In this document: positions 1 through 64,000 of the stretch, piece after piece
Layout: the number at the start of each line of letters is the position of its first letter
Numbering within the stretch: position 1 is the first letter of the stretch
Assembly (NCBI GenBank): GCA_902544065.1
Contig: CACCAS010000001.1
Span: forward strand, 1-64,000
Reading direction: 5' to 3'
From: an uncultured Pelagibacteraceae bacterium
GTDB lineage: Bacteria > Pseudomonadota > Alphaproteobacteria > Pelagibacterales > AG-422-B15
Length of the DNA stretch: 64,000 nt
Translations under genes and position numbers: made by a program
The notes under the pieces: model-generated
What the model saw: the letters and a program-made list of their open reading frames with translations, nothing else
Databases searched by the model: none
What the model was told of the DNA's origin: nothing

Positions 1-561
1 ATTATTCAGAACGCATTTATGAATAATTCATCATCAATTTTAATGTCTAAGGTCCAAGGAAATATTGTAGATTTGCTTATGCCACCACTGAGTAATGTTG
101 AAATTATTTTGGCATTCACACTTGCTGGAGTAACTCGAGGTCTTACCTCAGCTATAGCGTGTGCTTTGGTTATGATGCCATTCATTGAGATTACTGTTTA
201 CAATTTATGGATTATTTTAATCTTTGCTATCCTAGCATCAGCTATAATGTCACTAATTGGGACGATATCTGGTATCTGGGCCGAAAAATGGGACCATCTA
301 GGTACAGTTGGTAATTTTGTGATCATACCTCTTTCCTTTTTATCTGGAACTTTTTATTCAATCACAGTCCTGCCAGATGCAATCCAAAGGGCAAGTCTCA
401 TTAACCCGTTCTTTTATATGATAGATGGCTTTAGGTTTGGATTCTTAGGAGCAAGTGACTCGTCAATTTTTCATGCAATTACTATCTTGATTATAGTTTT
501 GATTTCTCTAATAGTTATTAATTATTTAATTTTAAAAACTGGTTATAAATTAAGAGCTTAG
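1..561 (+). CDS. ABC-2 type transporter permease, 5'-truncated by the window edge
   Basis: This is the C-terminal part of an integral membrane permease of an ABC exporter. The reading frame is open from base 1 with no stop upstream of the first ATG at 19, so the true start lies outside the window; the family is usually about 255 aa and about 187 are present. Several hydrophobic helices alternate with short loops. The stretch LSFLSGTFYSITVLP followed by INPFFYMIDGFRFGFLGASD is typical of YadH/ABC-2 permeases and resembles the matching part of the permease at 59697-60458, so the two look like paralogues. The ATPase partner is presumably upstream, outside the window. argD starts 1 base after the stop, suggesting co-transcription. 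Substrate unknown. Confidence 0.85.
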   Translation: MIQNAFMNNSSSILMSKVQGNIVDLLMPPLSNVEIILAFTLAGVTRGLTSAIACALVMMPFIEITVYNLWIILIFAILASAIMSLIGTISGIWAEKWDHLGTVGNFVIIPLSFLSGTFYSITVLPDAIQRASLINPFFYMIDGFRFGFLGASDSSIFHAITILIIVLISLIVINYLILKTGYKLRA

Positions 562-562
562 A

Positions 563-1732
563 ATGAATAATATATTACCAACATACCCAAGGTCTGATTT
601 AACGTTTACTCACGGCGAGGGTAGTTATTTATATGAAAAATCAGGTAAAAAATACTTGGACTTTGGAACAGGTATAGCAGTAAATTCACTAGGATACTCC
701 CATCCTTATTTAAATCAAAAACTAAAAGAGCAATCAGAAAAACTCTGGCACCTTTCAAATATATACCAAATTCCAGAGCAAGAACTACTAGCGTCACGTT
801 TGTGTAAACTATGTTTTGCAGACTATGCTTTTTTTTGTAATTCAGGAACAGAAGCAGTGGAAGCAAGTATAAAAATTGCTAGAAGATATTTTCATAAAAC
901 CAAAGACTCTAGAATAAAAAAAGAGATTATTAGTTTTAGTGGATCTTTTCATGGAAGGACAATAGGTGCACTGGCAGCTCAAGGACCTGAAAAAATGGAA
1001 ACATTTAATACAGTTGTGAATGATTTTAAGTTCCTTGAGTTTGGTGATCATGAATTATTAAAGGGTTCCATTAATCAAAATACTGCAGCAGTAATTATAG
1101 AACCCATTCAAGGCGAGGGTGGAGTAAGAGAAGTTCCTACATTTTGCTTAGAGGCGATTAGGAAATTGTGCGATGAAAACGAAGTTTTGCTTATATTTGA
1201 TGAAGTGCAATGCGGAATGGGTCGAACAGGCAAAATGTTTGCTTATCAGTGGTCAAATATAGAACCAGACATAATGACTATAGCGAAGGCGATTGGTAAT
1301 GGCTTTCCAATAGGAGCATGTTTAACTTCAAAAAAGGTCGGTGACGTAATGGAGTTTGGGTCACATGGATCTACTTTTGGCGGAAACCCTCTAGCTTGTA
1401 GTGTTGGAAATGCTGTGCTAGATTTGATGACTACTCCTAAATTCTTTAGTCAAGTTATCACAGTTTCTGAAAAATTGTTATTAGGCTTAAATAAAGTTGC
1501 TAATGATTACCCAGATATTATTGAGGGTATAAGAGGCAAGGGTTTTATTCTAGGATTAAAATGTAACATTAATAATGAAGATTTCGTCAAAGAAGCGCGT
1601 AAAAATTTCATTTTAACCGTTAAGGCTTCTGATAATGTTGTAAGGCTTCTTCCCCCAATAAATTTATCTAATTTGGAATGTGAAGAAGGAATAGATAAAA
1701 TTAGATCAACTTGTAAAGAGCTATCCTCATGA
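563..1732 (+). CDS. argD: Acetylornithine/succinyldiaminopimelate aminotransferase
   Basis: A PLP-dependent class III aminotransferase that converts N-acetylglutamate semialdehyde to N-acetylornithine in arginine synthesis; ArgD enzymes often also serve lysine synthesis. At 389 aa it is full length. Visible motifs are FFCNSGTEAVEA (phosphate binding), IIEPIQGEGG, LIFDEVQCGMGRTG with the cofactor Asp, and TIAKAIGNGFPIGA, in which Lys242 is the expected Schiff-base lysine. STFGGNPLAC follows. The last bases overlap the argF start (ATGA), so the two are translationally coupled. The argD-argF pairing strongly supports the arginine assignment over other class III aminotransferases. Cytoplasmic. 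Confidence 0.93.
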   Translation: MNNILPTYPRSDLTFTHGEGSYLYEKSGKKYLDFGTGIAVNSLGYSHPYLNQKLKEQSEKLWHLSNIYQIPEQELLASRLCKLCFADYAFFCNSGTEAVEASIKIARRYFHKTKDSRIKKEIISFSGSFHGRTIGALAAQGPEKMETFNTVVNDFKFLEFGDHELLKGSINQNTAAVIIEPIQGEGGVREVPTFCLEAIRKLCDENEVLLIFDEVQCGMGRTGKMFAYQWSNIEPDIMTIAKAIGNGFPIGACLTSKKVGDVMEFGSHGSTFGGNPLACSVGNAVLDLMTTPKFFSQVITVSEKLLLGLNKVANDYPDIIEGIRGKGFILGLKCNINNEDFVKEARKNFILTVKASDNVVRLLPPINLSNLECEEGIDKIRSTCKELSS

Positions 1733-2637
1733 AAAACTTTATAGATATTAAAGATTTTACGGCTGAAGAGATTAATGCATTGCTAAATTCATCTATAGAA
1801 AATAAAAGTCAAAACTTATGTTCAGAAAAAATATTGTCTGGACAAAACTTAATTTTATTTTTTGAGAAAAATTCTACAAGAACAAGGCTTTCATTTGATC
1901 TCGCAGTTAAACAGCTTGGTGGTTCATCAATAATACTTAATGGCTCAGATATCCATTTGAGCAGTGGAAAGGAAAATCTCTCAGATACTATCAAAACTTT
2001 CAGTCTCTATTCTGATGGGGTTGTTATGAGAGTAAATAACCACCAGACCATATTGGATACTTTAGAAGTTTCAAGTGTACCTATTATAAATGGACTTTCA
2101 AATTTATCTCATCCGTGCCAATGCATGGCGGGTCTAATGACCATCATTGAAGAAAAAGGATCTCTAGAAAATTTAAATATTACTTGGTTTGGTCCTATAA
2201 CTAATGTGGCTCACTCATGGATTGAAGCTCATTCTAAAAATTTAGGATTTAAACTCAGCATTTTTTCACCTGACATATCTAGAGATCTATACTTGTCGAA
2301 AATTAGTAAATATAAAGAAAATGTAAATCTAGAAAGTATTGTTCATAATCGAATTGACGATGAAATTTTATCAACAGCTGACGTAATTATGACAGACACA
2401 TGGCACTCCATGGGCGAAGAAACTGATCAAAATGTTATCAAAGAGCTAGATGATTTTAGAGTAACAAAATCATTAATGGATAAGGCAAAAAAAAATTGTA
2501 TATTTATGCATTGCTTACCAGCAAATAGGGGTCAAGAAGTTGAAGAGACGGTAATTGACGGAGCAAACTCAAGAATTTGGGAAGAGGCATCGAACAGACT
2601 CCATGTTCAAAAACAAATCCTTAGAATATTAATATAG
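1729..2637 (+). CDS. argF: Ornithine carbamoyltransferase
   Basis: Catalyses carbamoyl phosphate + ornithine to citrulline in arginine synthesis. The protein has 302 aa, the usual length. The carbamoyl-phosphate site STRTR is at residues 49-53, HPCQ at 128-131, and the ornithine-site HCLPA at 261-265, all intact. The start codon overlaps the argD stop by four bases, so the gene is expressed as part of an argDF unit. The stop abuts the stop of the convergent trkH gene with no spacer. No argG or argH is seen in the window. Confidence 0.95.
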   Translation: MKNFIDIKDFTAEEINALLNSSIENKSQNLCSEKILSGQNLILFFEKNSTRTRLSFDLAVKQLGGSSIILNGSDIHLSSGKENLSDTIKTFSLYSDGVVMRVNNHQTILDTLEVSSVPIINGLSNLSHPCQCMAGLMTIIEEKGSLENLNITWFGPITNVAHSWIEAHSKNLGFKLSIFSPDISRDLYLSKISKYKENVNLESIVHNRIDDEILSTADVIMTDTWHSMGEETDQNVIKELDDFRVTKSLMDKAKKNCIFMHCLPANRGQEVEETVIDGANSRIWEEASNRLHVQKQILRILI

Positions 2638-4089
2638 TTATTTTTTCCAAAAGGCAGGATGAAGTATTACTAGAACAGTGAGAATCTCAAGTCTTCCTAA
2701 TAACATTGAAAAAATCAATACCCATTTCGCAAATGTGCTAATTTCATAAAAGGAATTTTCAGGACCAATCATTTCGCCAAGTCCAGGACCAACATTCGCA
2801 AGTGATGTTGCAGCAGCCGACAAACTGGTTACAAAATCTAGCTCTGTTGTAGAAAGTAATAATGTAATAACAATAAAACTCAAAATAAATATAAAGAAAA
2901 AACTCATTACCGAAGAAGTTACGTCTTCCTCAATTTTTTTATGATTATAGTGAGGAACAAAAACTCCATGAGGATGAAGCAGTTTTTGAATTTGCATTTT
3001 TAATGTCTGGAACAAGATTTGGAATCTAAATACTTTTATTCCACAAGTTGTTGAACCAGCGCAACCTCCAATAAACATTCCAAAAAATAAAAGATAAATT
3101 GGAAAAGGTCCCCATAAATTATAATTATCAGATGTATAACCAGTGCCAGTAATTATAGAAATAACATTAAATGCTCCATTTCTAATTGATTCTTCAATAT
3201 TTTTTATTTCCATCAACCATAAGTATAATATTACCAACAAGGAGCTAAATAATATTATTCCAAGAAATGTAAGTATCTGCGTGTCTGAAATTATTCTTTT
3301 GAATCCATCCTTGAATGCTTCAAGATAAATTAATATTGGAAGACTACTCAGTACCATAAAAATTATTGCAGTATATTCCAATGACTTACTGTTAAAACTA
3401 GCAAATGAATTATTTTGGGTTGAAAATCCACCAGTTGCAATTGTTGTCATTGAGTGAACTAGAGCATCAAAGAAGCTCATCCCACCTAACCAATATGCAA
3501 CTAAGCAAAATAATGTGAGTGCCAAATAAATTATGATAACAGCAGAGGCTATCTGCGTTGTTCTTGGAAGAATTTTATCTGTTGTATCTGAGTTTTCTGC
3601 TCTGAATACCTGCATTCCTCCAACCCGAAGAACAGGCAAAATACTTACAGCCATTACAATAATTCCTATGCCACCCATCCATTGCAATAAACCTCTCCAT
3701 ATTAACATTCCCTTCGTTAATGACTCGACATCCTGAATAACGCTCGATCCAGTTGTTGTAATTCCTGACATTGACTCAAATATCGAATTTGTAATATTCA
3801 AACCGTTTTCAGCAAAATAAAAAGGGAAAGCAGCAAATATACTAATTGATATCCAGGATAATGATGTAATTAAAAATGCATCTTGCATCAAAATTTTATT
3901 ATTTTCTTCATTGCGAGTAGAAATTAGGAATGTAACACCAAATCCAAATGTTATAATCGCACTAGTAATAAAAGACTTCCAAGTATTATCACCCATTCCA
4001 AGATCAATTATCATTGGGATGAGCATTACGAGACTAAGGGCAATTAAAAGATACCCTAATACATTAAGTATTATCTTAAAATTTATCAT
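2638..4089 (-). CDS. trkH: TrkH family potassium uptake protein
   Basis: Inner-membrane K+ transporter subunit of the Trk/Ktr/HKT superfamily, 483 aa, normal length. The four pore-loop repeats, each with its selectivity glycine, are recognisable: GITTTGSSV, TTIATGGFST, IITGTGYTS and LANVGPGLG. The C-terminal end AKWVLIFSMLLGRLEILTVLV is characteristic of TrkH. The cytoplasmic NAD-binding partner TrkA is not in this window. folE lies 12 bases upstream in the same direction, so the two are probably co-transcribed without functional linkage. Confidence 0.93.
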   Translation of the reverse strand: MINFKIILNVLGYLLIALSLVMLIPMIIDLGMGDNTWKSFITSAIITFGFGVTFLISTRNEENNKILMQDAFLITSLSWISISIFAAFPFYFAENGLNITNSIFESMSGITTTGSSVIQDVESLTKGMLIWRGLLQWMGGIGIIVMAVSILPVLRVGGMQVFRAENSDTTDKILPRTTQIASAVIIIYLALTLFCLVAYWLGGMSFFDALVHSMTTIATGGFSTQNNSFASFNSKSLEYTAIIFMVLSSLPILIYLEAFKDGFKRIISDTQILTFLGIILFSSLLVILYLWLMEIKNIEESIRNGAFNVISIITGTGYTSDNYNLWGPFPIYLLFFGMFIGGCAGSTTCGIKVFRFQILFQTLKMQIQKLLHPHGVFVPHYNHKKIEEDVTSSVMSFFFIFILSFIVITLLLSTTELDFVTSLSAAATSLANVGPGLGEMIGPENSFYEISTFAKWVLIFSMLLGRLEILTVLVILHPAFWKK

Positions 4090-4101
4090 TAAATTAAATT
4101 A

Positions 4102-4707
4102 TTAATTCTTTTTAAGAATAGATCCTTGGTTGATCATGCTATAAAATTCTCTCCTTGTAGAGGAGTCAGTTCTAAATTTGCCTAAAAGCTGACTTGTGAC
4201 CATAGAAATACCTGGTGTGCCAATTCCTCTTGTCGTCATGCATTGGTGCTGCGCTTCAACAACAACCGCAACACCTTTTGGTTTAAGAACATCTTGAATA
4301 CAATTAGCAATTTGAGCAGTTAGCTTTTCCTGAATTTGCATTCTTTTCATATAAATACGTGTAATTCTTGCAAGCTTACTTATTCCGACTACTCTTTTAT
4401 TAGGTAAATATCCTACATGCGCTGAACCGATAAAAGGTGCAATATGGTGTTCACAGTGCGACTCAATCCTGATATCGCGTAGCATAATAATTTCATCATA
4501 ACCCTCAAGTTCGTCAAAAGTTTTTGATAAAACTTCTTTAGGGTCATCATTGTAACCTGAAAACCAATCTTCATAGGCTCTGACAACTCTCTTAGGAGTC
4601 TCTAGTAAGCCCGGTCTTTCTGCATTTTCTCCAACAAATGATAAAAGAGTTTTAACCGCTGCCTCTGCTTCCTGACGAGTAGGCTTTATATTTTTCTTTT
4701 TTTTCAT
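4102..4707 (-). CDS. folE: GTP cyclohydrolase I (type IA)
   Basis: Converts GTP to 7,8-dihydroneopterin triphosphate, the first step of tetrahydrofolate synthesis. The protein has 201 aa. Zinc ligands are present at the expected spacing: Cys85 and His88 in [10 protein letters not shown], and Cys156 in [10 protein letters not shown], a spacing of 71 between the two cysteines as in the E. coli enzyme. The Lys-rich N-terminus (MKKKKNIKP) is non-conserved. It is a zinc-type IA enzyme, not FolE2. It diverges from lysK across a 134-base A+T-rich spacer. No other folate genes are nearby. Confidence 0.95.
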
Positions 4708-4841
4708 GATTTTGAAGTCAGATTACTATATGAAAATCTATAAAATATATAGTTTTATTATTTACGAAAAAAACCAATTAATTGTCTTAATAGATAATAA
4801 TATATAAAATTTGTTAATTTTTCAGCGATTTAAAGAATAAT
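4708..4841. promoter_or_regulatory. Divergent promoter region between folE and lysK
   Basis: This is the only spacer between two divergent genes, so promoters for both must lie here. It is very A+T rich and contains a small perfect inverted repeat, CTATA-AAATA-TATAG, at 4738-4752. Candidate -10-like TATAAT/TATATA sequences are numerous, so no single promoter can be assigned by eye. No recognisable riboswitch is visible. Confidence 0.4.
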
Positions 4842-6416
4842 ATGGTAATGTCCAAAAATATGCCTTCAATACGTGAAATTAGCAAAGATGCGAAAGCATG
4901 GCCATTTGTTGAGGCGAAGAAAATAATAAAAAAAGCTCAAATCAATAATAAGCAAAAAATTAGATTACAAACTGGATATGGTCCAAGTGGATTACCTCAC
5001 ATAGGTACATTTGGCGAAGTCGCTAGAACGACAATGATTTTAAATGCGATCAATTCGTTGTCAGATGTTGAAGTGGAACTCATCGCCTTCTCGGATGACA
5101 TGGACGGACTTCGCAAAGTACCTGACAATGTACCTAACCAAAAAATATTAGAAGAAAATCTTCATAAGCCGCTCACGTCAATTCCAGATCCATTTGAGAC
5201 AAGTAAGAGTTTCGGTGACCACAATAATAAAATGTTGCAAGAATTTTTAGATAAATTTGATTTTAAATACACGTTTAAAAGTGCAACCGAACTTTACACC
5301 TCAGGCTATTTTGATGATCAACTAATTAATGTTTTGAATAATTATGACTTGATTAAAAATATTATTCTACCAACATTAGGAGAAGAAAGAAAAAAAACAT
5401 ATAGCCCATTCCTTCCAATTTGCCCAGACTCTGGACATGTTCTAGAGGTTGAAATTGTCTCAATTAATCCTGATAACAATACAATTACATATATAAGTAA
5501 AAATAAAGAAATTGAGCAATCTATTTTAAAAGGAAAATGTAAACTTCAATGGAAAGTTGATTGGGCGATGCGATGGGGTGCTCTTGACATTGATTATGAA
5601 ATGTACGGAAAAGATTTAATACCTACGTTTCAGCTTTCTGCAAAAGTAAGCCAAGCACTTGGTTATCCACCTCCAGAGAACTATTTTTATGAACTGTTTC
5701 TAGATCAAAATGGAGAAAAAATATCGAAGTCTAAAGGCAATGGATTAACTATAGAAGAATGGTTGTCATACGCACCTAAAGAAACATTAAGTTATTTTAT
5801 GTACCAAAACCCAAGACGAGCCAAGAAACTCTTTCATGATATCATTCCAAAGTCATCTGATGAGTTCCTAAGTCATTTAAATAAATTTAATACTCAATCT
5901 GATCATGAGAAAATTGAAAATCCAGTTTGGCACATTATGAATGGTGAAAATTCTATAGGAAATGTAAATGTAACGTATAACCTTATATTAAATCTTGTTG
6001 CTGCGAGTGGAAAAAATGATCCTGAAATTATCTTGGATTTTGTTAAGAAATATGATGAAAATATTACTAGTTCTAATAGTCAATTTATTAATAATTTGAT
6101 TAAAGGGGCAATTAATTTTGAAAGAGACATTACCTCAGAACAAATAAATTATAAAACTCCGTCTAGCGAGGAAAGAAAAATCTTTGAGGATCTTATAAAT
6201 AGATTGCGTAGTCAGGCAGAAAATGTAGATGCTGAAACCATTCAAACTGAGATATATCAAATAGGGAGAGATCATAAATTTGAAAACCTAAGGGATTGGT
6301 TTAAGCTTATTTATCAAGTGCTTTTTGGCAAAGAGGATGGACCTAGATTTGGTACTTTTATAGCGATATATGGAATAGAGCAGACAATTAAGTTGATCGA
6401 AGAAAAGTTAAAGTAA
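4842..6416 (+). CDS. lysK: Lysine--tRNA ligase, class I
   Basis: Charges tRNA-Lys. This is the class I (Rossmann-fold) lysyl-tRNA synthetase found in archaea, spirochaetes and many alphaproteobacteria rather than the class II LysS. It has 524 aa. The HIGH-type motif is PHIGT at residues 52-56 within GYGPSGLPHIGTFGE, and the KMSKS-type loop is KISKS at 293-297. A second in-frame ATG two codons downstream (4848) is an equally plausible start; no clear Shine-Dalgarno distinguishes them. pyrD follows after 8 bases, so lysK probably heads the operon lysK-pyrD-tetR-SDR. Confidence 0.95.
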   Translation: MVMSKNMPSIREISKDAKAWPFVEAKKIIKKAQINNKQKIRLQTGYGPSGLPHIGTFGEVARTTMILNAINSLSDVEVELIAFSDDMDGLRKVPDNVPNQKILEENLHKPLTSIPDPFETSKSFGDHNNKMLQEFLDKFDFKYTFKSATELYTSGYFDDQLINVLNNYDLIKNIILPTLGEERKKTYSPFLPICPDSGHVLEVEIVSINPDNNTITYISKNKEIEQSILKGKCKLQWKVDWAMRWGALDIDYEMYGKDLIPTFQLSAKVSQALGYPPPENYFYELFLDQNGEKISKSKGNGLTIEEWLSYAPKETLSYFMYQNPRRAKKLFHDIIPKSSDEFLSHLNKFNTQSDHEKIENPVWHIMNGENSIGNVNVTYNLILNLVAASGKNDPEIILDFVKKYDENITSSNSQFINNLIKGAINFERDITSEQINYKTPSSEERKIFEDLINRLRSQAENVDAETIQTEIYQIGRDHKFENLRDWFKLIYQVLFGKEDGPRFGTFIAIYGIEQTIKLIEEKLK

Positions 6417-6424
6417 AAATTTAA

Positions 6425-7468
6425 ATGAGAAGGATATTTTTAAATATACTCAAGAACCTTGATCCCGAAGTTGCTCACAACTTAACAATAAATGCACTTA
6501 AATTTCCAAATCCATTTATTGAAAGCAATAATGATTTCTCTATTTTAAGCAATAATATTAAAGGACTCAGGTTTAAGAACCCTATTGGAATGGCTGCAGG
6601 ATTTGATAAAAATGCTGAAGTTATAAATTCATTATTCAATTTAGGATTTGGTTTCACCGAGTGTGGAACTGTTACACCAAGGCCTCAATTTGGAAATGTT
6701 AAACCTAGGGTTTTCCGGTTAGCATCAGATAAAGCTATTATAAATAGACTAGGCTTTAATAATAATGGCATTGAAAAATTTTTAAAGAATATGAGTAAAT
6801 CAAACAAAAATGGAGTCCTTGGGGCAAATATTGGACCCAACAAAGACTCAGAAAACTTCGTTGATGATTATATCAATTTATACACTCAAGTAGTTGATTA
6901 TTCAGATTACGTAACAGTAAATGTCTCTTCACCTAATACCAAGAATTTAAGAGAGATACAAGAGCACGATACATTAAATACACTGCTTAGCGAATTGTCT
7001 CAACTACGAGAAAATATGAAGACACAAAAAAAGATTATTCTAAAAATTGATCCTGATAGCACCAAACAGCATTACAGCATGATACTTAATTTAGTTCAGA
7101 AATATAAAATCGATGGCATAATTGCTACTAATACGACCATTTCTCGTCCTAAAGATTTAATGGACGAGTATAAAGAAGAAGAAGGAGGCATTTCAGGACA
7201 GCCACTTAAAGAATTATCAAATAAAGTGTTAAGTTTCCTCTCAAAAGAATCAAATGGAGAATTGTTTCTTATTGGTGTTGGAGGCATTTCTAATGCACAA
7301 GATGTTTATACTAAAATTAAGTTGGGAGCATCATTAGTTCAATTGTATACAGCACTTACTTTCAATGGACCTCAAATGATAAATAATATTAAAAAGGATT
7401 TATCATTACTTTTGCAAAATGATGGATACAAAAGTATCTCAGATGCAGTAGGGATAATTCATTCATGA
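6425..7468 (+). CDS. pyrD: Dihydroorotate dehydrogenase (quinone), class 2
   Basis: FMN enzyme that oxidises dihydroorotate to orotate in pyrimidine synthesis and passes electrons to the quinone pool at the inner membrane. The 347 aa length and the N-terminal amphipathic segment (RIFLNILKNLDPEVAHNLTINAL) indicate the membrane-associated class 2 form. The core motifs are GLRFKNPIGMAAGFDKNAE, FTECGTVTPRPQFGN, RLGFNNNG, and VNVSSPNTKNLR with the catalytic serine expected for class 2. GVGGISNAQD forms the FMN phosphate site. The stop overlaps the TetR start by four bases. Confidence 0.95.
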   Translation: MRRIFLNILKNLDPEVAHNLTINALKFPNPFIESNNDFSILSNNIKGLRFKNPIGMAAGFDKNAEVINSLFNLGFGFTECGTVTPRPQFGNVKPRVFRLASDKAIINRLGFNNNGIEKFLKNMSKSNKNGVLGANIGPNKDSENFVDDYINLYTQVVDYSDYVTVNVSSPNTKNLREIQEHDTLNTLLSELSQLRENMKTQKKIILKIDPDSTKQHYSMILNLVQKYKIDGIIATNTTISRPKDLMDEYKEEEGGISGQPLKELSNKVLSFLSKESNGELFLIGVGGISNAQDVYTKIKLGASLVQLYTALTFNGPQMINNIKKDLSLLLQNDGYKSISDAVGIIHS

Positions 7469-8079
7469 ACAAAATAATGGATATTCCATTTCATCAAAGA
7501 AAAAGACAAATTAATAAAAAAAATAATCGAGAGTCTATAATATCTTCCTCAAGAAAGATTCTTACAGAAAAAAGTATCGATAATGCAAGTGTTAGAGAAA
7601 TCGTTTCAATCGCTAAACTTGGTTCTGGTACATTTTATAATTACTTTGATGATAAAAACGCAGTTTTTTTAATAATTATTGAAAGGCTAGTAAGTGAATT
7701 CAGCAATTACTTTATGAAAAAAATAAATGAAGCTCAAACTTTCGATCAGACTGTTAAGATAGCGTTTAGTAGTTGGTTTAATTGGATTTTAGATGAAGAA
7801 GAAAATTACTTATTTATAAAAAATAATAGAAAATACATACTAGACTTAAAGTGGCTTTCGGCTCATTCAAAGGAGTATGCGAGATTTAATAATAATTTAT
7901 ATGAATTCGTGATTAATCTCTCAAAAAAAACAAAATTTCCTGAAAACGATATTTCTTTTATGATCACATCTGTCATGGCAGTATGTATAAATCTTGGTGA
8001 TGAAATGTTGACACGCAGTGATGTATCCCCTGATGATGCCTCAAACTTTGCGACCAAACTTTTTTTGAAGGGCTTATAA
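7465..8079 (+). CDS. TetR/AcrR family transcriptional regulator
   Basis: A 204-aa one-component repressor-type protein. The N-terminal helix-turn-helix is visible around residues 25-60 (ASVREIVSIAKLGSGTFYNYF), ending in the YxYF recognition-helix signature typical of TetR proteins. The C-terminal ligand domain is not assignable. Its start overlaps the pyrD stop (ATGA), although an ATG at 7477 is also possible. The SDR gene starts 3 bases after its stop, so the SDR and perhaps the nearby acyl-CoA genes are plausible targets. Several TetR families (FadR/PsrA types) control fatty-acid oxidation, but no ligand or operator can be shown here. Confidence 0.88.
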   Translation: MNKIMDIPFHQRKRQINKKNNRESIISSSRKILTEKSIDNASVREIVSIAKLGSGTFYNYFDDKNAVFLIIIERLVSEFSNYFMKKINEAQTFDQTVKIAFSSWFNWILDEEENYLFIKNNRKYILDLKWLSAHSKEYARFNNNLYEFVINLSKKTKFPENDISFMITSVMAVCINLGDEMLTRSDVSPDDASNFATKLFLKGL

Positions 8080-8082
8080 TTT

Positions 8083-8886
8083 ATGGCAAAAAGTATATTT
8101 ATTACTGGTGCCGCCTCCGGCATTGGAAAGGCAACCGCAATATCATTTGCTGAAAAAGGTTGGAATGTTGGTTTGTTTGATATCAATGAGGAAGGTCTCA
8201 AAGATGTAGCCAATTTAATCGGACATAACAAATGCATGTATCAAAAGCTAGATGTTACCAGTATTCAGGAATGGAAAGAAGCTGAAAAAAGTTTTTCAGA
8301 ATATACATCTGGAACATGCAATATTTTTTTTAATAACGCAGGTATAGCTAATTTTGCTGGAGCTTTTGAAGATGTACCTGTTGATGAAATTCATAAAATT
8401 ATAGATGTCAATTTTAAAGGCGTTGCTAATGGATGTATTTCGATGCTGAGTTTATTAAAGAATACAGAGAATAGCCTGCTGTTAAATACAAGTTCTGTAG
8501 CAGGCCTAGTACCTACACCAGGTATATCAATTTATGGAGCAACTAAGCATGCAGTAAGTTCACTAACTGAGTCTCTTAGGATTGAGTATGAAAGACATGG
8601 CGTAAGAGTTTCTGAAATTAATCCATGGTTCACAGAGACGCCAATACTTGAGGCTAGAAATGTGTCATCTGATATGAAAAGTCAATGGGAAAGAGAATTT
8701 GTAAATGAGCGAACTAAGATATACCCAGTGTCAAAAGTCGTCGACAAAGTATGGTTGGCATATACAAGCAAGAAAATACATCATCCTGTAGGGTTAGAAG
8801 CAAATCTTGCTTCATTTTTCATGCGATTTATCCCTTCTTTTATTAGAAGAATGAGCAAAAAACTTTTTAAAGATACTTTTATTTAA
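8083..8886 (+). CDS. Short-chain dehydrogenase/reductase (classical SDR)
   Basis: NAD(P)-dependent oxidoreductase of 267 aa. The cofactor motif TGAASGIG is at residues 8-15, NNAG at 84-87, and the catalytic Ser138, Tyr151 and Lys155 (YGATK) are all present, so it should be active. An acidic residue after beta-2 (LFDIN) suggests NAD rather than NADP preference. The C-terminal tail (FMRFIPSFIRRMSKKLF) is amphipathic and may associate with the membrane. It sits 3 bases after a TetR gene and is convergent with the next SDR, overlapping it by four bases. Substrate unknown; acyl or hydroxyacyl substrates are suggested by context only. Confidence 0.88.
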   Translation: MAKSIFITGAASGIGKATAISFAEKGWNVGLFDINEEGLKDVANLIGHNKCMYQKLDVTSIQEWKEAEKSFSEYTSGTCNIFFNNAGIANFAGAFEDVPVDEIHKIIDVNFKGVANGCISMLSLLKNTENSLLLNTSSVAGLVPTPGISIYGATKHAVSSLTESLRIEYERHGVRVSEINPWFTETPILEARNVSSDMKSQWEREFVNERTKIYPVSKVVDKVWLAYTSKKIHHPVGLEANLASFFMRFIPSFIRRMSKKLFKDTFI

Positions 8887-9758
8887 ACTGATCTTTTTGC
8901 TTTATCGGCGTCATTTGACGATTTAATCATATTTCTTAGCATTTCCCATTCCTGATCAGTAACATCTTTTAACATCTCATAGAAATTGCCCGCATGGTTT
9001 AGCCACTGAGCGCCGTCTATTGCAACGATTTCACCTGTTAAATATTCACAGCCGTCTGCCATTAAAAAAGTTGCAAGATTTGCAAGCTCGCTTAATTCAC
9101 CAGTTCTCTTCATTGGAACTGAATTCATTAAGTCCGCTCCCTTACCTCCGGGTGCCAATCGATCCCAAGCCCCCTTTGTTGGAAATGGCCCAGGAGCAAT
9201 CCCATTTAGCCTTATTCCCCTATTTCCCCATTCGGCAGCTAATGATCTTGTCATCGTCGCTAAGCCAGATTTAGACATCGCTGATGGAACTGTATAAGGC
9301 CCACTACTGTCAACCCAAGTTGTTAGAATAGAAATAATGCTGCCTTTTAAGTTCTCTTTTAACCATCTTTTTCCAATGGCATTAGTCATATAAAAAGTTC
9401 CATTAAAAACTATATTAGAGATAGCAGTAAATGCTCTTGGAGATAAATCTTCCGTTCTAGAAATAAAATTGCCTGCCGCATTGTTTAGTAGTCCTGTGAG
9501 AGGTCCTTCACTCCAAATTTGATTAACCATATCCTCGATTGCTTCTGGAACTTTAATATCACATGAAATAGCTTTCACAGATCCACCATGCAAATCCATT
9601 AATTCTTTTGCGGTTTCATCTAGAACTGATTTTCTTCTACCACAAATATAGATATCCGCTCCAAGCTCTAAATATCGTGTGGACATTGCTTTTCCAAGTC
9701 CAGACCCTCCACCTGAAACCAAAATTCTTTTATCTTTTAATAAATCTTTTTGAAACAT
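8883..9758 (-). CDS. SDR of the 2,4-dienoyl-CoA reductase type
   Basis: A 291-aa SDR resembling mitochondrial/peroxisomal 2,4-dienoyl-CoA reductase. It has SGGGSGLG for NADP binding, a NNAAGNF motif, and the sequence PSAMSKSG in which Ser stands where classical SDRs have Tyr (SxxxK), as in DECR enzymes. The downstream GPFPTKGAWDRL is also DECR-like. Human DECR1 uses a Tyr 15 residues before the Lys; here that position is Trp (TTWVD). The start at 9758 is preferred over 9776 because AAAGGAG lies five bases upstream and the upstream cistron stops at 9769. The role would be removal of conjugated double bases of unsaturated acyl-CoA, fitting the ECH1-like gene at 16205. Confidence 0.82.
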   Translation of the reverse strand: MFQKDLLKDKRILVSGGGSGLGKAMSTRYLELGADIYICGRRKSVLDETAKELMDLHGGSVKAISCDIKVPEAIEDMVNQIWSEGPLTGLLNNAAGNFISRTEDLSPRAFTAISNIVFNGTFYMTNAIGKRWLKENLKGSIISILTTWVDSSGPYTVPSAMSKSGLATMTRSLAAEWGNRGIRLNGIAPGPFPTKGAWDRLAPGGKGADLMNSVPMKRTGELSELANLATFLMADGCEYLTGEIVAIDGAQWLNHAGNFYEMLKDVTDQEWEMLRNMIKSSNDADKAKRSV

Positions 9759-9763
9759 ATTTA

Positions 9764-9770
9764 CTCCTTT
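9764..9770 (-). promoter_or_regulatory. Strong Shine-Dalgarno of the dienoyl-CoA-reductase-like gene
   Basis: AAAGGAG on the minus strand lies five bases before the ATG at 9758 and overlaps the ccdA stop codon. It decides the start of the downstream SDR and suggests that the SDR is the fourth cistron of the tauE operon. Confidence 0.65.
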
Positions 9771-10500
9771 ATCCAAATTGCGTTAAGAACGGAAGATACT
9801 TTATAAAAAAGAATGCCAATTCTTGAATTCTATTAGTTAAGATAAGAATACCAAATATTACAAGTAATACACCAGTAAAAATTTCTATAACTCTAATATA
9901 ATTTCTTATTTTTGATAAAAATTTCATAAAACCTTTAATAGCGTATGCAGCGAGTAGAAATGGAATACCAAGGCCTGCCGAGTAGAGCATTAAAAGAATA
10001 ATCCCATAAGTAACTGTCTCTGAACTTGCCGCTATTGATAATACACTGCCTAAAATTGGTCCTATACACGGCGTCCATCCAAAGGCAAAAGAGAGACCAA
10101 TTATGTAAGATCCTACTATCCCAGGTCTATAGCTTTCTATTTGGTACCTTGTATCTCTATTTAGAAATGGAAGTTGGATAATTTGCATAAAATGAATACC
10201 AAAAATAATAATAATAATTCCACCAACAACTCTTAAAACATCTAGGTATTCATAGATTAAGCCACTTAATAAAGTTGCTGACGCACCCAATAAAATGAAC
10301 ACAGTAGAAAATCCAAATACAAAACTTAATGCAAAGTAAAATACATTCCTCTCTTTTGAAGCATCCTCACCTGAGGCAATCTTATCTAAACTTGTACCTG
10401 CTAAGAAGCATAAGTATCCAGGTACAATAGGTAGTACGCAAGGTGACAAAAAACTAAGTAGTCCTGCAAGGACCACATAAAAAAATGATATTTCAGCCAT
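9769..10500 (-). CDS. ccdA: CcdA-like cytochrome c biogenesis / thiol-electron transmembrane protein
   Basis: Polytopic membrane protein of 243 aa in the DsbD/CcdA family, which carries reducing equivalents from cytoplasmic thioredoxin across the inner membrane. Both redox cysteines are present: Cys21 in FLSPCVLP and Cys145 in GWTPCIGP. Six hydrophobic helices are apparent. No periplasmic thioredoxin domains are attached. It overlaps the upstream Alph_Pro_TM gene by one base and is third in a tauE-TIGR02186-ccdA operon. The context suggests thiol or sulfur chemistry in the envelope rather than classical cytochrome c maturation, as no ccm genes are nearby. Confidence 0.87.
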   Translation of the reverse strand: MAEISFFYVVLAGLLSFLSPCVLPIVPGYLCFLAGTSLDKIASGEDASKERNVFYFALSFVFGFSTVFILLGASATLLSGLIYEYLDVLRVVGGIIIIIFGIHFMQIIQLPFLNRDTRYQIESYRPGIVGSYIIGLSFAFGWTPCIGPILGSVLSIAASSETVTYGIILLMLYSAGLGIPFLLAAYAIKGFMKFLSKIRNYIRVIEIFTGVLLVIFGILILTNRIQELAFFFIKYLPFLTQFG

Positions 10501-11288
10501 TAAACTTTTCTAAATCTTTTAAATACTTCTGCGCCGCTCCAACCTATAAGTATAGCGATTAGAAGTGAAATCAATCCATAAATTAAAGGATAGTTTTTTG
10601 ATAAGGAATAAATTGCTTCTTCAATACCTACTCTGGTTACCATAAAATTATAAGAATATTCATTCGAAATTATATTATCTATAATCAGATATAAATTAAC
10701 TTCATATTGACCGACAGGAACAGTATTTGGTATCTCAATATACGATCTAAATAAATTTCCATCTATTATATCAATTTCTCCATTAACTCTTCTGTATACA
10801 TCTTCACTCTCTTTTGTTCTTATTAGTGCATCATAAAAAGAGTTTTTTTCTTTTTCATTTTTAATATTTCCCCAGTCAATATTTAACGCACTCCAGTCTA
10901 TGAGTTGAGTATCTTTTTTATTTAATAAGCCAATATTGTTTTCATTTAAAAATTCATTGCTTATCTCATTTGTACTAGATAGGTAATAAAATCCAGGCAC
11001 ATCATTAAACCCAACACTTTTTGAATTCAGCCAGAAACCAAAAAAAGATTCTTTTTTTCTTATGATTACATCTTCTGTCGGACCGACTACCTCAATGAGA
11101 ATATCGCTTTTACTGTCTCTTGCTTGTGAGGGATCTGAAAAAAATGACCCAAATACAAGAAGATTTTTTCCAGAAAAATTCGCATCTATGTATATTTCTT
11201 CTTCATCAGATCCTATTACAAGAGCTGAGGCAGATGAAATAAAAAACAATACTAATAATTTAATAAATAAAAATATTTTCAAATTCAT
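10500..11288 (-). CDS. TIGR02186 / Alph_Pro_TM family membrane protein
   Basis: A 262-aa protein with an N-terminal signal sequence (residues 1-22, ending ASA), a large extracytoplasmic domain and one C-terminal membrane helix near residues 232-255 ending in a basic RFRKV tail. The openings IGSDEEEIYIDANFSGKNLLVFGSF and VVGPTEDVIIRKKESFFGFWLNSKSV match what I know of the alphaproteobacterial TIGR02186 family. These proteins are usually encoded beside TauE/SafE exporters, as here: tauE ends one base upstream. The molecular role is not established; a periplasmic accessory of the anion exporter is the usual inference. Confidence 0.83.
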   Translation of the reverse strand: MNLKIFLFIKLLVLFFISSASALVIGSDEEEIYIDANFSGKNLLVFGSFFSDPSQARDSKSDILIEVVGPTEDVIIRKKESFFGFWLNSKSVGFNDVPGFYYLSSTNEISNEFLNENNIGLLNKKDTQLIDWSALNIDWGNIKNEKEKNSFYDALIRTKESEDVYRRVNGEIDIIDGNLFRSYIEIPNTVPVGQYEVNLYLIIDNIISNEYSYNFMVTRVGIEEAIYSLSKNYPLIYGLISLLIAILIGWSGAEVFKRFRKV

Positions 11289-11289
11289 A

Positions 11290-12213
11290 TTACAACAAAG
11301 CCCTGATGACAGAAATATTGAATATCTCGTTTGGTTCTACCAGTAAGTCGAGTGCTATTTTAGTTGCAACACCCAAAACAATAATTGCGAGAAGTGCTCT
11401 AATTTCCTCGCCTCTTAATTTATTAGCAGCCAATACACCTAATTGTGCACCGATAACGGAGGCGATAATTAGAAAGAATGCTAAGACTGCATCAACAGCA
11501 AATGTAGTCGTTGCATGCAGTAATGTTACAAGTGCAGTTACAAATATAATTTGAAATAATGAAGTGCCAATTACTTTTGATGTAGGCATTCCAAGAAAAT
11601 AAATCATAGCAGGGATTAATATGAATGTACCGCCAATACCCATTGTTGCTGATAGAATGCCAATTACAAATCCAATGATGATAGGAGGTATTGCGCTAAT
11701 ATATAGTTTAGATTTATAGAATTTCATTTTGAATGGCAATTTATGAGCCCAGTTATGATAATGAATTTTTTTCTTTACTGTTTTTCTTCTTACTCTATCC
11801 CTGATGACTTTAGAGCTTTCAATTAGCATAATTAGACCAATTGAAGTAAGAAGAGCAAAATATAAAATTGATATGACAGTATCAATTTGACCCAATACGA
11901 CTAATTTACTAAAAATCCATACGCCTAAAATAGATCCAAAGAATGAGCCAAACAGCAATACACCACCCATTTTAAAGTCAACTAAGCCCTGTCGCCAGTA
12001 GCCAATTGTTCCAGAAATTGATGAAGCGACGATTTGATTAGCTGATGTTGCGACAGCTACATTTGTCGGAATGCCCATAAATATGAGGATAGGAGTCATT
12101 AAAAATCCCCCACCTAAACCAAACATACCTGACAAAAAACCGACTACGCCACCTATTGATAGTAGTAAAATTATATTTATTGAAAGCTCTGCAATTGGCA
12201 GATAAATACTCAT
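11290..12213 (-). CDS. TauE/SafE family sulfite/organosulfonate exporter
   Basis: A 307-aa integral membrane anion transporter. The two-fold repeat of the family is clear: GFLSGMFGLGGGFLMTPIL near the N-terminus and GILSATMGIGGTFILIPAM in the second half, each starting a four-helix bundle. A basic cytoplasmic loop (RDRVRRKTVKKKIHYHNW) separates the halves. Family members export sulfite, sulfoacetate or related anions from organosulfur metabolism. It is first in the operon with TIGR02186 and CcdA proteins. The nearby sulfatase at 29196 could generate sulfate but is 17 kb away, so a link is not claimed. Confidence 0.88.
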   Translation of the reverse strand: MSIYLPIAELSINIILLLSIGGVVGFLSGMFGLGGGFLMTPILIFMGIPTNVAVATSANQIVASSISGTIGYWRQGLVDFKMGGVLLFGSFFGSILGVWIFSKLVVLGQIDTVISILYFALLTSIGLIMLIESSKVIRDRVRRKTVKKKIHYHNWAHKLPFKMKFYKSKLYISAIPPIIIGFVIGILSATMGIGGTFILIPAMIYFLGMPTSKVIGTSLFQIIFVTALVTLLHATTTFAVDAVLAFFLIIASVIGAQLGVLAANKLRGEEIRALLAIIVLGVATKIALDLLVEPNEIFNISVIRALL

Positions 12214-12327
12214 ACTTTCACACTTTTCAGACTTTTCCCTGAGATAAGTTCAGCAAAATTAGAAATTTGCAATTTATATGACAATGGTTATATATTAAAT
12301 TAAATTACAATAATTATTCATAAACCT

Positions 12328-14097
12328 ATGTCGTATAAAAGTCCAATAGAAGATTTCAAATATAACCTTGCCATGCTTAGTTATGATGAGATTATTGCGG
12401 GTATAGATAAATTCAAGGATTATGACTCTGAAACGCTTATGAGCGTGGTTAGTGAGATTGGTCGTTTGAATGAATTAGAAGTTATCGATACTAACAAAAT
12501 TGGCGATCGCGAAGGCCTAAAATATCTTCCGGATGGCCCAGAAGGTCCAGAAGTTCATACTCCTAAAGCTTTTAAAAAAATTTATCAGGTTGTGAAGGAT
12601 TCTGGTTACGTAGGCGCCACGATGCCAACGCAATATGGTGGAGGTGGAGCCCCATTTACAACAGCCATACTTGCAGGAGAGGTTGGGATTGCATCTAATA
12701 TGGCATTTTATATGGGACCGGGACTTAGTCATGGCGCAATGAAGACAATATTAAAAAAGGCTACTGAAGAATTAAAAGATAAATATTTGCCGAACATGAC
12801 ATCTGGCGAGTGGATGGGAACTATGTGTCTTACCGAGCCACAGTGTGGAACTGATTTAGGTTTAATCAAAACAACAGCAAAACCAGTTGAAAACCATTAT
12901 GAACTAAATGGTCAAAAGATCTGGATTTCATTTGGTGAACATGATCTTACAGAAAATATAATTCATCTTGTTTTAGCTCGAACACCTGACGCGCCCGCAG
13001 GGATTAAAGGTATAAGTCTATTTTTAGTTCCAAAGCGATTAGACGACAATTCAAGAAACCCTATTTTTTGTGGTGGTCTAGAACATAAACTTGGTATCAA
13101 CTCCTCACCAACTTGCGTCATGAACCTAGATAATGCAAAAGGTTGGCTTGTAGGTGAAGAAAATAAGGGCATGGAAGCAATGTTCTTAATGATGAACGAT
13201 GCTAGGTTGAAAGTTGGTTTACAAGCTATAGCAATGTCAGAAATTTCTTATCAAAATGCATTAGAGTTTGCTAAAGAACGAAAGCAGATGAGATCAGTAG
13301 TCAAAGAGAAACAAGATCCAGATAGTAAAGCAGACAGCATCCTTGTTCACCCTGATGTAAGACGAATGCTTATGAATGTTAAATCGACAACCGAAGCCAT
13401 GAGAGCGTTATGTATATATACCGCAATGAAAATTGATCTTGCGGAAGATCACCCTGATGAACAAGTGAGACAGGATGCTGACGATTTTGCGGCTTTAATG
13501 ACGCCAATAATAAAAGCTTATTGTACAGAAAAAGGTTTCATGAATTGTTCTGAAAGTCTTCAAGTACTTGGAGGTAGCGGATTTACTCAAGAATACCCTC
13601 TTGAACAATACCTAAGAGATGTGAGAATTACCATGATCTATGAAGGCACGAATGGTATTCAAGCCTTAGATTTAGTTGGAAGAAAACTCACAATGCATAA
13701 AGGTAGAATGTTGCAAAACTTTCAAAAAGAAGTTCAAAGCTTTTTAAATGAGAATAAAGATAATAATGAAATCGCAACTTTCATAAAGCCGTTAGAAAAT
13801 GCTTTAAAAGAAGTGACAACTTCTACTATGTGGTTAATGCAAAATGGAATGCAGGACCCTGAAAATGCTCTATCATCAGCAACGGATTATCTTAATTTAA
13901 TGGCTTTATCTTCGATGACTTACATGTGGGCTAGAATGGCTAAGTTCTCAATGGGAAAAAATGAGCCAATTCACAAGAATAAGATTAAAACAGGCACTTA
14001 CTTTGTGGAAAAAATTATGCCAGAATTAGTAATGTATTCTAAAAAAGTGCAGGCAGGTAAATCCTCAATGATGGATATGGAAGTAGCTGAGTTTTAA
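12328..14097 (+). CDS. Acyl-CoA dehydrogenase, long form (DmdC/FadE-like)
   Basis: FAD enzyme of 589 aa that desaturates an acyl-CoA thioester at C2-C3. It belongs to the long acyl-CoA dehydrogenases with an extra C-terminal domain, the group that includes DmdC (methylmercaptopropionyl-CoA dehydrogenase). Motifs include MCLTEPQCGTDLG and KIWISFGEHD for FAD and substrate binding, and the catalytic base Glu439 in IYEGTNGIQALDL. The C-terminal 150 residues form a helical acyl-CoA dehydrogenase extension. No dmdA or dmdB is in the window, so use in DMSP degradation is unproven; straight-chain fatty acyl-CoA is equally likely. It diverges from tauE with a 114-base spacer. Confidence 0.88.
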   Translation: MSYKSPIEDFKYNLAMLSYDEIIAGIDKFKDYDSETLMSVVSEIGRLNELEVIDTNKIGDREGLKYLPDGPEGPEVHTPKAFKKIYQVVKDSGYVGATMPTQYGGGGAPFTTAILAGEVGIASNMAFYMGPGLSHGAMKTILKKATEELKDKYLPNMTSGEWMGTMCLTEPQCGTDLGLIKTTAKPVENHYELNGQKIWISFGEHDLTENIIHLVLARTPDAPAGIKGISLFLVPKRLDDNSRNPIFCGGLEHKLGINSSPTCVMNLDNAKGWLVGEENKGMEAMFLMMNDARLKVGLQAIAMSEISYQNALEFAKERKQMRSVVKEKQDPDSKADSILVHPDVRRMLMNVKSTTEAMRALCIYTAMKIDLAEDHPDEQVRQDADDFAALMTPIIKAYCTEKGFMNCSESLQVLGGSGFTQEYPLEQYLRDVRITMIYEGTNGIQALDLVGRKLTMHKGRMLQNFQKEVQSFLNENKDNNEIATFIKPLENALKEVTTSTMWLMQNGMQDPENALSSATDYLNLMALSSMTYMWARMAKFSMGKNEPIHKNKIKTGTYFVEKIMPELVMYSKKVQAGKSSMMDMEVAEF

Positions 14098-15285
14098 TTA
14101 AGATCGGTATCCTAATTGTCTCGCAGCTAAGTCATACATAATTTCCTCAGAACCACCACCAATTGCATTAACTCTTACTTCTCTATAAATTCTCTCAACT
14201 TTACCAGGACCACTGTTTGCTCTCAAGTATCCTGCGCCGCCAAGTATTTGCATTGCTTCTCGTGCACACAATTCCATAGCCTTACTTGCATGAACTTTTA
14301 GCATTGCTAAATCAGCAATAGGACTCTCTCCATTCATGACTCTCCAAGATAATAATTCAGTCCATGCTCGAGATGTTCTTACAACCCTATTCATTTCAAC
14401 GAGTTTATGTTTGATAACTTGATTATCGATCAGTGGCTTACCAAAAGTTTTTCTCTCTCTAGCCCAAGCAACAGCTTCATCAATACAAATTTGTGAATAA
14501 GCGTTCATTCCTGCAGCCATACCTAATCTTTCTTGACTGAAATTTCCCATCACCCCAATCCAACCACTATTTTCGCCGCCAATTAAATTTTCAGCGGGAA
14601 CCTTGCAATCGTCAAAATATAGAACGGCTGTATCAGAACTTAGCCATCCCATTTTTTTAAGTGGGGTTTGAGTAAATCCAGGTGTATCTTTTTCAATTAC
14701 AAGTACAGAAATTCCTGAGGCTCCTTCACCACCGGTCCTTACTCCAACAACAAAGGTATCTGCTCTCATGCCGCTTGTGATGAACATTTTTGAACCGTTA
14801 ACTACGAAATGGTCATCTTTTCTAATTGCTTTTGTTTTTAAGCTTGCAACATCAGATCCGCCTGAAGGTTCGGTCATTGCGAGAGCGGCTATTTTTTCTC
14901 CTCTTACAACAGGAGGAATAAATTTTTCTTTTTGTTCTTCAGTTCCAAGGGATTGGATTAGAGGAATTGCGATATTATGTGAAAGTAGACTTGCAGAAAC
15001 ACCACCACATCCCTGAGCAAACTCTTCTGCGGTTACAATGCCGTGGAATATATCAATGCCTTCTGTGGTACCGCCGTATTTTTCATCATAACCCATACCC
15101 ATCAGACCAACTTCGGCAGCTTTTTTATATAATTCTCGAGGGAATTCTCCTGCTTCTTCCCATTCTTCTACAAATGGGGCTATTTCTTTAGCTACAAACT
15201 TTCTAACTTCATCTCTCCAAGCATGATGAGATTCATTATAAAATAAAGGTTCTTTTCCTTCTGCTATTCCAACTTTAGGTATCAT
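14098..15285 (-). CDS. Acyl-CoA dehydrogenase with LCAD/IVD-type catalytic base
   Basis: A 395-aa acyl-CoA dehydrogenase, the standard length. FAD and substrate motifs are ALAMTEPSGGSDVA and KMFITSG. The usual C-terminal catalytic glutamate (YEGT) is absent: the aligned segment reads AIGGGSEEIM, with Gly in its place. A Glu instead occupies the helix-G position (FSQERLGMAAG), as in long-chain and isovaleryl-CoA dehydrogenases, so catalysis is expected to use that residue. The start overlaps the stop of the MaoC gene upstream (ATGA), giving a two-gene dehydrogenase/hydratase operon. Its stop is one base from the convergent long-form dehydrogenase. A branched-chain or long-chain substrate is inferred. 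Confidence 0.9.
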   Translation of the reverse strand: MIPKVGIAEGKEPLFYNESHHAWRDEVRKFVAKEIAPFVEEWEEAGEFPRELYKKAAEVGLMGMGYDEKYGGTTEGIDIFHGIVTAEEFAQGCGGVSASLLSHNIAIPLIQSLGTEEQKEKFIPPVVRGEKIAALAMTEPSGGSDVASLKTKAIRKDDHFVVNGSKMFITSGMRADTFVVGVRTGGEGASGISVLVIEKDTPGFTQTPLKKMGWLSSDTAVLYFDDCKVPAENLIGGENSGWIGVMGNFSQERLGMAAGMNAYSQICIDEAVAWARERKTFGKPLIDNQVIKHKLVEMNRVVRTSRAWTELLSWRVMNGESPIADLAMLKVHASKAMELCAREAMQILGGAGYLRANSGPGKVERIYREVRVNAIGGGSEEIMYDLAARQLGYRS

Positions 15286-16130
15286 GTTATTTCACTTACT
15301 CCATTCTTAATTACAATTTTGTCACGTTCTTTAACTTTAGATTGAAAGTAAACCTTACTGCCGTCCTTCCACATTTCAGTAACGATTGTTTCACCAGGAT
15401 ATACAGGAGATGAAAAACGGCAATCAAATTTTTTTAACCTTTTTGCGTCACCCTCACATATATTTTCTACGAGTGAGCGGCACGCTATACCATAAGTACA
15501 CATTCCATGAAGTATAGGTTTATCAAATCCTGCAGTCTTTGCAAAATTAGGATCGGAGTGCAAAGGATTATAGTCGCCTGAGAGTCTAAATATTAAAGCT
15601 TGATCTGGCTTTGTTTCAATTTCATGAATAATATCTGGAGCACCATCTGGTTTAATTATTCCACTTTTTGGAGATTCAGGACCTCCAAAGCCTCCATCAC
15701 CCCTTGCAAATGTTGTACTTACAAGTTTACAGATTTCAGTATTATCTTTTTTGAGGTTTATTGTAGTCTCTACGTCTATGATTGCACCTTTGCCTGCACC
15801 TTTATCATAGCAACCTATTACCTTAGCATTAGAAATAAAATCTCCAGATACTGGCAGAGGATTTGTAAAAGACAGTTTTTGCTCACCATGCACTACTAAA
15901 ATGAAATTTATATTAGCTTTTAAAAGTAAAGGTGAATGATATTGAAAATTTGTTGCCATTGATGGTAACGCAACTTGTGAGTTTTCATAAACATATTTTA
16001 ACTCTGCTAAATTCATTGGATCATTACCTAGACCAACTCCAAGGCTATAGAGAATTGAATCCTTATCAGAGTAAGAAATTTCAACATTCTCAGATGTCAT
16101 AGACATTATTTCATCGTAATTAATAGGCAT
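15282..16130 (-). CDS. MaoC-type enoyl-CoA hydratase 2
   Basis: A 282-aa double hot-dog protein like the hydratase-2 domain of eukaryotic multifunctional enzyme 2; it hydrates trans-2-enoyl-CoA to (R)-3-hydroxyacyl-CoA. The active-site segment DYNPLHSDPNFAKTAGF contains Asp186, Asn188 and His191, followed by PILHGMCTYG. The N-terminal half (residues 1-140) is the degenerate substrate-binding hot dog. It precedes and is translationally coupled with an acyl-CoA dehydrogenase, so the two probably act in sequence. The product stereochemistry would require an (R)-specific dehydrogenase, a role one of the SDRs nearby could fill, but that is inference. Confidence 0.9.
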   Translation of the reverse strand: MPINYDEIMSMTSENVEISYSDKDSILYSLGVGLGNDPMNLAELKYVYENSQVALPSMATNFQYHSPLLLKANINFILVVHGEQKLSFTNPLPVSGDFISNAKVIGCYDKGAGKGAIIDVETTINLKKDNTEICKLVSTTFARGDGGFGGPESPKSGIIKPDGAPDIIHEIETKPDQALIFRLSGDYNPLHSDPNFAKTAGFDKPILHGMCTYGIACRSLVENICEGDAKRLKKFDCRFSSPVYPGETIVTEMWKDGSKVYFQSKVKERDKIVIKNGVSEIT

Positions 16131-16204
16131 TTTTTATGTATTTTAGTAAGTTTTAAATATATATATAGTTTATATAATTCAATTATTTAATGCGAGTAAA
16201 AAAT

Positions 16205-17059
16205 ATGTCTAAACCATTTGATGTCGAAATAAACAATTCTATAGCTCATATAAGGTTCAACAGGCCTGAGAAAAGAAATTCAATGAATGAGGATTTTTGG
16301 AATTTATTTCCCAAAGAAGTTGAAGAATTGGATAGTAGTGGTGAAATCAGAGCCTTGGTTATTTCGTCAACAGGTCCTCACTTTTCATCTGGCATAGATT
16401 TGAATATGTTTAAGGATGATGTGGTTGAAAACCAAACTGAAAATGAACTTGGAAGAAGTAGGGGTTACTTCTTACAACAGCTACATTATTTACAGAACGC
16501 AGCTACTTGTTTGGAAACAGCTCGGTTTCCAGTAATAGCAGCTGTTCAAGGTGGATGTATTGGTGGAGGAATAGACTTAATCACTGCAGCTGATATTAGA
16601 TTGTGCACAAAAGATGCTTTCTTTTTAATAGAAGAAATTAATGTTGGACTTGCAGCAGACATTGGTACTATACAAAGACTGCCAAAAATTATTCCTGCTG
16701 GCATTGCGAGAGAATGGACAATGATGGGAGAAAAAGTTTCTGCAGATAGAGCAAAAGAGGTAGGGCTTGTAAGTTCTCTTCATGAAAACCATGAAGAAAT
16801 GCTGAATAGTGCATTTAAAATTGCTGAAAGACTTGCCTCAAAAACACCTTTAGCCATGTGGGTTACTAAAGAAGTTTTAAATTACTCTAGAGACCATTCA
16901 GTAAAGGAGGGATTAGAAAATGTAGCATTATGGAATGCAGCAACTCTTCATAAAGAAGATGTCATGAACACCATGATGGCAAAAATGCAAAAAAAAGATC
17001 CTGAATATAGAAACTTAAGAAATAAAAATTTTCTAAAACGTAAATCCGATAAGCAGTAA
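16205..17059 (+). CDS. Enoyl-CoA hydratase/isomerase, delta3,5-delta2,4-dienoyl-CoA isomerase (ECH1) type
   Basis: A crotonase-fold protein of 284 aa. The oxyanion-hole motifs HFSSGIDLNMF and QGGCIGGGIDLITAADIR are intact. The segment VGLAADIGTIQRLPK is highly characteristic of dienoyl-CoA isomerase ECH1, where the Asp in AAD(I/V)GT is catalytic. It would shift conjugated double bonds during oxidation of odd-numbered unsaturated fatty acids, feeding the dienoyl-CoA-reductase-like SDR at 8883-9758. An upstream in-frame ATG at 16190 would add MRVKN; 16205 (MSKPFDVE) is preferred by comparison with the family. It diverges from the MaoC gene. Confidence 0.86.
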   Translation: MSKPFDVEINNSIAHIRFNRPEKRNSMNEDFWNLFPKEVEELDSSGEIRALVISSTGPHFSSGIDLNMFKDDVVENQTENELGRSRGYFLQQLHYLQNAATCLETARFPVIAAVQGGCIGGGIDLITAADIRLCTKDAFFLIEEINVGLAADIGTIQRLPKIIPAGIAREWTMMGEKVSADRAKEVGLVSSLHENHEEMLNSAFKIAERLASKTPLAMWVTKEVLNYSRDHSVKEGLENVALWNAATLHKEDVMNTMMAKMQKKDPEYRNLRNKNFLKRKSDKQ

Positions 17060-17079
17060 ATCAGATATAAAAAATTTAA

Positions 17080-17949
17080 ATGAGATTTAAAAAAGGAATC
17101 ATTCTTGCCGCAGGCAAGGGTACTCGACTGTTTCCATCAACGGAAGCGGCACCAAAGCCTTTATTGCCTTTATATGATAAGCCATTGCTGTTCTATGCAT
17201 TGTCCAATTTAATGAGTGCGGGTATTAGGGAAGTATTATTTATTTCACGCAAACAGGATATACCTAGATTTAAGAAGCTGTTTGGTACAGGTAATCAATT
17301 AGGGATGCGATTTAAATATTCTTTTCAAACAAAACCAAAGGGCATACCTGATGCAATCAATGTTGCTAGTAAATTTGTATCTCAGCAGCCATTTGCTTTA
17401 GCCTTGGCGGACAATCTTTTTATTGGAGACAGTTTTCAAAAAACACTAAAGCAAGTGCAATCGATAAAATCGGGCGCAGCAGTCTTAGCTGTAAAAACCA
17501 AGTATCCCTCAAAATCTGCAGTAATTGATCTGGGGAAAAAAGGTAAAATTAAATCAATTACTGAAAAACCAAAGAAACCTAAAAGTAATTTAACGATACC
17601 TGGATTATATTTTTATGATGCCGAATCTAAACTGGTAGTCAGAAAACTCAAACCTTCTAAAAGAGGAGAGTTAGAAATCGTTGACGTACATCTAGCATAT
17701 TTAAAGAAACAACTGCTTAATGTGCTCTCACTCAAAAAAGATATAAAATGGTTTGATACAGGCGATGCTGAGGAAATGCTTGAGGCCTCTAACTATGTTC
17801 AAAGATATCAAGAAAATAAAAAAACCCTAGTGGGCTCAATTGAATTAATTGCTCTAAAAAATGGTTGGATTTCAAAAAAGAAGTTCAGATTAATCATTAG
17901 TAAATATCCAGATTCGCAGTATAAAAAAAATCTTCAAAAGTTTAGTTAA
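17080..17949 (+). CDS. RmlA-like sugar-1-phosphate nucleotidyltransferase
   Basis: A 289-aa nucleotidyltransferase resembling glucose-1-phosphate thymidylyltransferase. The nucleotide-binding signature GIILAAGKGTRLFPST is at residues 5-20, followed by PKPLLPLYDKPLLFYAL; a product-site Asp is visible in ALADNLFIG and a metal-site Asp in KWFDTGDAEEM. It differs from classical RmlA in APKPLL where VSKQLL is usual and is unusually Lys-rich. No other dTDP-sugar genes (rmlBCD) are in the window, so the exact nucleotide and sugar are unresolved. It heads a likely operon with the ProX and Nudix genes, spaced 2 and 1 bases. Confidence 0.83.
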   Translation: MRFKKGIILAAGKGTRLFPSTEAAPKPLLPLYDKPLLFYALSNLMSAGIREVLFISRKQDIPRFKKLFGTGNQLGMRFKYSFQTKPKGIPDAINVASKFVSQQPFALALADNLFIGDSFQKTLKQVQSIKSGAAVLAVKTKYPSKSAVIDLGKKGKIKSITEKPKKPKSNLTIPGLYFYDAESKLVVRKLKPSKRGELEIVDVHLAYLKKQLLNVLSLKKDIKWFDTGDAEEMLEASNYVQRYQENKKTLVGSIELIALKNGWISKKKFRLIISKYPDSQYKKNLQKFS

Positions 17950-17951
17950 TA

Positions 17952-18449
17952 ATGGATCGAGAGGGCTTAATAGACTTACTCAATAAGAAATCTATTCAAT
18001 TTAAACTAACTGAACATAAACCATTATTTACAGTGGAGGATTCAAAAAATTTAAGAGGTCAGATCGAAGGAGCTCATTCAAAGAATCTCTTCTTAAAGGA
18101 TAAAAAAGATAATTTTTATTTAGTTAGCTTCATAGAAGATATTGTTGCAGATCTTAAGAAAGCTGCAATTCCGCTAGGCTCAAAGAAACTATCATTTGCG
18201 AAAGAAGAATATCTTATGCAATATTTAGGGATTAAGCCAGGATCTGTATCGCCATTTGGATTAGTTAACGATAATGAAAAAAAAGTTAAATTCTTCTTTG
18301 ACTCGGAATTTATGAACTTTGATATTGTTAACTTTCATCCACTAGTTAATACTGCAACAGTTTCAATTGCTCCAATTGATCTGATTAATCTTATTGAAGA
18401 GTATCATTCAAAAGTAGAATTTATTAATATGCGTCAATTCCAAAAATAA
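17952..18449 (+). CDS. proX: ProX-type prolyl-tRNA editing deacylase (YbaK/EbsC domain)
   Basis: A 165-aa free-standing YbaK/ProRS INS-type editing domain. Proteins of this family hydrolyse mischarged Ala-tRNA-Pro or related species in trans. The recognisable core is TVEDSKNLRGQIEGAHSKNL followed by LKDKKDNFYLVSF, then LSFAKEEYLMQYLGIKPGSVSPFGL and FHPLVNTATVSI, which form the editing pocket. It is cytoplasmic. It sits between the RmlA-like and Nudix genes with 1-2 base spacing; there is no obvious functional link with those neighbours. The symbol follows the family name and exact tRNA specificity is inferred. Confidence 0.85.
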   Translation: MDREGLIDLLNKKSIQFKLTEHKPLFTVEDSKNLRGQIEGAHSKNLFLKDKKDNFYLVSFIEDIVADLKKAAIPLGSKKLSFAKEEYLMQYLGIKPGSVSPFGLVNDNEKKVKFFFDSEFMNFDIVNFHPLVNTATVSIAPIDLINLIEEYHSKVEFINMRQFQK

Positions 18450-18450
18450 A

Positions 18451-18978
18451 ATGAAAAAAGCAAAATTCATTAAAACAAAAAAAAGTATTGATACGAGCGT
18501 ATTTAAACTTCAGTTAGATGAAGTCATTTGGGTAAATGGTAGAAGAGCTACAAGAGATGTTATTCGCCATAATGGGATAACTGCTATAGTGCCAATTGTA
18601 GAAAAGAAATATATTGTCTTGATCAATCAGTACAGGTATGGAGCTGATAAGATCATGTTAGAAGTACCAGCAGGAACGATTGATCCTGGTGAAAAACCAT
18701 TACAATGCGCAAAACGTGAATTAATTGAAGAAACTGGTTATCATGGAAAGCAATGGAGGCTTATAGGCAAATATTTTCCTACCCCAGCTTACAACACATG
18801 TGTTATTCATTCATATTTAACGCATTGTTATAAACAAACAGAAACTAATTTTGATGAAGACGAGGTCTTAGAAACAAAAACCTTCTCAGTAAGCGAAATA
18901 AAGAAAATGTTAAGAAATAATAAGTTTTCCGATATTAAAACTTATATAAGCCTAGAGAGATTTATCAAATATTATTGA
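18451..18978 (+). CDS. Nudix hydrolase, ADP-ribose pyrophosphatase-like
   Basis: A 175-aa hydrolase that cleaves nucleoside diphosphates linked to another group, most likely ADP-ribose or a sugar nucleotide. The Nudix box is complete at residues 75-97: Gly75, Glu81, Arg89-Glu90, Glu93-Glu94 and Gly96. The preceding QYRYGADKIMLEVPAGTIDPG is typical of the ADP-ribose pyrophosphatase subgroup. Its start lies one base after proX, and its 3' end overlaps the convergent thioesterase gene by seven bases. A sugar-nucleotide substrate related to the RmlA-like product is possible but unproven. Confidence 0.88.
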   Translation: MKKAKFIKTKKSIDTSVFKLQLDEVIWVNGRRATRDVIRHNGITAIVPIVEKKYIVLINQYRYGADKIMLEVPAGTIDPGEKPLQCAKRELIEETGYHGKQWRLIGKYFPTPAYNTCVIHSYLTHCYKQTETNFDEDEVLETKTFSVSEIKKMLRNNKFSDIKTYISLERFIKYY

Positions 18979-19409
18979 TTAAGTATTTTCCAGATCCCTG
19001 AAGCTGACAAAATAATTTTATCTTTTGATATCAAGTTTCCTTCTACGAATACAAGAGATTTTGTTGTCTTGGTAACTTTTCCATCACACTCAATAATGTC
19101 ATCTTGAAGACCTGGGCTTACAAAATTACAATTTAAAGAGATAGTACTGCAAGGTTTCTTGCCACATGCAGTAAACACCATTGATCCTAAAAAGATATCT
19201 GCCAACGACATTGAGTATCCGCCATGTGCAATTCCATGAGCATTCAAGTGTTTGTCTAAAATTTTTGTAATGAATTTAAAGTTTCCGTTATCTTCTTTTT
19301 TGAAATACATTGGTCCAATGAGTACATCGAAACCTGCATGCCACCCAAGTTTTTTATAACCTTCAGGAACCCAGTTAGGAAGAGATATTTCTGTTTTCAG
19401 CATTACCAT
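18972..19409 (-). CDS. PaaI-family hot-dog thioesterase
   Basis: A 145-aa single hot-dog domain protein predicted to hydrolyse acyl-CoA thioesters. The family motif is LNAHGIAHGGYSMSLADI, where HGG lies on the central helix and Asp near its end is the usual general base. The strand-forming SLNCNFVSPG and the C-terminal ASGIWKIL complete the fold. It is a lone minus-strand gene, convergent with the Nudix gene and divergent from the thiolase, consistent with an accessory role in acyl-CoA metabolism. A start at Met3 is also possible. Substrate unknown. Confidence 0.82.
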   Translation of the reverse strand: MVMLKTEISLPNWVPEGYKKLGWHAGFDVLIGPMYFKKEDNGNFKFITKILDKHLNAHGIAHGGYSMSLADIFLGSMVFTACGKKPCSTISLNCNFVSPGLQDDIIECDGKVTKTTKSLVFVEGNLISKDKIILSASGIWKILNQ

Positions 19410-19599
19410 TTTAGATTCATGTGTTATGTAGAATGCGAACTTTTAGCCTCGTAATTAAATCTGGTCAAGGATAATAAAGAAATTTATATGCCAAAATATG
19501 AGGCTATTTTAAGCGTCTTTAGATATATTAAATTTTAACTTTTTTTTTCATATAAAAAGTTTATGTTACGTTTTTTAATATTTTCAGGGAAATAATCGT

Positions 19600-20781
19600 A
19601 TGAGAGAAGCTGCAATAATATCAACTGCCAGAACTGGTTTAGCAAAAGCCATGCGTGGTGGATTTAATAAAACTCATGGAATTACAATGGGGGGCCATAC
19701 TGTAAAACACGCAATTGAAAGAGCAGGAATAGAATCTGGTGAAGTAGAAGATATTATATTTGGTTGTGGACAACCTGAAGCTGCAACTGGTCATAACATT
19801 GGAAGAAATGTAGCGATAGCTGGCGGATGCCCTGTTACTGTTCCTGGTACTACAATCAATAGATTTTGCTCATCAGGACTTCAAAGTATTGCTGTTGCAG
19901 CTCAGAGGATTATTGTTGACGGTATCAAAGTGGCAATAGGCGGTGGAGTTGAGTCAATTTCAATGACACAGCAGAACTTAAATATGAAATACCTAATAGA
20001 GCCTGAATTGCAAAAAATCTGCCCTGCTTTATGGATGCCAATGATTAATACAGCAGACATTGTTGCTGATAGATACAAAGTAAGCAGGGAACAGCAAGAT
20101 GAATACTCACTTCAGAGTCAACAGCGTACAGCTGAAGCGCAAAGCGCTGGAAAATTTGCAGATGAAATCGTTCCTTTGAAAACCAAAATGGATGTTATGA
20201 ACAAAGAAACAAAGGAAGTTACTGAGCAAGAAGTAACAGTTGATAAAGATGAATGTAACAGACCTCAAACAACTTTAGAAAGTTTAGCTGGACTCATGCC
20301 AGTCATGGGACCTGATAAATACATTACTGCAGGTAACGCAAGTCAGTTATCTGATGGAGCATCATCGTGTGTTTTAATGGATTTGAAAGAAGCAGTAAAA
20401 AGAAACATTGAACCAATGGGAATTTTTAGAGGATTGTCAGTCGCAGCTTGCGAACCGGATGAAATGGGTATTGGTCCAGTTTTTGCTGTGCCAAAGTTGC
20501 TTGAACAACACGGCTTATCCGTTGATGATATTGACATTTGGGAACTAAATGAAGCTTTTGCTGTTCAAGTCTTATATTGCCGTGATAAACTTGGAATCGA
20601 TAATGAGAAGATGAATGTTAATGGTGGTTCAATCTCAATTGGACACCCATACGGTATGACAGGTTCACGTATGACAGGTCATATTTTAATAGAGGGCAAA
20701 AGAAGAAATGCAAAATATGGTGTCGTCACAATGTGCGTTGGCGGTGGAATGGGAGCGGCAGGACTTTTTGAAATTTTATGA
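19600..20781 (+). CDS. Acetyl-CoA acyltransferase (thiolase)
   Basis: A 393-aa thiolase II family enzyme that cleaves 3-ketoacyl-CoA in beta-oxidation or condenses acetyl-CoA. The nucleophile Cys90 lies in NRFCSSGLQ; NEAFAVQ, SIGHPYGMTGSR (catalytic His) and CVGGGMGAAG (second Cys) are intact. AGGGA nine bases upstream of the ATG serves as Shine-Dalgarno. The upstream 190 bases are A+T rich and probably carry its promoter. Its stop overlaps the psiE-like start (ATGA). Together with the acyl-CoA dehydrogenases, hydratases and dienoyl-CoA enzymes nearby, it can complete a beta-oxidation spiral. Degradative use is more likely than synthesis, because no polyhydroxybutyrate genes are seen. Confidence 0.92.
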   Translation: MREAAIISTARTGLAKAMRGGFNKTHGITMGGHTVKHAIERAGIESGEVEDIIFGCGQPEAATGHNIGRNVAIAGGCPVTVPGTTINRFCSSGLQSIAVAAQRIIVDGIKVAIGGGVESISMTQQNLNMKYLIEPELQKICPALWMPMINTADIVADRYKVSREQQDEYSLQSQQRTAEAQSAGKFADEIVPLKTKMDVMNKETKEVTEQEVTVDKDECNRPQTTLESLAGLMPVMGPDKYITAGNASQLSDGASSCVLMDLKEAVKRNIEPMGIFRGLSVAACEPDEMGIGPVFAVPKLLEQHGLSVDDIDIWELNEAFAVQVLYCRDKLGIDNEKMNVNGGSISIGHPYGMTGSRMTGHILIEGKRRNAKYGVVTMCVGGGMGAAGLFEIL

Positions 20782-21149
20782 TTGATACGATAAAATACAT
20801 TGAGAAAATTGCTTTAGTAATAATTATTTTTGCAACAGTTATAGCTATTGGTTATGAGATATTCGCAATGTATGAGAAATCACTTGTTGAATTAGCTGAT
20901 CTATTATTACTTTTTATTTATTTAGAAGTTATTCAAATGATCAGAGAGTACTGGACTCTTAATAGGATTAGAATAAGCATTCCATTGTTTATTGCAATTA
21001 CTGCTGTAGCCAGATTAATTATACTTCAGGGTAAGACAATGGATCCTAGCATGTTGTTGTATGAGGGAGGCGCAATATTGCTCATAGCAATCGCAGTTCT
21101 TATTCTAAAAGCGAGAAAACTAAAGATGTTTTCTGATGTTGAAGATTAA
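20778..21149 (+). CDS. PsiE-like membrane protein
   Basis: A 123-aa protein with four hydrophobic helices and the layout of the phosphate-starvation-inducible PsiE family. The cytoplasmic segment EVIQMIREYWTLNRIRISI and the helix LFIAITAVARLIIL are the most family-like parts. The biochemical role of PsiE is unknown. It is coupled to the thiolase by an ATGA overlap and its own end overlaps the next gene by 14 bases. No Pho box is evident before the thiolase, so phosphate control is not supported by the sequence. Confidence 0.8.
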   Translation: MIDTIKYIEKIALVIIIFATVIAIGYEIFAMYEKSLVELADLLLLFIYLEVIQMIREYWTLNRIRISIPLFIAITAVARLIILQGKTMDPSMLLYEGGAILLIAIAVLILKARKLKMFSDVED

Positions 21150-21567
21150 AATATTTAGCTATTTTCAAATACTAATTTTATCTTTCTTCATTCAAAGTGG
21201 AGCAAATGCTCTTACTGCTTTTGATGAAGAACAAATAGTATCAGTAGTAAGTGCACAGTTGCAGGCATTTCAAGAAGATGATTTTGAAAAAGCGTATTCA
21301 TATGCGTCACCAACAATTAAAACCATTTTTCCTGATTATAAAAAATTTAGAGACATGGTGGTGGGTCAGTATCAAGCCGTATATAGACCAAAAAGTATAA
21401 ACTTTGGAAACGTTACAACCCAAGGTGGGACTACTTTTCTTGAAGTCTATTTAGTTGACCCAGATGGCATATTTGTAACTGCAATTTATACGATGCAACA
21501 GCAAGAAGATGATAGCTGGCTTATTAATGGCTGTTTTCTCAATCAAGCTAAGAGTGATCAGATCTAA
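21136..21567 (+). CDS. DUF4864-like secreted protein
   Basis: A 143-aa protein with an N-terminal signal peptide (residues 1-25, ending GANA) and a small alpha/beta domain like NTF2-type or DUF4864 proteins. The first helix (DEEQIVSVVSAQLQAFQEDDFEKAYSYASP) and the ending DDSWLINGCFL are typical of that family. It is predicted periplasmic with no catalytic residues recognised. It overlaps the upstream PsiE-like gene and abuts the convergent GH1 gene without a spacer. Function unknown. Confidence 0.77.
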   Translation: MLKIKIFSYFQILILSFFIQSGANALTAFDEEQIVSVVSAQLQAFQEDDFEKAYSYASPTIKTIFPDYKKFRDMVVGQYQAVYRPKSINFGNVTTQGGTTFLEVYLVDPDGIFVTAIYTMQQQEDDSWLINGCFLNQAKSDQI

Positions 21568-22812
21568 TTAAGATGATTTCTCAATAATTTCTTGATAAAA
21601 TTTTAAGCTTTTTTTACTTTTTCTTTTAAGTGTTTCTCTATCAACTTCTATAAGTCCAAATCTTGGTTTATATCCATACAACCATTCAAAATTATCGAGG
21701 AAGGACCAATAATAATAACCTCTGATATCAAGACCATCGTCAATACACCTCTGAAGACCCTCTAAAGCAGTTTTCACATAACTTATTCTTTGTTCATCAT
21801 CATCGGTACCAATTCCATTCTCAGTCACAATCATTGGACAATTAATTTTAGGTGCTACATATCTCAAGACATTTTCAAGAGATTCTGGATAGTATTCATA
21901 TCCCATTACGAGCATGGTTGATTCATTTGTATTAGGTTTCACAATTCCATCTGGGCCATATGTATGACGTGTGTATGTTTGTATGCCTATAAAGTCATCA
22001 TTTTTTACCTGATCCAAGCAAATGTCTACTGACTCGGCATGGGCCTTATCTCTCATTGCTTCCCCACCATTAATACATTGGTAATCCATAATTGAAAGTG
22101 TGATTCCAACTGGTTGATTTTTATTCAAGTTACCTTTGATAACTGAAAATGACTTTACGTGAGCCTCCATCATGCAATCTCTGATTTTGAATGGATGTCC
22201 AAACAAAAAAGGTCCAAAGTTTTCAAGCTTTGATCCGCATGATTTTGCTGCTTCACTAACAAAAGGCATAATGGTTTTCATTCCACCCTCTGGGTAACTA
22301 GGAAAACTATGAGCAAAACAAGAGGTTAGGTTTGCCTCATTAATAGTGCATACTGTATCCATGTAATCGTCTAATTCTTTTGACACTTTTTCTGAGTATC
22401 GAACAAATAAATCCACGTTGTCCTGATTTTCCCAACCCCCTCTTGCAGTAAACCACAGTGGTGATGTAAAGTGTTGAAAGGTTACACAAGTTTTCAAGCC
22501 TTTCTCTCGACAATAATTTAGAACTTTTTTGTAGTGATCTATTGCTTCTTGAGAAAATTCACCTTCACTGGTTTCAATTCGAGCCCATTCAACTGATAAG
22601 CGATAAGCTTGGATGGAATGATCAGCCATAATGTCGATATCTTCTTCATATTTATTCCATTGATCACAAGCAATACCTGAAGGTTCTGCAAATGTTGTAT
22701 CTTTAGTATGTTCTAAGTGCCAAAAATCTGAATTGGTATTATTTCCCTCAACTTGGTGTGCTGCAGTTGCAGTGCCCCATATAAAATCTTTAGGTAAATT
22801 TTTTAAAATCAT
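21568..22812 (-). CDS. Glycoside hydrolase family 1 (beta-glucosidase/beta-galactosidase)
   Basis: A 414-aa retaining glycosidase of family GH1, TIM-barrel fold. The acid/base Glu159 is in TINEAN (the classical motif is TFNEP, so Ile and Ala are substitutions) and the nucleophile Glu331 is in VTENGIG. The N-terminal family pattern FIWGTATAAHQVEG and the aglycone-site GYYYWSFLDNFEW are intact. There is no signal peptide, so it acts in the cytoplasm after uptake, in line with the GPH symporter three genes away. Its start overlaps the galactokinase stop by four bases. Because galactokinase is the partner, a beta-galactoside or galactosyl-glycerol type substrate is inferred. Confidence 0.92.
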   Translation of the reverse strand: MILKNLPKDFIWGTATAAHQVEGNNTNSDFWHLEHTKDTTFAEPSGIACDQWNKYEEDIDIMADHSIQAYRLSVEWARIETSEGEFSQEAIDHYKKVLNYCREKGLKTCVTFQHFTSPLWFTARGGWENQDNVDLFVRYSEKVSKELDDYMDTVCTINEANLTSCFAHSFPSYPEGGMKTIMPFVSEAAKSCGSKLENFGPFLFGHPFKIRDCMMEAHVKSFSVIKGNLNKNQPVGITLSIMDYQCINGGEAMRDKAHAESVDICLDQVKNDDFIGIQTYTRHTYGPDGIVKPNTNESTMLVMGYEYYPESLENVLRYVAPKINCPMIVTENGIGTDDDEQRISYVKTALEGLQRCIDDGLDIRGYYYWSFLDNFEWLYGYKPRFGLIEVDRETLKRKSKKSLKFYQEIIEKSS

Positions 22813-23843
22813 ATGAATTTTGCCTTGTTATATCTCTTTACTATATTTTTTTTGAACTCTTCTACTTTATCATTTTTTATCAGTGTTACAACAGCGCCCC
22901 CAAAACCTGCTCCTGTGAGTTTAGCTCCATAAGCACCATACTCATTACACAATCTCACTATGGTATCCAGCTCATTAATTGAAACTTCAAAATCTTTTGC
23001 TAGAGAATTATGACTCTGTGACATAAGTTCACCAAAGTATTTATAATTATTACTAATTAAGGCATCTTTTCCATTCTTAGCTCTTATATTTTCTGTCACC
23101 ACATGTTTAGTTACTTTATATTCATTTTTATTTAATAATTTTGAGTCAATAATATTGATGTCAGAAATATTAGTTAAAAAATCAATTTTTAATTTTTTCG
23201 CAGCAGAAATACAAAGAGCTTTTTTCTTATTAAAGTCACTTTTTTCTAAAATACGTTTTATACCAGTGTCTATAATAAGAAATGTTGAGGAATTAAATAA
23301 CGGTATTTTTTCGTATTCATTATTAAGAGTATTTAAATAAAGTGCCTTGTTACTTTCTCCAAAGACTGACGCATACTGATCCATTATACCTCCACCAACT
23401 CCAACAAATTTATTCTCGACATCAAATGCAGCGTTTGCTAATTCAATTTTGCTCATTTCAATTTTAAAATATTTAGTAAGAGATTTAAGGATACTTACAT
23501 TCATTGCAGCAGATGAAGATAAGCCAATTCCTATAGGTAGATCGCTTGATATATCGATATTTATATCTTTAATATCAATCTGATATTTATCTCTTATATA
23601 TTTACAGGATCCTAGAGCAAAATCTGACCAATGATGGTTTTTACTTTCCAGACGATTTGTTTCAAAAATATCATCATAATCATTTGATCTTATAGTTATT
23701 TTATTGGATTGTTTATTCTCAGTGATTTTAGTCTCGACTCCTAATTTTAGTTGAAGAGGCATTACAAAGCCACCATTATAGTCTAAGTGTTCACCTAATA
23801 GGTTAACTCTACCAAAACTTTTACCAACAGCATTATTTTGCAT
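22809..23843 (-). CDS. galK: Galactokinase (GHMP kinase)
   Basis: ATP-dependent kinase making galactose-1-phosphate. The galactokinase signature GRVNLLGEHLDYNGG is at residues 11-25, the ATP motif GIGLSSSAAMNVS follows around residue 110, and VGVGGGIMDQYASVFG contains the likely catalytic Asp. KLTGAGFGGAVVTL is the third GHMP motif. At 344 aa it is shorter than the E. coli enzyme (about 380), with no obviously missing motif. It sits between GH1 and the symporter in one operon. No galT or galE is in the window, so the next Leloir steps must be encoded elsewhere. Confidence 0.92.
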   Translation of the reverse strand: MQNNAVGKSFGRVNLLGEHLDYNGGFVMPLQLKLGVETKITENKQSNKITIRSNDYDDIFETNRLESKNHHWSDFALGSCKYIRDKYQIDIKDINIDISSDLPIGIGLSSSAAMNVSILKSLTKYFKIEMSKIELANAAFDVENKFVGVGGGIMDQYASVFGESNKALYLNTLNNEYEKIPLFNSSTFLIIDTGIKRILEKSDFNKKKALCISAAKKLKIDFLTNISDINIIDSKLLNKNEYKVTKHVVTENIRAKNGKDALISNNYKYFGELMSQSHNSLAKDFEVSINELDTIVRLCNEYGAYGAKLTGAGFGGAVVTLIKNDKVEEFKKNIVKRYNKAKFI

Positions 23844-23850
23844 TGACTAA

Positions 23851-25185
23851 TTAACTTTTTCTTTCTGATCTCAAGTCTGAAAATACTGTGTCGTAAAAAC
23901 TACTGTTATACCTATGAAAAGCCATAATTAACATAGCAATTGTCCCAGCAACTGCAGGAAATATATATCCCATGATGAAAAGTCCCTCAAGCGTCTCAGG
24001 ATTTTGACTTATGGCATTTGCTTGATAATTAGTATATTCAAGAATTACTCCAGCCAACCATCCACTAAAACCAATGCTAAGTTTGAAAATACAAACAAAT
24101 GATGAGTTAATAACTCCCTCGGACCTAAATCCGGACTTCCACTCTCCGAACTCAACTGTGTCAGCAAGCATAGACCATGTAGCCACACCTGCCATTCCAA
24201 AACCAATAAAACCAAATGATCCAACAAAAGCAAATAACCAGAAATTATCGTACCCAGTTATAAAATATATAATTAAATCAGTTACAACATAAAGAATAGT
24301 GCCAATTATAAAAATTATTTTCTTCTCAAACATATCCTTGATTAAATTTGCTACAAGCGCACCCAACATTATTTGTAAAATGACTCCTAATAAAATTAAA
24401 CCAAAATAAGGTTCCAGTTGTAGGTTATATTTAATGAAATAAATTACAGTGACCTGTTTAACATTATTTGCAATCCATGTTCCTAGCAATGCAACAACAA
24501 TAAACTGAAGTGCAAAGTTATTTGCCAGCATATTTATGATTTTTTTTAAACCAATTCTTTCTTCATATACCTTTGAATAAATTTCCTTTGTATTTAAGAA
24601 ACAAAGAAAGCAAAATATAGCGGCTAAAGCAGCAAAACAAGCAACTACAATTGGAAATCCTAATTGAGGACTTGTAAAGAGAGAAACCAATGGAAGAGTC
24701 AGTGAAGCAACAACCACTGATCCTGAAGATCCTCCAATATATCTAAATGAAGCTAAAGATGTCCTCTCTTTCATGTCTTGTGTCATAGCTGCCGTCATTG
24801 AGCCAAAAGGAATAGCCATAATAGTGTACAATGTAGTAAAAGAAATATAGGTGAATAGTGCCCAGTAAAATTTTCCTGTACTAGATAAATCAGGTGTCGT
24901 AAAACAGAGAATAATTGCGAGTAAAGCTGGTATAGACCCAAACAATATATATGGTCGAAACTTACCCCATCTCGTAGAAGTATTATCTGCGATGTATCCC
25001 ATGAATGGGTCCGTAATTGCGTCCCATGCTTTTGCTAAAAGAAATACCAAGCCTGCCTTTGAGGGGGATAAGCCAAAAACATCCGTGTAAAAAAATAATA
25101 GGTAAAATACTGTGAGTTGCCACATTATATTGATTGCAAAGTCACCTCCACCGTAAAAAAACTTTGTCCTAAAACTTAGTTTCAT
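23851..25185 (-). CDS. GPH-family sugar:cation symporter (MelB-like)
   Basis: A 444-aa, roughly twelve-helix transporter of the glycoside-pentoside-hexuronide:cation symporter family. The family features are the N-terminal GGGDFAINIMWQLTVFYLLFFYTDVFG, the cation-site region AWDAITDPFMGYIADNTSTRWGKFRPY, and MLADTVEFGEWKSGFRSEG in helix X. It would import the galactoside hydrolysed by the adjacent GH1 enzyme. Its start overlaps the stop of the serine hydrolase by four bases and its stop is 7 bases from galK, so all four genes form one operon. Coupling ion and exact sugar are unknown. Confidence 0.92.
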   Translation of the reverse strand: MKLSFRTKFFYGGGDFAINIMWQLTVFYLLFFYTDVFGLSPSKAGLVFLLAKAWDAITDPFMGYIADNTSTRWGKFRPYILFGSIPALLAIILCFTTPDLSSTGKFYWALFTYISFTTLYTIMAIPFGSMTAAMTQDMKERTSLASFRYIGGSSGSVVVASLTLPLVSLFTSPQLGFPIVVACFAALAAIFCFLCFLNTKEIYSKVYEERIGLKKIINMLANNFALQFIVVALLGTWIANNVKQVTVIYFIKYNLQLEPYFGLILLGVILQIMLGALVANLIKDMFEKKIIFIIGTILYVVTDLIIYFITGYDNFWLFAFVGSFGFIGFGMAGVATWSMLADTVEFGEWKSGFRSEGVINSSFVCIFKLSIGFSGWLAGVILEYTNYQANAISQNPETLEGLFIMGYIFPAVAGTIAMLIMAFHRYNSSFYDTVFSDLRSERKS

Positions 25186-26324
25186 AAGTTTTTGTATGTT
25201 GTTTCTACTAACTTTAAGGCTCTTTGATCGCCTAGCATAGATCCTGTGAGCAAATTCATTGTATACGCAAAACTCAGTCCATTTTCAGGGTCACCAAAAG
25301 CCATAGAGCCACCCCAACCAGTATGACCGAACGCTTTACTGCTCCTTCCAAAAAGTTTACCACCTCCCACACTGTACCCTGCACAGCTCCATTGCATCGG
25401 CGATTTCATAACATTATCATCACCACTGACAGCAACTGCTGTTACTAATTTAAAAGTTTCATTTGATATGAAGTTATTTGATTGATGATTAATAAAATGA
25501 TCATAAATTTTAGCAATAGATCGTGAATTTCCATGACAATTCATCGCGGGTATTTCGGCTAGTCTCCATTCTGAAGTATTTGCTGTTTTTGTTCTGTTAG
25601 CTGGATTGAGAAATGCGGTTAACAAATAATTATCAACGTTTTCTGGATTACTAAATGCTTTACGTAAACTTTCAGAACTTATTAACTCAGCAATATTGTT
25701 ATGATATATCTTAGGGGTTCCAATAAAACATTTTGCATCCAGGGGTTCACTCAGAAGTTCATACAAATTTTGTCCAACTGTTTTTTTTGTAATTCTTCTG
25801 ATTAATTCCCCTACAAGAAAACCGATAGTTTTGGGATGATAACAAATTTCTTTATTGGGTCCATGAAAAGGTTTTTGTTTTGCAAGCAATTCACAAACAT
25901 AATCCCATTTATAAAAGTCTGTTTCATCAAGAGGCTCCCTCCAACCATAAAGACCAGCTTGATGAGATAAAAGTGTTTTTACTTTAATGTCATCTTTTCC
26001 ATTTTCAGAAAACTCCGGCCAATAATCACAAACTTTCTTTTCTAATTCTAAATTACCTTTATCAATTAGTTTTGCAACTACCATAGCAACAATTCCTTTG
26101 CTGGTTGAATGAACATTGACAATTGTATCTTTATTCCAGCTAATTTTTTTGTCACGGTCTTGAAAACCACCGTAAAGATCAATAATCGGTTTACCATCTT
26201 TATAAACAGCAAATGATGCACCAATTTCATCATCACTTTCAATATTTCTCTTGAAAAGTTCATAGGTTTCTTGGAACTTTCCTTCAAATTCTCCATGCTC
26301 TGTAATAGAATCCATAGTGCTCAT
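25182..26324 (-). CDS. Beta-lactamase-fold serine hydrolase (EstB/LACTB-like)
   Basis: A 380-aa class C beta-lactamase-family esterase/peptidase. The SxxK nucleophile motif is STSK at residues 73-76, the second motif is YHPKTIGFLVGE, and HTGWGG substitutes for the KTG triad, a combination typical of EstB-type esterases rather than true beta-lactamases. No signal peptide is present. It is first in the operon with the GPH symporter, galactokinase and GH1. This suggests a role in removing an ester group from the imported glycoside, but this is inference; family members also act on amides and D-peptides. The start lies 46 bases from the divergent EamA gene. Confidence 0.87.
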   Translation of the reverse strand: MSTMDSITEHGEFEGKFQETYELFKRNIESDDEIGASFAVYKDGKPIIDLYGGFQDRDKKISWNKDTIVNVHSTSKGIVAMVVAKLIDKGNLELEKKVCDYWPEFSENGKDDIKVKTLLSHQAGLYGWREPLDETDFYKWDYVCELLAKQKPFHGPNKEICYHPKTIGFLVGELIRRITKKTVGQNLYELLSEPLDAKCFIGTPKIYHNNIAELISSESLRKAFSNPENVDNYLLTAFLNPANRTKTANTSEWRLAEIPAMNCHGNSRSIAKIYDHFINHQSNNFISNETFKLVTAVAVSGDDNVMKSPMQWSCAGYSVGGGKLFGRSSKAFGHTGWGGSMAFGDPENGLSFAYTMNLLTGSMLGDQRALKLVETTYKNL

Positions 26325-26370
26325 TTATAGTGTAATAAAATTAAATTTATATATTCTTCTTTTAGATTAT

Positions 26371-27279
26371 ATGAGCGAAGTAAATAACAAAACATATTTA
26401 ATTGGTTTTATTCTTGCCTTATCAGCTGGTTTGATATGGAGTTTCGGTGCACCTACTGTTCGCTATATGGTCGATGCTGAAATCTATCAATGGCATTATC
26501 TATTTTGTAGAGGCATTGTAGTTGCAACAATTCTCCTAATCTTTTTAATATATCAGGAAGGATTAGCATTCAGACATAATTTTAAAAGGGTAGGCATATC
26601 AGGTTTAATTGGTGGCTTGGGTCTAGCGTCAGCATTTATTTTTTTCATATTTGGAATGACTTTTACTTCTGCAGCAACAACGTTATTTATGATTGGAACT
26701 CAACCTTTATTCGCTGGACTGTTCGCCTATATTTTTCTTAGAGAAAAAGTTGGAATAATCACAGCTATCGCATGTTTTGTTTCGTTGTTCGGTATGTTTT
26801 TAATGGCATACAATGACTGGTATGCTGGCACAATTTTAGGTTGGACTTTTGGATTGTTTTGTTCAATTGGTTTTGCAATCTTCGCTGCAACTTTAAGATG
26901 GCAGCCTGATACTCCAAAATTTACAACGATCATTATTGCTGGGATTGCATGCTCATTATTTTCCATGTGCATGATCATTTATCTTAATGATGGTTATAGT
27001 ATGCCGCTTAGAAATATATTATTAAGTATGATGCATGGTTCTTTTGTAGCAACAGGGTTAATTCTTTTAAGTATAGGCGCACGCTATTTACCAGCAGCTG
27101 AATTCATGCTTCTTTCTCTTACCGAGGTTGTAGGGGGAGTCATATGGTGTTGGATACCTCTTTTTGGAGTTAATGAAGTACCTTCAACATTCACTCTTAT
27201 AGGAGGTATGATTATAATTATTGCAATAAGCTTCTATGCTTTAGGATCAAAACAGAAAACATCACCACCAACTTTATGA
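26371..27279 (+). CDS. EamA/DMT-superfamily transporter
   Basis: A 302-aa ten-helix drug/metabolite transporter made of two EamA repeats; LALSAGLIWSFGAPTVRYM opens the first and LGWTFGLFCSIGFAIFAATLRW the second. Members move amino acids, nucleobases or small metabolites in either direction. An earlier in-frame ATG at 26317 would add an 18-residue stretch that runs into the divergent hydrolase gene, so 26371 (MSEVNNK) is the better start. The iron alcohol dehydrogenase follows 16 bases later, so the transporter, dehydrogenase and dienelactone hydrolase may form an operon. Substrate unknown. Confidence 0.88.
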   Translation: MSEVNNKTYLIGFILALSAGLIWSFGAPTVRYMVDAEIYQWHYLFCRGIVVATILLIFLIYQEGLAFRHNFKRVGISGLIGGLGLASAFIFFIFGMTFTSAATTLFMIGTQPLFAGLFAYIFLREKVGIITAIACFVSLFGMFLMAYNDWYAGTILGWTFGLFCSIGFAIFAATLRWQPDTPKFTTIIIAGIACSLFSMCMIIYLNDGYSMPLRNILLSMMHGSFVATGLILLSIGARYLPAAEFMLLSLTEVVGGVIWCWIPLFGVNEVPSTFTLIGGMIIIIAISFYALGSKQKTSPPTL

Positions 27280-27295
27280 GTAAAGAGTTTATTGA

Positions 27296-28459
27296 ATGAA
27301 TGCAATAGTATCGACAAACTGGAACTATCCGACACCTATATGGTTTGGGCTTTCACGTAGACTTGAAATTATAGAGGCGCTTAATGAGTTATCTATAAAT
27401 AAACCAATGATTGTTACAGACCCAAATTTTGCAGAAAATGAAAATTTTATTGATATCCTTGCCATTCTTAAGAAGAAACAAATCGAATTCTCTATATTTT
27501 CAAATATAAAAGGCAATCCCACGGGTAAGAATGTAGTGGACGGTGTTCATCAATTCAATTCAAGTAAAAGTGATGGCATAATTATCATTGGCGGAGGAAG
27601 CTCTTTGGATGCTGGAAAGGCCATTGCCTTTATGTCGAAGCAGAAAGAGAACCTATGGTTTTTTGAAGATGTCAGCGACAATTGGAAACAAGCTGTAACA
27701 GATAATCTGCCACAAGTAATTGCAATGCCAACAACCTCAGGAACTGGTTCAGAGACAGGAAGAGCCTCACTTATTGTGGATGAAGCGGATTTGACAAAAA
27801 AAATTATTTTTCACCCATCTTTCTTGCCTGATTTAGTCGTTCTTGATCCTGAGTTAACTTTAAGCTTGCCCCCTCACTTAACTGCTGCGACGGGGATGGA
27901 TGCACTCGCACATTGTTTAGAAGCCTATTGTGCACGAGGGTTTCATCCAATGGCAGATGGGATAGCCTTAGAGGGAATTAAAAATGTAAAGGATCAATTG
28001 GTCACTGCTTATAACGAACCAAAAAATATTCATGCCAGAAGTAAGATGTTAGTAACATCGTCAATGGGTTCCACAGCTTTTCAAAAAGGATTAGGAGCTA
28101 TTCATTCATTGTCACATCCGATAAATGCAGTAAATGATATTCATCATGGGTTATCAAATGCTATTTTCATGCCTTATGTTCTTAACTTTAATAAAGATGC
28201 AATTGAAGATAGAATTATTTCTTTATCAAAATATTTAGATCTAAATAAGAAATCATTTGATGGATTTATGGAATGGATCTTGGACTTGAGAAGTAATCTT
28301 TCTATACCTCATACTCTTAAAGAGTTGAATGTTGATTTTGATTTTGACTTACTATCAGAAATGGCCATAAAAGATCCATCCACTCAACCTAATCCCAAAG
28401 ATATATCTTTAGATCAAATGAAGAGTCTTTACATAAATTCATACGAAGGTAACCTATAA
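27296..28459 (+). CDS. Iron-containing (group III) alcohol dehydrogenase
   Basis: A 387-aa NAD(P)-dependent, metal-dependent alcohol dehydrogenase. The cofactor loop IIIGGGSSLDAGKAIAF is intact. MPTTSGTGSETG is a family motif, and metal ligands lie in GMDALAHCLEAYC (Asp and His) and in SLSHPINAVNDIHHGLSNA (two His). This resembles group III enzymes of the 1,3-propanediol or 4-hydroxybutyrate/lactaldehyde type. The dienelactone hydrolase begins 2 bases downstream. The pair could oxidise an alcohol formed from hydrolysed substrate, but no pathway can be named. Confidence 0.9.
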   Translation: MNAIVSTNWNYPTPIWFGLSRRLEIIEALNELSINKPMIVTDPNFAENENFIDILAILKKKQIEFSIFSNIKGNPTGKNVVDGVHQFNSSKSDGIIIIGGGSSLDAGKAIAFMSKQKENLWFFEDVSDNWKQAVTDNLPQVIAMPTTSGTGSETGRASLIVDEADLTKKIIFHPSFLPDLVVLDPELTLSLPPHLTAATGMDALAHCLEAYCARGFHPMADGIALEGIKNVKDQLVTAYNEPKNIHARSKMLVTSSMGSTAFQKGLGAIHSLSHPINAVNDIHHGLSNAIFMPYVLNFNKDAIEDRIISLSKYLDLNKKSFDGFMEWILDLRSNLSIPHTLKELNVDFDFDLLSEMAIKDPSTQPNPKDISLDQMKSLYINSYEGNL

Positions 28460-28461
28460 CT

Positions 28462-29199
28462 ATGATTAAAACAGAAAAATTAATCTATGGCGCACTTAAT
28501 TCTGATCAAAAATTTGAAGGCTCAATCAGTTATGATGATTGCATAAGTACATCTCGTCCTGGTATACTTGTTTGTCATGCATATGGCGGGCATTCACCTT
28601 TTGATATTGGGAAATCTGAAAAATTGGCCGAATTAGGTTATTTTGCTTTTGCAATTGATCTTTATGGTCAAGGTAGACGTGGTTCTAATCCAGAGGAATC
28701 AATGGCGCTTATGAATGAATTTAATTCTGACCGAGTGTTGCTTCAAGAACGCATGATAAATGCGTTTGAAACTCTTAAAAAATTTGATCAAGTTGATAAG
28801 AATAAAACTGGAGCCATCGGTTTTTGTTTTGGTGGCAAATGTGCACTTGATCTTGCAAGATCTGGAGAGGACATAAAGGGAGTTGTTAGTTTCCACGGGC
28901 TTTATGATGCTCCAACAGCTAGTACTGGAAAGCAGTTAAAAGGGTCATTAAAAATTGATAGTTCGATCTTAATTTTGCATGGATATGATGATCCTATGGC
29001 TACTCCAAAAAGTATGATTGAACTCGCTGATGAATTAAATTCAAAAAAAGCTAAATGGCAAATTCACGCATATGGTAATGTGGGCCATGCCTTTACCAAT
29101 CCAGAAGCTAATCAGAAAGAAAGCGGATTATTTTATGACCGATACGCTGATGAGCATTCTTGGAATGAAATGAAAAATTTCTTTTCTAAAATATTTTAG
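28462..29199 (+). CDS. Dienelactone hydrolase family protein
   Basis: A 245-aa alpha/beta hydrolase. The nucleophile is Cys122 in IGFCFGGKCALD, with the acid in LHGYDDPM and the base in VGHAFTN; a cysteine nucleophile is the hallmark of the dienelactone hydrolase group. Cytoplasmic, without signal peptide. It is coupled to the upstream iron alcohol dehydrogenase and overlaps the 3' end of the convergent sulfatase gene by four bases. Members hydrolyse lactones or esters of dicarboxylates; the substrate here is not known. Confidence 0.88.
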   Translation: MIKTEKLIYGALNSDQKFEGSISYDDCISTSRPGILVCHAYGGHSPFDIGKSEKLAELGYFAFAIDLYGQGRRGSNPEESMALMNEFNSDRVLLQERMINAFETLKKFDQVDKNKTGAIGFCFGGKCALDLARSGEDIKGVVSFHGLYDAPTASTGKQLKGSLKIDSSILILHGYDDPMATPKSMIELADELNSKKAKWQIHAYGNVGHAFTNPEANQKESGLFYDRYADEHSWNEMKNFFSKIF

Positions 29200-30857
29200 T
29201 TATCCCAGTATAAATATTCATCGCCTTCAACATATTCTTGTCCTCCGTGCTTATCAATCAACACTGGGATTGACAGTGAGCTTTGAAACACAGGGGGTGA
29301 CTGTTCCTTCATATGGTTAGAGAGCATCAAATCAAGTTCTGATACTTTTATGGGATTAGCTTCAGCAAGATTATTTCTTTCAGTAGGGTCATTTGAAAGA
29401 TTGAATAGCCAATTTTTATTAATTTTTTCATCTTTAATGAGCTTCCATTCATTGTGCATTACTGTTTTAAGTCTTCCGGAGATCCAAAATAATGTTTCGT
29501 GTGGAGGTGTCTTAATTTCATTATTAATATACGGAATAAGGTTTTTTCCATCGATAATTCTATCATTGGGAATCTGTGCCCCAGCGGCCTCAGCAACTGT
29601 TGGCAAAATATCGTTTTGATGAATAGGATAATCATATACTGAGCCTGCCTCTATTTTATTTGGCCATTTGGCCATGAATGGTATATGCATGCCACCTTCA
29701 AAATGCGTTAGTTTCCAACCCCTATATGGCTTATTTATATTAGACAGATGTATATAATCCGCTCCCCCATTATCGCTTGAGAAAATGACAAGAGTGTTAT
29801 CTGAAATGCCAAGGTTCTCTAGTTTATCCAAAATTTTTCCAATGCCCCTATCTAGAGACTTCAACATTCCTGAGTATACTCTTAATTTATGTTGATCATC
29901 GCCTTGCAGATGATGAAAATGATCGTAATCTTCCTTTAGTGATTGAAGTGGGTTATGAGGTGCAAAGTGACCTAAATACAAAAAAAATGGTCTATTTCTA
30001 TTTTTCTCAATTACTTTGATCGCTTCATCAGTGTAGTAATCAGTTAAATATCCACCGGGTTCAAAGGGTTTGCTATTATTAAATGAAATAGAAAATTGTG
30101 ACGCAGACCATACCATATTATCAATAGCTTCATTTGTTTTTGCATTAACAACATTAGGATCATTTTTTGGAAGATAGAGACCACTAAGCATTTGAAGACT
30201 GTCATCAAAGCCCTGGTCAGTTGGTGTGGTCCCTTCAATTACTCCCAAATGCCATTTACCTATGTGGGCATTATAATAGCCTTCATTTTTTAAGACCTCG
30301 GCTATAGTTATTTCTTCTGGCGACATACCCGTACTGTACAAATCTACAAATTCCTCAGAAGCATTTTTATTTATCTCTGATTTTAATACTGGATCATCAA
30401 TATCGTTTACCCATTGAGCAAAAGTTTGTGCAATTTTAAAGTAGGGTGTAAACTCATAACCAAATCGGGTTGAATATCTTCCTGTCATTGTAGAAGCCCT
30501 TGAGGGAGAGCAGCTTGCACTAGCCGCATAACCTTTATTAAAAATAACTCCTTCTTTTCCAATTCGATCTATATTGGGAGTCATCAATGTTCCATCTCCA
30601 GCCCCTCCATTATAGAGAGAAATATCATTAAAACCTAAATCGTCAGCCAGTATTAAAATAATATTGGGTTTATTTGTTACTATTTTTTTATCGTCAGACG
30701 GTCCGTCTGGCCAGTTTACTTCAACACTTTCAGCCACTGGTCGTGCTGTATCAACGACAAATGGCAACCCCCAAACAAGTAGGTTTACACGATTTATCCA
30801 TAGGACAAGAGCGAGGATAAGCAGTGAAATAACCACAATTGATAATTTTTTTATCAT
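29196..30857 (-). CDS. Type I sulfatase (formylglycine-dependent), membrane-anchored
   Basis: A 553-aa arylsulfatase-family enzyme hydrolysing sulfate esters. The formylglycine motif CSPSR is at residues 116-120 and extends to SRASTMTGR; the calcium-site Asp72-Asp73 lie in ILADDLG, and IGKWHLG plus SSDNGGA are further active-site segments. Residues 5-33 form a hydrophobic helix with a basic N-terminus, so the enzyme should be tethered in the inner membrane facing the periplasm. Activation needs a formylglycine-generating enzyme, which is not in the window. Its ATG shares a base with the stop of the MBL gene upstream (TAATG). Substrate unknown, but it is the last gene of a four-gene coupled operon. 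Confidence 0.93.
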   Translation of the reverse strand: MIKKLSIVVISLLILALVLWINRVNLLVWGLPFVVDTARPVAESVEVNWPDGPSDDKKIVTNKPNIILILADDLGFNDISLYNGGAGDGTLMTPNIDRIGKEGVIFNKGYAASASCSPSRASTMTGRYSTRFGYEFTPYFKIAQTFAQWVNDIDDPVLKSEINKNASEEFVDLYSTGMSPEEITIAEVLKNEGYYNAHIGKWHLGVIEGTTPTDQGFDDSLQMLSGLYLPKNDPNVVNAKTNEAIDNMVWSASQFSISFNNSKPFEPGGYLTDYYTDEAIKVIEKNRNRPFFLYLGHFAPHNPLQSLKEDYDHFHHLQGDDQHKLRVYSGMLKSLDRGIGKILDKLENLGISDNTLVIFSSDNGGADYIHLSNINKPYRGWKLTHFEGGMHIPFMAKWPNKIEAGSVYDYPIHQNDILPTVAEAAGAQIPNDRIIDGKNLIPYINNEIKTPPHETLFWISGRLKTVMHNEWKLIKDEKINKNWLFNLSNDPTERNNLAEANPIKVSELDLMLSNHMKEQSPPVFQSSLSIPVLIDKHGGQEYVEGDEYLYWDN

Positions 30858-31927
30858 TAGTCAATATTTGTAATGTTAATCTCCTCGGAATTAACAGGCA
30901 AGATTGCCATAGTGCCATCGTCTGCCAATGTCCAGTTATCAGGTCGAACATCGTTCACGCCCTCGACAAAAAGTATCTTAGCAATAAAACTCTGAGGTGC
31001 AGGAATCAAATGATAAAAAATCAACTCTTTTACATTTGCTTCATTTGCAGCTTGAGCAGCCTCAATGGGCGAGGCATGATATTCTTGAATATCATAAAAA
31101 ATTTTTGATAACTGAGGTAATTGTATATTTTCAGACAGCTCTTCAGCCCTTCCTATCATTTTATAAGATAATGCATCATGAAAAAGTAAATCAGCATCTT
31201 TTGATTGTGCAATTAAGTTTGTACTGTAATCCGTGTCACCACTGATAACAATTGATCTTCCCTTGTAATCAAATCTGAAACCTAATGAAGGTTCAACAGG
31301 AGGATGATCAACTTCAAAAGCTGTGATTTTCAGCTTTTTATCATCAAAAATAACTGGATTATCTAAATCAATTATTGTGGTATTAAATCCTGCTACGTCT
31401 GAAGGAGCGACGTCTTCGCCGTGATGTAATGTTCGATACTCCATATCAAGCTCATATGCTCTACTGATACCCCCAGTAACTAATTGCGTCCCACGCGGTC
31501 CATATACTGGAAGTTTCTCTCCTCTGTTTTGAGCAACCCACGAATAAAGATGAAAGTCAGCCAAATCAGAGATATGATCAGAGTGTAGGTGAGTGAATAG
31601 TACTGCATCTAAATTACCAAGGTCTATCCCCCAATTTATTAAGTTCTGTCTACTGCCATCCCCAGTATCAACTACAAACATGTGCTCAGGTGTTTTGATC
31701 ATGATGCATGGCTCAGCCCTTCCCTCACCAGGCAAAGGTCCTCGTGATCCACAAACAAGCCCTATTATATAATCGCCCTCAAACGTTATGCGTTTATCTT
31801 GATTGTTTAATTGTGACTCAAAAATAAGATCAATAAGAAAATTTTGAACCAACGTATTTCGGATTCCAAAAAATGATATTATTAAAATCAAGATTGCAGC
31901 GATTAGGAAATAGTAAACTTTTTTCAC
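30857..31927 (-). CDS. MBL-fold metallohydrolase, membrane-anchored
   Basis: A 356-aa metallo-beta-lactamase-fold protein. The metal-binding signature HLHSDH is at residues 113-118. Further metal ligands are expected in the ISGDTDYS region and near FYHLIP. The order of motifs resembles the RNase Z/arylsulfatase-like MBL group, but residues 4-24 form a strong N-terminal membrane helix, which places the catalytic domain outside the cytoplasm and argues against tRNA processing. It is tightly packed between the sulfatase and a small membrane protein. I infer hydrolysis of a lactone, ester or phosphodiester in the periplasm; the actual substrate is unknown. Confidence 0.87.
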   Translation of the reverse strand: MKKVYYFLIAAILILIISFFGIRNTLVQNFLIDLIFESQLNNQDKRITFEGDYIIGLVCGSRGPLPGEGRAEPCIMIKTPEHMFVVDTGDGSRQNLINWGIDLGNLDAVLFTHLHSDHISDLADFHLYSWVAQNRGEKLPVYGPRGTQLVTGGISRAYELDMEYRTLHHGEDVAPSDVAGFNTTIIDLDNPVIFDDKKLKITAFEVDHPPVEPSLGFRFDYKGRSIVISGDTDYSTNLIAQSKDADLLFHDALSYKMIGRAEELSENIQLPQLSKIFYDIQEYHASPIEAAQAANEANVKELIFYHLIPAPQSFIAKILFVEGVNDVRPDNWTLADDGTMAILPVNSEEINITNID

Positions 31928-31928
31928 T

Positions 31929-32306
31929 TTAACTTGCTGATGTTCTCTTCGACGTGATTAGTAATAGAATTACGAGTAATATTTCGACAATGATAAATTG
32001 TATTGCAAAGGTTGCATCATGAATTCCCCACGAAAGTATTCTAAATAATGCTGTCACACCCAAAAGCATTGCTGGCGCATAAAACCAAATACTTTTCAGT
32101 GTATAGGCTGCAAGTATCATCATTGCGCCAATACAAAAGAAGTAACTCCCTATATCTCCAATTAGACTACTCCGGCCCAATCCTTCTGGTATAACCAATA
32201 TACCAAAGTTTGCTCCAGCATTGTAAGGGGATATTGCCCAGATAAGTCCAAGAATCAGAAATATAAATCCACTAATAGTTGTTAAAATAATTAAAAATTT
32301 GTTCAT
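31929..32306 (-). CDS. Small four-helix membrane protein, function unknown
   Basis: A 125-aa highly hydrophobic protein with four probable membrane helices (about residues 5-25, 48-68, 73-92 and 97-118) and a short basic C-terminus (TSKRTSAS). It may belong to DUF4345-like proteins, but I cannot be certain. No catalytic residues are visible. Its start overlaps the DJ-1/PfpI stop by four bases and its stop lies one base before the MBL start, so it is translated together with the membrane-anchored hydrolases and may help organise them. Confidence 0.75.
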   Translation of the reverse strand: MNKFLIILTTISGFIFLILGLIWAISPYNAGANFGILVIPEGLGRSSLIGDIGSYFFCIGAMMILAAYTLKSIWFYAPAMLLGVTALFRILSWGIHDATFAIQFIIVEILLVILLLITSKRTSAS

Positions 32307-33178
32307 GATTTATCCTCTATTATTTTCATTATCATTTGTGCAGTTTCGTGACCTGAATTTTGATTTTGCCCAGTTACAAATCTTTTTTCATTATCTACGA
32401 CAACGTGATTAGCAAATAAATCCCTAAATCCTGTTTTAGCTTCAAATATTACACCTGCCTTTTTCAACTCTTCTTCTGGATGTTGAGGTGTCATTTGTAT
32501 GCCGAGCTCTTTGACCTGCTTATCGGTCACACCAGTCATTTTCCTATTTGCAATTAGAATATTTCCATTTTTATCTTTAGCGTTAATTAACCCTAATGGA
32601 CCATGGCAAATAGCACCTATAATGCTACCTGCGTAATATGCTTCTGAAATCCCACTGGCTAATACCTCTGAGAAACCTAAGTCATATGCAGCACCCCACC
32701 CACCAGATAGAAACACGATATCATATTCTTTGAAGTTTACTTCTTCTACATTCATAGAGTTATTAAGTTTACCAATAGCTTTGACATCCTTATAAAATCT
32801 CTTGTCAGATGAAGATCTTATAAAATAAGAAGTAGTTGTTGGGTCTACGGGAATCTTACCTCCTTTAATGCTAGCAATATCAACCTTAATATTTGCATCG
32901 ATAAATTCATAATAGGGAGCTGTTAATTCTGAACTAGCTAAGCCTGAGGGTTTTCCTGAAACTTCACCTGGATAATTTAAAACTCCATGACTTGTAGATA
33001 CGATCAAAGCCTTTTTACCTTCTAAGTTAAAAGTTATTCCATCATAGTCAGGGTGTAGTCCCAAAGACTTCAATATGAATGGCATAATTATAATTGTGAT
33101 AACAGTTAGTGAAGTTAAGGCCAAAAGTGTTCTGACAACGGTTGATTTATACATGAGCGGATCATAATAGATTGACAC
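32303..33178 (-). CDS. DJ-1/PfpI family protein with N-terminal membrane anchor
   Basis: A 291-aa class I glutamine-amidotransferase-like protein of the DJ-1/ThiJ/PfpI group. The nucleophile elbow is GAICHGP with Cys191-His192; an acidic residue in LASSELTAP is the usual partner. Most relatives (Hsp31, glyoxalase III, PfpI) are cytosolic and about 190-230 aa. Here residues 14-39 form a membrane helix after a positively charged start, so the catalytic domain should face the periplasm. It heads the operon with the four-helix protein, the MBL hydrolase and the sulfatase. Possible activities are deglycase, glyoxalase or peptidase-like; none can be chosen from sequence alone. Confidence 0.85.
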   Translation of the reverse strand: MSIYYDPLMYKSTVVRTLLALTSLTVITIIIMPFILKSLGLHPDYDGITFNLEGKKALIVSTSHGVLNYPGEVSGKPSGLASSELTAPYYEFIDANIKVDIASIKGGKIPVDPTTTSYFIRSSSDKRFYKDVKAIGKLNNSMNVEEVNFKEYDIVFLSGGWGAAYDLGFSEVLASGISEAYYAGSIIGAICHGPLGLINAKDKNGNILIANRKMTGVTDKQVKELGIQMTPQHPEEELKKAGVIFEAKTGFRDLFANHVVVDNEKRFVTGQNQNSGHETAQMIMKIIEDKS

Positions 33179-33205
33179 AATTTTTCAATTACTTATGCTT
33201 TTCTG

Positions 33206-33688
33206 ATGTCGTATCTGTCAATACTTCCTGATAAGGTAAGTAACACTTATGAAGGTAAAACATTATCTCTGTGGGCAATGTACTTATACCTCACCGTTAT
33301 GACTTTTCGTTCATTAGTACATACATTTGCTGATGACGCAGGATTAAATTCAATCGCATCCATTACAGTATTCCCATTCATTGATGGTCTAGATCCAAAT
33401 CGAATTATATATTTGTTTGGTTCTCTATGGGGCGGAGCTCAAATTGTGTGTTTAGTATTTTCAATAATTATTGTATTGAAATATAAAAATTTACTGCCTT
33501 TAGTGTGGTTGCTGTTCATTTTTGATAATATCTTAAAACTAAGCGTATTGCAGCTTCGCTACCCCGGTCCCGAATATACAACATCAACAGCTCCAGGAGG
33601 TATTACTGGAACATTTATTATGCTTTTATTTACACTTATTATGTTTTACCTTTCAATATTGAGAAAGAAAGACATACATGGAAGTTAA
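33206..33688 (+). CDS. Membrane protein of unknown function
   Basis: A 160-aa protein with four predicted membrane helices (about residues 22-38, 66-86, 92-112 and 132-152). I do not recognise the family. An acidic/aromatic stretch (TFADDAGLNSIASITVFPFIDGLDPN) lies between helices 1 and 2. It diverges from the DJ-1 gene with a 27-base gap, so promoters of the two operons must overlap the 5' ends. It overlaps the next gene by 11 bases, so it heads an operon with a DUF1330-like protein, two GST-like proteins and an HCCA-isomerase-like protein. Confidence 0.72.
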   Translation: MSYLSILPDKVSNTYEGKTLSLWAMYLYLTVMTFRSLVHTFADDAGLNSIASITVFPFIDGLDPNRIIYLFGSLWGGAQIVCLVFSIIIVLKYKNLLPLVWLLFIFDNILKLSVLQLRYPGPEYTTSTAPGGITGTFIMLLFTLIMFYLSILRKKDIHGS

Positions 33689-34118
33689 AAATAAAATTTA
33701 CCCATCAAGAGAGCAGATGAAGGGATTTTTTGAGGAGTCAAAAGATGCAGACATTGATGAGCCTATATTTATGGTGAACCTTTTGAAATTTAAAGAGAAA
33801 GCCGAATATAAAGATGGAAGAGAAACGAATCTATCAGGTATTGAAGCTTACAAAAAGTATGCAGACATCATTACCAAGCACATTGAAGAGCTTGGAGGAG
33901 AAATCACATTCTCCTCTAAAGTTAAAAGAATAACAGTTGGCAAGGTTGAACAGCTATGGGACGCGGTAGTAATTGCAAAGTGGCCTTCCAGGAAAATTAT
34001 GGGTGAAAGCATGGCACCTACAGACCCGCATTTACTAGAAGGCTATCAGCATAGAGAAGCTGGACTAGAGGGGCAATTAAATATTGAGTCTGTTGAAACA
34101 GATACATTGATAGATTAA
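33678..34118 (+). CDS. DUF1330-like dimeric alpha/beta-barrel protein
   Basis: A 146-aa soluble protein. The segment PIFMVNLLKFKEKAEYKDG followed by SGIEAYKKYADI and the late WDAVVIAKWPSR strand resemble DUF1330 and related dimeric ferredoxin-like barrels. These often bind small hydrophobic ligands or act as isomerases or monooxygenase-like enzymes, but function is not established. It overlaps the upstream membrane protein by 11 bases and is followed one base later by a GST gene, indicating co-expression. Confidence 0.73.
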   Translation: MEVKNKIYPSREQMKGFFEESKDADIDEPIFMVNLLKFKEKAEYKDGRETNLSGIEAYKKYADIITKHIEELGGEITFSSKVKRITVGKVEQLWDAVVIAKWPSRKIMGESMAPTDPHLLEGYQHREAGLEGQLNIESVETDTLID

Positions 34119-34119
34119 T

Positions 34120-34806
34120 ATGATTGATCTTTACACATCACCTACACCCAACGGTTATAAAATTTCAGTTGCACTGGAAGAGTTGAATATTCCTTACAAT
34201 GTCCATGTTGTTAATCTTCAAGCTGGAGATCAAAAAAAAGAAGAGTTTCTAAAACTCAATCCAAATGGACGAATACCTGTAATAGTTGATACGGAGAATA
34301 ATAATTTGCCAATTATGGAGAGTGGGGCTCAATTAATATATTTAGCGGAAAAAGCTGGCAAACTTTTACCAAGTGAAACAACGGCTCGATCAAAAGTCAT
34401 GCAATGGCTGATGTTTCAGATGGGCGGCATTGGTCCAATGATGGGGCAAGCAAACGTTTTTTTTCGGTATTGGCCTGGTGATAAAATCAAAGCAGCTGTG
34501 GACCGTTATCAAAATGAAGGTCGACGATTATTTGAAGTAATGGAAACACGCTTACAGGATAATGAATTTTTAGCTGATGATTTTAGCATTGCTGATATTG
34601 CTAACTGGTGCTGGGTTAGAACATATAAGTGGTCAGGTATAAAAATTGAGGGCTTGACAGGTCTTCAAAGATGGATGCAAATGATGGAAGATCGCCCAGC
34701 ATGTAAAAAAGGTGTAGCCGTCCCAATTGATATTATGGAGCTGATGAGAAATATGAAACAATCTAAAGATTTAACTGATACGGGTTCAAAAATTATACAG
34801 AAATAA
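34120..34806 (+). CDS. Glutathione S-transferase family protein
   Basis: A 228-aa protein with an N-terminal thioredoxin-like GST domain (IDLYTSPTPNGYKISVALEEL, then NPNGRIPVIVD and IMESGAQLIYLA) and a helical C-terminal domain with FSIADIANWCWV. It resembles the Nu/YghU-YfcG type, in which Thr and Asn near residues 7-10 replace Tyr, Ser or Cys in glutathione binding. The stop is 10 bases from a second GST-like gene. Conjugation, thiol transfer or peroxidase activity on a hydrophobic electrophile is likely. The substrate is unknown. Confidence 0.9.
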   Translation: MIDLYTSPTPNGYKISVALEELNIPYNVHVVNLQAGDQKKEEFLKLNPNGRIPVIVDTENNNLPIMESGAQLIYLAEKAGKLLPSETTARSKVMQWLMFQMGGIGPMMGQANVFFRYWPGDKIKAAVDRYQNEGRRLFEVMETRLQDNEFLADDFSIADIANWCWVRTYKWSGIKIEGLTGLQRWMQMMEDRPACKKGVAVPIDIMELMRNMKQSKDLTDTGSKIIQK

Positions 34807-34816
34807 GGCTCATATT

Positions 34817-35854
34817 ATGAATTTACCTAATCCATTAATAATACTTGGCGGAGTGGGGTCACCTTACACACGCAAAATGTTATCTTATCTAAGATATAAA
34901 AGAATTCCGCATAAAATGATTTGGGGAGATCCTTCAAAATATCTAGACCAGGAGGGAATAGAAAAGCCCAAGCCTAGTTTGTTACCAACGTTTGTATTGC
35001 CTAATGAAGATGGAAATTTAAAAGCAGTAACTGATTCCACTCCATTGATAAGAAGAATTGATAAGGAGGTCAGTGAACGAAGTACGATACCAACTGAACC
35101 TGCCCTTGCATTCATTAATTATCTATTAGAAGATTTTGCAGATGAGTGGGGTACAAAATATATGTTTCATTATCGATGGCATGATCAAAAAGATGCAAAT
35201 AATGCTGGCACTATTTTACCACTACAGACCATAGGAATGATGCCAGATGATATGCTTAAAAGTGTCAAAGAAATGATTAGTAAAAGGCAAATTGATAGAT
35301 TGTGGGTAGTTGGCTCAAACAATGACACAGCGCCAATAATAGATGCAAGCTTAAAGCGCCTATTAGGTATTCTTGAAAAGCATTTTGCATCTGCATCTTA
35401 CCTATTAGGCAACAGGCCTTCCTCGAGTGATTTTGCTTTATATGGTCAACTATCTCAGCTTGTTAATTTTGATCCTACTCCAAGAGAAATTTGCCATGAA
35501 GTTTCTTTAAGAACGGTTGCGTGGGTTGGTTTAATTGAAGATCAGTCTGGCATTGAAGTCACAGATGAACAATGGGGTTCAATTGAAAGTTTACCATCGA
35601 CCGTAAAAGATTTACTAATTGAAATTGGAAATGGGTATGTACCTGCACAATTAGCAAATGCAAAAGCTATAGAAAATGGTGATAAAGAATGGGAAGCAGA
35701 AATTGATAATTGCCTTTGGAAACAAAAATCATTTCCCTATCAGGCAAAGTGTCTCAAGTGGGTGAATGAAGAATATAGGGCGCTTGAAGAAAATGATCGA
35801 AAGAAAGTTGATAACCTCTTTGACGGCACAGGATGTGAAAGGTTAATATTATAA
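34817..35854 (+). CDS. GST-like protein, long form
   Basis: A 345-aa protein with a thioredoxin-like N-terminal domain (IILGGVGSPYTRKMLSYLRYKRIPH, then LPTFVLPNEDG and DSTPLIRRID) and a GST-type helical C-terminal domain containing YLLGNRPSSSDFALYGQL. It is about 120 residues longer than an ordinary GST; the extra segment is C-terminal (residues 240-345) and ends in KVDNLFDGTGCERLIL. SPYTRK is where the catalytic residue of a Cys/Ser GST would be; Ser is present, Cys absent. It follows a canonical GST and precedes a GST-kappa-like gene. Function unknown. Confidence 0.82.
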   Translation: MNLPNPLIILGGVGSPYTRKMLSYLRYKRIPHKMIWGDPSKYLDQEGIEKPKPSLLPTFVLPNEDGNLKAVTDSTPLIRRIDKEVSERSTIPTEPALAFINYLLEDFADEWGTKYMFHYRWHDQKDANNAGTILPLQTIGMMPDDMLKSVKEMISKRQIDRLWVVGSNNDTAPIIDASLKRLLGILEKHFASASYLLGNRPSSSDFALYGQLSQLVNFDPTPREICHEVSLRTVAWVGLIEDQSGIEVTDEQWGSIESLPSTVKDLLIEIGNGYVPAQLANAKAIENGDKEWEAEIDNCLWKQKSFPYQAKCLKWVNEEYRALEENDRKKVDNLFDGTGCERLIL

Positions 35855-35856
35855 TT

Positions 35857-36498
35857 ATGCAGGTGGATTTATATTTCTCTTTTAGAAGTCCATATTCGTA
35901 TTTAATTTTGCCACGTATGGTTGAATTGAGAGATAAACATGGGGTAGATGTTAATTTTAAGCAAGTTTACCCTCTTGCAATAAGGGAACCAGAATTTTTT
36001 AAAGGTAAAAATCTCTTTACTTACTTTTTAATCAGAAGAATTGATTATGTCAGACAAGCAAAAAAAAATAATATGGTTTTTGCCAAACCAAATCCTGATC
36101 CAATAAATCAAAACTTGTTGACTGGAAAAATTTCAGACCATCAGCCTTATATTTTTAAATTAGCCCATTATTGTCAAGCTATACAAAAAGATAAGCAGCT
36201 TGATTTTGCCGTTGTGGTTTCAAATAAAATATGGAGCGGTCTCAAGAACTGGAATACAGATGAGTCAATAGCTGATGCTACTTCAAAAGTTGGATTGAAG
36301 TTTGAAGATATTGAAAAAATGCGTATCGAAAATGAACAAGCGTTAATTGATGAAATTAAGTTAAATCAAAAAGAACAGCTCGAAGCGGGACATCATGGAG
36401 TTCCTCTATCTGTTTACAAAGACAAATTCTTTTTTGGCCAAGATCGTTTTGATGATCTGGTTAGTGAATTAAAAGAAGATGGATTAGTGATTAGCTGA
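35857..36498 (+). CDS. 2-hydroxychromene-2-carboxylate isomerase / GST-kappa-like (DsbA family)
   Basis: A 213-aa protein of the DsbA-like GST-kappa group. The N-terminus MQVDLYFSFRSPYSYL carries the Ser in RSPYSY that HCCA isomerases use with glutathione; there is no CxxC, so it is not an oxidoreductase of the DsbA type. The C-terminal GHHGVPLSVYKDKFFFGQDR is the conserved substrate end. It is the last of the five-gene operon with two GST-like proteins. Such isomerases act in naphthalene and related aromatic catabolism, but many homologues have other glutathione-dependent roles, so the pathway is inferred only weakly. Confidence 0.85.
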   Translation: MQVDLYFSFRSPYSYLILPRMVELRDKHGVDVNFKQVYPLAIREPEFFKGKNLFTYFLIRRIDYVRQAKKNNMVFAKPNPDPINQNLLTGKISDHQPYIFKLAHYCQAIQKDKQLDFAVVVSNKIWSGLKNWNTDESIADATSKVGLKFEDIEKMRIENEQALIDEIKLNQKEQLEAGHHGVPLSVYKDKFFFGQDRFDDLVSELKEDGLVIS

Positions 36499-36533
36499 TA
36501 GGAAACAAAGGATTTCCTTGGCTACAATTTATA

Positions 36534-37397
36534 CTATTGTGCTGATATTCCTCTAATTCTCTCTGATCTTCTACGCAACAATTCTGTTACTATAAGGATT
36601 AATGTTGATAGCACAATCAGGCAAGTCGCAACAGCCATTATAGTTGGGCTTAATTGCTCTCTTAACCCTGTCCACATTTGCAATGGAATAGTCGTTAATG
36701 ATCTATCACCTCCTGCAACGAATAAAATAACTACTATTTCATCAAACGATGTTACAAACGCAAAGAGTGCCCCAGAAATTATACCTGGTGTGATAAGAGG
36801 TAGCGTAATTTTAAAAAAAGTATTTGTAGGTGTACTACCAAGACTAGATGCTGCTCGTGTAATACTATCATCAAAGCCGCTTAGGGTTGCAGTTACAGTT
36901 ATAACAACAAAAGGGGTTCCAAGGATAATGTGTGCAATTACAACTCCAATAAATGATGATGCTAGACCTACCTTTGCGAGTGAAAAGAAGATCGCAGAAC
37001 CAGAAATAATCAGAGGGATAATCATCGGCGAAATCAAAATACTCATGATAAGAGATTTATAAGGCATGTATCTACTGCTTAATCCAAGCGCTGCAATAGT
37101 CCCAAGAGTTGTTGCCCCAACCGTGGCAAAAAACGCGAAGTAGAAACTATTTTTTACTGCAATCCCCCAAGGATTTTTTGTGCCATATATCATATCTTCA
37201 TACCACCTAAGAGAAAATGCATCTGGATCCAATGCCATCATTCCTGATGAGAAATGAATATACTGTTCAGCATTAAATGATAATGGAACAATTACAAAGA
37301 GAGGAGCAATTAAGAAAAAAAATACCGAAGCACAAATAACTAAATAACTATAATGCCAAATGCGATACCTTGTTTCTGTATATTTTGCTAATGCCAT
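36534..37397 (-). CDS. potC: Polyamine-type ABC transporter permease PotC-like
   Basis: A 287-aa six-helix permease of the spermidine/putrescine (PotC/YdcV/PotI) family. The EAA-type cytoplasmic loop is present at ITRAASSLGSTPTNTFFKITLP, followed by LITPGIISGALFAFVTSFDEIV, a segment diagnostic for PotC-like subunits. It is the last gene of the operon potA-potD-potB-potC and starts one base after potB. The symbol denotes subunit type; putrescine, spermidine, or another cationic amine or opine could be the substrate. Confidence 0.88.
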   Translation of the reverse strand: MALAKYTETRYRIWHYSYLVICASVFFFLIAPLFVIVPLSFNAEQYIHFSSGMMALDPDAFSLRWYEDMIYGTKNPWGIAVKNSFYFAFFATVGATTLGTIAALGLSSRYMPYKSLIMSILISPMIIPLIISGSAIFFSLAKVGLASSFIGVVIAHIILGTPFVVITVTATLSGFDDSITRAASSLGSTPTNTFFKITLPLITPGIISGALFAFVTSFDEIVVILFVAGGDRSLTTIPLQMWTGLREQLSPTIMAVATCLIVLSTLILIVTELLRRRSERIRGISAQ

Positions 37398-37398
37398 A

Positions 37399-38649
37399 TT
37401 ACCCCAACCTCATATTATCAATTCCTACTACTCTGTTATAAACATAATAAACAACCAAAACGCCAACTAAGAGAATAGTTGCCATTGCGGTGGCATATGA
37501 CCAATCAAGTGTGGACTGCATGTGATATGCAATACGGTTACTAATTAATGTTCCTTTCGCACCACCAACCAAAGCAGGTGTAATGTAGTATCCAATTGCG
37601 AGCACAAAGACTAAAATCGATCCAGCACTAATACCTGCGTATGTAAGAGGAAAATATATTTTGCGAAATGCATGAAAAGGTGTTGCACCCATTGATGTTG
37701 CAGCTCGCATTAGACTTGGAGAAATAGTTTTCATCACGCTATATAGAGGCAAAACCATAAATGGAAGCAGAATTTGCGTCATTGCAATAAAAGTCCCCGT
37801 CATGTTATACATAAGCTCAAGTCTATTTTCATCGGCGACAATTCCAAGGAATACTAGGAAATCATTAAGGACCCCTTGAGTTTGTAGTAAAACCATCCAA
37901 CTTGAAGTTCTTACTAAAAGTGAGGTCCAAAATGGTAAGAGCACACAAATCATAAGTAAGTTTGAATAACGTGTTGGTAAAACAGATAATAAATGTGCGA
38001 TTGGGTAGGCTAATATTAAGCAACATAATGTAACACCTAAAGCGACATAAATTGTCCTTAGCCACAAGGTAACATTAATTCGTTTCTTTTCTTCAATGCG
38101 AACAATAGATCCATCAAAGTCTTGTTTGAAATCAAACGATGCTAGGTATTTTCTTCCGTGATAAGGAACAGTTGCTCGTTTGAGTGCAAGCCAATATTCT
38201 TGATCAGCCCATCTTTTATGTATTTCTTTGAACTGTTGTAAATAATTTCCATTAGTGTCAAATGAATCTAGTTTCCTTACTGTTTTTTTGATTAAGCTAG
38301 AAAAGCCCCCTTTTTCATAGTTAAGTCTAACTGCTATTTTACCATGGAGCTTATTTTCGGAGAGATATTTTAAATCATTATAGAAAGTCTTTACAACTTC
38401 TTCAGGTGGAAAATCTGATCCATCCCAATTTTGAATAACTTGGTATGTATTATTTAATAAATCATTCATTTGAGTATTATCAACACTTCGTTGAAGCATC
38501 TGAATGATTGGAAAAATATACGTTATAATTATAAACAGTAGTAACGGTAAGACTAATATTAGAGCACCCGTTCTCTTTCTAGACTCAACTTTTTTTAGCT
38601 TTACGGAAAGTAATTCGCCATCTGATGTACGTATTTCACCATTTGTCAT
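37399..38649 (-). CDS. potB: Polyamine-type ABC transporter permease PotB-like, with long periplasmic loop
   Basis: A 416-aa permease subunit. Helix 1 (residues 27-48) is followed by a large hydrophilic extracytoplasmic segment of roughly 140 residues (about 50-190) before the remaining helices, so the protein is about 120 residues longer than E. coli PotB. The EAA loop RAATSMGATPFHAFRKIYFP is intact. Such extended PotB-like permeases are common in alphaproteobacterial amine and opine importers. It is separated from the upstream binding-protein gene by 90 bases containing a strong stem-loop, which may lower its expression relative to the binding protein. Confidence 0.88.
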   Translation of the reverse strand: MTNGEIRTSDGELLSVKLKKVESRKRTGALILVLPLLLFIIITYIFPIIQMLQRSVDNTQMNDLLNNTYQVIQNWDGSDFPPEEVVKTFYNDLKYLSENKLHGKIAVRLNYEKGGFSSLIKKTVRKLDSFDTNGNYLQQFKEIHKRWADQEYWLALKRATVPYHGRKYLASFDFKQDFDGSIVRIEEKKRINVTLWLRTIYVALGVTLCCLILAYPIAHLLSVLPTRYSNLLMICVLLPFWTSLLVRTSSWMVLLQTQGVLNDFLVFLGIVADENRLELMYNMTGTFIAMTQILLPFMVLPLYSVMKTISPSLMRAATSMGATPFHAFRKIYFPLTYAGISAGSILVFVLAIGYYITPALVGGAKGTLISNRIAYHMQSTLDWSYATAMATILLVGVLVVYYVYNRVVGIDNMRLG

Positions 38650-38697
38650 ATGGTGATTATGGTCATTTGTATTAGTATTTAAAGGAAAATTTTTTGC

Positions 38698-38729
38698 ATC
38701 TTAGGCAATCAATCATGATTGCCTAAGAT
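38698..38729 (-). promoter_or_regulatory. Intercistronic stem-loop between potD-like and potB-like genes
   Basis: A perfect 13-bp inverted repeat, ATCTTAGGCAATC / GATTGCCTAAGAT with a 6-base loop, lies just after the binding-protein stop codon. On the minus strand it is followed by GCAAAAAATTTTCC, not by a clean U tract, so it looks more like an mRNA-stabilising or partial attenuator hairpin than a full terminator. This would let the periplasmic binding protein be made in excess over the permeases. Confidence 0.75.
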
Positions 38730-38739
38730 GTATTAGGAA

Positions 38740-39864
38740 TTATAGAGTATTAGACTTCCATGCATCCCATTGGTCGTTAATTTCAGTCTCATTATCTGCC
38801 CAGAATATAGGGTCAAGTAAGAGATAATTTTCCGTATTTACCGGAGCAGTAGGCATGTGTGGCATAATTTCCAGAGGACCAGATTCTTCTGAATAATACC
38901 ATGGCTCAGCAGCAGTAATTACATCTAATGAAGAAATGCGGAAAGGTGCATATGCAATATGCTTAGCGCTTCCAGCTAAACCCTCAGTACTAGTAAAGTA
39001 TTGAAGAGCCTTCATAGCTTCTTCTTGATTTGGACCTCCGTTTACGAGAGCAAAATACTCATAATCAAGAAGTTGACCGTCCCATACCATTTTTAGAGGT
39101 GATCCCTCTTTTTGTATGGCGTTAAAATGACGTCCATTCCATCCTGTTGCCATGATAACTTCACCTGAAACAAGCTGCTCTGGGGGCTGTGCACCAGCTG
39201 ACCAAGTAATACAACCACCTTTCGGATGAGTGCAAAGTTCAGTCAGTTTATCAAGCGCTCGATCGATGCCATTATCTAACATGTAATCATATACTTCGCT
39301 TGAAGGAACACCATCTGCCATTAAAGCAATTTCAAGATTTGACATTGCCGATCCATAAATTGATCTTTTGCCTGGATATTTATCAGGATCAAAGAAATCA
39401 CCTATTGTAGAAGGATAAGTTCCTGGAAAGTTTATGTTGTCAGTATGATAAGCGTAATTCCATGAGTATAGAATGTTACCAACTGCGCATTTACTTGGCA
39501 TAGGTGCGAAAAAGTCTTGACTTGCTGGTGTTCCATCTGGCGCAGGTGGAAAATCATTATCAAAGTCAAATTCCACGAAGTAACCTTCGTCACATCCAGT
39601 TATTGTATCTTTCGCAAATACGTCAATGATGTCATAAGTAATTGTTCCAGACTCAACTTGTGATTTGATGGAATCCAAGTTTCCTTGATAGTCAAGCCAG
39701 TTTACTTGAACACCACTCATTTCTTGGTATGGATCTCCATATCCAAGTTTTTGACTTTCAGTATAAGCGCCTCCCCATGACACTACATTTACTTCCGCAG
39801 CTGTAGCTAAAGATGGAGCCACCAATAAAGCAGCCAATGAGATTAGTTTTGTTAATCTTTGCAT
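38740..39864 (-). CDS. potD: Polyamine-type ABC transporter substrate-binding protein
   Basis: A 374-aa periplasmic binding protein of the PotD/PotF family. A signal peptide covers residues 1-22 (LAALLVAPSLATAA, cleavage before EVNVV). The start of the mature protein, EVNVVSWGGAYTESQKLGY, and the segment ILYSWNYAYHTDNI are typical of the polyamine-binding group. A strong Shine-Dalgarno (AAAAGGAG) precedes the start. The gene lies between the ATPase gene and the permeases and is followed by a stem-loop. Ligand is inferred: putrescine, spermidine or a related amine; the adjacent aldehyde dehydrogenase and GlnT-like ligase support amine use. Confidence 0.88.
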   Translation of the reverse strand: MQRLTKLISLAALLVAPSLATAAEVNVVSWGGAYTESQKLGYGDPYQEMSGVQVNWLDYQGNLDSIKSQVESGTITYDIIDVFAKDTITGCDEGYFVEFDFDNDFPPAPDGTPASQDFFAPMPSKCAVGNILYSWNYAYHTDNINFPGTYPSTIGDFFDPDKYPGKRSIYGSAMSNLEIALMADGVPSSEVYDYMLDNGIDRALDKLTELCTHPKGGCITWSAGAQPPEQLVSGEVIMATGWNGRHFNAIQKEGSPLKMVWDGQLLDYEYFALVNGGPNQEEAMKALQYFTSTEGLAGSAKHIAYAPFRISSLDVITAAEPWYYSEESGPLEIMPHMPTAPVNTENYLLLDPIFWADNETEINDQWDAWKSNTL

Positions 39865-39874
39865 GATTAATCGT

Positions 39875-39882
39875 CTCCTTTT
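39875..39882 (-). promoter_or_regulatory. Strong Shine-Dalgarno of the potD-like gene
   Basis: AAAAGGAG on the minus strand lies ten bases before the ATG at 39864, one of the best ribosome-binding sites in the window and consistent with high synthesis of a binding protein. The spacer from here to potA (39988) is A+T rich with no gene. Confidence 0.6.
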
Positions 39883-39987
39883 TTTTATATAAAGAAAGTA
39901 TTACACAGGGGTCTTAACAAAAACGCAACAAAAAAAATGAAATTTTTTCAATATTTTAGATATCAATCTATATGTAGTATCAAAGGT

Positions 39988-41085
39988 TTAATAATCTAAG
40001 GCTCGACAATCATGAGAAGACCATCCTAAATCTAAATTATCTCCTACATTGAAATCTAAATCGCTACTTGCATTCGGTACTTTGAGTATAAATTCATCAT
40101 TCCCCAAAAGATTTACTCGTACCCGAGTATGATCTCCATGATAGATGATTTCGCGAATTACACTAGTAAATTGATTTTCAAGTTGTTCATTTGGATCAAT
40201 GCTCACTCTTTCAGGCCTAAGAGATATCCTGGATTTATCCCCGGAGGAATTTACAGCTATTGGGTTAGCGAATATTGTATCGCCTGAATCTGTTTGAATT
40301 TTTGCAGACCCAGAAGCTATTTCTGTTACCGTACCGGTAAACGTATTGTTTTCTCCAATAAAACTAGCAACAAATGAATTTACAGGCGTTTCATACAATT
40401 CATTAGGACCTGATAGTTGTTGTACCTTTCCATCATTAAATACAGCAATACGATTTGACATCGTTAAAGCTTCTCCTTGATCGTGAGTAACATAAACAAC
40501 TGTCACACCAAGGGACTCATGAATATGTTTTAGTTCGTATTGCATACTTTCTCTCAAATTTTTATCCAATGCACCAAGTGGCTCATCCATGAGTACAAGT
40601 TTTGGGTCAAAAACTAAAGCTCTCGCAACGGCAACTCTTTGTTGCTGTCCTCCTGACAATTGAGCTGGCATCCTATTTTCAAATCCAGTTAGTGATACCA
40701 TTTTTAAAGTTCGATTAATCCTCTCTTCTATTTCTGCTTTATCTATTTTTCTAACTTTTAATGGAAAAGCTAAGTTTTCAAAAACTGATAAATGAGGAAA
40801 TAAAGCATAATTTTGGAAAACCATTCCAATACCTCTTTTATGTGGAGGAATATTATTGATAGGACGTCCATCAAAATAAATTTCGCCATTAGTCGGCGTT
40901 TCAAAACCAGCAAGCATCATAAGTGTTGTAGTTTTTCCGGATCCTGATGGTCCTAGTAAAGTTAAAAACTCGCCTTCCGAAATATCTAAATCAAGACCCT
41001 TAACAACAAGCTCTTTACCGTCGTAACTTTTATCAACTTGCTCAAATTTAACAAAATCTGACTTTTTTTCATTCATGTGAGTCAC
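39988..41085 (-). CDS. potA: Polyamine-type ABC transporter ATP-binding protein
   Basis: A 365-aa ATPase of the PotA/MalK-type. Walker A is GPSGSGKTT (about residues 45-53), the signature is LSGGQQQRVAVARAL, and Walker B is LVLMDEPLGALD. The C-terminal third is a TOBE domain (SLRPERVSIDPNEQ, then VNLLGNDEFILKVP). It is the first gene of a potA-potD-potB-potC operon read leftwards and diverges from the aldehyde dehydrogenase gene over a 98-base spacer, so the two may share regulation. Confidence 0.92.
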   Translation of the reverse strand: MTHMNEKKSDFVKFEQVDKSYDGKELVVKGLDLDISEGEFLTLLGPSGSGKTTTLMMLAGFETPTNGEIYFDGRPINNIPPHKRGIGMVFQNYALFPHLSVFENLAFPLKVRKIDKAEIEERINRTLKMVSLTGFENRMPAQLSGGQQQRVAVARALVFDPKLVLMDEPLGALDKNLRESMQYELKHIHESLGVTVVYVTHDQGEALTMSNRIAVFNDGKVQQLSGPNELYETPVNSFVASFIGENNTFTGTVTEIASGSAKIQTDSGDTIFANPIAVNSSGDKSRISLRPERVSIDPNEQLENQFTSVIREIIYHGDHTRVRVNLLGNDEFILKVPNASSDLDFNVGDNLDLGWSSHDCRALDY

Positions 41086-41183
41086 ACTAGGATAAAAATA
41101 GTTGGGAATCTAGGGTTTTTTAAATTAAATTAATTTTAACTATTCTTATCTATGAACAGTATTATTTTGAAGTATATATATTT
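41086..41183. promoter_or_regulatory. Divergent promoter region between potA-like operon and aldehyde dehydrogenase
   Basis: A 98-base A+T-rich spacer that must hold start signals for both directions. TTAAATTAAATTAATTTTAA and TATATATATTT segments could serve as -10/UP elements. No clear operator dyad or riboswitch was found. Confidence 0.35.
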
Positions 41184-42617
41184 ATGAAAAAATATCAGCA
41201 TTATATAAATGGTGAATGGCTTGACACATCTGACAAAGAAATAATTCCTGTTCTTAATCCTGCTAATGAGGAACTTATTGGTGAAATAACTTGTGGCAAA
41301 GAAGCGGATATTAATCATGCTGTTGAAGCTGCAAAAAAAGCATATAATTCTAGAATTCTTGTTGATATGAATCCAATGGAGCGCGCTAAACTTATGCGTG
41401 GGATTGCAGAAGAACTTCGAAAAATAAGTAAAGAGGGTGGAGCACTACTTTGTGCCGAAAATGGAAAGCTTCTTTCATCTTCAATCAACGAATTTATTGA
41501 GGCTGCAAATTACTTTGATTATTATAGCGGTCTTACAGATAAAATAGAAGGTCAGACAATCCCAGTTAACAGTCAGGTTATGGATTATACTATTTATGAA
41601 CCTTATGGAGTTTCTGGTCATATAGTTCCATGGAACTTCCCAATATCTATGGTAGCTCGTTCATTAGCGTGTTCGTTTGCTGCAGGAAATTCAACTGTAA
41701 TAAAGCCTGCTGAACTGACGCCTCTTGCTACACATTCATTTTTTGCTCAAGCAATTCATAACGCTGGAGTTCCAGCTGGGCTTATCAATATAGTAACTGG
41801 ATATGGTAACGAAGCTGGAGCAGCTTTAACTGCCCACCCAGATGTTGCACAAATTACATTTACAGGATCAGTTAAAACTGGAAAAACTATTTTGCGTGCT
41901 GCAGCAGAGCGAGCTGTACCAGCAGTTGTTGAACTTGGTGGTAAATCAGCTGCTGTTGTTTTGCCTGACGCTGATATTGATAAAGTGGTCAATGCAACTA
42001 AAATTGGAATTTTCAGTCAGGCTGGTCAAATCTGTTCCGCAATGTCGCGTATGATTGTACATAAGTCAATTAAACAGGAAGTACTCGATAAATTATCAAA
42101 ACTTGCTGGTTCAATAAAAGTTGGACCCGGTGATGAAGAAGGGGTTGAACTTACTCCCGTAATATCTGAGGAACAACTGCAAAAAATAGAAAATTATGCT
42201 CGCTCCGGATTACAAGCTGGAGCAAACGTAATTTCAGGAGGTAATCGAATTGATCGTAAAGGTTACTTCTTTGAACCTACAATATATTCAGAAGTAAAAC
42301 CTGAAATGACAATAGCGCAAGAAGAAATATTTGGTCCATTTCTATCAATTTTAGATTACGAAGATCATGAAGAAGCAGTTCATATTGCAAATGATACAGA
42401 ATACGGATTAGCAGCTGGTGTATTTACGAGAGATGTAGATATGGCAACAAAAACAGCAGCGTTATTGAATGGCGGACAAGTATATGTAAACAGTTGGTTC
42501 ACAGGAAGCATCGCGACACCATTTGGGGGATATAAGCAATCCGGCTATAGTCGAGAAAAAGGGCAGCAAGCAATCAAAAGCTATTTGCAATTAAAAAACA
42601 TTGGAATTCAGCTATAA
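41184..42617 (+). CDS. NAD(P)-dependent aldehyde dehydrogenase
   Basis: A 477-aa enzyme oxidising an aldehyde to a carboxylate. The motifs are IVPWNFPISM (cofactor Asn), VELGGKSAAVVLPDAD with the general-base Glu, and Cys284 in GQICSAMSR, all intact. EEIFGPFLSIL and the C-terminal GGYKQSGYSREKG place it near the betaine-aldehyde / gamma-aminobutyraldehyde dehydrogenase group. It is divergent from the amine importer, so an aminoaldehyde derived from a polyamine is the most natural substrate. That is inference from context. Confidence 0.92.
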   Translation: MKKYQHYINGEWLDTSDKEIIPVLNPANEELIGEITCGKEADINHAVEAAKKAYNSRILVDMNPMERAKLMRGIAEELRKISKEGGALLCAENGKLLSSSINEFIEAANYFDYYSGLTDKIEGQTIPVNSQVMDYTIYEPYGVSGHIVPWNFPISMVARSLACSFAAGNSTVIKPAELTPLATHSFFAQAIHNAGVPAGLINIVTGYGNEAGAALTAHPDVAQITFTGSVKTGKTILRAAAERAVPAVVELGGKSAAVVLPDADIDKVVNATKIGIFSQAGQICSAMSRMIVHKSIKQEVLDKLSKLAGSIKVGPGDEEGVELTPVISEEQLQKIENYARSGLQAGANVISGGNRIDRKGYFFEPTIYSEVKPEMTIAQEEIFGPFLSILDYEDHEEAVHIANDTEYGLAAGVFTRDVDMATKTAALLNGGQVYVNSWFTGSIATPFGGYKQSGYSREKGQQAIKSYLQLKNIGIQL

Positions 42618-42728
42618 ATTTGAGGAACTGCGACAATTTAAGCCCACCAAGCAGTTCGAAAATCTTCCTTTCCCTGAATAAAACACTATATTAATAAGTG
42701 ATACTAAAATTATAAAAACTAGAAAAAA

Positions 42729-43328
42729 ATGTACACGCCAATAAATCAATATATCGAAAGATTGGAATCAATTTCATTTGATGTTGATCAGTTAAATCAA
42801 GCTGTAAATGATTTAATAAAAATTAGACCCTTTGAAAATGATGCCCCAAAACCCGGAATGTTAAAATCAAATGCAATCTGCCTAAACTATGACGCAAAGG
42901 AACTTGACGAGTGGTTCGGTGGAAACATCAGAGGGAAATATTGGACAAAACCCGACTCTTCATTTGAAGAAATGGAACGAGAGCCATACATTGATGAGTC
43001 AAGGTATACACTATTTAATCCCAAGCTGGACAATTCATATTTCAAGTTTGTGTATGAAAAAATAAGTGATTTTTTTGAAATTGGAAGGTGCAGGGTCATT
43101 AAAATGCCTCCAAGAACGACTTTGAGTTGGCACCGTGATCCAGAAAAGAGAATTCACATTGCTATCAAAACAAATTATGGTGCCAGGATGTTTATTGAGC
43201 ATACGGGTTATCACATACCAGCTGATGGTAATATTTACTTAACTGATAATACCAAATATCATACTGCTATTAATGGAGGTGAAGAAGATCGTATTCATCT
43301 AGTAGCCACTGTTTTAGGTACAAAATAA
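42729..43328 (+). CDS. Aspartyl/asparaginyl beta-hydroxylase-like Fe(II)/2-oxoglutarate oxygenase
   Basis: A 199-aa cupin-type oxygenase of the Asp/Asn hydroxylase-like group. The iron triad is His135-x-Asp137 in SWHRDPEKRIHIAI and His178 in KYHTAINGG. Arg188 in EEDRIHLV is placed to bind 2-oxoglutarate. It contains no signal peptide or TPR repeats, so it is a stand-alone catalytic domain. The stop lies two bases from the convergent GlnT gene. Small homologues are common in marine bacteria and phages, mostly without a known substrate; protein or free amino-acid hydroxylation is possible. Confidence 0.82.
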   Translation: MYTPINQYIERLESISFDVDQLNQAVNDLIKIRPFENDAPKPGMLKSNAICLNYDAKELDEWFGGNIRGKYWTKPDSSFEEMEREPYIDESRYTLFNPKLDNSYFKFVYEKISDFFEIGRCRVIKMPPRTTLSWHRDPEKRIHIAIKTNYGARMFIEHTGYHIPADGNIYLTDNTKYHTAINGGEEDRIHLVATVLGTK

Positions 43329-43330
43329 CT

Positions 43331-44650
43331 TTAGCAATCAATAATATTTTTTCTTTCCCATTCTTTTTTATTTTCTTCGCTTACTTTATTGTGTTCTGCA
43401 ATTTCTCTTTTTTTAAGTTTTATGTAGTGAGAAACAACTTTCGAACCTATAGATTTTTTTACAACCTCACTGACTTTAAATTTATTAAGTGATTCCATAA
43501 GAGACTGAGGTAGCTTTTTAATTCTCTTTAACTTGTGACCATGTGAATACATATTTATATCTATTCTTTTGCCAGGATTTCTTTTAGCTTTTATTCCATC
43601 TAATCCCATAGCAATTAGCCCAGCCTGCAAAAGATATGGGTTTACAGCTCCGTCAGCAGGTCTAAATTCTATACGTCCTTCATCAGGTATTCTGATCATA
43701 TGGGTTCTATTATTTCCTGAGTACGTAACGGCGGTAGGTGAATACGTCGATCCTGAATTGGTTATTCTCGCATTCAAACGATCGTAACTATTTAATGAAG
43801 GATTAAACCATGCAGAGAATGAATCTACAGATTTCATTATTCCGCCAATAAAGTGATATCCCATTTTAGATAAACCAAGCTCATTATCTATATCAAGAAA
43901 ATAGTTTTTCTTCTTTTTTAAATCCCATAATGATGCGTGAACGTGGCAACCATTTCCAGTTAAATTATAAAAAGGTTTTGGCATAAAAGTTGCTCTCAAT
44001 CCATGCTTCTCAGCAATAGCTTTAACCATAAATTTGAAAAAAACATGTCGGTCAGCTGTTGTCAGTGAGTCAGAATAATCCCAATTCATTTCATACTGTC
44101 CGTTGGCATCCTCATGATCATTTTGATATGGTTTCCACCCAAGCTTAATCATGGAATCACAAATTTCCTTTAAAATCTCGTAACGCCTCATTAATGCCGC
44201 AACATCATAACAAGGTTTTTGTGCGTCATCCCTCGCGTCAGCAACTTCAGTACCTGCTTCATTAAGTATAAAAAATTCACATTCAACACCTGTCATCAAT
44301 TTAAGATTGAGTTTTGTCATTTCACTAATCTGTTTTTTGAGAATAATACGTGGAGCTTGATTCATTGGAGCATCATTCATTACTAAATCACTTGCCAACC
44401 ACCCAACATCAGGTTGCCACGGTAGTTGTATGAGACTTTCAGGATCAGGAACGGCAAACATATCTGGAGCTGCAAAATCAAGATCAAGATAAGTCGCAAA
44501 ACCACCAAACCCAGCGCCGGTTTTTTGCATTTCAGAAATAGCACGGACTGGCACTAGCTTAGCACGTTGGATACCAAATAAATCAACAAAACTTATTAAG
44601 AAGTATTTGATTTTCTTCTGCTGAGCGATCTTAGCTAAACTACTTTTCAT
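43331..44650 (-). CDS. GlnT-type glutamine synthetase / gamma-glutamylmethylamide synthetase-like ligase
   Basis: A 439-aa ATP-dependent glutamate-amine ligase of the GlnT (TIGR03105) group. Active-site segments are GVECEFFILNEAG (metal Glu), NGCHVHASLWD (glutamate His), NRTHMIRIP (ATP Arg) and RIEFRPADGAVNPYLL. This group includes GlnT, said to be an alternative glutamine synthetase, and GmaS, which joins methylamine to glutamate; the two cannot be told apart by eye. No mgs or mgd (N-methylglutamate pathway) genes are in the window. Adjacency to an amine importer and an aldehyde dehydrogenase favours gamma-glutamylation of an amine. The alternative is simple ammonia assimilation from the nearby urease. 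Confidence 0.85.
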   Translation of the reverse strand: MKSSLAKIAQQKKIKYFLISFVDLFGIQRAKLVPVRAISEMQKTGAGFGGFATYLDLDFAAPDMFAVPDPESLIQLPWQPDVGWLASDLVMNDAPMNQAPRIILKKQISEMTKLNLKLMTGVECEFFILNEAGTEVADARDDAQKPCYDVAALMRRYEILKEICDSMIKLGWKPYQNDHEDANGQYEMNWDYSDSLTTADRHVFFKFMVKAIAEKHGLRATFMPKPFYNLTGNGCHVHASLWDLKKKKNYFLDIDNELGLSKMGYHFIGGIMKSVDSFSAWFNPSLNSYDRLNARITNSGSTYSPTAVTYSGNNRTHMIRIPDEGRIEFRPADGAVNPYLLQAGLIAMGLDGIKAKRNPGKRIDINMYSHGHKLKRIKKLPQSLMESLNKFKVSEVVKKSIGSKVVSHYIKLKKREIAEHNKVSEENKKEWERKNIIDC

Positions 44651-44745
44651 TATTAGAATTATGACTTCTAAATTTTTAAATTCAACGATGAATTATGAGA
44701 TATATTCAATACTCTTACTTAAATATATATTTGGGCAAATGGGGT

Positions 44746-45366
44746 TTAGTTTATTTCAAGACCGCCCTCAGTTTTGAGAAACTCTGCAATATTTTCTATA
44801 CCCTTATTATTCTTCATTTCACCAAAAATATAAGGCATGCCTGATCGGGCAGTTTCAACATCCAATCTCATTTGATCTAAATCTACATTTACGTGATTTG
44901 CTAAATCGGTTTTATTGATGATTAGTAAATCAGATTTTTTTATTGCTGGCCCACCTTTACGAGGAATATCGCCTCCCATTCCAACATCAATCACATAGAT
45001 TGATAAATCTACTAATTCTGGACTAAACGTTGCAGCCAAATTATCTCCACCTGACTCAATTAATAGCAATTGTAAATCAGGAAATTTTTGTTTCATCTCT
45101 TCTACAGCTAAGAGGTTGATCGATGCATCCTCTCGTATAGCGGTATGAGGGCATCCACCTGTTTCAACTCCTTTAATTCTCTCAATTGGCAAAACTTGAG
45201 CTCTCATTAAATACTCGGCATCTTCGATTGTATAAATATCATTCGATATAACTGCCATTGAAATATTTTTAGATAAATTTTTGCACAAAGCCTCAGTAAG
45301 ACTTGTTTTACCTGCACCTACAGGGCCGCCGATACCAATTTTTAATGGACCTCGAAAATTATTCAT
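44746..45366 (-). CDS. ureG: Urease accessory GTPase UreG
   Basis: A 206-aa SIMIBI GTPase that delivers nickel to urease with UreE, UreF and UreD. The P-loop [18 protein letters not shown] is at residues 11-28. Asp/Cys-Pro-His metal motif [13 protein letters not shown] and the base-recognition NKTD are present. It is the last gene of the ureDABCEFG operon and overlaps ureF by four bases. The following 95 bases before glnT are without a gene. Confidence 0.96.
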
Positions 45367-46022
45367 GTGATATAAATTCTAGATGTAAGATTTTCGTGTT
45401 TCATACTGTAAATATCCGCACAAAACATTGAACTGCGTAAATCGTCCAAGCTATACTCTTTCATAGTATTATGAAATCTTTTCATCATTCCAAGAAATGA
45501 GACCATACAATCTTGACCATCTTTTTGACTTAAAGGTATATGTTTAACGCACATATTAATTAAGTTTGATATGAATGATTGAATATAAAAATCAACTAAA
45601 TCATCAAAGGCAATATGAAATTTAATTCCTGCTTGAGCAATACAAACTGGAAAAGCGGTTTCATTATTTATTGTATAGTCCCAACTATCAGACATAATTT
45701 TTCGGAAGGCATCACCCATTTTGAGTGTTTCAAGCTGACGTTCCTTGGATGAGCAACTCGCAAGCACTAAATCATTTACATTAATTCCATTATAGGTAGC
45801 CTTGATAAAGATATACTCATTTCTGCATGTTCCCTCAAAGAGAATACTTTTGATAAATTCCAATACGTCATTTTTATTTTTGATAAGCTTTTCATCAATT
45901 ATAGCCTCTAGACCATGCGAATATGCGTATGAACCAATAGGAAATGAAGATGAAAACCAAAGATGTAAAATTTGGTGAGATTTTAAATCTAATAAGTTTT
46001 TACTTTTAATGCTTGTGACCAT
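45363..46022 (-). CDS. ureF: Urease accessory protein UreF
   Basis: A nickel-insertion chaperone that complexes with UreD and UreG on apo-urease. All-helical, with the family signature [20 protein letters not shown] near the N-terminus. The open frame begins at 46070, but that overlaps ureE by 65 bases; the ATG at 46022 (MVTSIKSK) gives a 219-aa protein of usual length and a 17-base overlap, so I chose it. ATG at 46040 is an alternative. The gene is coupled to ureG downstream by a four-base overlap. Confidence 0.92.
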
Positions 46023-46449
46023 GTGTTCTCCCCATACCATAGGCCCCTCCTTCGGGATTAAATTGCTCAATCACAGATTTTGTCTGCCCCCCAAGTCTTC
46101 TCACCATATCCTCAATTATATGGTCACTTTGTATTAGAATTCTTGTAGCTTCAATCTGACAGGGGATATGTCTATTCCCAATATGCCATATTAATTTATT
46201 TAAATCTTCTGACTTGATCTCAATTAAATTTTCTTTTTTTGATTTTATTGTAATTAATTTTCCACTCTTAAGTTTGAACGCTTGATTACTCAAGACTGAT
46301 TTCATCTCTTCAAGATCAACAAGAAATTCATGACCTTTGTCAGAAACTAATTTTTTGCGTCGCATGAATCTCTCCTCATAAGATAGCGAAATTGTATCCA
46401 CCTCTTCAGAGGAATCACAGTTACTTAATATTGAATTACAAATTTCCAT
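46006..46449 (-). CDS. ureE: Urease nickel metallochaperone UreE
   Basis: A 147-aa protein carrying nickel to UreG. The conserved C-terminal domain motif GNRHIPCQIEATRILI contains the dimer-interface His, and VIEQFNPEGGAYG closes the fold. The C-terminal tail THGHKH is short and His-rich, much shorter than the poly-His tail of Klebsiella UreE. Start at 46449 follows the ureC stop by two bases. The tail-coding bases overlap ureF. Confidence 0.93.
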   Translation of the reverse strand: MEICNSILSNCDSSEEVDTISLSYEERFMRRKKLVSDKGHEFLVDLEEMKSVLSNQAFKLKSGKLITIKSKKENLIEIKSEDLNKLIWHIGNRHIPCQIEATRILIQSDHIIEDMVRRLGGQTKSVIEQFNPEGGAYGMGRTHGHKH

Positions 46450-46451
46450 AA

Positions 46452-48158
46452 TCAGTACATAAAATATCTCTGTGCCATTGGCAGTTCTTCCGCTGGCTCA
46501 CATGTTATAATTTCTCCATTTGCTCTGACCTCATATGTTTCAGGATTTACATCTATAGTTGGACAAACATCATTTAAAACCATATCTTTTTTTGAAATTG
46601 ACCTTGTATTGCTTACCGGCAGCATACTTTTTTGAATATTGAGATGATTAAGGCTGCCTGTCTCCAGAGAACTCTTGCTAACAAAAGTTACCGATGAGTT
46701 TTCAAGCGATCTTCCATAACTTCCAAACATTGGGCGGGTATATACTGGTTGGGGAGTTGGAATCGATGCGTTTGGATCGCCCATTTGTGCGCAGGCAATA
46801 CTTCCACCCATTATTACAATCTCAGGCTTAACACCAAAGAAGGCTGGGTCCCAGATAACGATATCGGCTCTTTTATTTTTTTCGAGACTGCCAACATAGG
46901 AAGACATTCCATGAGCAATTGATGGATTTATTGTATATTTTGCAAGGTATCGTTTGACTCTTAAATTATCATTATCGCCTTGCTCTTCAGATAGTCTTCC
47001 TCGTTGCACTTTCATTTTATGAGCTGTTTGCCATGTTCTAATAATAACCTCACCAACGCGTCCCATAGCTTGACTGTCGGATGCGATGATTGAGAAAGCA
47101 CCCATATCGTGCAATATGTCTTCAGCAGCCATCGTTTCTCTCCGTATTCTACTCTCAGCAAATGCTACGTCTTCAGGTATTGATTTATCAAGGTGATGGC
47201 AAACCATCAGCATATCTAAATGCTCTTCAACAGTGTTAACAGTAAATGGTCGTGTTGGATTAGTTGAAGATGGCAAAACATACGGTTCAGCACAAATTTT
47301 TATGATATCAGGCGCGTGTCCACCACCTGCGCCCTCAGTATGAAATGTATGAATGGTTCTTTTATTAATTGCATTAATTGTATTTTCTACGAAGCCGCTT
47401 TCATTGAGCGTATCAGTATGTATCATAACTTGAACGTCGAATTCATCGGCAATATTTAAACAATTATCAATTGCACCAGGAGTAGAGCCCCAGTCCTCAT
47501 GAAGTTTGAGAGCAGCTGCTCCACCAAGAACTTGTTCCTCTAAACCAGAAGGCATCGAAGAATTTCCTTTGCCTGCATAAGCTAAATTCATCGAAAAAGC
47601 ATCAGATGATTGAAGCATCCTGCCGATGTGCCATGGTCCCGGCGTGCAAGTAGTTGCTAATGTTCCATGTGCTGGTCCAGTACCTCCACCCAGCATTGTA
47701 GTAATGCCAGAATGTAAGGCGTCATCAATTTGCTGAGGACATATAAAATGTATATGACTGTCAAAGCCGCCTGCAGTTACAATTTTACCTTCACTTGCAA
47801 TAACTTCAGTACCTGGACCAATAATAATATCCACACCGGGTTGTGTATCTGGGTTACCAGCTTTTCCAATATGATCAATATTTCCGTTCTTTAGTCCAAT
47901 ATCTGCTTTAAATATCCCTGTGACATCTAGTATTAGAGCATTAGTAATAACTGTGTCTACTGCTCCAGCACTTCTTGAAACCTGAGACTGTCCCATACCA
48001 TCGCGAATAACTTTGCCACCACCAAACTTGACTTCCTCACCATAGACTGTGAGGTCTTTTTCAACCTCTATGAAAAGTTCAGTATCAGCTAACCTTACTT
48101 TATCCCCCGTTGTGGGGCCATACATAGCTGCATAAGACCGTCTTGGAATTTTTTTCAT
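46452..48158 (-). CDS. ureC: Urease subunit alpha (catalytic)
   Basis: The nickel-containing catalytic subunit hydrolysing urea to ammonia and carbamate; 568 aa, full length. The nickel ligands match Klebsiella numbering plus one: His135, His137, carbamylated Lys218 ([10 protein letters not shown]), His247, His273 and Asp361. The flap Cys320-His321 lies in [12 protein letters not shown]. All catalytic residues are intact, so the enzyme should be active. ureB overlaps upstream by four bases and ureE follows after two. Confidence 0.98.
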
Positions 48159-48463
48159 TTAATTTTTCCCATGACTTTTTTATTAAATCCAAATAACTTT
48201 TTTAGTCCCTGTATTTCAATAAGTTCAACATCTCTTGTTTGCCCCGGTTCAAACCTTACTGCGGTTCCAGATGAAATGTTTAGTCTCATACCTAAGGCTT
48301 TTTTTCTATCGAATTCAAGACTTTCATTTGCTTCGCTAAAGTGATAGTGGCTGCCGACTTGAATTGGCCGATCACCAGTATTGGAGACTTTCATTGTCAA
48401 ACTCACTAAACCTTTATTTAAAATTATATCACTGTCACTTGTAATTATTTCTCCTGGAATCAT
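48155..48463 (-). CDS. ureB: Urease subunit beta
   Basis: A 102-aa structural subunit of the urease trimer. The opening [18 protein letters not shown] is the family signature, with [19 protein letters not shown] and [17 protein letters not shown] following. Separate from ureA, as in most proteobacteria, not fused as in Helicobacter. It begins 7 bases after ureA and overlaps ureC by four. Confidence 0.96.
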
Positions 48464-48470
48464 ATAATTC

Positions 48471-48773
48471 TTACCTTATGGGTTTATGCACCGTGACTAA
48501 CTTTGTTCCATCCGGAAAAGTTGCTTCTGTCTGCACTTCGGCAATCATTTCAGCAATTCCTTCCATACAGTCATCCTTTTTTAGTACATGTGCTGCACTT
48601 TCCATTAGTTCAGCTACAGATTTGCCGTCCCTTGCACCTTCAACTACATAATCAGAAATAATTGATACAGCTTCAGGGTAATTTAGTTTTACACCACGGT
48701 CTAACCTCTTTCGAGCGACTATTGCAGCCATGCTGATCATCATTTTATCAATTTCTCTTGGAGAAAGCTTCAT
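48471..48773 (-). CDS. ureA: Urease subunit gamma
   Basis: A 100-aa structural subunit of urease. [13 protein letters not shown] opens the protein; [21 protein letters not shown] and [14 protein letters not shown] are the conserved core and end. The start at 48773 is chosen over 48785 because it matches the family N-terminus and yields an ATGA overlap with the ureD stop. Confidence 0.96.
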
Positions 48774-49567
48774 GCAGCACCCCACATGTAAGGAATTTTA
48801 TCATTCATCATGATTGATACGATTTTTTTTGTAAATTTTTTTAAATAATAGTTATTGGATGAAATACTCCTTATTACTATCTTACCATCCCACTCTGAAA
48901 TACCAGTAGTTACACTTTTTTCATCATGTATATTATCCTTCAATACAGTATAAAATTTATTCATCCTTGAACCGAGTATTATTATTGTGTTAACTGCAAT
49001 ATTATCATTAAGCATAAATTTATTTTCCCGCATTCTTTTTATATTATCTTCAAAGCCATTGATTTCAAGGTGAGCAATTTTATTATCATTAAATATTTTC
49101 CATCGATCATAGTAGTAACCTTTTTCAATCGTTTCATTCATTGCTGATCTTCCATAAACAACTGTTTCACAAAAAAATAAATTTGAATTATTTAAAAGAT
49201 GGATATCAATTTGACGTCTTAGGTTACAATTATCAAAGAGGATTGTTTCATTTGGTATCCAAAAAAGAGTACTGTTATCAATGTTGATGGTATATTTAAG
49301 TTCAGCCGCGTCTCCATATCCACTATATACCTTCTCAGCAGCCTGACTTGTAGTGAGCATATGTGTATTGTGTAAGTCTATATTGGTATTAAACTTATCC
49401 TCACTCGTTACGCCTCCAGAAGTATTGATTAGTACAAGTTGAGGCAAATTAGAGTAGGATTGAGGCAGTAAGGCTTTAAGACAACCTTGCTGATACAATT
49501 TTTCAATATCATTATTTATAAACTCTACATCAATTGTACCTAAAGATTTCTGAAGATTTACTTTCAT
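48770..49567 (-). CDS. ureD: Urease accessory protein UreD
   Basis: A 265-aa scaffold for nickel insertion (UreD/UreH). Its recognisable parts are [33 protein letters not shown] and [13 protein letters not shown]. An in-frame TTG at 49594 would add nine residues; the ATG at 49567 (MKVNLQKS) is preferred. First gene of ureDABCEFG. It diverges from urtA, so urea import and hydrolysis share a 200-base control region. Confidence 0.93.
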
Positions 49568-49596
49568 GAAATTATCATAGTGTTTTAATTTCAAGT

Positions 49597-49612
49597 TGAC
49601 AAATAATTGTCA
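49597..49612. promoter_or_regulatory. Inverted repeat, candidate operator
   Basis: TGACAA-ATAA-TTGTCA is a perfect 6-bp dyad with four-base spacing, overlapping a TTGACA hexamer. Its position in the shared ureD/urtA spacer and a size suited to a dimeric HTH regulator make it a candidate operator. No regulator gene is adjacent. Confidence 0.45.
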
Positions 49613-49756
49613 TTTATTTTTATCATTAAAATTAAAGATACTATTTTGTAATATAAAAATTATATTTAAATTTTTTTTTTGAGGATGTCATTTTGGCAAG
49701 TGTAAAGATTCGTATCCTTAATTTTTTTAAGAAAATATTTAGCAGTTAAAAAAATG

Positions 49757-49762
49757 AAAGGA
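49757..49762 (+). promoter_or_regulatory. Shine-Dalgarno of urtA
   Basis: AAAGGA six bases upstream of the ATG at 49769 supports that start instead of the in-frame ATG at 49754, which would place this sequence inside the coding region. Confidence 0.6.
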
Positions 49763-49768
49763 CGAATA

Positions 49769-51034
49769 ATGATCAAGAAAATTTTAGTTGTTATGTCATT
49801 TTTCTTTTTTAGTATTACTGCGTATGCAGATACTATAAAAGTTGGCATATTACACTCGCTGTCGGGTACGATGGCAATATCAGAGACAACATTAAAAGAT
49901 ACAATGTTAATGTTGATTGATGAACAAAATGAAAAGGGAGGTATTCTCGGAAAAAAACTAGAGGCCGTAGTTGTTGATCCTGCTTCAGATTGGCCGCTTT
50001 TTGCAGAAAAAGCCCGAGAATTAATAACTGTCAATGATGTTGATGTAATGTTTGGCTGCTGGACCTCTGTGTCTAGAAAGTCTGTATTACCCGTAATTGA
50101 GGAACTTAACGGATTACTTTTTTACCCAGTTCAATATGAAGGTGAAGAAAGCTCAAAAAATGTATTCTATACCGGAGCTGCTCCCAACCAACAAGCGATA
50201 CCAGCTACTGATTACTATTTAGAAGAACTAGGTATTGAAAAGTTCGCATTACTTGGAACTGACTATGTTTATCCTAGAACAACAAACAAAATTCTAAATC
50301 AGTATTTAATTGATAAAGGAATACCTGAGTCTGATATTTTTGTAAATTACACTCCTTTTGGCCACTCGGATTGGTCAAAAATTGTTGCTGACGTTGTAGC
50401 GCTTGGGGCTGATGGAAAGAAGGTAGGTGTTATTTCAACTATTAACGGTGATGCAAACATTGGATTTTATAAAGAGCTTGCAGCTGCAGGTGTGAATGCT
50501 GAAGACATACCAGTTGTCGCTTTCTCAGTTGGTGAAGAGGAATTATCTGGACTTGATACAACAAATTTGGTTGGCCATCTTGCTGCATGGAATTATTTTC
50601 AATCAGCTGAGTCTGACTTAAATACAGCTTTTATCAAAAACTGGAAAAGCACTATGGGTTCAGAAAGAGTTACCAATGACCCGATGGAAGCACACGTGAT
50701 TGGATTTAACATGTATGTTAAAGCAGTGGAAAAAGCTGGAACTACTGATGTAGATGCAGTTAGAGAAGCAATGTATGGAATTACAGTTCCAAATCTCACA
50801 GGTGGAACTGCTGAAATGCTCCCAAATCATCATCTCTCAAAGCCTGTTTTAATAGGTGAGATCCTTGAAGATGGTCAGTTTGATATAATTAGCCAAACGA
50901 CTGAGGTTCCAGGAGATGCGTGGACAGATCACTTAGTAGAGTCAGCTGTTTTAACATCAGATTGGCAAAGCTTAGGTTGTGGGATGTATAATACTTCGAC
51001 CAGCAGTTGTGTTCAGTTAAAGTCTAACTACTAA
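49769..51034 (+). CDS. urtA: Urea ABC transporter substrate-binding protein
   Basis: A 421-aa periplasmic binding protein. The signal peptide covers about residues 1-20 (ILVVMSFFFFSITAYA), with mature protein DTIKVGILHSLSGTMA. MFGCWTSVSRKSVLPV, LLFYPVQYEGEESS and TGAAPNQQ are hallmarks of the UrtA/FmdD (urea or short-chain amide) group. It opens urtABCDE and is followed by a stem-loop before urtB. Amides are an alternative ligand, but the divergent urease operon makes urea far more likely. Confidence 0.95.
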   Translation: MIKKILVVMSFFFFSITAYADTIKVGILHSLSGTMAISETTLKDTMLMLIDEQNEKGGILGKKLEAVVVDPASDWPLFAEKARELITVNDVDVMFGCWTSVSRKSVLPVIEELNGLLFYPVQYEGEESSKNVFYTGAAPNQQAIPATDYYLEELGIEKFALLGTDYVYPRTTNKILNQYLIDKGIPESDIFVNYTPFGHSDWSKIVADVVALGADGKKVGVISTINGDANIGFYKELAAAGVNAEDIPVVAFSVGEEELSGLDTTNLVGHLAAWNYFQSAESDLNTAFIKNWKSTMGSERVTNDPMEAHVIGFNMYVKAVEKAGTTDVDAVREAMYGITVPNLTGGTAEMLPNHHLSKPVLIGEILEDGQFDIISQTTEVPGDAWTDHLVESAVLTSDWQSLGCGMYNTSTSSCVQLKSNY

Positions 51035-51047
51035 TTTTAACCCAAAT

Positions 51048-51088
51048 AAAACGCTGTAAAGAATAGTTTATATTCTTTATGGCGTTTT
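51048..51088 (+). terminator. Stem-loop after urtA, likely attenuating terminator
   Basis: An 18-bp hairpin with a GTTTA loop: AAAACGCTGTAAAGAATA pairs with TATTCTTTATGGCGTTTT, including two adjacent G-T wobble pairs, and its 3' side ends in GCGTTTTT. It lies in the 60-base gap between urtA and urtB, so it can act as a partial terminator or mRNA 3' stabiliser that keeps the binding protein in excess of membrane subunits. Confidence 0.75.
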
Positions 51089-51094
51089 TAAATT

Positions 51095-53107
51095 ATGAAA
51101 ATAAAATTTTATATAATTCTTCTGTATGCTTTTTTTATAAACCTGCCAGCAGCTGCTCACCATGATGAATTTAACATATTCTTAATAGAAAATTCAAAAA
51201 ATATAATTAAGAGTTCAGCAAAAACTGTTGACTCTATTTTAAGAGACATGCAAAACTTTGATGACGAAATTGTTTCAAGATTTTTAGAACTGTGGAAATC
51301 GAAGAGCCTCTACTATATAAAAGAAACTAAACAAGTAGTTATAGTTAATGAAAATAATGAGACATTTGATGCCTTAGAAATAGATGGCCTTACTAGGATC
51401 GGCAATTACAGCAAAAAAAAAATTAAAAAAATTAAACCCAATAGTGGAGTAAGAGCAAAAATAGACTCTCTTTTAGTAAAATACCAGATTTCTAATTCAG
51501 ATATTAATGTAAGAAGAAAAAGCTTAGATAGCTTAAAAAGAAACATCCAGCCTGAACATTTGGTAGTGTTACAAGATGCTTACATTAATGAGTCAGATGC
51601 AGAACTAAAAACTGCTATTGATCGATTACTAAAGTTTGCAATTATTAAGTACTCCGACTCGAATGATAAAAAATTAGAAATAATCGAGTCTTTTAAAGGC
51701 GATACTGCGATCGAAATAAGGGCTTCTCTTAATCAACTCCTCAATTCTTCTGAAGTGAAAGTCGGCATCTCTCTTCCTAATAATAGAAATATTGCTAGGG
51801 TAATTGTGCCTGGTTTTACAATCAAAAATAGTAATGGAACATCGGATACAACTAATTTTTTTAATCAGGATGTTGAGATATCAATTAATGATGCATATGA
51901 CAAATTATATGCTGATAATCTTGTTTATAAAAAAAGAATTACCCCAGAAGAATTAAAGAAAATATTAGAACAAAATATTACCGGAGATACCGTTGGAGGA
52001 TATTCTATTAGTTCACTAGACAATGAACAATCTCGCATTGCTGCGTATAATAAATTAGTTGTAAATAATTTAGCACCTCCTTTTATTTCTGAAAATAAAA
52101 TTAATGAAGAAGTAAACAAGTTTATATTTTATTCGATTTACAATGAAACTTCTTCTGAAGTAACAAATGCCGCACTAAATACTCTAGCTAGTATAAATTT
52201 TAGAGTTCAGATCTATAAATATATTGACTTACTTATTGACGGTTTAAGTCTTGCATCAATCTATTTTCTTGGAGCAATTGGTTTAGCGATTACTTTTGGT
52301 GTAATGAGAGTAATTAATATGGCTCATGGTGAATTTATCATGATGGGAGCTTATACGGGGTATGTTGTTCAACAATTTATAAGTAACCACACACTGTCAC
52401 TTTTAGTTGCACTTCCCCTCGCATTTATAATTACATTTATTGCTGGAGTGATCATGGAAAGACTCGTTATACGTCATTTGTATCGTAAACCACTTGATAC
52501 ATTACTGGCCACTTTCGGGATCAGTATTGCATTACAACAAATTGCAAAGAATATTTTTGGAACACAAGCAAGACCACTTACATCTCCATCGTGGCTTGAT
52601 GGATCGCTCAGTCTCAGCGACGATCTATCGATCAGTTATATAAGAATTGCGATATTTATTTTGAGTCTAATATTTCTGGGTTTGTTACTCTTCGTAATGA
52701 ATCGTACCAGACTTGGATTGGAGACTCGTGCAGTGACCCAAAATCCAGTGATGGCCTCCAATATGGGAATTAATCCTGAAAGAATAAATATGTTAACTTT
52801 TGGTTTTGGTTCAGGAATTGCAGGAATTGCAGGAATTGCTATTGGACTTTTTTCTAAGGTTACATCTGAGCTTGGGTCTGAATATATAGTTCAGAGCTTT
52901 ATGACAGTGGTTGTTGGAGGAGTGGGTAACATATGGGGTACATTAGCGGGAGCTTCACTAATTGGGTTCCTTCAAAAATTTATAGAATGGTTCAATCCAT
53001 CCAATACTCTTGCGGCGCAAACTTATATGATCATCTTTATTATTTTATTTATACAATTTAGACCAAAAGGGATAGTAGCCCTTAAAGGAAGAGCAGCTGA
53101 TGACTAA
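51095..53107 (+). CDS. urtB: Urea ABC transporter permease UrtB with large extracytoplasmic N-terminal domain
   Basis: A 670-aa protein. Residues 1-21 are a signal sequence (FFINLPAAAHH), about 22-375 form a hydrophilic, helix-rich domain, and about 380-670 form the LivH-like permease starting IYKYIDLLIDGLSLASIYFLGAIG and containing VMRVINMAHGEFIMMGAYTGY. Proteobacterial UrtB proteins typically carry such an N-terminal extension, but the total here is at the long side. The extension may contact UrtA. The start is 60 bases after urtA and the end overlaps urtC by eight bases. Confidence 0.92.
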   Translation: MKIKFYIILLYAFFINLPAAAHHDEFNIFLIENSKNIIKSSAKTVDSILRDMQNFDDEIVSRFLELWKSKSLYYIKETKQVVIVNENNETFDALEIDGLTRIGNYSKKKIKKIKPNSGVRAKIDSLLVKYQISNSDINVRRKSLDSLKRNIQPEHLVVLQDAYINESDAELKTAIDRLLKFAIIKYSDSNDKKLEIIESFKGDTAIEIRASLNQLLNSSEVKVGISLPNNRNIARVIVPGFTIKNSNGTSDTTNFFNQDVEISINDAYDKLYADNLVYKKRITPEELKKILEQNITGDTVGGYSISSLDNEQSRIAAYNKLVVNNLAPPFISENKINEEVNKFIFYSIYNETSSEVTNAALNTLASINFRVQIYKYIDLLIDGLSLASIYFLGAIGLAITFGVMRVINMAHGEFIMMGAYTGYVVQQFISNHTLSLLVALPLAFIITFIAGVIMERLVIRHLYRKPLDTLLATFGISIALQQIAKNIFGTQARPLTSPSWLDGSLSLSDDLSISYIRIAIFILSLIFLGLLLFVMNRTRLGLETRAVTQNPVMASNMGINPERINMLTFGFGSGIAGIAGIAIGLFSKVTSELGSEYIVQSFMTVVVGGVGNIWGTLAGASLIGFLQKFIEWFNPSNTLAAQTYMIIFIILFIQFRPKGIVALKGRAADD

Positions 53108-54269
53108 TTCAATAAATGATTTACTAGCTCGACACACATTAATTTTTACAATAGTTGTTGTTATATTTTCTCTGTTCATAACTTTTTTTAGTGAACCTTA
53201 CGGAAACGGATTAATATCTACTAGTTTTGTCAAAACTTTAGGCAAAACCGTTTGTCTGTGCATAATTGCTTTAGCGATGGATGTGGTATGGGGTTACTGC
53301 GGAATTCTCTCTCTAGGGCATTTCGCCTTTTTTGGACTTGGTGGTTATATGATTGGAATGTGGCTAATGTATGAGCGAACAGCCATTATTGTTCAGGAGG
53401 CTGCTACGAATGAGTTGCTTCCATTAACCGAAACTGAATTATCAAATGCAATTGGAAACCAGATTTTTGGAGTTGTCGGCGGCTATGACATACCATCCAT
53501 ATGGATGTTTGCAGATAGTCTTAGTTTACAATTAATTTTAGTTATTGCAGTACCAGGTATTCTTGCATTTATATTTGGGTGGCTTGCTTTCAGGTCGAGA
53601 GTAACTGGAGTTTATCTATCAATTTTAACTCAAGCATTAACTTTAGCTCTGTCACTGTATTTATTTCAAAATGACAGTGGTCTAAGGGGTAATAACGGCC
53701 TCTCCGGTTTGCAGAACATTCCTGGCATTGAGTATTTAGGACAAGAGGTCATATCTATAGGGTTTTTTTGGGCAAGTTGTATTTTTCTAATATCTATTTT
53801 TTTACTTTTTCATTCACTCATGAAAAGTAAGTTTGGATTAGTTATTACATCAATAAGAGATAACGAAACACGAGTAAGGTTCTTAGGGTATAATGTCGAA
53901 ATATTTAAATTATTTATATTTGTATTGACCGCAATAGTCTCAAGTATTGCTGGTGCTCTTTATTACCCTCAAGCAGGTATAATTAATCCTGCAGAGCTTG
54001 CGCCTATTGCATCGATCTATCTCGCTGTATGGGTTGCAATTGGGGGAAGAGGAAAATTGTATGGAGCAATCATTGGTGCCGCTTTTGTTTCATTATTTTC
54101 GTCATGGTTTACTGGTGGACAGGCACCCGATATTCCTTTAGGCATATTCACTATAGAATGGGTGAATTGGTGGACAGTTTTGTTAGGCTTTGGATTTGTA
54201 ATAATCACAATTTTTAGTGAAAATGGAATAATTGGTTTTTTAAGAAATATATTTGTTAAGGAAAAATGA
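53100..54269 (+). CDS. urtC: Urea ABC transporter permease UrtC
   Basis: A 389-aa LivM-like permease. Conserved segments are LAMDVVWGYCGILSLGHFAFFGLGGY near the second helix, then DSGLRGNNGLSGL and EIFKLFIFVLTAIVSSIAGALYYPQ, and WVAIGGRGKLYGAIIGA. It overlaps urtB by eight bases and urtD by four, so it is coupled with both. Confidence 0.95.
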   Translation: MTNSINDLLARHTLIFTIVVVIFSLFITFFSEPYGNGLISTSFVKTLGKTVCLCIIALAMDVVWGYCGILSLGHFAFFGLGGYMIGMWLMYERTAIIVQEAATNELLPLTETELSNAIGNQIFGVVGGYDIPSIWMFADSLSLQLILVIAVPGILAFIFGWLAFRSRVTGVYLSILTQALTLALSLYLFQNDSGLRGNNGLSGLQNIPGIEYLGQEVISIGFFWASCIFLISIFLLFHSLMKSKFGLVITSIRDNETRVRFLGYNVEIFKLFIFVLTAIVSSIAGALYYPQAGIINPAELAPIASIYLAVWVAIGGRGKLYGAIIGAAFVSLFSSWFTGGQAPDIPLGIFTIEWVNWWTVLLGFGFVIITIFSENGIIGFLRNIFVKEK

Positions 54270-55048
54270 ATACTTTATTGAAAGTTGAAGAAATTTCGGT
54301 TTCATTTGATGGCTTTAAAGCTATTAATAGTTTGAGTTACAGCATTGGTAAAAATGAACTCAAAGCGATCATTGGACCTAATGGAGCTGGAAAAACTACC
54401 TTTATGGATATAATTACGGGCCAAACTAAACCAGACGAAGGTAAAGTATTATTTGGTGAACGTAGCGTATGGCTTGAAAGTGATCAAAAATATCAAGTCG
54501 TTTGGGATGAAAATCTTCTAATGAAAAGTGAGTCTCAAATAGCATTACTGGGCATAGGAAGAAAATTTCAACGTCCTACTGTTTTTGAGCTAAAAACAGT
54601 ATTTGAAAATTTGTTTATATCTATGAAGAAAAATAGAAATCCTTTTAGTGTTTTATTCCAAAAATTAAATAGAGATGAAATAAATCTAATACAAAAAATA
54701 CTAGGTGAAATTAGTCTTAAAAATGAACAAGATAGAATTGCTGGTGAGTTATCACACGGTCAAAAGCAGTGGTTAGAAATAGGAATGCTATTAACTCAAG
54801 AACCAAAGCTATTATTAATTGACGAACCAGCAGCTGGAATGACTTCTAATGAAAGAAGGCAGACAGTTGAGATTCTTAAAAAATTATCTGTAGATAAATC
54901 AGTTATTGTTGTTGAGCATGATATGGAATTTATAAAAGATCTTAATTGTGAGGTTACTGTATTGCATGAAGGTTCAATTCTTTCAGAGGGTTCTATAGAA
55001 CACGTATCCTCTAATAATGAAGTAATTGAGGTGTATCTAGGAAGATAG
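54266..55048 (+). CDS. urtD: Urea ABC transporter ATP-binding protein UrtD
   Basis: A 260-aa LivG-like ATPase. Walker A GPNGAGKTT is at about residues 36-44. The signature reads LSHGQKQWLEIGM (LSHGQ in place of LSGGQ, the form usual for LivG/UrtD). Walker B is LLLIDEPAAGM and the switch His is in VVVEHDMEFI. It overlaps urtC by four bases and is followed by urtE after two bases. Confidence 0.95.
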   Translation: MNTLLKVEEISVSFDGFKAINSLSYSIGKNELKAIIGPNGAGKTTFMDIITGQTKPDEGKVLFGERSVWLESDQKYQVVWDENLLMKSESQIALLGIGRKFQRPTVFELKTVFENLFISMKKNRNPFSVLFQKLNRDEINLIQKILGEISLKNEQDRIAGELSHGQKQWLEIGMLLTQEPKLLLIDEPAAGMTSNERRQTVEILKKLSVDKSVIVVEHDMEFIKDLNCEVTVLHEGSILSEGSIEHVSSNNEVIEVYLGR

Positions 55049-55050
55049 TC

Positions 55051-55746
55051 ATGATTAATATAAGTAATTTGAATTTTTACTATGGTTCTTCTCAGATATT
55101 ATTTGACGTTTCACTCAAAGCGAAAAATAAAGAAATTACTTGTTTAATGGGTTCAAATGGAGTGGGTAAAACATCATTATTAAAGTTTTTATCAGGAATT
55201 TATCCGTCAAAGTCAGGAAATTATCTTTTTGAAGGGGATAATGTAACTAACTTTAGCTCTCACCAACTTGCTAAAAGAGGAGTAGGGTATGTTCCTCAAG
55301 GCCGTTTTATATTTCCATTATTATCTGTAAAAGAAAATTTAGAAACTGGTTTTGCATGTTTAAAACGTGATGAACATTTCATACCTGATGAAATTTTTGA
55401 TCTTTTTCCAGTATTGAAGCAAATGATAAATAGAAGAGGTGGAGATTTATCAGGAGGTCAACAACAGCAATTAGCAATTGCAAGAGCAATGATTTCAAAA
55501 CCAAAACTACTACTTATGGATGAACCAACTGAGGGTATACAGCCAAACATCATCCAGCAAATTGGAGAAGTCATAAAATATTTAAAAGATGAGCAAGGAA
55601 TGACCATACTATTGGTTGAGCAATATTTTGATTTTGCATTTGATTTAGCAGATTATATCTATGTCATGAAAAGAGGAAAAATTATTACTGAGTCAAAGAA
55701 AGAGAGTCTGGATAAATTGTCGTTTAAGAATGAAGTATCAATTTGA
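55051..55746 (+). CDS. urtE: Urea ABC transporter ATP-binding protein UrtE
   Basis: A 231-aa LivF-like ATPase, partner of UrtD. Walker A is GSNGVGKTS, the Q-loop region KRGVGYVPQGRFIFPLLSV, signature LSGGQQQQLAIARA, and Walker B LLLMDEPTEGIQPNI. The last gene of urtABCDE; its end overlaps the stop of the convergent oligopeptidase gene by nine bases, and no terminator hairpin was noticed there. Confidence 0.95.
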   Translation: MINISNLNFYYGSSQILFDVSLKAKNKEITCLMGSNGVGKTSLLKFLSGIYPSKSGNYLFEGDNVTNFSSHQLAKRGVGYVPQGRFIFPLLSVKENLETGFACLKRDEHFIPDEIFDLFPVLKQMINRRGGDLSGGQQQQLAIARAMISKPKLLLMDEPTEGIQPNIIQQIGEVIKYLKDEQGMTILLVEQYFDFAFDLADYIYVMKRGKIITESKKESLDKLSFKNEVSI

Positions 55747-57777
55747 ATTTTTAGTCAAGCAAAGTAAAAAGGCATTATCGAGAGCGCTTTCTTCCATAGC
55801 ATTTAATCTTCCACTTTTACCGGCATGACCACCTACCAAATTCATCTTCATTAATATTGGATTATCTGAAGTACTATTTTCTCTAAGTTTTGGAACATAT
55901 TTTGCCGGTTCGTAATACTGAACTTGTGAATCATAAAGGCTGGATGTGACTAAGACAGCAGGATAATTTGATGGCTTAATATTGTCGTAGGGTGAGTAGC
56001 TCTTAATATATTTGTACTCATCTTCATTCGCTGGATTGCCCCATTCTTTATATTCGAAAGTAGTTAATGGAATTGTTTCATCCGACATTGTAGTTATAAC
56101 ATCCACAAAAGGAACTGCTGATACAATACCTTTATATAATTCTGGCTCCATATTAATGATTGCTCCCATTAATAGACCGCCAGCACTTCCACCCATTGCA
56201 TATACATTTTTAGTATTTCCATATCCTTGATTGATTAGAGATTTCGTTGCATCAATAAAATCATAAAATGTATTCTTTTTATTAAAAATTTTACCATCAT
56301 CGTACCATTGTCGCCCCATTTCAGAACCACCCCTAATATTGGCTACAGCAAAAATAAATCCTCGATTGAGTAAGGGCAAGACGGATGTCCTAAAAGCTGC
56401 ATCAATAATAATTCCATAAGAACCATAACCATAAATAAGAATAGGAGCTTGAGCTAAGTCAGTTCCTTTTTTATATACCAGTGAGACAGGAACTTTTGTC
56501 TCATCGCGGGCAGTAATTTTAAGTCTTTCAACCTCATATTGACTTTCATCATAATTGCTTACAGGCTGCTGCCAGGCTAATTCACTATTGCCTGACTCAA
56601 TATCTTCTATAAATATTGAACTAGGCTTCTTTGGGCTTGAATAGCCATAGTAAAATTGAGTATCAAGGTATTCATTATTGGTTGCTAGATAACAAGAAAA
56701 GGCGGGATCATTAAATTCAATATACTTTCTATCCAATGTTTCTCTATTAATTTTTACTATCTTGGGTAGGCCATCCTCGCGTATCTCTAAATAAAGATAC
56801 TTAGGAAAAGTAACAAAATCTTCTATTAAAATACTATCATCATGTTCAACTACAGTTTCCCAATCATCATATATATTAATTTGATTGATCGTGAATGTTA
56901 AAATTGCGAAGTTTTTTTTATTTTTTGCATTACTGCTGACATAGAAACATTCTGGAGTATCTTCAACCGAATAAAGGTGCTTATCAGATCGTTTGAGTAC
57001 ACAAAATGGTTGACTGTGTTCATCTTCTAAATCAATTAACCATGTCTCTGAAGACTCAGTTTTGCTGGTATAAATATTCAAATATTTCTTAGTACGTGAT
57101 TCATAAATATGAATATGGAACTCTGTATCATTTTCTTCATAGATTAGAACGTCTTCTTTTGGATCAGTTCCAATTCTGTGTTCAAAGACCTTATTTTCTA
57201 TCAATGTAACAGGATCTTTTTGAGCATAGTAAAATGATGTATTCTTCTTGCCCCAAACTATACTTCCAGAACATCTCTCAACTTTACTGTCTATAATTTT
57301 GCCAGTTGCTAGCTCTTTAACTTTTATGTTGTATTCCCGTCGACCTGATAAATCTTCGGCGTATGCAATTAAAAGATTGTTTGGCGATGGAGTTATTGAC
57401 GTAATATTTATATAATCTAAGCCCTCAGCCAGCGCATTTACATCAATAACTAACTCTTTGTTTCCATTACGCTCACGATAGTACGTTTTATATTGTTGTT
57501 CAGAGTTAATTTCAGAGTAATACAGATAATCCCCGTATTTAATTTTCATTGAAACCTCTTTTGGTGGCACAAAACTAACTAATTCTTCATAAATTTCTTT
57601 ACGGCAATCATTATTTTTTCCAAACCAATCTTCTAGGTACTGGTTTTCTTGTTCTAAATAAGAAATAATTTCTGGATTTTTACGAGTATCATCTCTGAGC
57701 CAATAATAATCATCAACACGTTCATCGCCATGTGCAATATGTATTTTAGGGATTTTTTTTGGCTGAGGAGTTTTCAT
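55738..57777 (-). CDS. ptrB: Oligopeptidase B (prolyl oligopeptidase family, S9A)
   Basis: A 679-aa serine peptidase cleaving small peptides after basic residues. An N-terminal beta-propeller (about residues 70-395) guards the C-terminal alpha/beta-hydrolase domain, where Ser531 lies in AMGGSAGGLLMG, Asp follows in SLYDSQVQYYEP and His in GGHAGKSGR. DERVDDYYWLRDD at the N-terminus is diagnostic of the S9A family. No signal peptide: probably cytoplasmic. It is downstream of a tRNA gene and the gamma-glutamyltransferase, which together suggest peptide scavenging. Confidence 0.92.
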   Translation of the reverse strand: MKTPQPKKIPKIHIAHGDERVDDYYWLRDDTRKNPEIISYLEQENQYLEDWFGKNNDCRKEIYEELVSFVPPKEVSMKIKYGDYLYYSEINSEQQYKTYYRERNGNKELVIDVNALAEGLDYINITSITPSPNNLLIAYAEDLSGRREYNIKVKELATGKIIDSKVERCSGSIVWGKKNTSFYYAQKDPVTLIENKVFEHRIGTDPKEDVLIYEENDTEFHIHIYESRTKKYLNIYTSKTESSETWLIDLEDEHSQPFCVLKRSDKHLYSVEDTPECFYVSSNAKNKKNFAILTFTINQINIYDDWETVVEHDDSILIEDFVTFPKYLYLEIREDGLPKIVKINRETLDRKYIEFNDPAFSCYLATNNEYLDTQFYYGYSSPKKPSSIFIEDIESGNSELAWQQPVSNYDESQYEVERLKITARDETKVPVSLVYKKGTDLAQAPILIYGYGSYGIIIDAAFRTSVLPLLNRGFIFAVANIRGGSEMGRQWYDDGKIFNKKNTFYDFIDATKSLINQGYGNTKNVYAMGGSAGGLLMGAIINMEPELYKGIVSAVPFVDVITTMSDETIPLTTFEYKEWGNPANEDEYKYIKSYSPYDNIKPSNYPAVLVTSSLYDSQVQYYEPAKYVPKLRENSTSDNPILMKMNLVGGHAGKSGRLNAMEESALDNAFLLCLTKNSN

Positions 57778-57813
57778 TATTTTCCAATATGATAAAAAAT
57801 TTTCTAAATTTTA

Positions 57814-57887
57814 TGGTGCCCCCAACCTGTACTGACCAGGTATCTACGCATTACCAATGCGTTGCACTACCATTGTGCTATGGGGGC
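57814..57887 (-). tRNA. tRNA-Thr (anticodon GGT), with unusual T-loop
   Basis: Read on the minus strand this folds as a cloverleaf: acceptor GCCCCCA/TGGGGGC, discriminator A and encoded CCA; D stem GCAC/GTGC with loop AATGGTA; anticodon stem ACGCA/TGCGT with loop TTGGTAA, so the anticodon is GGT reading ACC. The four-base variable region (AGAT) is short, but A15-T48 can pair. The T stem ACCTG/CAGGT is perfect, but its loop reads GTCAGTA in place of TTCRANY, with G at positions 54 and 58. G1-C72 and C2-G71 fit threonine identity. The gene lies between ggt and ptrB. Confidence 0.85.
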
Positions 57888-57899
57888 TTATTCTATTTA

Positions 57900-59690
57900 T
57901 TATCCTCCAATTGCGATTCCTTCTCTTCGAGGATCAGACCCACCTTCAAGATTATCGCCAATATATATAGTATTTATTCCTGAAAAGTATTTTTTTAATT
58001 GTGTCTCATAGCCCATTGATGAAAGTGCTTCTTTTAAAATATTTGAATCTGGACCGTCTTCAATGTCATATCTACCCCATCGATTAATTGCGTGAGGTAA
58101 AGATACAGATTGTTGTACATTCATGTCCCAATCAATAAGAGAAATAAGAGAGTTTGTAACGAACCCAATGATGTTGCTGCCTCCTGGAGATCCAGTAATG
58201 TACATTGGCTTTCCTTCCTTTAAGACGATTGTTGGTGACATAGAGGATCGTGGGCGTTTACCCGGTTCTAATCTATTGGAAATTAATTTCCCATTAATTT
58301 CATCACGAAAGGAAAAATCTGTAAGTTGGTTGTTTAACAAAAACCCACTTTCCGTTAACAATCTAGATCCAAAAGCATTTTCTATTGAAGAAGTCATAGA
58401 TAACGCGTTCCCATACTTATCATAAATTGATATATGAGTTGTAGATTGTAGCTCAAGTGAATTATCATCTGCATAATTGTATGTGAATTCTTGAGAAGGA
58501 TTTCCAGCTTCAATATTTTCTGTTCTTTTTCCTAATTCTATTTTCTTAGATCTTTTTTTTAAATATTCATGATCAAGTAAACCTTTCATGGGAACATCAA
58601 CAAAATCACTGTCTGCTAAATATCTATCTCGATCAGCAAATGCTAACCGGCTTGCATCACCAATCACCTGCCATGATTTAGGATCTTCGTAGCCAAGTGA
58701 TTTTAAGTTAAATTCCTCAAGAATTTTTAAAATTTGTGCAACTGCGACCCCCCCTGATGAAGGTGGCCCCATACCACAAACATTATGTTCTCTATAACTT
58801 ACACAAACTGGATCGCGTTCTATTACAGCATAATTTTCTAAATCACTATTTTCTAGAAACCCAGGATTTTCAGAATAGTTTTGAACTGTATTTATAATGT
58901 CATCAGCAATTTTTCCTTTATAGAAATCTTCAATACCACCTGTAGAAATTTTTTTTAGCGTTTCAGCATAAGCTCTATTCGTTATTAATTGTTTATATTT
59001 AAGATTATTTCCATCAGGTAAAAAGTAATCAGATGTTTGACTACTTTTTTTTAGTCTTACCGAGTCTCTATCAATTGATGACGCCAACTTCTTAGACACG
59101 GGAAAACCATTTTCCCCAAGATTTATTGCAGCGGTAAACAGACTCGACCACTTAATTTTTCCCCATTTTTCATGCGCTTTGAACATTAACGCAGGTGTAC
59201 CCGGCGTTCCTACAGAAAGACCGCCAATGACAGCGTCAAAAAATTTTTTAGTCTCTCCACTCTCGTCTTGAAACTGAGTTGCATATGAAGCTCTTGGCGC
59301 AGTCTCTCGTCCATCTAATGTAGTAACTTTATTAGTTTTGTTATCGTACCAAATTAAAAAACTTCCACCACCAAGTCCAGAAGACTCTGGCTCTACTAAC
59401 CCTAAAACTGCTTGCGCAGCTATCATTGCATCTGCAGCTGTTCCACCTTCCTCAAGAATTTTTGCTCCTGCTGCAGAAGCGTAAGAATTTGCTGTCACAA
59501 TCATCCAGTCTTTACCTAAAACAGGAACCACATCTTTCTTAGCCTGTATTGAAGCATTTATCTGTTCAGCTTTAAAATCTTTATAGTCAATAACAAACGT
59601 TTCTGGGCTTATAAGATCAGAAAGATCCTCTGCGTAAGAATTGAGGATAAGTAAAAAAGTTAATACAGAAAAAGAAATTAGTCTTATCAT
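57900..59690 (-). CDS. ggt: Gamma-glutamyltransferase
   Basis: A 596-aa N-terminal-nucleophile hydrolase acting on glutathione and other gamma-glutamyl compounds in the periplasm. The signal peptide is at residues 1-20 (ISFSVLTFLLILNSYA). Autoprocessing would occur before Thr417 in LQSTTHISIYDKYGN, giving large and small chains. The substrate-site motif GMGPPSSGGVAVAQ and ITGSPGGSNIIG are intact. The tRNA gene begins 12 bases after its stop and the ABC permease lies 6 bases upstream. It could release amino acids from glutathione or gamma-glutamylated amines. Confidence 0.95.
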   Translation of the reverse strand: MIRLISFSVLTFLLILNSYAEDLSDLISPETFVIDYKDFKAEQINASIQAKKDVVPVLGKDWMIVTANSYASAAGAKILEEGGTAADAMIAAQAVLGLVEPESSGLGGGSFLIWYDNKTNKVTTLDGRETAPRASYATQFQDESGETKKFFDAVIGGLSVGTPGTPALMFKAHEKWGKIKWSSLFTAAINLGENGFPVSKKLASSIDRDSVRLKKSSQTSDYFLPDGNNLKYKQLITNRAYAETLKKISTGGIEDFYKGKIADDIINTVQNYSENPGFLENSDLENYAVIERDPVCVSYREHNVCGMGPPSSGGVAVAQILKILEEFNLKSLGYEDPKSWQVIGDASRLAFADRDRYLADSDFVDVPMKGLLDHEYLKKRSKKIELGKRTENIEAGNPSQEFTYNYADDNSLELQSTTHISIYDKYGNALSMTSSIENAFGSRLLTESGFLLNNQLTDFSFRDEINGKLISNRLEPGKRPRSSMSPTIVLKEGKPMYITGSPGGSNIIGFVTNSLISLIDWDMNVQQSVSLPHAINRWGRYDIEDGPDSNILKEALSSMGYETQLKKYFSGINTIYIGDNLEGGSDPRREGIAIGG

Positions 59691-59696
59691 TATTAC

Positions 59697-60458
59697 TTAA
59701 TTTTTTACACCGTATCCCTTTGAAATCACGATCGCTACGCCAACTATACAAGCTACTAAAAAGCCTACAAGCGACACAACGCTTATAAAAATATTAATAT
59801 CAGAAGCGCCATAAAACGACCATCGCATTCCATTTATAAGGTATACCACAGGATTAAAGTATGAAACTTTCTGCCAGAACTCGGGTAACATCTCGATTGT
59901 ATATAAACTGCCCCCTAAAAAAACTAAAGGAGTTATAATTATGAGAGGAACAACTTGCAGTTGCTCAAAGTTATTACTGAGTAAACCGATTAAAAAACCA
60001 AACAAACTAAATGTAAGACAAGTCAATATGAGAAGAAAAAGCATTAATAAAGGATATTGAATTTTTAGTTCAACAAAAAAACTGGCTGTTAATAAAATTA
60101 TTATACCAACAATTAAAGACTTTGTTGCACTGGCTCCAACAAATCCAATTATGATTTCCAAAGATGATACCGGTGCAGCCAACACCTCATAAATAGAACC
60201 TGTGAATTTTGGAAAAAATATTCCAAATGCTGAGTTTGAAATACTTTGCGTCAAAAGCGTTAGCATAAGTAAGCCAGGTACTATAAATGATCCATAACTC
60301 ACACCATCAAGCTCAGGTATCATGCCCCCTATTACAGATCCGAATACAATAAAATATAAGGAAGTTGAAATAACAGGCGAAAGTATACTTTGACCTATTG
60401 TTCTTCGCATTCTGTCCATTTCATGGAAATATATTGCTCTTATAGCGTAAAAATTCAT
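59697..60458 (-). CDS. ABC-2 type transporter permease
   Basis: A 253-aa six-helix permease of the YadH family. It contains MDRMRRTIGQSILSPVISTSLYFIVFG at the start and LVFLGGSLYTIEMLPEFWQ with FNPVVYLINGMRWSFYG in the second half. It overlaps the ATPase gene by one base, so the two form an exporter. It resembles the truncated permease at 1-561. Substrate unknown; lipid or drug export is typical for this group. Confidence 0.9.
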   Translation of the reverse strand: MNFYAIRAIYFHEMDRMRRTIGQSILSPVISTSLYFIVFGSVIGGMIPELDGVSYGSFIVPGLLMLTLLTQSISNSAFGIFFPKFTGSIYEVLAAPVSSLEIIIGFVGASATKSLIVGIIILLTASFFVELKIQYPLLMLFLLILTCLTFSLFGFLIGLLSNNFEQLQVVPLIIITPLVFLGGSLYTIEMLPEFWQKVSYFNPVVYLINGMRWSFYGASDINIFISVVSLVGFLVACIVGVAIVISKGYGVKN

Positions 60459-61381
60459 TAATTTTCCCGTACCAACTCGACAAAAATATTTTCCAAGGAG
60501 CTTTGTTCAGTGTTTAAGTCTTTCAACTTTAATCCAGTCTCTTTCATGTCTTGTAACAGTGATGTAATACCTGTCTGTTTACTTGACGAGTCATAATTGT
60601 AGCTGATTGACAATCCATTATTTAAAACTGTTAGATCATATTTTTCTAATTTAGAAGGAAGAGCTAGAATAGGCTCATGTAATTCAATAAGAAGTGTTTT
60701 CTGACCCATACTCTTTATAAGGTCAGATGTGTTATCAACTACCAGAAGTTCTCCCTTATTAATAACAGCAACTCGGTCAGCGATTGCCTCCGCTTCTTCA
60801 ATGTAATGGGTTGTGAGAATAATTGTGACACCGCTATTCCTAAGGTCTTTGATTACTTGCCACATTTCTTGTCTTAATTCAACATCTACACCAGCACTGG
60901 GCTCATCAAGGAATAATACGGAAGGTTCATGAGAAAGAGCTTTTGCTATTAATACCCTTCTTTTCATGCCACCAGATAATTCATTAATTCTTGAGTTCCT
61001 CTTATCCCACAAGCTTAAATCTTTTAAAATTTTTTCAATAAAAGATGGATTTGGAGCCTTTCCATATATACCGCGTGTATAAGAAACATTGTTAAATACA
61101 TACTCAAATTGTTCTAATGATAATTCTTGTGGAACTAAACCAATTAGTGACCTGGTACGTCTATAGTCTTTTATAATGTCAAAATTATCGACTGTTACTG
61201 AGCCAGATGTTGGAATAACAATTCCACATATAATGCTAATCATTGTTGTTTTTCCAGCACCATTTGGACCCAACAAAGCAATTATTTCATTTTTCTTTAT
61301 ATCTAGGGTGATATTTTTGAGTGCCTGAAAATCATTATCATAAATTTTTGATAATTTTTTTATTGAGACGATATTTTGCAT
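60458..61381 (-). CDS. ABC transporter ATP-binding protein (YadG-like)
   Basis: A 307-aa ATPase. Walker A GPNGAGKTT, signature LSGGMKRRVLIAKAL and Walker B VLFLDEPSAGVD are intact. The C-terminal 80 residues form the accessory domain usual in YadG/CcmA-like exporters. Its stop overlaps the permease start by one base. This is the cognate ATPase for the gene that follows; the second permease at the left window edge presumably has its own. Confidence 0.92.
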   Translation of the reverse strand: MQNIVSIKKLSKIYDNDFQALKNITLDIKKNEIIALLGPNGAGKTTMISIICGIVIPTSGSVTVDNFDIIKDYRRTRSLIGLVPQELSLEQFEYVFNNVSYTRGIYGKAPNPSFIEKILKDLSLWDKRNSRINELSGGMKRRVLIAKALSHEPSVLFLDEPSAGVDVELRQEMWQVIKDLRNSGVTIILTTHYIEEAEAIADRVAVINKGELLVVDNTSDLIKSMGQKTLLIELHEPILALPSKLEKYDLTVLNNGLSISYNYDSSSKQTGITSLLQDMKETGLKLKDLNTEQSSLENIFVELVREN

Positions 61382-61441
61382 CGCTACTTTATATCACTAA
61401 AAATAAAGAAGTCTTTTATTCTTTTAAATATATTATCTGTA

Positions 61442-62065
61442 CTAAATTGGCTGAAAGATACTTGATGCAAAATCAAGTGCATGAATTTTACCCGATCCAA
61501 TATCTATCCACGCGCCATAAATATTGATTTCTTTACTATCTAATTTTTCCCGAACAAATGGATAGCTTTTTATATTTTCAATAGATGTTTTGATGCTTAC
61601 CTTTTCCAAATTTTTTATCGATTCATCTTCGTTCATGTTAGCAAGTTTGTTAAACGAGGGCTTAAGAAGATTTAACCAGTTTGAAATTGATGAGTTGGAA
61701 TTGAAGGAATTTGCTTTGCACATGTTATAGCCATTTTTAATGCCACCACAGCTTGAATGACCCATGACAACTATATTCTCAATCTTTAAGACAGATACGC
61801 CAAACTCAATAGCTGCAATTGTTCCGCTATGTTCCGTTATATAATTATAGGGCGGCGCTATATTTGCAATATTTCTATGAACTAAAAATTCACCTGGCTC
61901 TGATTTGAATATTGAATTTGGATCAACTCTTGAGTCAACGCAGGAAATAATAATATACTTTGGAGATTGTCCTTCTCTAGCAAGTCTTTCAAAATGAGCT
62001 TTCTTTTTTATAAAGACATCATTTTGCCAATTTTTATATTTTTCTGTCAGATCATTTGGAAACAT
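61442..62065 (-). CDS. Beta-class carbonic anhydrase
   Basis: A 207-aa zinc enzyme interconverting carbon dioxide and bicarbonate. The Cys-Asp-Ser-Arg motif is in SCVDSRVDP and the second His/Cys pair in GHSSCGGIKNG, giving the usual zinc ligands. EFLVHRNIANIAPPY and GTIAAIEFGVSVLKIENIVVMG complete the beta-CA pattern. The frame extends up to a TTG at 62149, but the ATG at 62065 (MFPNDLTEKYKNW) agrees with family N-termini. It may handle bicarbonate or carbamate products from urease, but there is no operon link. Confidence 0.92.
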   Translation of the reverse strand: MFPNDLTEKYKNWQNDVFIKKKAHFERLAREGQSPKYIIISCVDSRVDPNSIFKSEPGEFLVHRNIANIAPPYNYITEHSGTIAAIEFGVSVLKIENIVVMGHSSCGGIKNGYNMCKANSFNSNSSISNWLNLLKPSFNKLANMNEDESIKNLEKVSIKTSIENIKSYPFVREKLDSKEINIYGAWIDIGSGKIHALDFASSIFQPI

Positions 62066-62175
62066 GTTTTCAATTATTTTTTTGTTAAGATAGAATATAA
62101 CTTGGCTATGTAATGCATTATTTTTCTCATAATATCTAGCAATAGACAATATAAGGGTATAAAATTTTTACAAGC

Positions 62176-63318
62176 ATGAGTGAAGGATTTATTTTAAAAA
62201 AGACAGAAAAATCTTTGCCATTAAATTGGTATTATAATCAAAATCAATTTGATAAAGAAATAAAAAAAGTTTTAGCTAAAGAGTGGATATACATTTGCCA
62301 TGAAGATTCTATATCACAACCTTTATCGTTTCATACTGTTGAAATTAGTAAGTTCAACATTCTCCTTATTCGGAATAAAGAGGGAAGCATATGTGCGTAT
62401 TATAATTCTTGCAGCCACAGAGGTTCAATCTTAAAAAAGGAGAAAAATGGAAAGTTGAAGTCCAATTTATTGGTTTGCCCCTATCACCAATGGTCTTATA
62501 ACGCGAGTGATGGAAGTCTGGTAAAAACTTCTTCAATTATTGATCCAAAAAATTTTAAAAAAGATAAAAATTGTTTAATTCATGTAAATATTAAAGTCTG
62601 GAATGGATTAATCTTTATCAATTTAGATAACAAAGCAAAATGGAACTCTAAAAAAGTCTTTCCGGATTATAGTGATGCATTTTCCCAATTAAACGTCAGC
62701 GATTATCAAATAGGTCATACGTGGAAGAAAAGAATAAAATGCAATTGGAAAATTTTTTGGGAAAATTATAGCGAATGTCTTCATTGTCCAAACCTTCATC
62801 CAGAATTATCTAATCTAGTTCCCATTTATGGTCGCAGACTTGTTGATATAAAAGATGACCCTAACTGGAAAAGATTTATCAATCATGATGATCCAAAGTA
62901 CAAAGGTGGCATGAAAAAAGGTACTGAAACGTGGTCGATGAATGGTAGTGCACAAGGGCATCGAGTGGAGTATTTAGAAAAGCAGACAGACTTCCCTGGA
63001 TATATTTATATGACAAGCTGGCCTTCTATGTTTCTAGCAATCTTTACTGACCATATCAGGATGGTTCGAATTCTTCCTTTGTCGAGTGAACTCACAGAGG
63101 TAACAGCTGAGTGGGTTTTTCGAAAAGAGACACTAAAAGATAAAAAATATTCAATGAAAAATGTTGTTGATTTTGCTGTACTTGTAATGAAACAGGATGC
63201 AGAAGCTTGTGAACTTAATCAAAAAGGCATACATAACCCCGTACGAAAAAATGGTACTTTAATGCCTGAAGAGTATGAAATAAAAAGGTTTCATAATTGG
63301 CTTAGAAAGAAATTATAA
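62176..63318 (+). CDS. Rieske-type ring-hydroxylating oxygenase, alpha subunit
   Basis: A 380-aa Rieske oxygenase. The [2Fe-2S] ligands are Cys79 and His81 (SCSHRGS) and Cys101 and His104 (CPYHQWSY). The mononuclear-iron ligands are His203 and His208 in ECLHCPNLHPEL and an Asp in MKQDAEACELNQKG, with Glu200 as the bridging acid where many enzymes have Asp. Such stand-alone alpha subunits include demethylases of glycine betaine, stachydrine or carnitine as well as aromatic dioxygenases; which applies here cannot be decided. No reductase or beta subunit is adjacent. An M20 amidohydrolase follows after 10 bases. Confidence 0.9.
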   Translation: MSEGFILKKTEKSLPLNWYYNQNQFDKEIKKVLAKEWIYICHEDSISQPLSFHTVEISKFNILLIRNKEGSICAYYNSCSHRGSILKKEKNGKLKSNLLVCPYHQWSYNASDGSLVKTSSIIDPKNFKKDKNCLIHVNIKVWNGLIFINLDNKAKWNSKKVFPDYSDAFSQLNVSDYQIGHTWKKRIKCNWKIFWENYSECLHCPNLHPELSNLVPIYGRRLVDIKDDPNWKRFINHDDPKYKGGMKKGTETWSMNGSAQGHRVEYLEKQTDFPGYIYMTSWPSMFLAIFTDHIRMVRILPLSSELTEVTAEWVFRKETLKDKKYSMKNVVDFAVLVMKQDAEACELNQKGIHNPVRKNGTLMPEEYEIKRFHNWLRKKL

Positions 63319-63328
63319 ATATTAAGAC

Positions 63329-64000
63329 ATGAATGTAGTTACAGAAAATTTCGAAAAAGAAATGATTGCCTGGAGACATGACTTTCATGCCCATCCAGAA
63401 CTAAATTTTGATTTAGATATTACATCAATGAAAGTTGCTGAAATTTTAAAAAGTTTTGGATTAGAGGTTTTTGAGGGTATTGGAAAAAAAGGCATTGTTG
63501 CAGTTCTTAAAAATGGCAAAAGTAATAGGAGTATAGGCATACGTGCTGATATGGACGCCTTACCAGTAAAAGAAGAGAGTGACTGCGCATATAAATCTAC
63601 TCATGAGGGAAAAATGCATGCTTGCGGTCACGATGGTCATACGGCAATGGCTCTGGGTGCGGCTAAATATCTTTCTGAAACAAAAAATTTTAATGGCACT
63701 GTTTATTTTATATTCCAACCTGACGAAGAGAAAACGCAAGGTGCTCAAGCTATGATTGATGACGGCCTGTTTGAAAAATTCTCGATAGATGAAGTTTATG
63801 CATTTCATAACCTACCCGGGATGGAAGCTGGTTCTTTCGCGACACGTCCAGGCACAATAACAGCAAGTGAAAGCCTTTTTAATATCAAGCTTTGGGGTCA
63901 AGGTGGACATTCTGCATTACCGCATATGGGGGTTGATACTATAACAGTCGGAACTCAAATTATAACTTCACTACAATCAATAGTTTCAAGAAAATTAAAC
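63329..64000 (+). CDS. M20 family amidohydrolase, 3'-truncated by the window edge
   Basis: The first 224 codons of a zinc peptidase/aminoacylase of the M20D (hippuricase, IAA-amidohydrolase, N-acyl-amino-acid hydrolase) family; the frame is open to the last base. The protein begins MNVVTENFEKEMIAWRHD with FHAHPELNF. Metal-site motifs are RADMDALPV and HACGHDGHTAMAL, then FQPDEEKTQGAQAMI (QPAEE in most homologues, so Asp for Ala is a minor variant) and AFHNLPGM. The dimerisation lid starts at WGQGGHSALPHMGVD. It follows the Rieske gene by 10 bases and may cleave an N-acylated or amidated substrate. Confidence 0.9.
   Translation, partial: MNVVTENFEKEMIAWRHDFHAHPELNFDLDITSMKVAEILKSFGLEVFEGIGKKGIVAVLKNGKSNRSIGIRADMDALPVKEESDCAYKSTHEGKMHACGHDGHTAMALGAAKYLSETKNFNGTVYFIFQPDEEKTQGAQAMIDDGLFEKFSIDEVYAFHNLPGMEAGSFATRPGTITASESLFNIKLWGQGGHSALPHMGVDTITVGTQIITSLQSIVSRKLN

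Follow-up and report, generated by a model that had tools for sequence, protein, structure and literature searches.

Gene content of the locus

The window analysed here is a stretch of 64,000 nucleotides from a 1.26 Mb genome of a Pelagibacterales lineage, for which the closest relative with a name is Pelagibacteraceae bacterium AG-337-G06 (98% identity of the MBL-fold protein described below). The open reading frame map reveals a run of four co-directional genes on the minus strand. They encode a membrane-anchored DJ-1/PfpI protein of the Hsp31/glyoxalase-III-like type (32303..33154), a four-helix membrane protein without a named family (4TM, 31929..32306), a membrane-anchored MBL-fold hydrolase with a GTG start (30857..31927), and an S1-type (FGly-type) sulfatase with an N-terminal signal-anchor (29196..30857). 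The spacings of -4 (DJ-1/4TM), +1 (4TM/MBL) and -1 (MBL/sulfatase) bases calculated from the coordinates are those given in the first-pass annotation, and the co-directional operon that it proposed is borne out, the arrangement recurring in both alpha- and gammaproteobacteria. Given this recurrence, the four-gene arrangement is more than chance. The DJ-1 reading frame extends to a GTG at 33178, but the start is probably the ATG at 33154, because the proteins of sister species begin at the equivalent residue. A role as a defence system was discarded, since PADLOC gave no match for any of the four proteins.

Upstream lies a divergent intergenic region of 51 bases (33155..33205), where a motif scan finds overlapping promoter-like sites on both strands with 10/12 matches each; the number of such sites is not above that in shuffled sequences, and their position is no more than suggestive. 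Beyond it, five genes run on the plus strand. The first two encode a TM160 membrane protein (33206..33688), which recurs in the cluster of SAR86, PS1 and OCS116, and a small DUF1330-like protein, P146 (33678..34118). These are followed by three genes recognized from profile matches and gene maps: a YfcG-like glutathione transferase, GST1 (34120..34806), a long GST-like protein of 345 residues, GST2 (34817..35854), and a DsbA-fold protein resembling HCCA isomerase (35857..36498). The divergent block (33206-36498) is likely part of the same system as the operon, because its gene families recur with MBL loci in SAR86, OCS116 and PS1. The original delimitation of a four-gene unit was thus too narrow, as the flanking GST, DUF1330-like, TM160 and DsbA-like genes travel along.

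Conservation within the genus

Conservation of gene order in relatives, proposed earlier as a check, was examined in 24 genomes of the genus. The order is conserved: according to the coordinates, 4TM adjoins MBL in 18 of the 24 genomes and the sulfatase adjoins MBL in 10. Both 4TM and MBL are missing in five, most of them incomplete, and the sixth exception (G020) has a diverged MBL only. Gene maps show the full DJ-1-4TM-MBL-sulfatase order in the window and in four more genus genomes (L051, L052, L053 and L055); the full set is also present in eight named contigs, some of which come from these same genomes. The locus otherwise varies strongly between genomes. In the tree, where the relevant forks have supports of 93-99, the basal genome L053 holds all four genes and one clade retains only 4TM and MBL. 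As the basal genome is complete in this respect, the simplest account is that a single branch lost DJ-1 and the sulfatase, the genes at the two ends of the run, which do not neighbour each other. This joint loss is a weak hint that the two proteins work together, weak because it concerns just one branch.

The MBL-fold hydrolase resembles arylsulfatases

The MBL protein matches the Pfam family Lactamase_B_2 with 75.8 bits (cut-off 27). In the homologue alignment, H113, H115, D117 and H118 of the HxHxDH motif (residues 113-118) are invariant, as are H208, D231 and H306, which we take to be metal ligands by analogy with RNase Z and which complete the di-metal ligand set. The AlphaFold model (pLDDT 92) displays a helix at residues 2-23 and a second one at 25-44, followed by the MBL domain. 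Among solved structures, the best match is the MBL-fold arylsulfatase of Pseudoalteromonas atlantica (8gyg), both in the profile search (94.8 bits) and in the fold comparison (TM-score 0.83 by target length), with PNGM-1 and RNase Z ranking behind it on both counts. The description of this protein as RNase-Z-like is therefore not the best one, and RNase Z identity is ruled out: the RNase Z NCBIfam models give 137 and 100 bits, far under their curated cut-offs of 363 and 293, and 8gyg matches better.

SulfAtlas family S4 is described as a clade neighbouring RNase Z for which natural substrates have yet to be established, and its members were delimited by at least 30% identity to full-length AtsA (PMC5066984). 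The window protein has 27% identity over 264 residues to 8gyg, the S4 criterion being defined on AtsA (P28607) and not on 8gyg. Like the S4 arylsulfohydrolases (for example AtsA from Pseudoalteromonas carrageenovora) and 8gyg, it has the HxHxDH di-metal motif, with 8gyg as the closest match in fold and profile; it differs from them by its N-terminal membrane anchor and by its operon context with an S1 sulfatase and 4TM. In view of the identity of just 27% to 8gyg, we term it S4-like rather than a member of S4, with sulfate-ester hydrolysis as its predicted activity. Tentatively, it could instead be a lactonase, a phosphodiesterase or another esterase of the RNase Z/AtsA superfamily that cuts a different bond and for which the sulfatase is an optional partner. 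The low identity to 8gyg, the RNase Z scores of up to 137 bits, though far under the cut-off, and the usual occurrence of MBL without a sulfatase are in line with such an activity. Conversely, 8gyg tops both the sequence and the fold matches, and an S1 sulfatase adjoins MBL in two bacterial classes, which argues for the S4-like assignment.

An S1 sulfatase without a known maturase

The sulfatase matches the Pfam Sulfatase family with 179 bits (cut-off 25), and its closest solved relative is the exo-4S-kappa-carrageenan sulfatase 6prm, whose profile covers most of the protein. Residues D72, D73, C116, P118, S119, R120, K201, H203, H301, D362, N363 and K382 are invariant, and the CxPSR signature, found here as CSPSR at residues 116-120, is kept in all 13 relatives checked. 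The protein therefore has the same signature, metal-ligand and catalytic residues, and profile match as SulfAtlas S1 and the carrageenan sulfatases, from which it differs by its membrane anchor and by the lack of a known maturase in the genome. Unlike the genomic setting of carrageenan S1 enzymes, no polysaccharide-utilisation genes were seen near it. By its motif and residues, it is assigned as an S1 homologue, a label from which no particular substrate follows, and one for which the genus genomes searched gave neither FGE nor an anSME above the cut-off. A second sulfatase in the same genome (L170) carries CSPAR and a Tat-like start.

No match to the FGE family PF03781 was found in any of the 24 genus genomes, and no anSME above the cut-off in the 17 that were searched. 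Among nine genomes bearing related clusters, eight gave no PF03781 match; five matches occur in the remaining one, a Hyphomonadaceae genome whose sulfatase is 45% identical to that of the window, and this genome acts as a positive control; anSME was not found above the cut-off in the cluster-bearing genomes searched. PF03781 matches from the sister family were rejected by eye as sources of FGE, since FGE is expected to carry a cysteine pair and these proteins are either EgtB-like or about 230 residues long without that pair. As the genus genomes are 55-99% complete, the absence of FGE and anSME carries weight for the genomes taken together rather than for any single one. The first-pass annotation had overlooked the absence of a known sulfatase maturase in the genome.

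With neither maturase found, this enzyme may have low activity or operate in another way. Unmodified choline sulfatase is a multiple-turnover enzyme, though a slower one (PMC6189696), which makes cysteine-only sulfatase activity conceivable. The window enzyme could possibly act in this way, or else be modified by a maturase of a new kind.

The DJ-1/PfpI protein

Membership of the DJ-1/PfpI superfamily is indicated by a match to DJ-1_PfpI (PF01965) with 51 bits, compared to a cut-off of 26.6, and by the residues Cys183-His184, forming the nucleophile elbow, and Glu76, all invariant in the homologue alignment. The closest solved structures are 4p5p and 1u9c, followed by fungal Hsp31/glyoxalase III. 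The protein shares the Cys-His pair and the conserved Glu with this branch (4p5p, 1u9c and YDR533c) and differs from it by an N-terminal TM anchor, a probable periplasmic location, and a GGWG sequence close to the active site where the branch has GGHG. The Glyoxalase III HchA/Hsp31 equivalog model gives 28 bits against a cut-off of 365; despite this low score, it is possible that the protein acts like glyoxalase III.

Predicted membrane anchoring, and the 4TM protein

We counted hydropathy and charge in complete homologues with a home-made procedure rather than a trained predictor such as DeepTMHMM or SignalP. An N-terminal hydrophobic helix is present in 75 of 78 MBL, 14 of 14 DJ-1 and 14 of 14 sulfatase homologues, and in 62, 13 and 11 of these, respectively, the N-terminal side of the helix carries more positive charge. 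No lipobox was seen in the complete homologues of the three proteins examined. Judging from these sequence features, the three enzymes are probably anchored at the inner membrane with periplasmic catalytic domains. The conserved helix and the charge bias thus support the earlier view of tethered enzymes facing the periplasm and do not point to a cytoplasmic topology.

The 4TM protein belongs to no Pfam or NCBIfam family, and none of the libraries searched gave a match to it. Its AlphaFold model (pLDDT 79) consists of four long helices, for which the best Foldseek match in the PDB was no better than E 3.7. Viral contigs yielded nothing with 4TM as the query, and a viral origin was set aside on the basis of this empty scan. 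Homologues of 4TM without MBL occur in other Alphaproteobacteria, and homologues of the same anchored DJ-1 subfamily are also found alone. These occurrences, together with the presence of just pairs or triplets of the four genes outside the genus, do not support the suggestion of a complex with 4TM as its scaffold.

Related clusters in SAR86, OCS116 and PS1

Scanning the MBL alignment against 84,980 species genomes, followed by gene maps of the loci, shows that parts of the cluster are re-used in SAR86 (Gammaproteobacteria) and in OCS116 and PS1 (Alphaproteobacteria). Three SAR86 loci (L080, L096 and L098) carry GST1-GST-P146-(TM160)-DUF2855-sulfatase-4TM-MBL as one co-directional run, with GST2 and a haloalkane dehalogenase in front of it in L080; three others (L085, L089 and L092) have the 4TM-MBL run with the sulfatase missing. 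DJ-1 directly precedes MBL in OCS116 (L094) and in four SAR86 loci (L097, L102, L104 and L105), and adjoins the sulfatase in L109. The gaps within these recurring pairs and triplets are short or negative. Across 63 loci outside the genus, relatives of the following lie within seven genes of MBL: P146 (25 loci), GST2 (12), TM160 (11), GST1 (9), 4TM (6), DJ-1 (6) and the sulfatase (5). MBL is mostly present without the sulfatase, and many of its homologues, in Novosphingobium and others, have no partner at all.

The haloalkane dehalogenases of L080 and L109 belong to subfamily I (NF002043), with scores of 316 and 322 bits for a cut-off of 265. Outside the genus, 13 loci have a member of this homologue family close to MBL; the two members tested are those above the cut-off, and the OCS116 and PS1 clusters carry look-alikes. 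Compared to the SAR86 clusters, with their genuine members of subfamily I, the operon of the window has no dehalogenase beside it: the best homologue of that genome is on another contig, and the halogen part of our interpretation is for this reason derived from the relatives. We know of no dehalogenase pathway that includes tethered sulfatases. Related clusters also carry DUF2855 proteins and FMN-dependent flavin oxidoreductases similar to nitronate monooxygenase or FabK. Their flanks contain genes for acyl-CoA dehydrogenase, thiolase, AMP-ligase and TonB receptors, the latter adjoining the cluster in L094 and L109, and for TetR-like regulators recognized by eye and without a Pfam match. No description of this cluster was found in the literature searched; the individual families are known, and their combination appears to be undescribed there.

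A putative catabolic cluster for sulfated compounds

Taken together, these data suggest, with a probability that we put at roughly 0.5, that the four genes serve a small catabolic cluster as its periplasmic, cell-surface arm, and that the cluster breaks down lipophilic compounds which are sulfated and possibly halogenated as well. In this scheme, a natural compound that is lipophilic or bulky and carries sulfate, possibly together with halogen, would enter the periplasm; there, the S1 sulfatase and the two-metal, arylsulfatase-like MBL, both held by their anchors on the periplasmic side of the inner membrane, would strip sulfate or ester groups. The DJ-1 protein would handle a reactive carbonyl product, and 4TM might, as a guess, help to hold or pass on the product. 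Cytosolic GSTs and the DsbA-like protein would finish the breakdown, joined in relatives by haloalkane dehalogenase and flavin oxidoreductases. Processing of a sulfated compound, already put forward in the first-pass annotation, is likely in light of the S1 and S4-like matches. As for the substrate, chlorosulfolipids were considered because they are both chlorinated and sulfated; they stay a guess, as our literature search found nothing on their bacterial breakdown.

An unlikely alternative to this catabolic role is detoxification or stress defence, in which GSTs, DJ-1 and flavin oxidoreductases would clear toxic electrophiles, including reactive aldehydes, and the anchored hydrolases would inactivate toxic esters, with no use as food. 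The relatives of DJ-1 do include the fungal glutathione-independent glyoxalase III, GST1 is YfcG-like, and the TetR-like regulators noted by eye beside the cluster in relatives would fit as well. However, sulfatases usually serve nutrient acquisition, and the acyl-CoA dehydrogenase, thiolase, AMP-ligase and TonB receptor genes around the related clusters are consistent with catabolism. It is very improbable that the four genes have no joint role and simply sit together where gene turnover is high: gene sets are not the same in all genomes, the locus is highly variable in the genus, and DJ-1 and 4TM occur alone elsewhere, but gene order recurs, with the same closely spaced or overlapping pairs and triplets in alpha- and gammaproteobacteria, and one branch has lost both DJ-1 and the sulfatase, which are not neighbours.

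A bolder extension of the catabolic reading, which we regard as quite improbable in its entirety, is that the FGly-type sulfatases of streamlined SAR86 and this Pelagibacterales lineage are active even though FGE and anSME are lacking, through a new maturase or cysteine-only catalysis, and that these would work at the inner membrane with the MBL sulfatase and DJ-1 in the consumption of sulfated, halogenated natural products. The missing formylglycine maturase poses a separate and sharp question on how these sulfatases work. Few cells of the surface ocean are as abundant as those of SAR86 and Pelagibacterales, yet little is understood of the dissolved compounds on which they feed. The tethered hydrolases and GSTs, with the dehalogenase in relatives, point to a testable class: sulfated, perhaps halogenated, lipophilic molecules.

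Genes flanking the operon in related genomes

In two sister-species genomes carrying all four operon genes (L052 and L055), an FMN-dependent nitronate-monooxygenase/FabK-like gene and a 195-aa gene, which together occupy 6076-7659 in L052, are located between the two divergent blocks, and both are missing from the window. Judged by eye, the 195-aa product has a TetR-like appearance; it has no Pfam match. Also absent from the window is a gene for a 118-aa protein, unassigned to any known family, which follows the operon in L052 (11697-12053) and in a further sister species, L053. In SAR86, DUF3604 proteins repeatedly adjoin the cluster around the MBL-fold hydrolase gene (L080:12611-14686, L087:9109-11217 and other loci). 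The subfamily I haloalkane dehalogenases of L080 (1069-2154), L109 and L112 have some 50 residues more than members with a solved structure.

Elsewhere in the window, an Rfam match to 5_ureB_sRNA (47720-48005, plus strand, 100.6 bits) lies opposite a 568-aa ORF (46452-48158). Should this ORF encode the catalytic subunit of urease, the likely cause of the match is simply that the coding sequence opposite it is conserved.

Sulfatases in genomes lacking FGE

The CxPSR/CxPAR motif is intact in the operon sulfatase (29196-30857, minus strand) and in those of L170, L171 and L172, all from genomes without the formylglycine maturase FGE. L171 and L172 are two additional such cases from the sister family, where the search for FGE returned only an EgtB-like match in one genome and none in the other. 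The L170 gene (L170:1735-3459), on contig 8 of the window's own genome, encodes a second FGly-type sulfatase with a CSPAR motif and a twin-arginine-like start (SRRSFIK), and most of the genus keeps a second sulfatase of this type.
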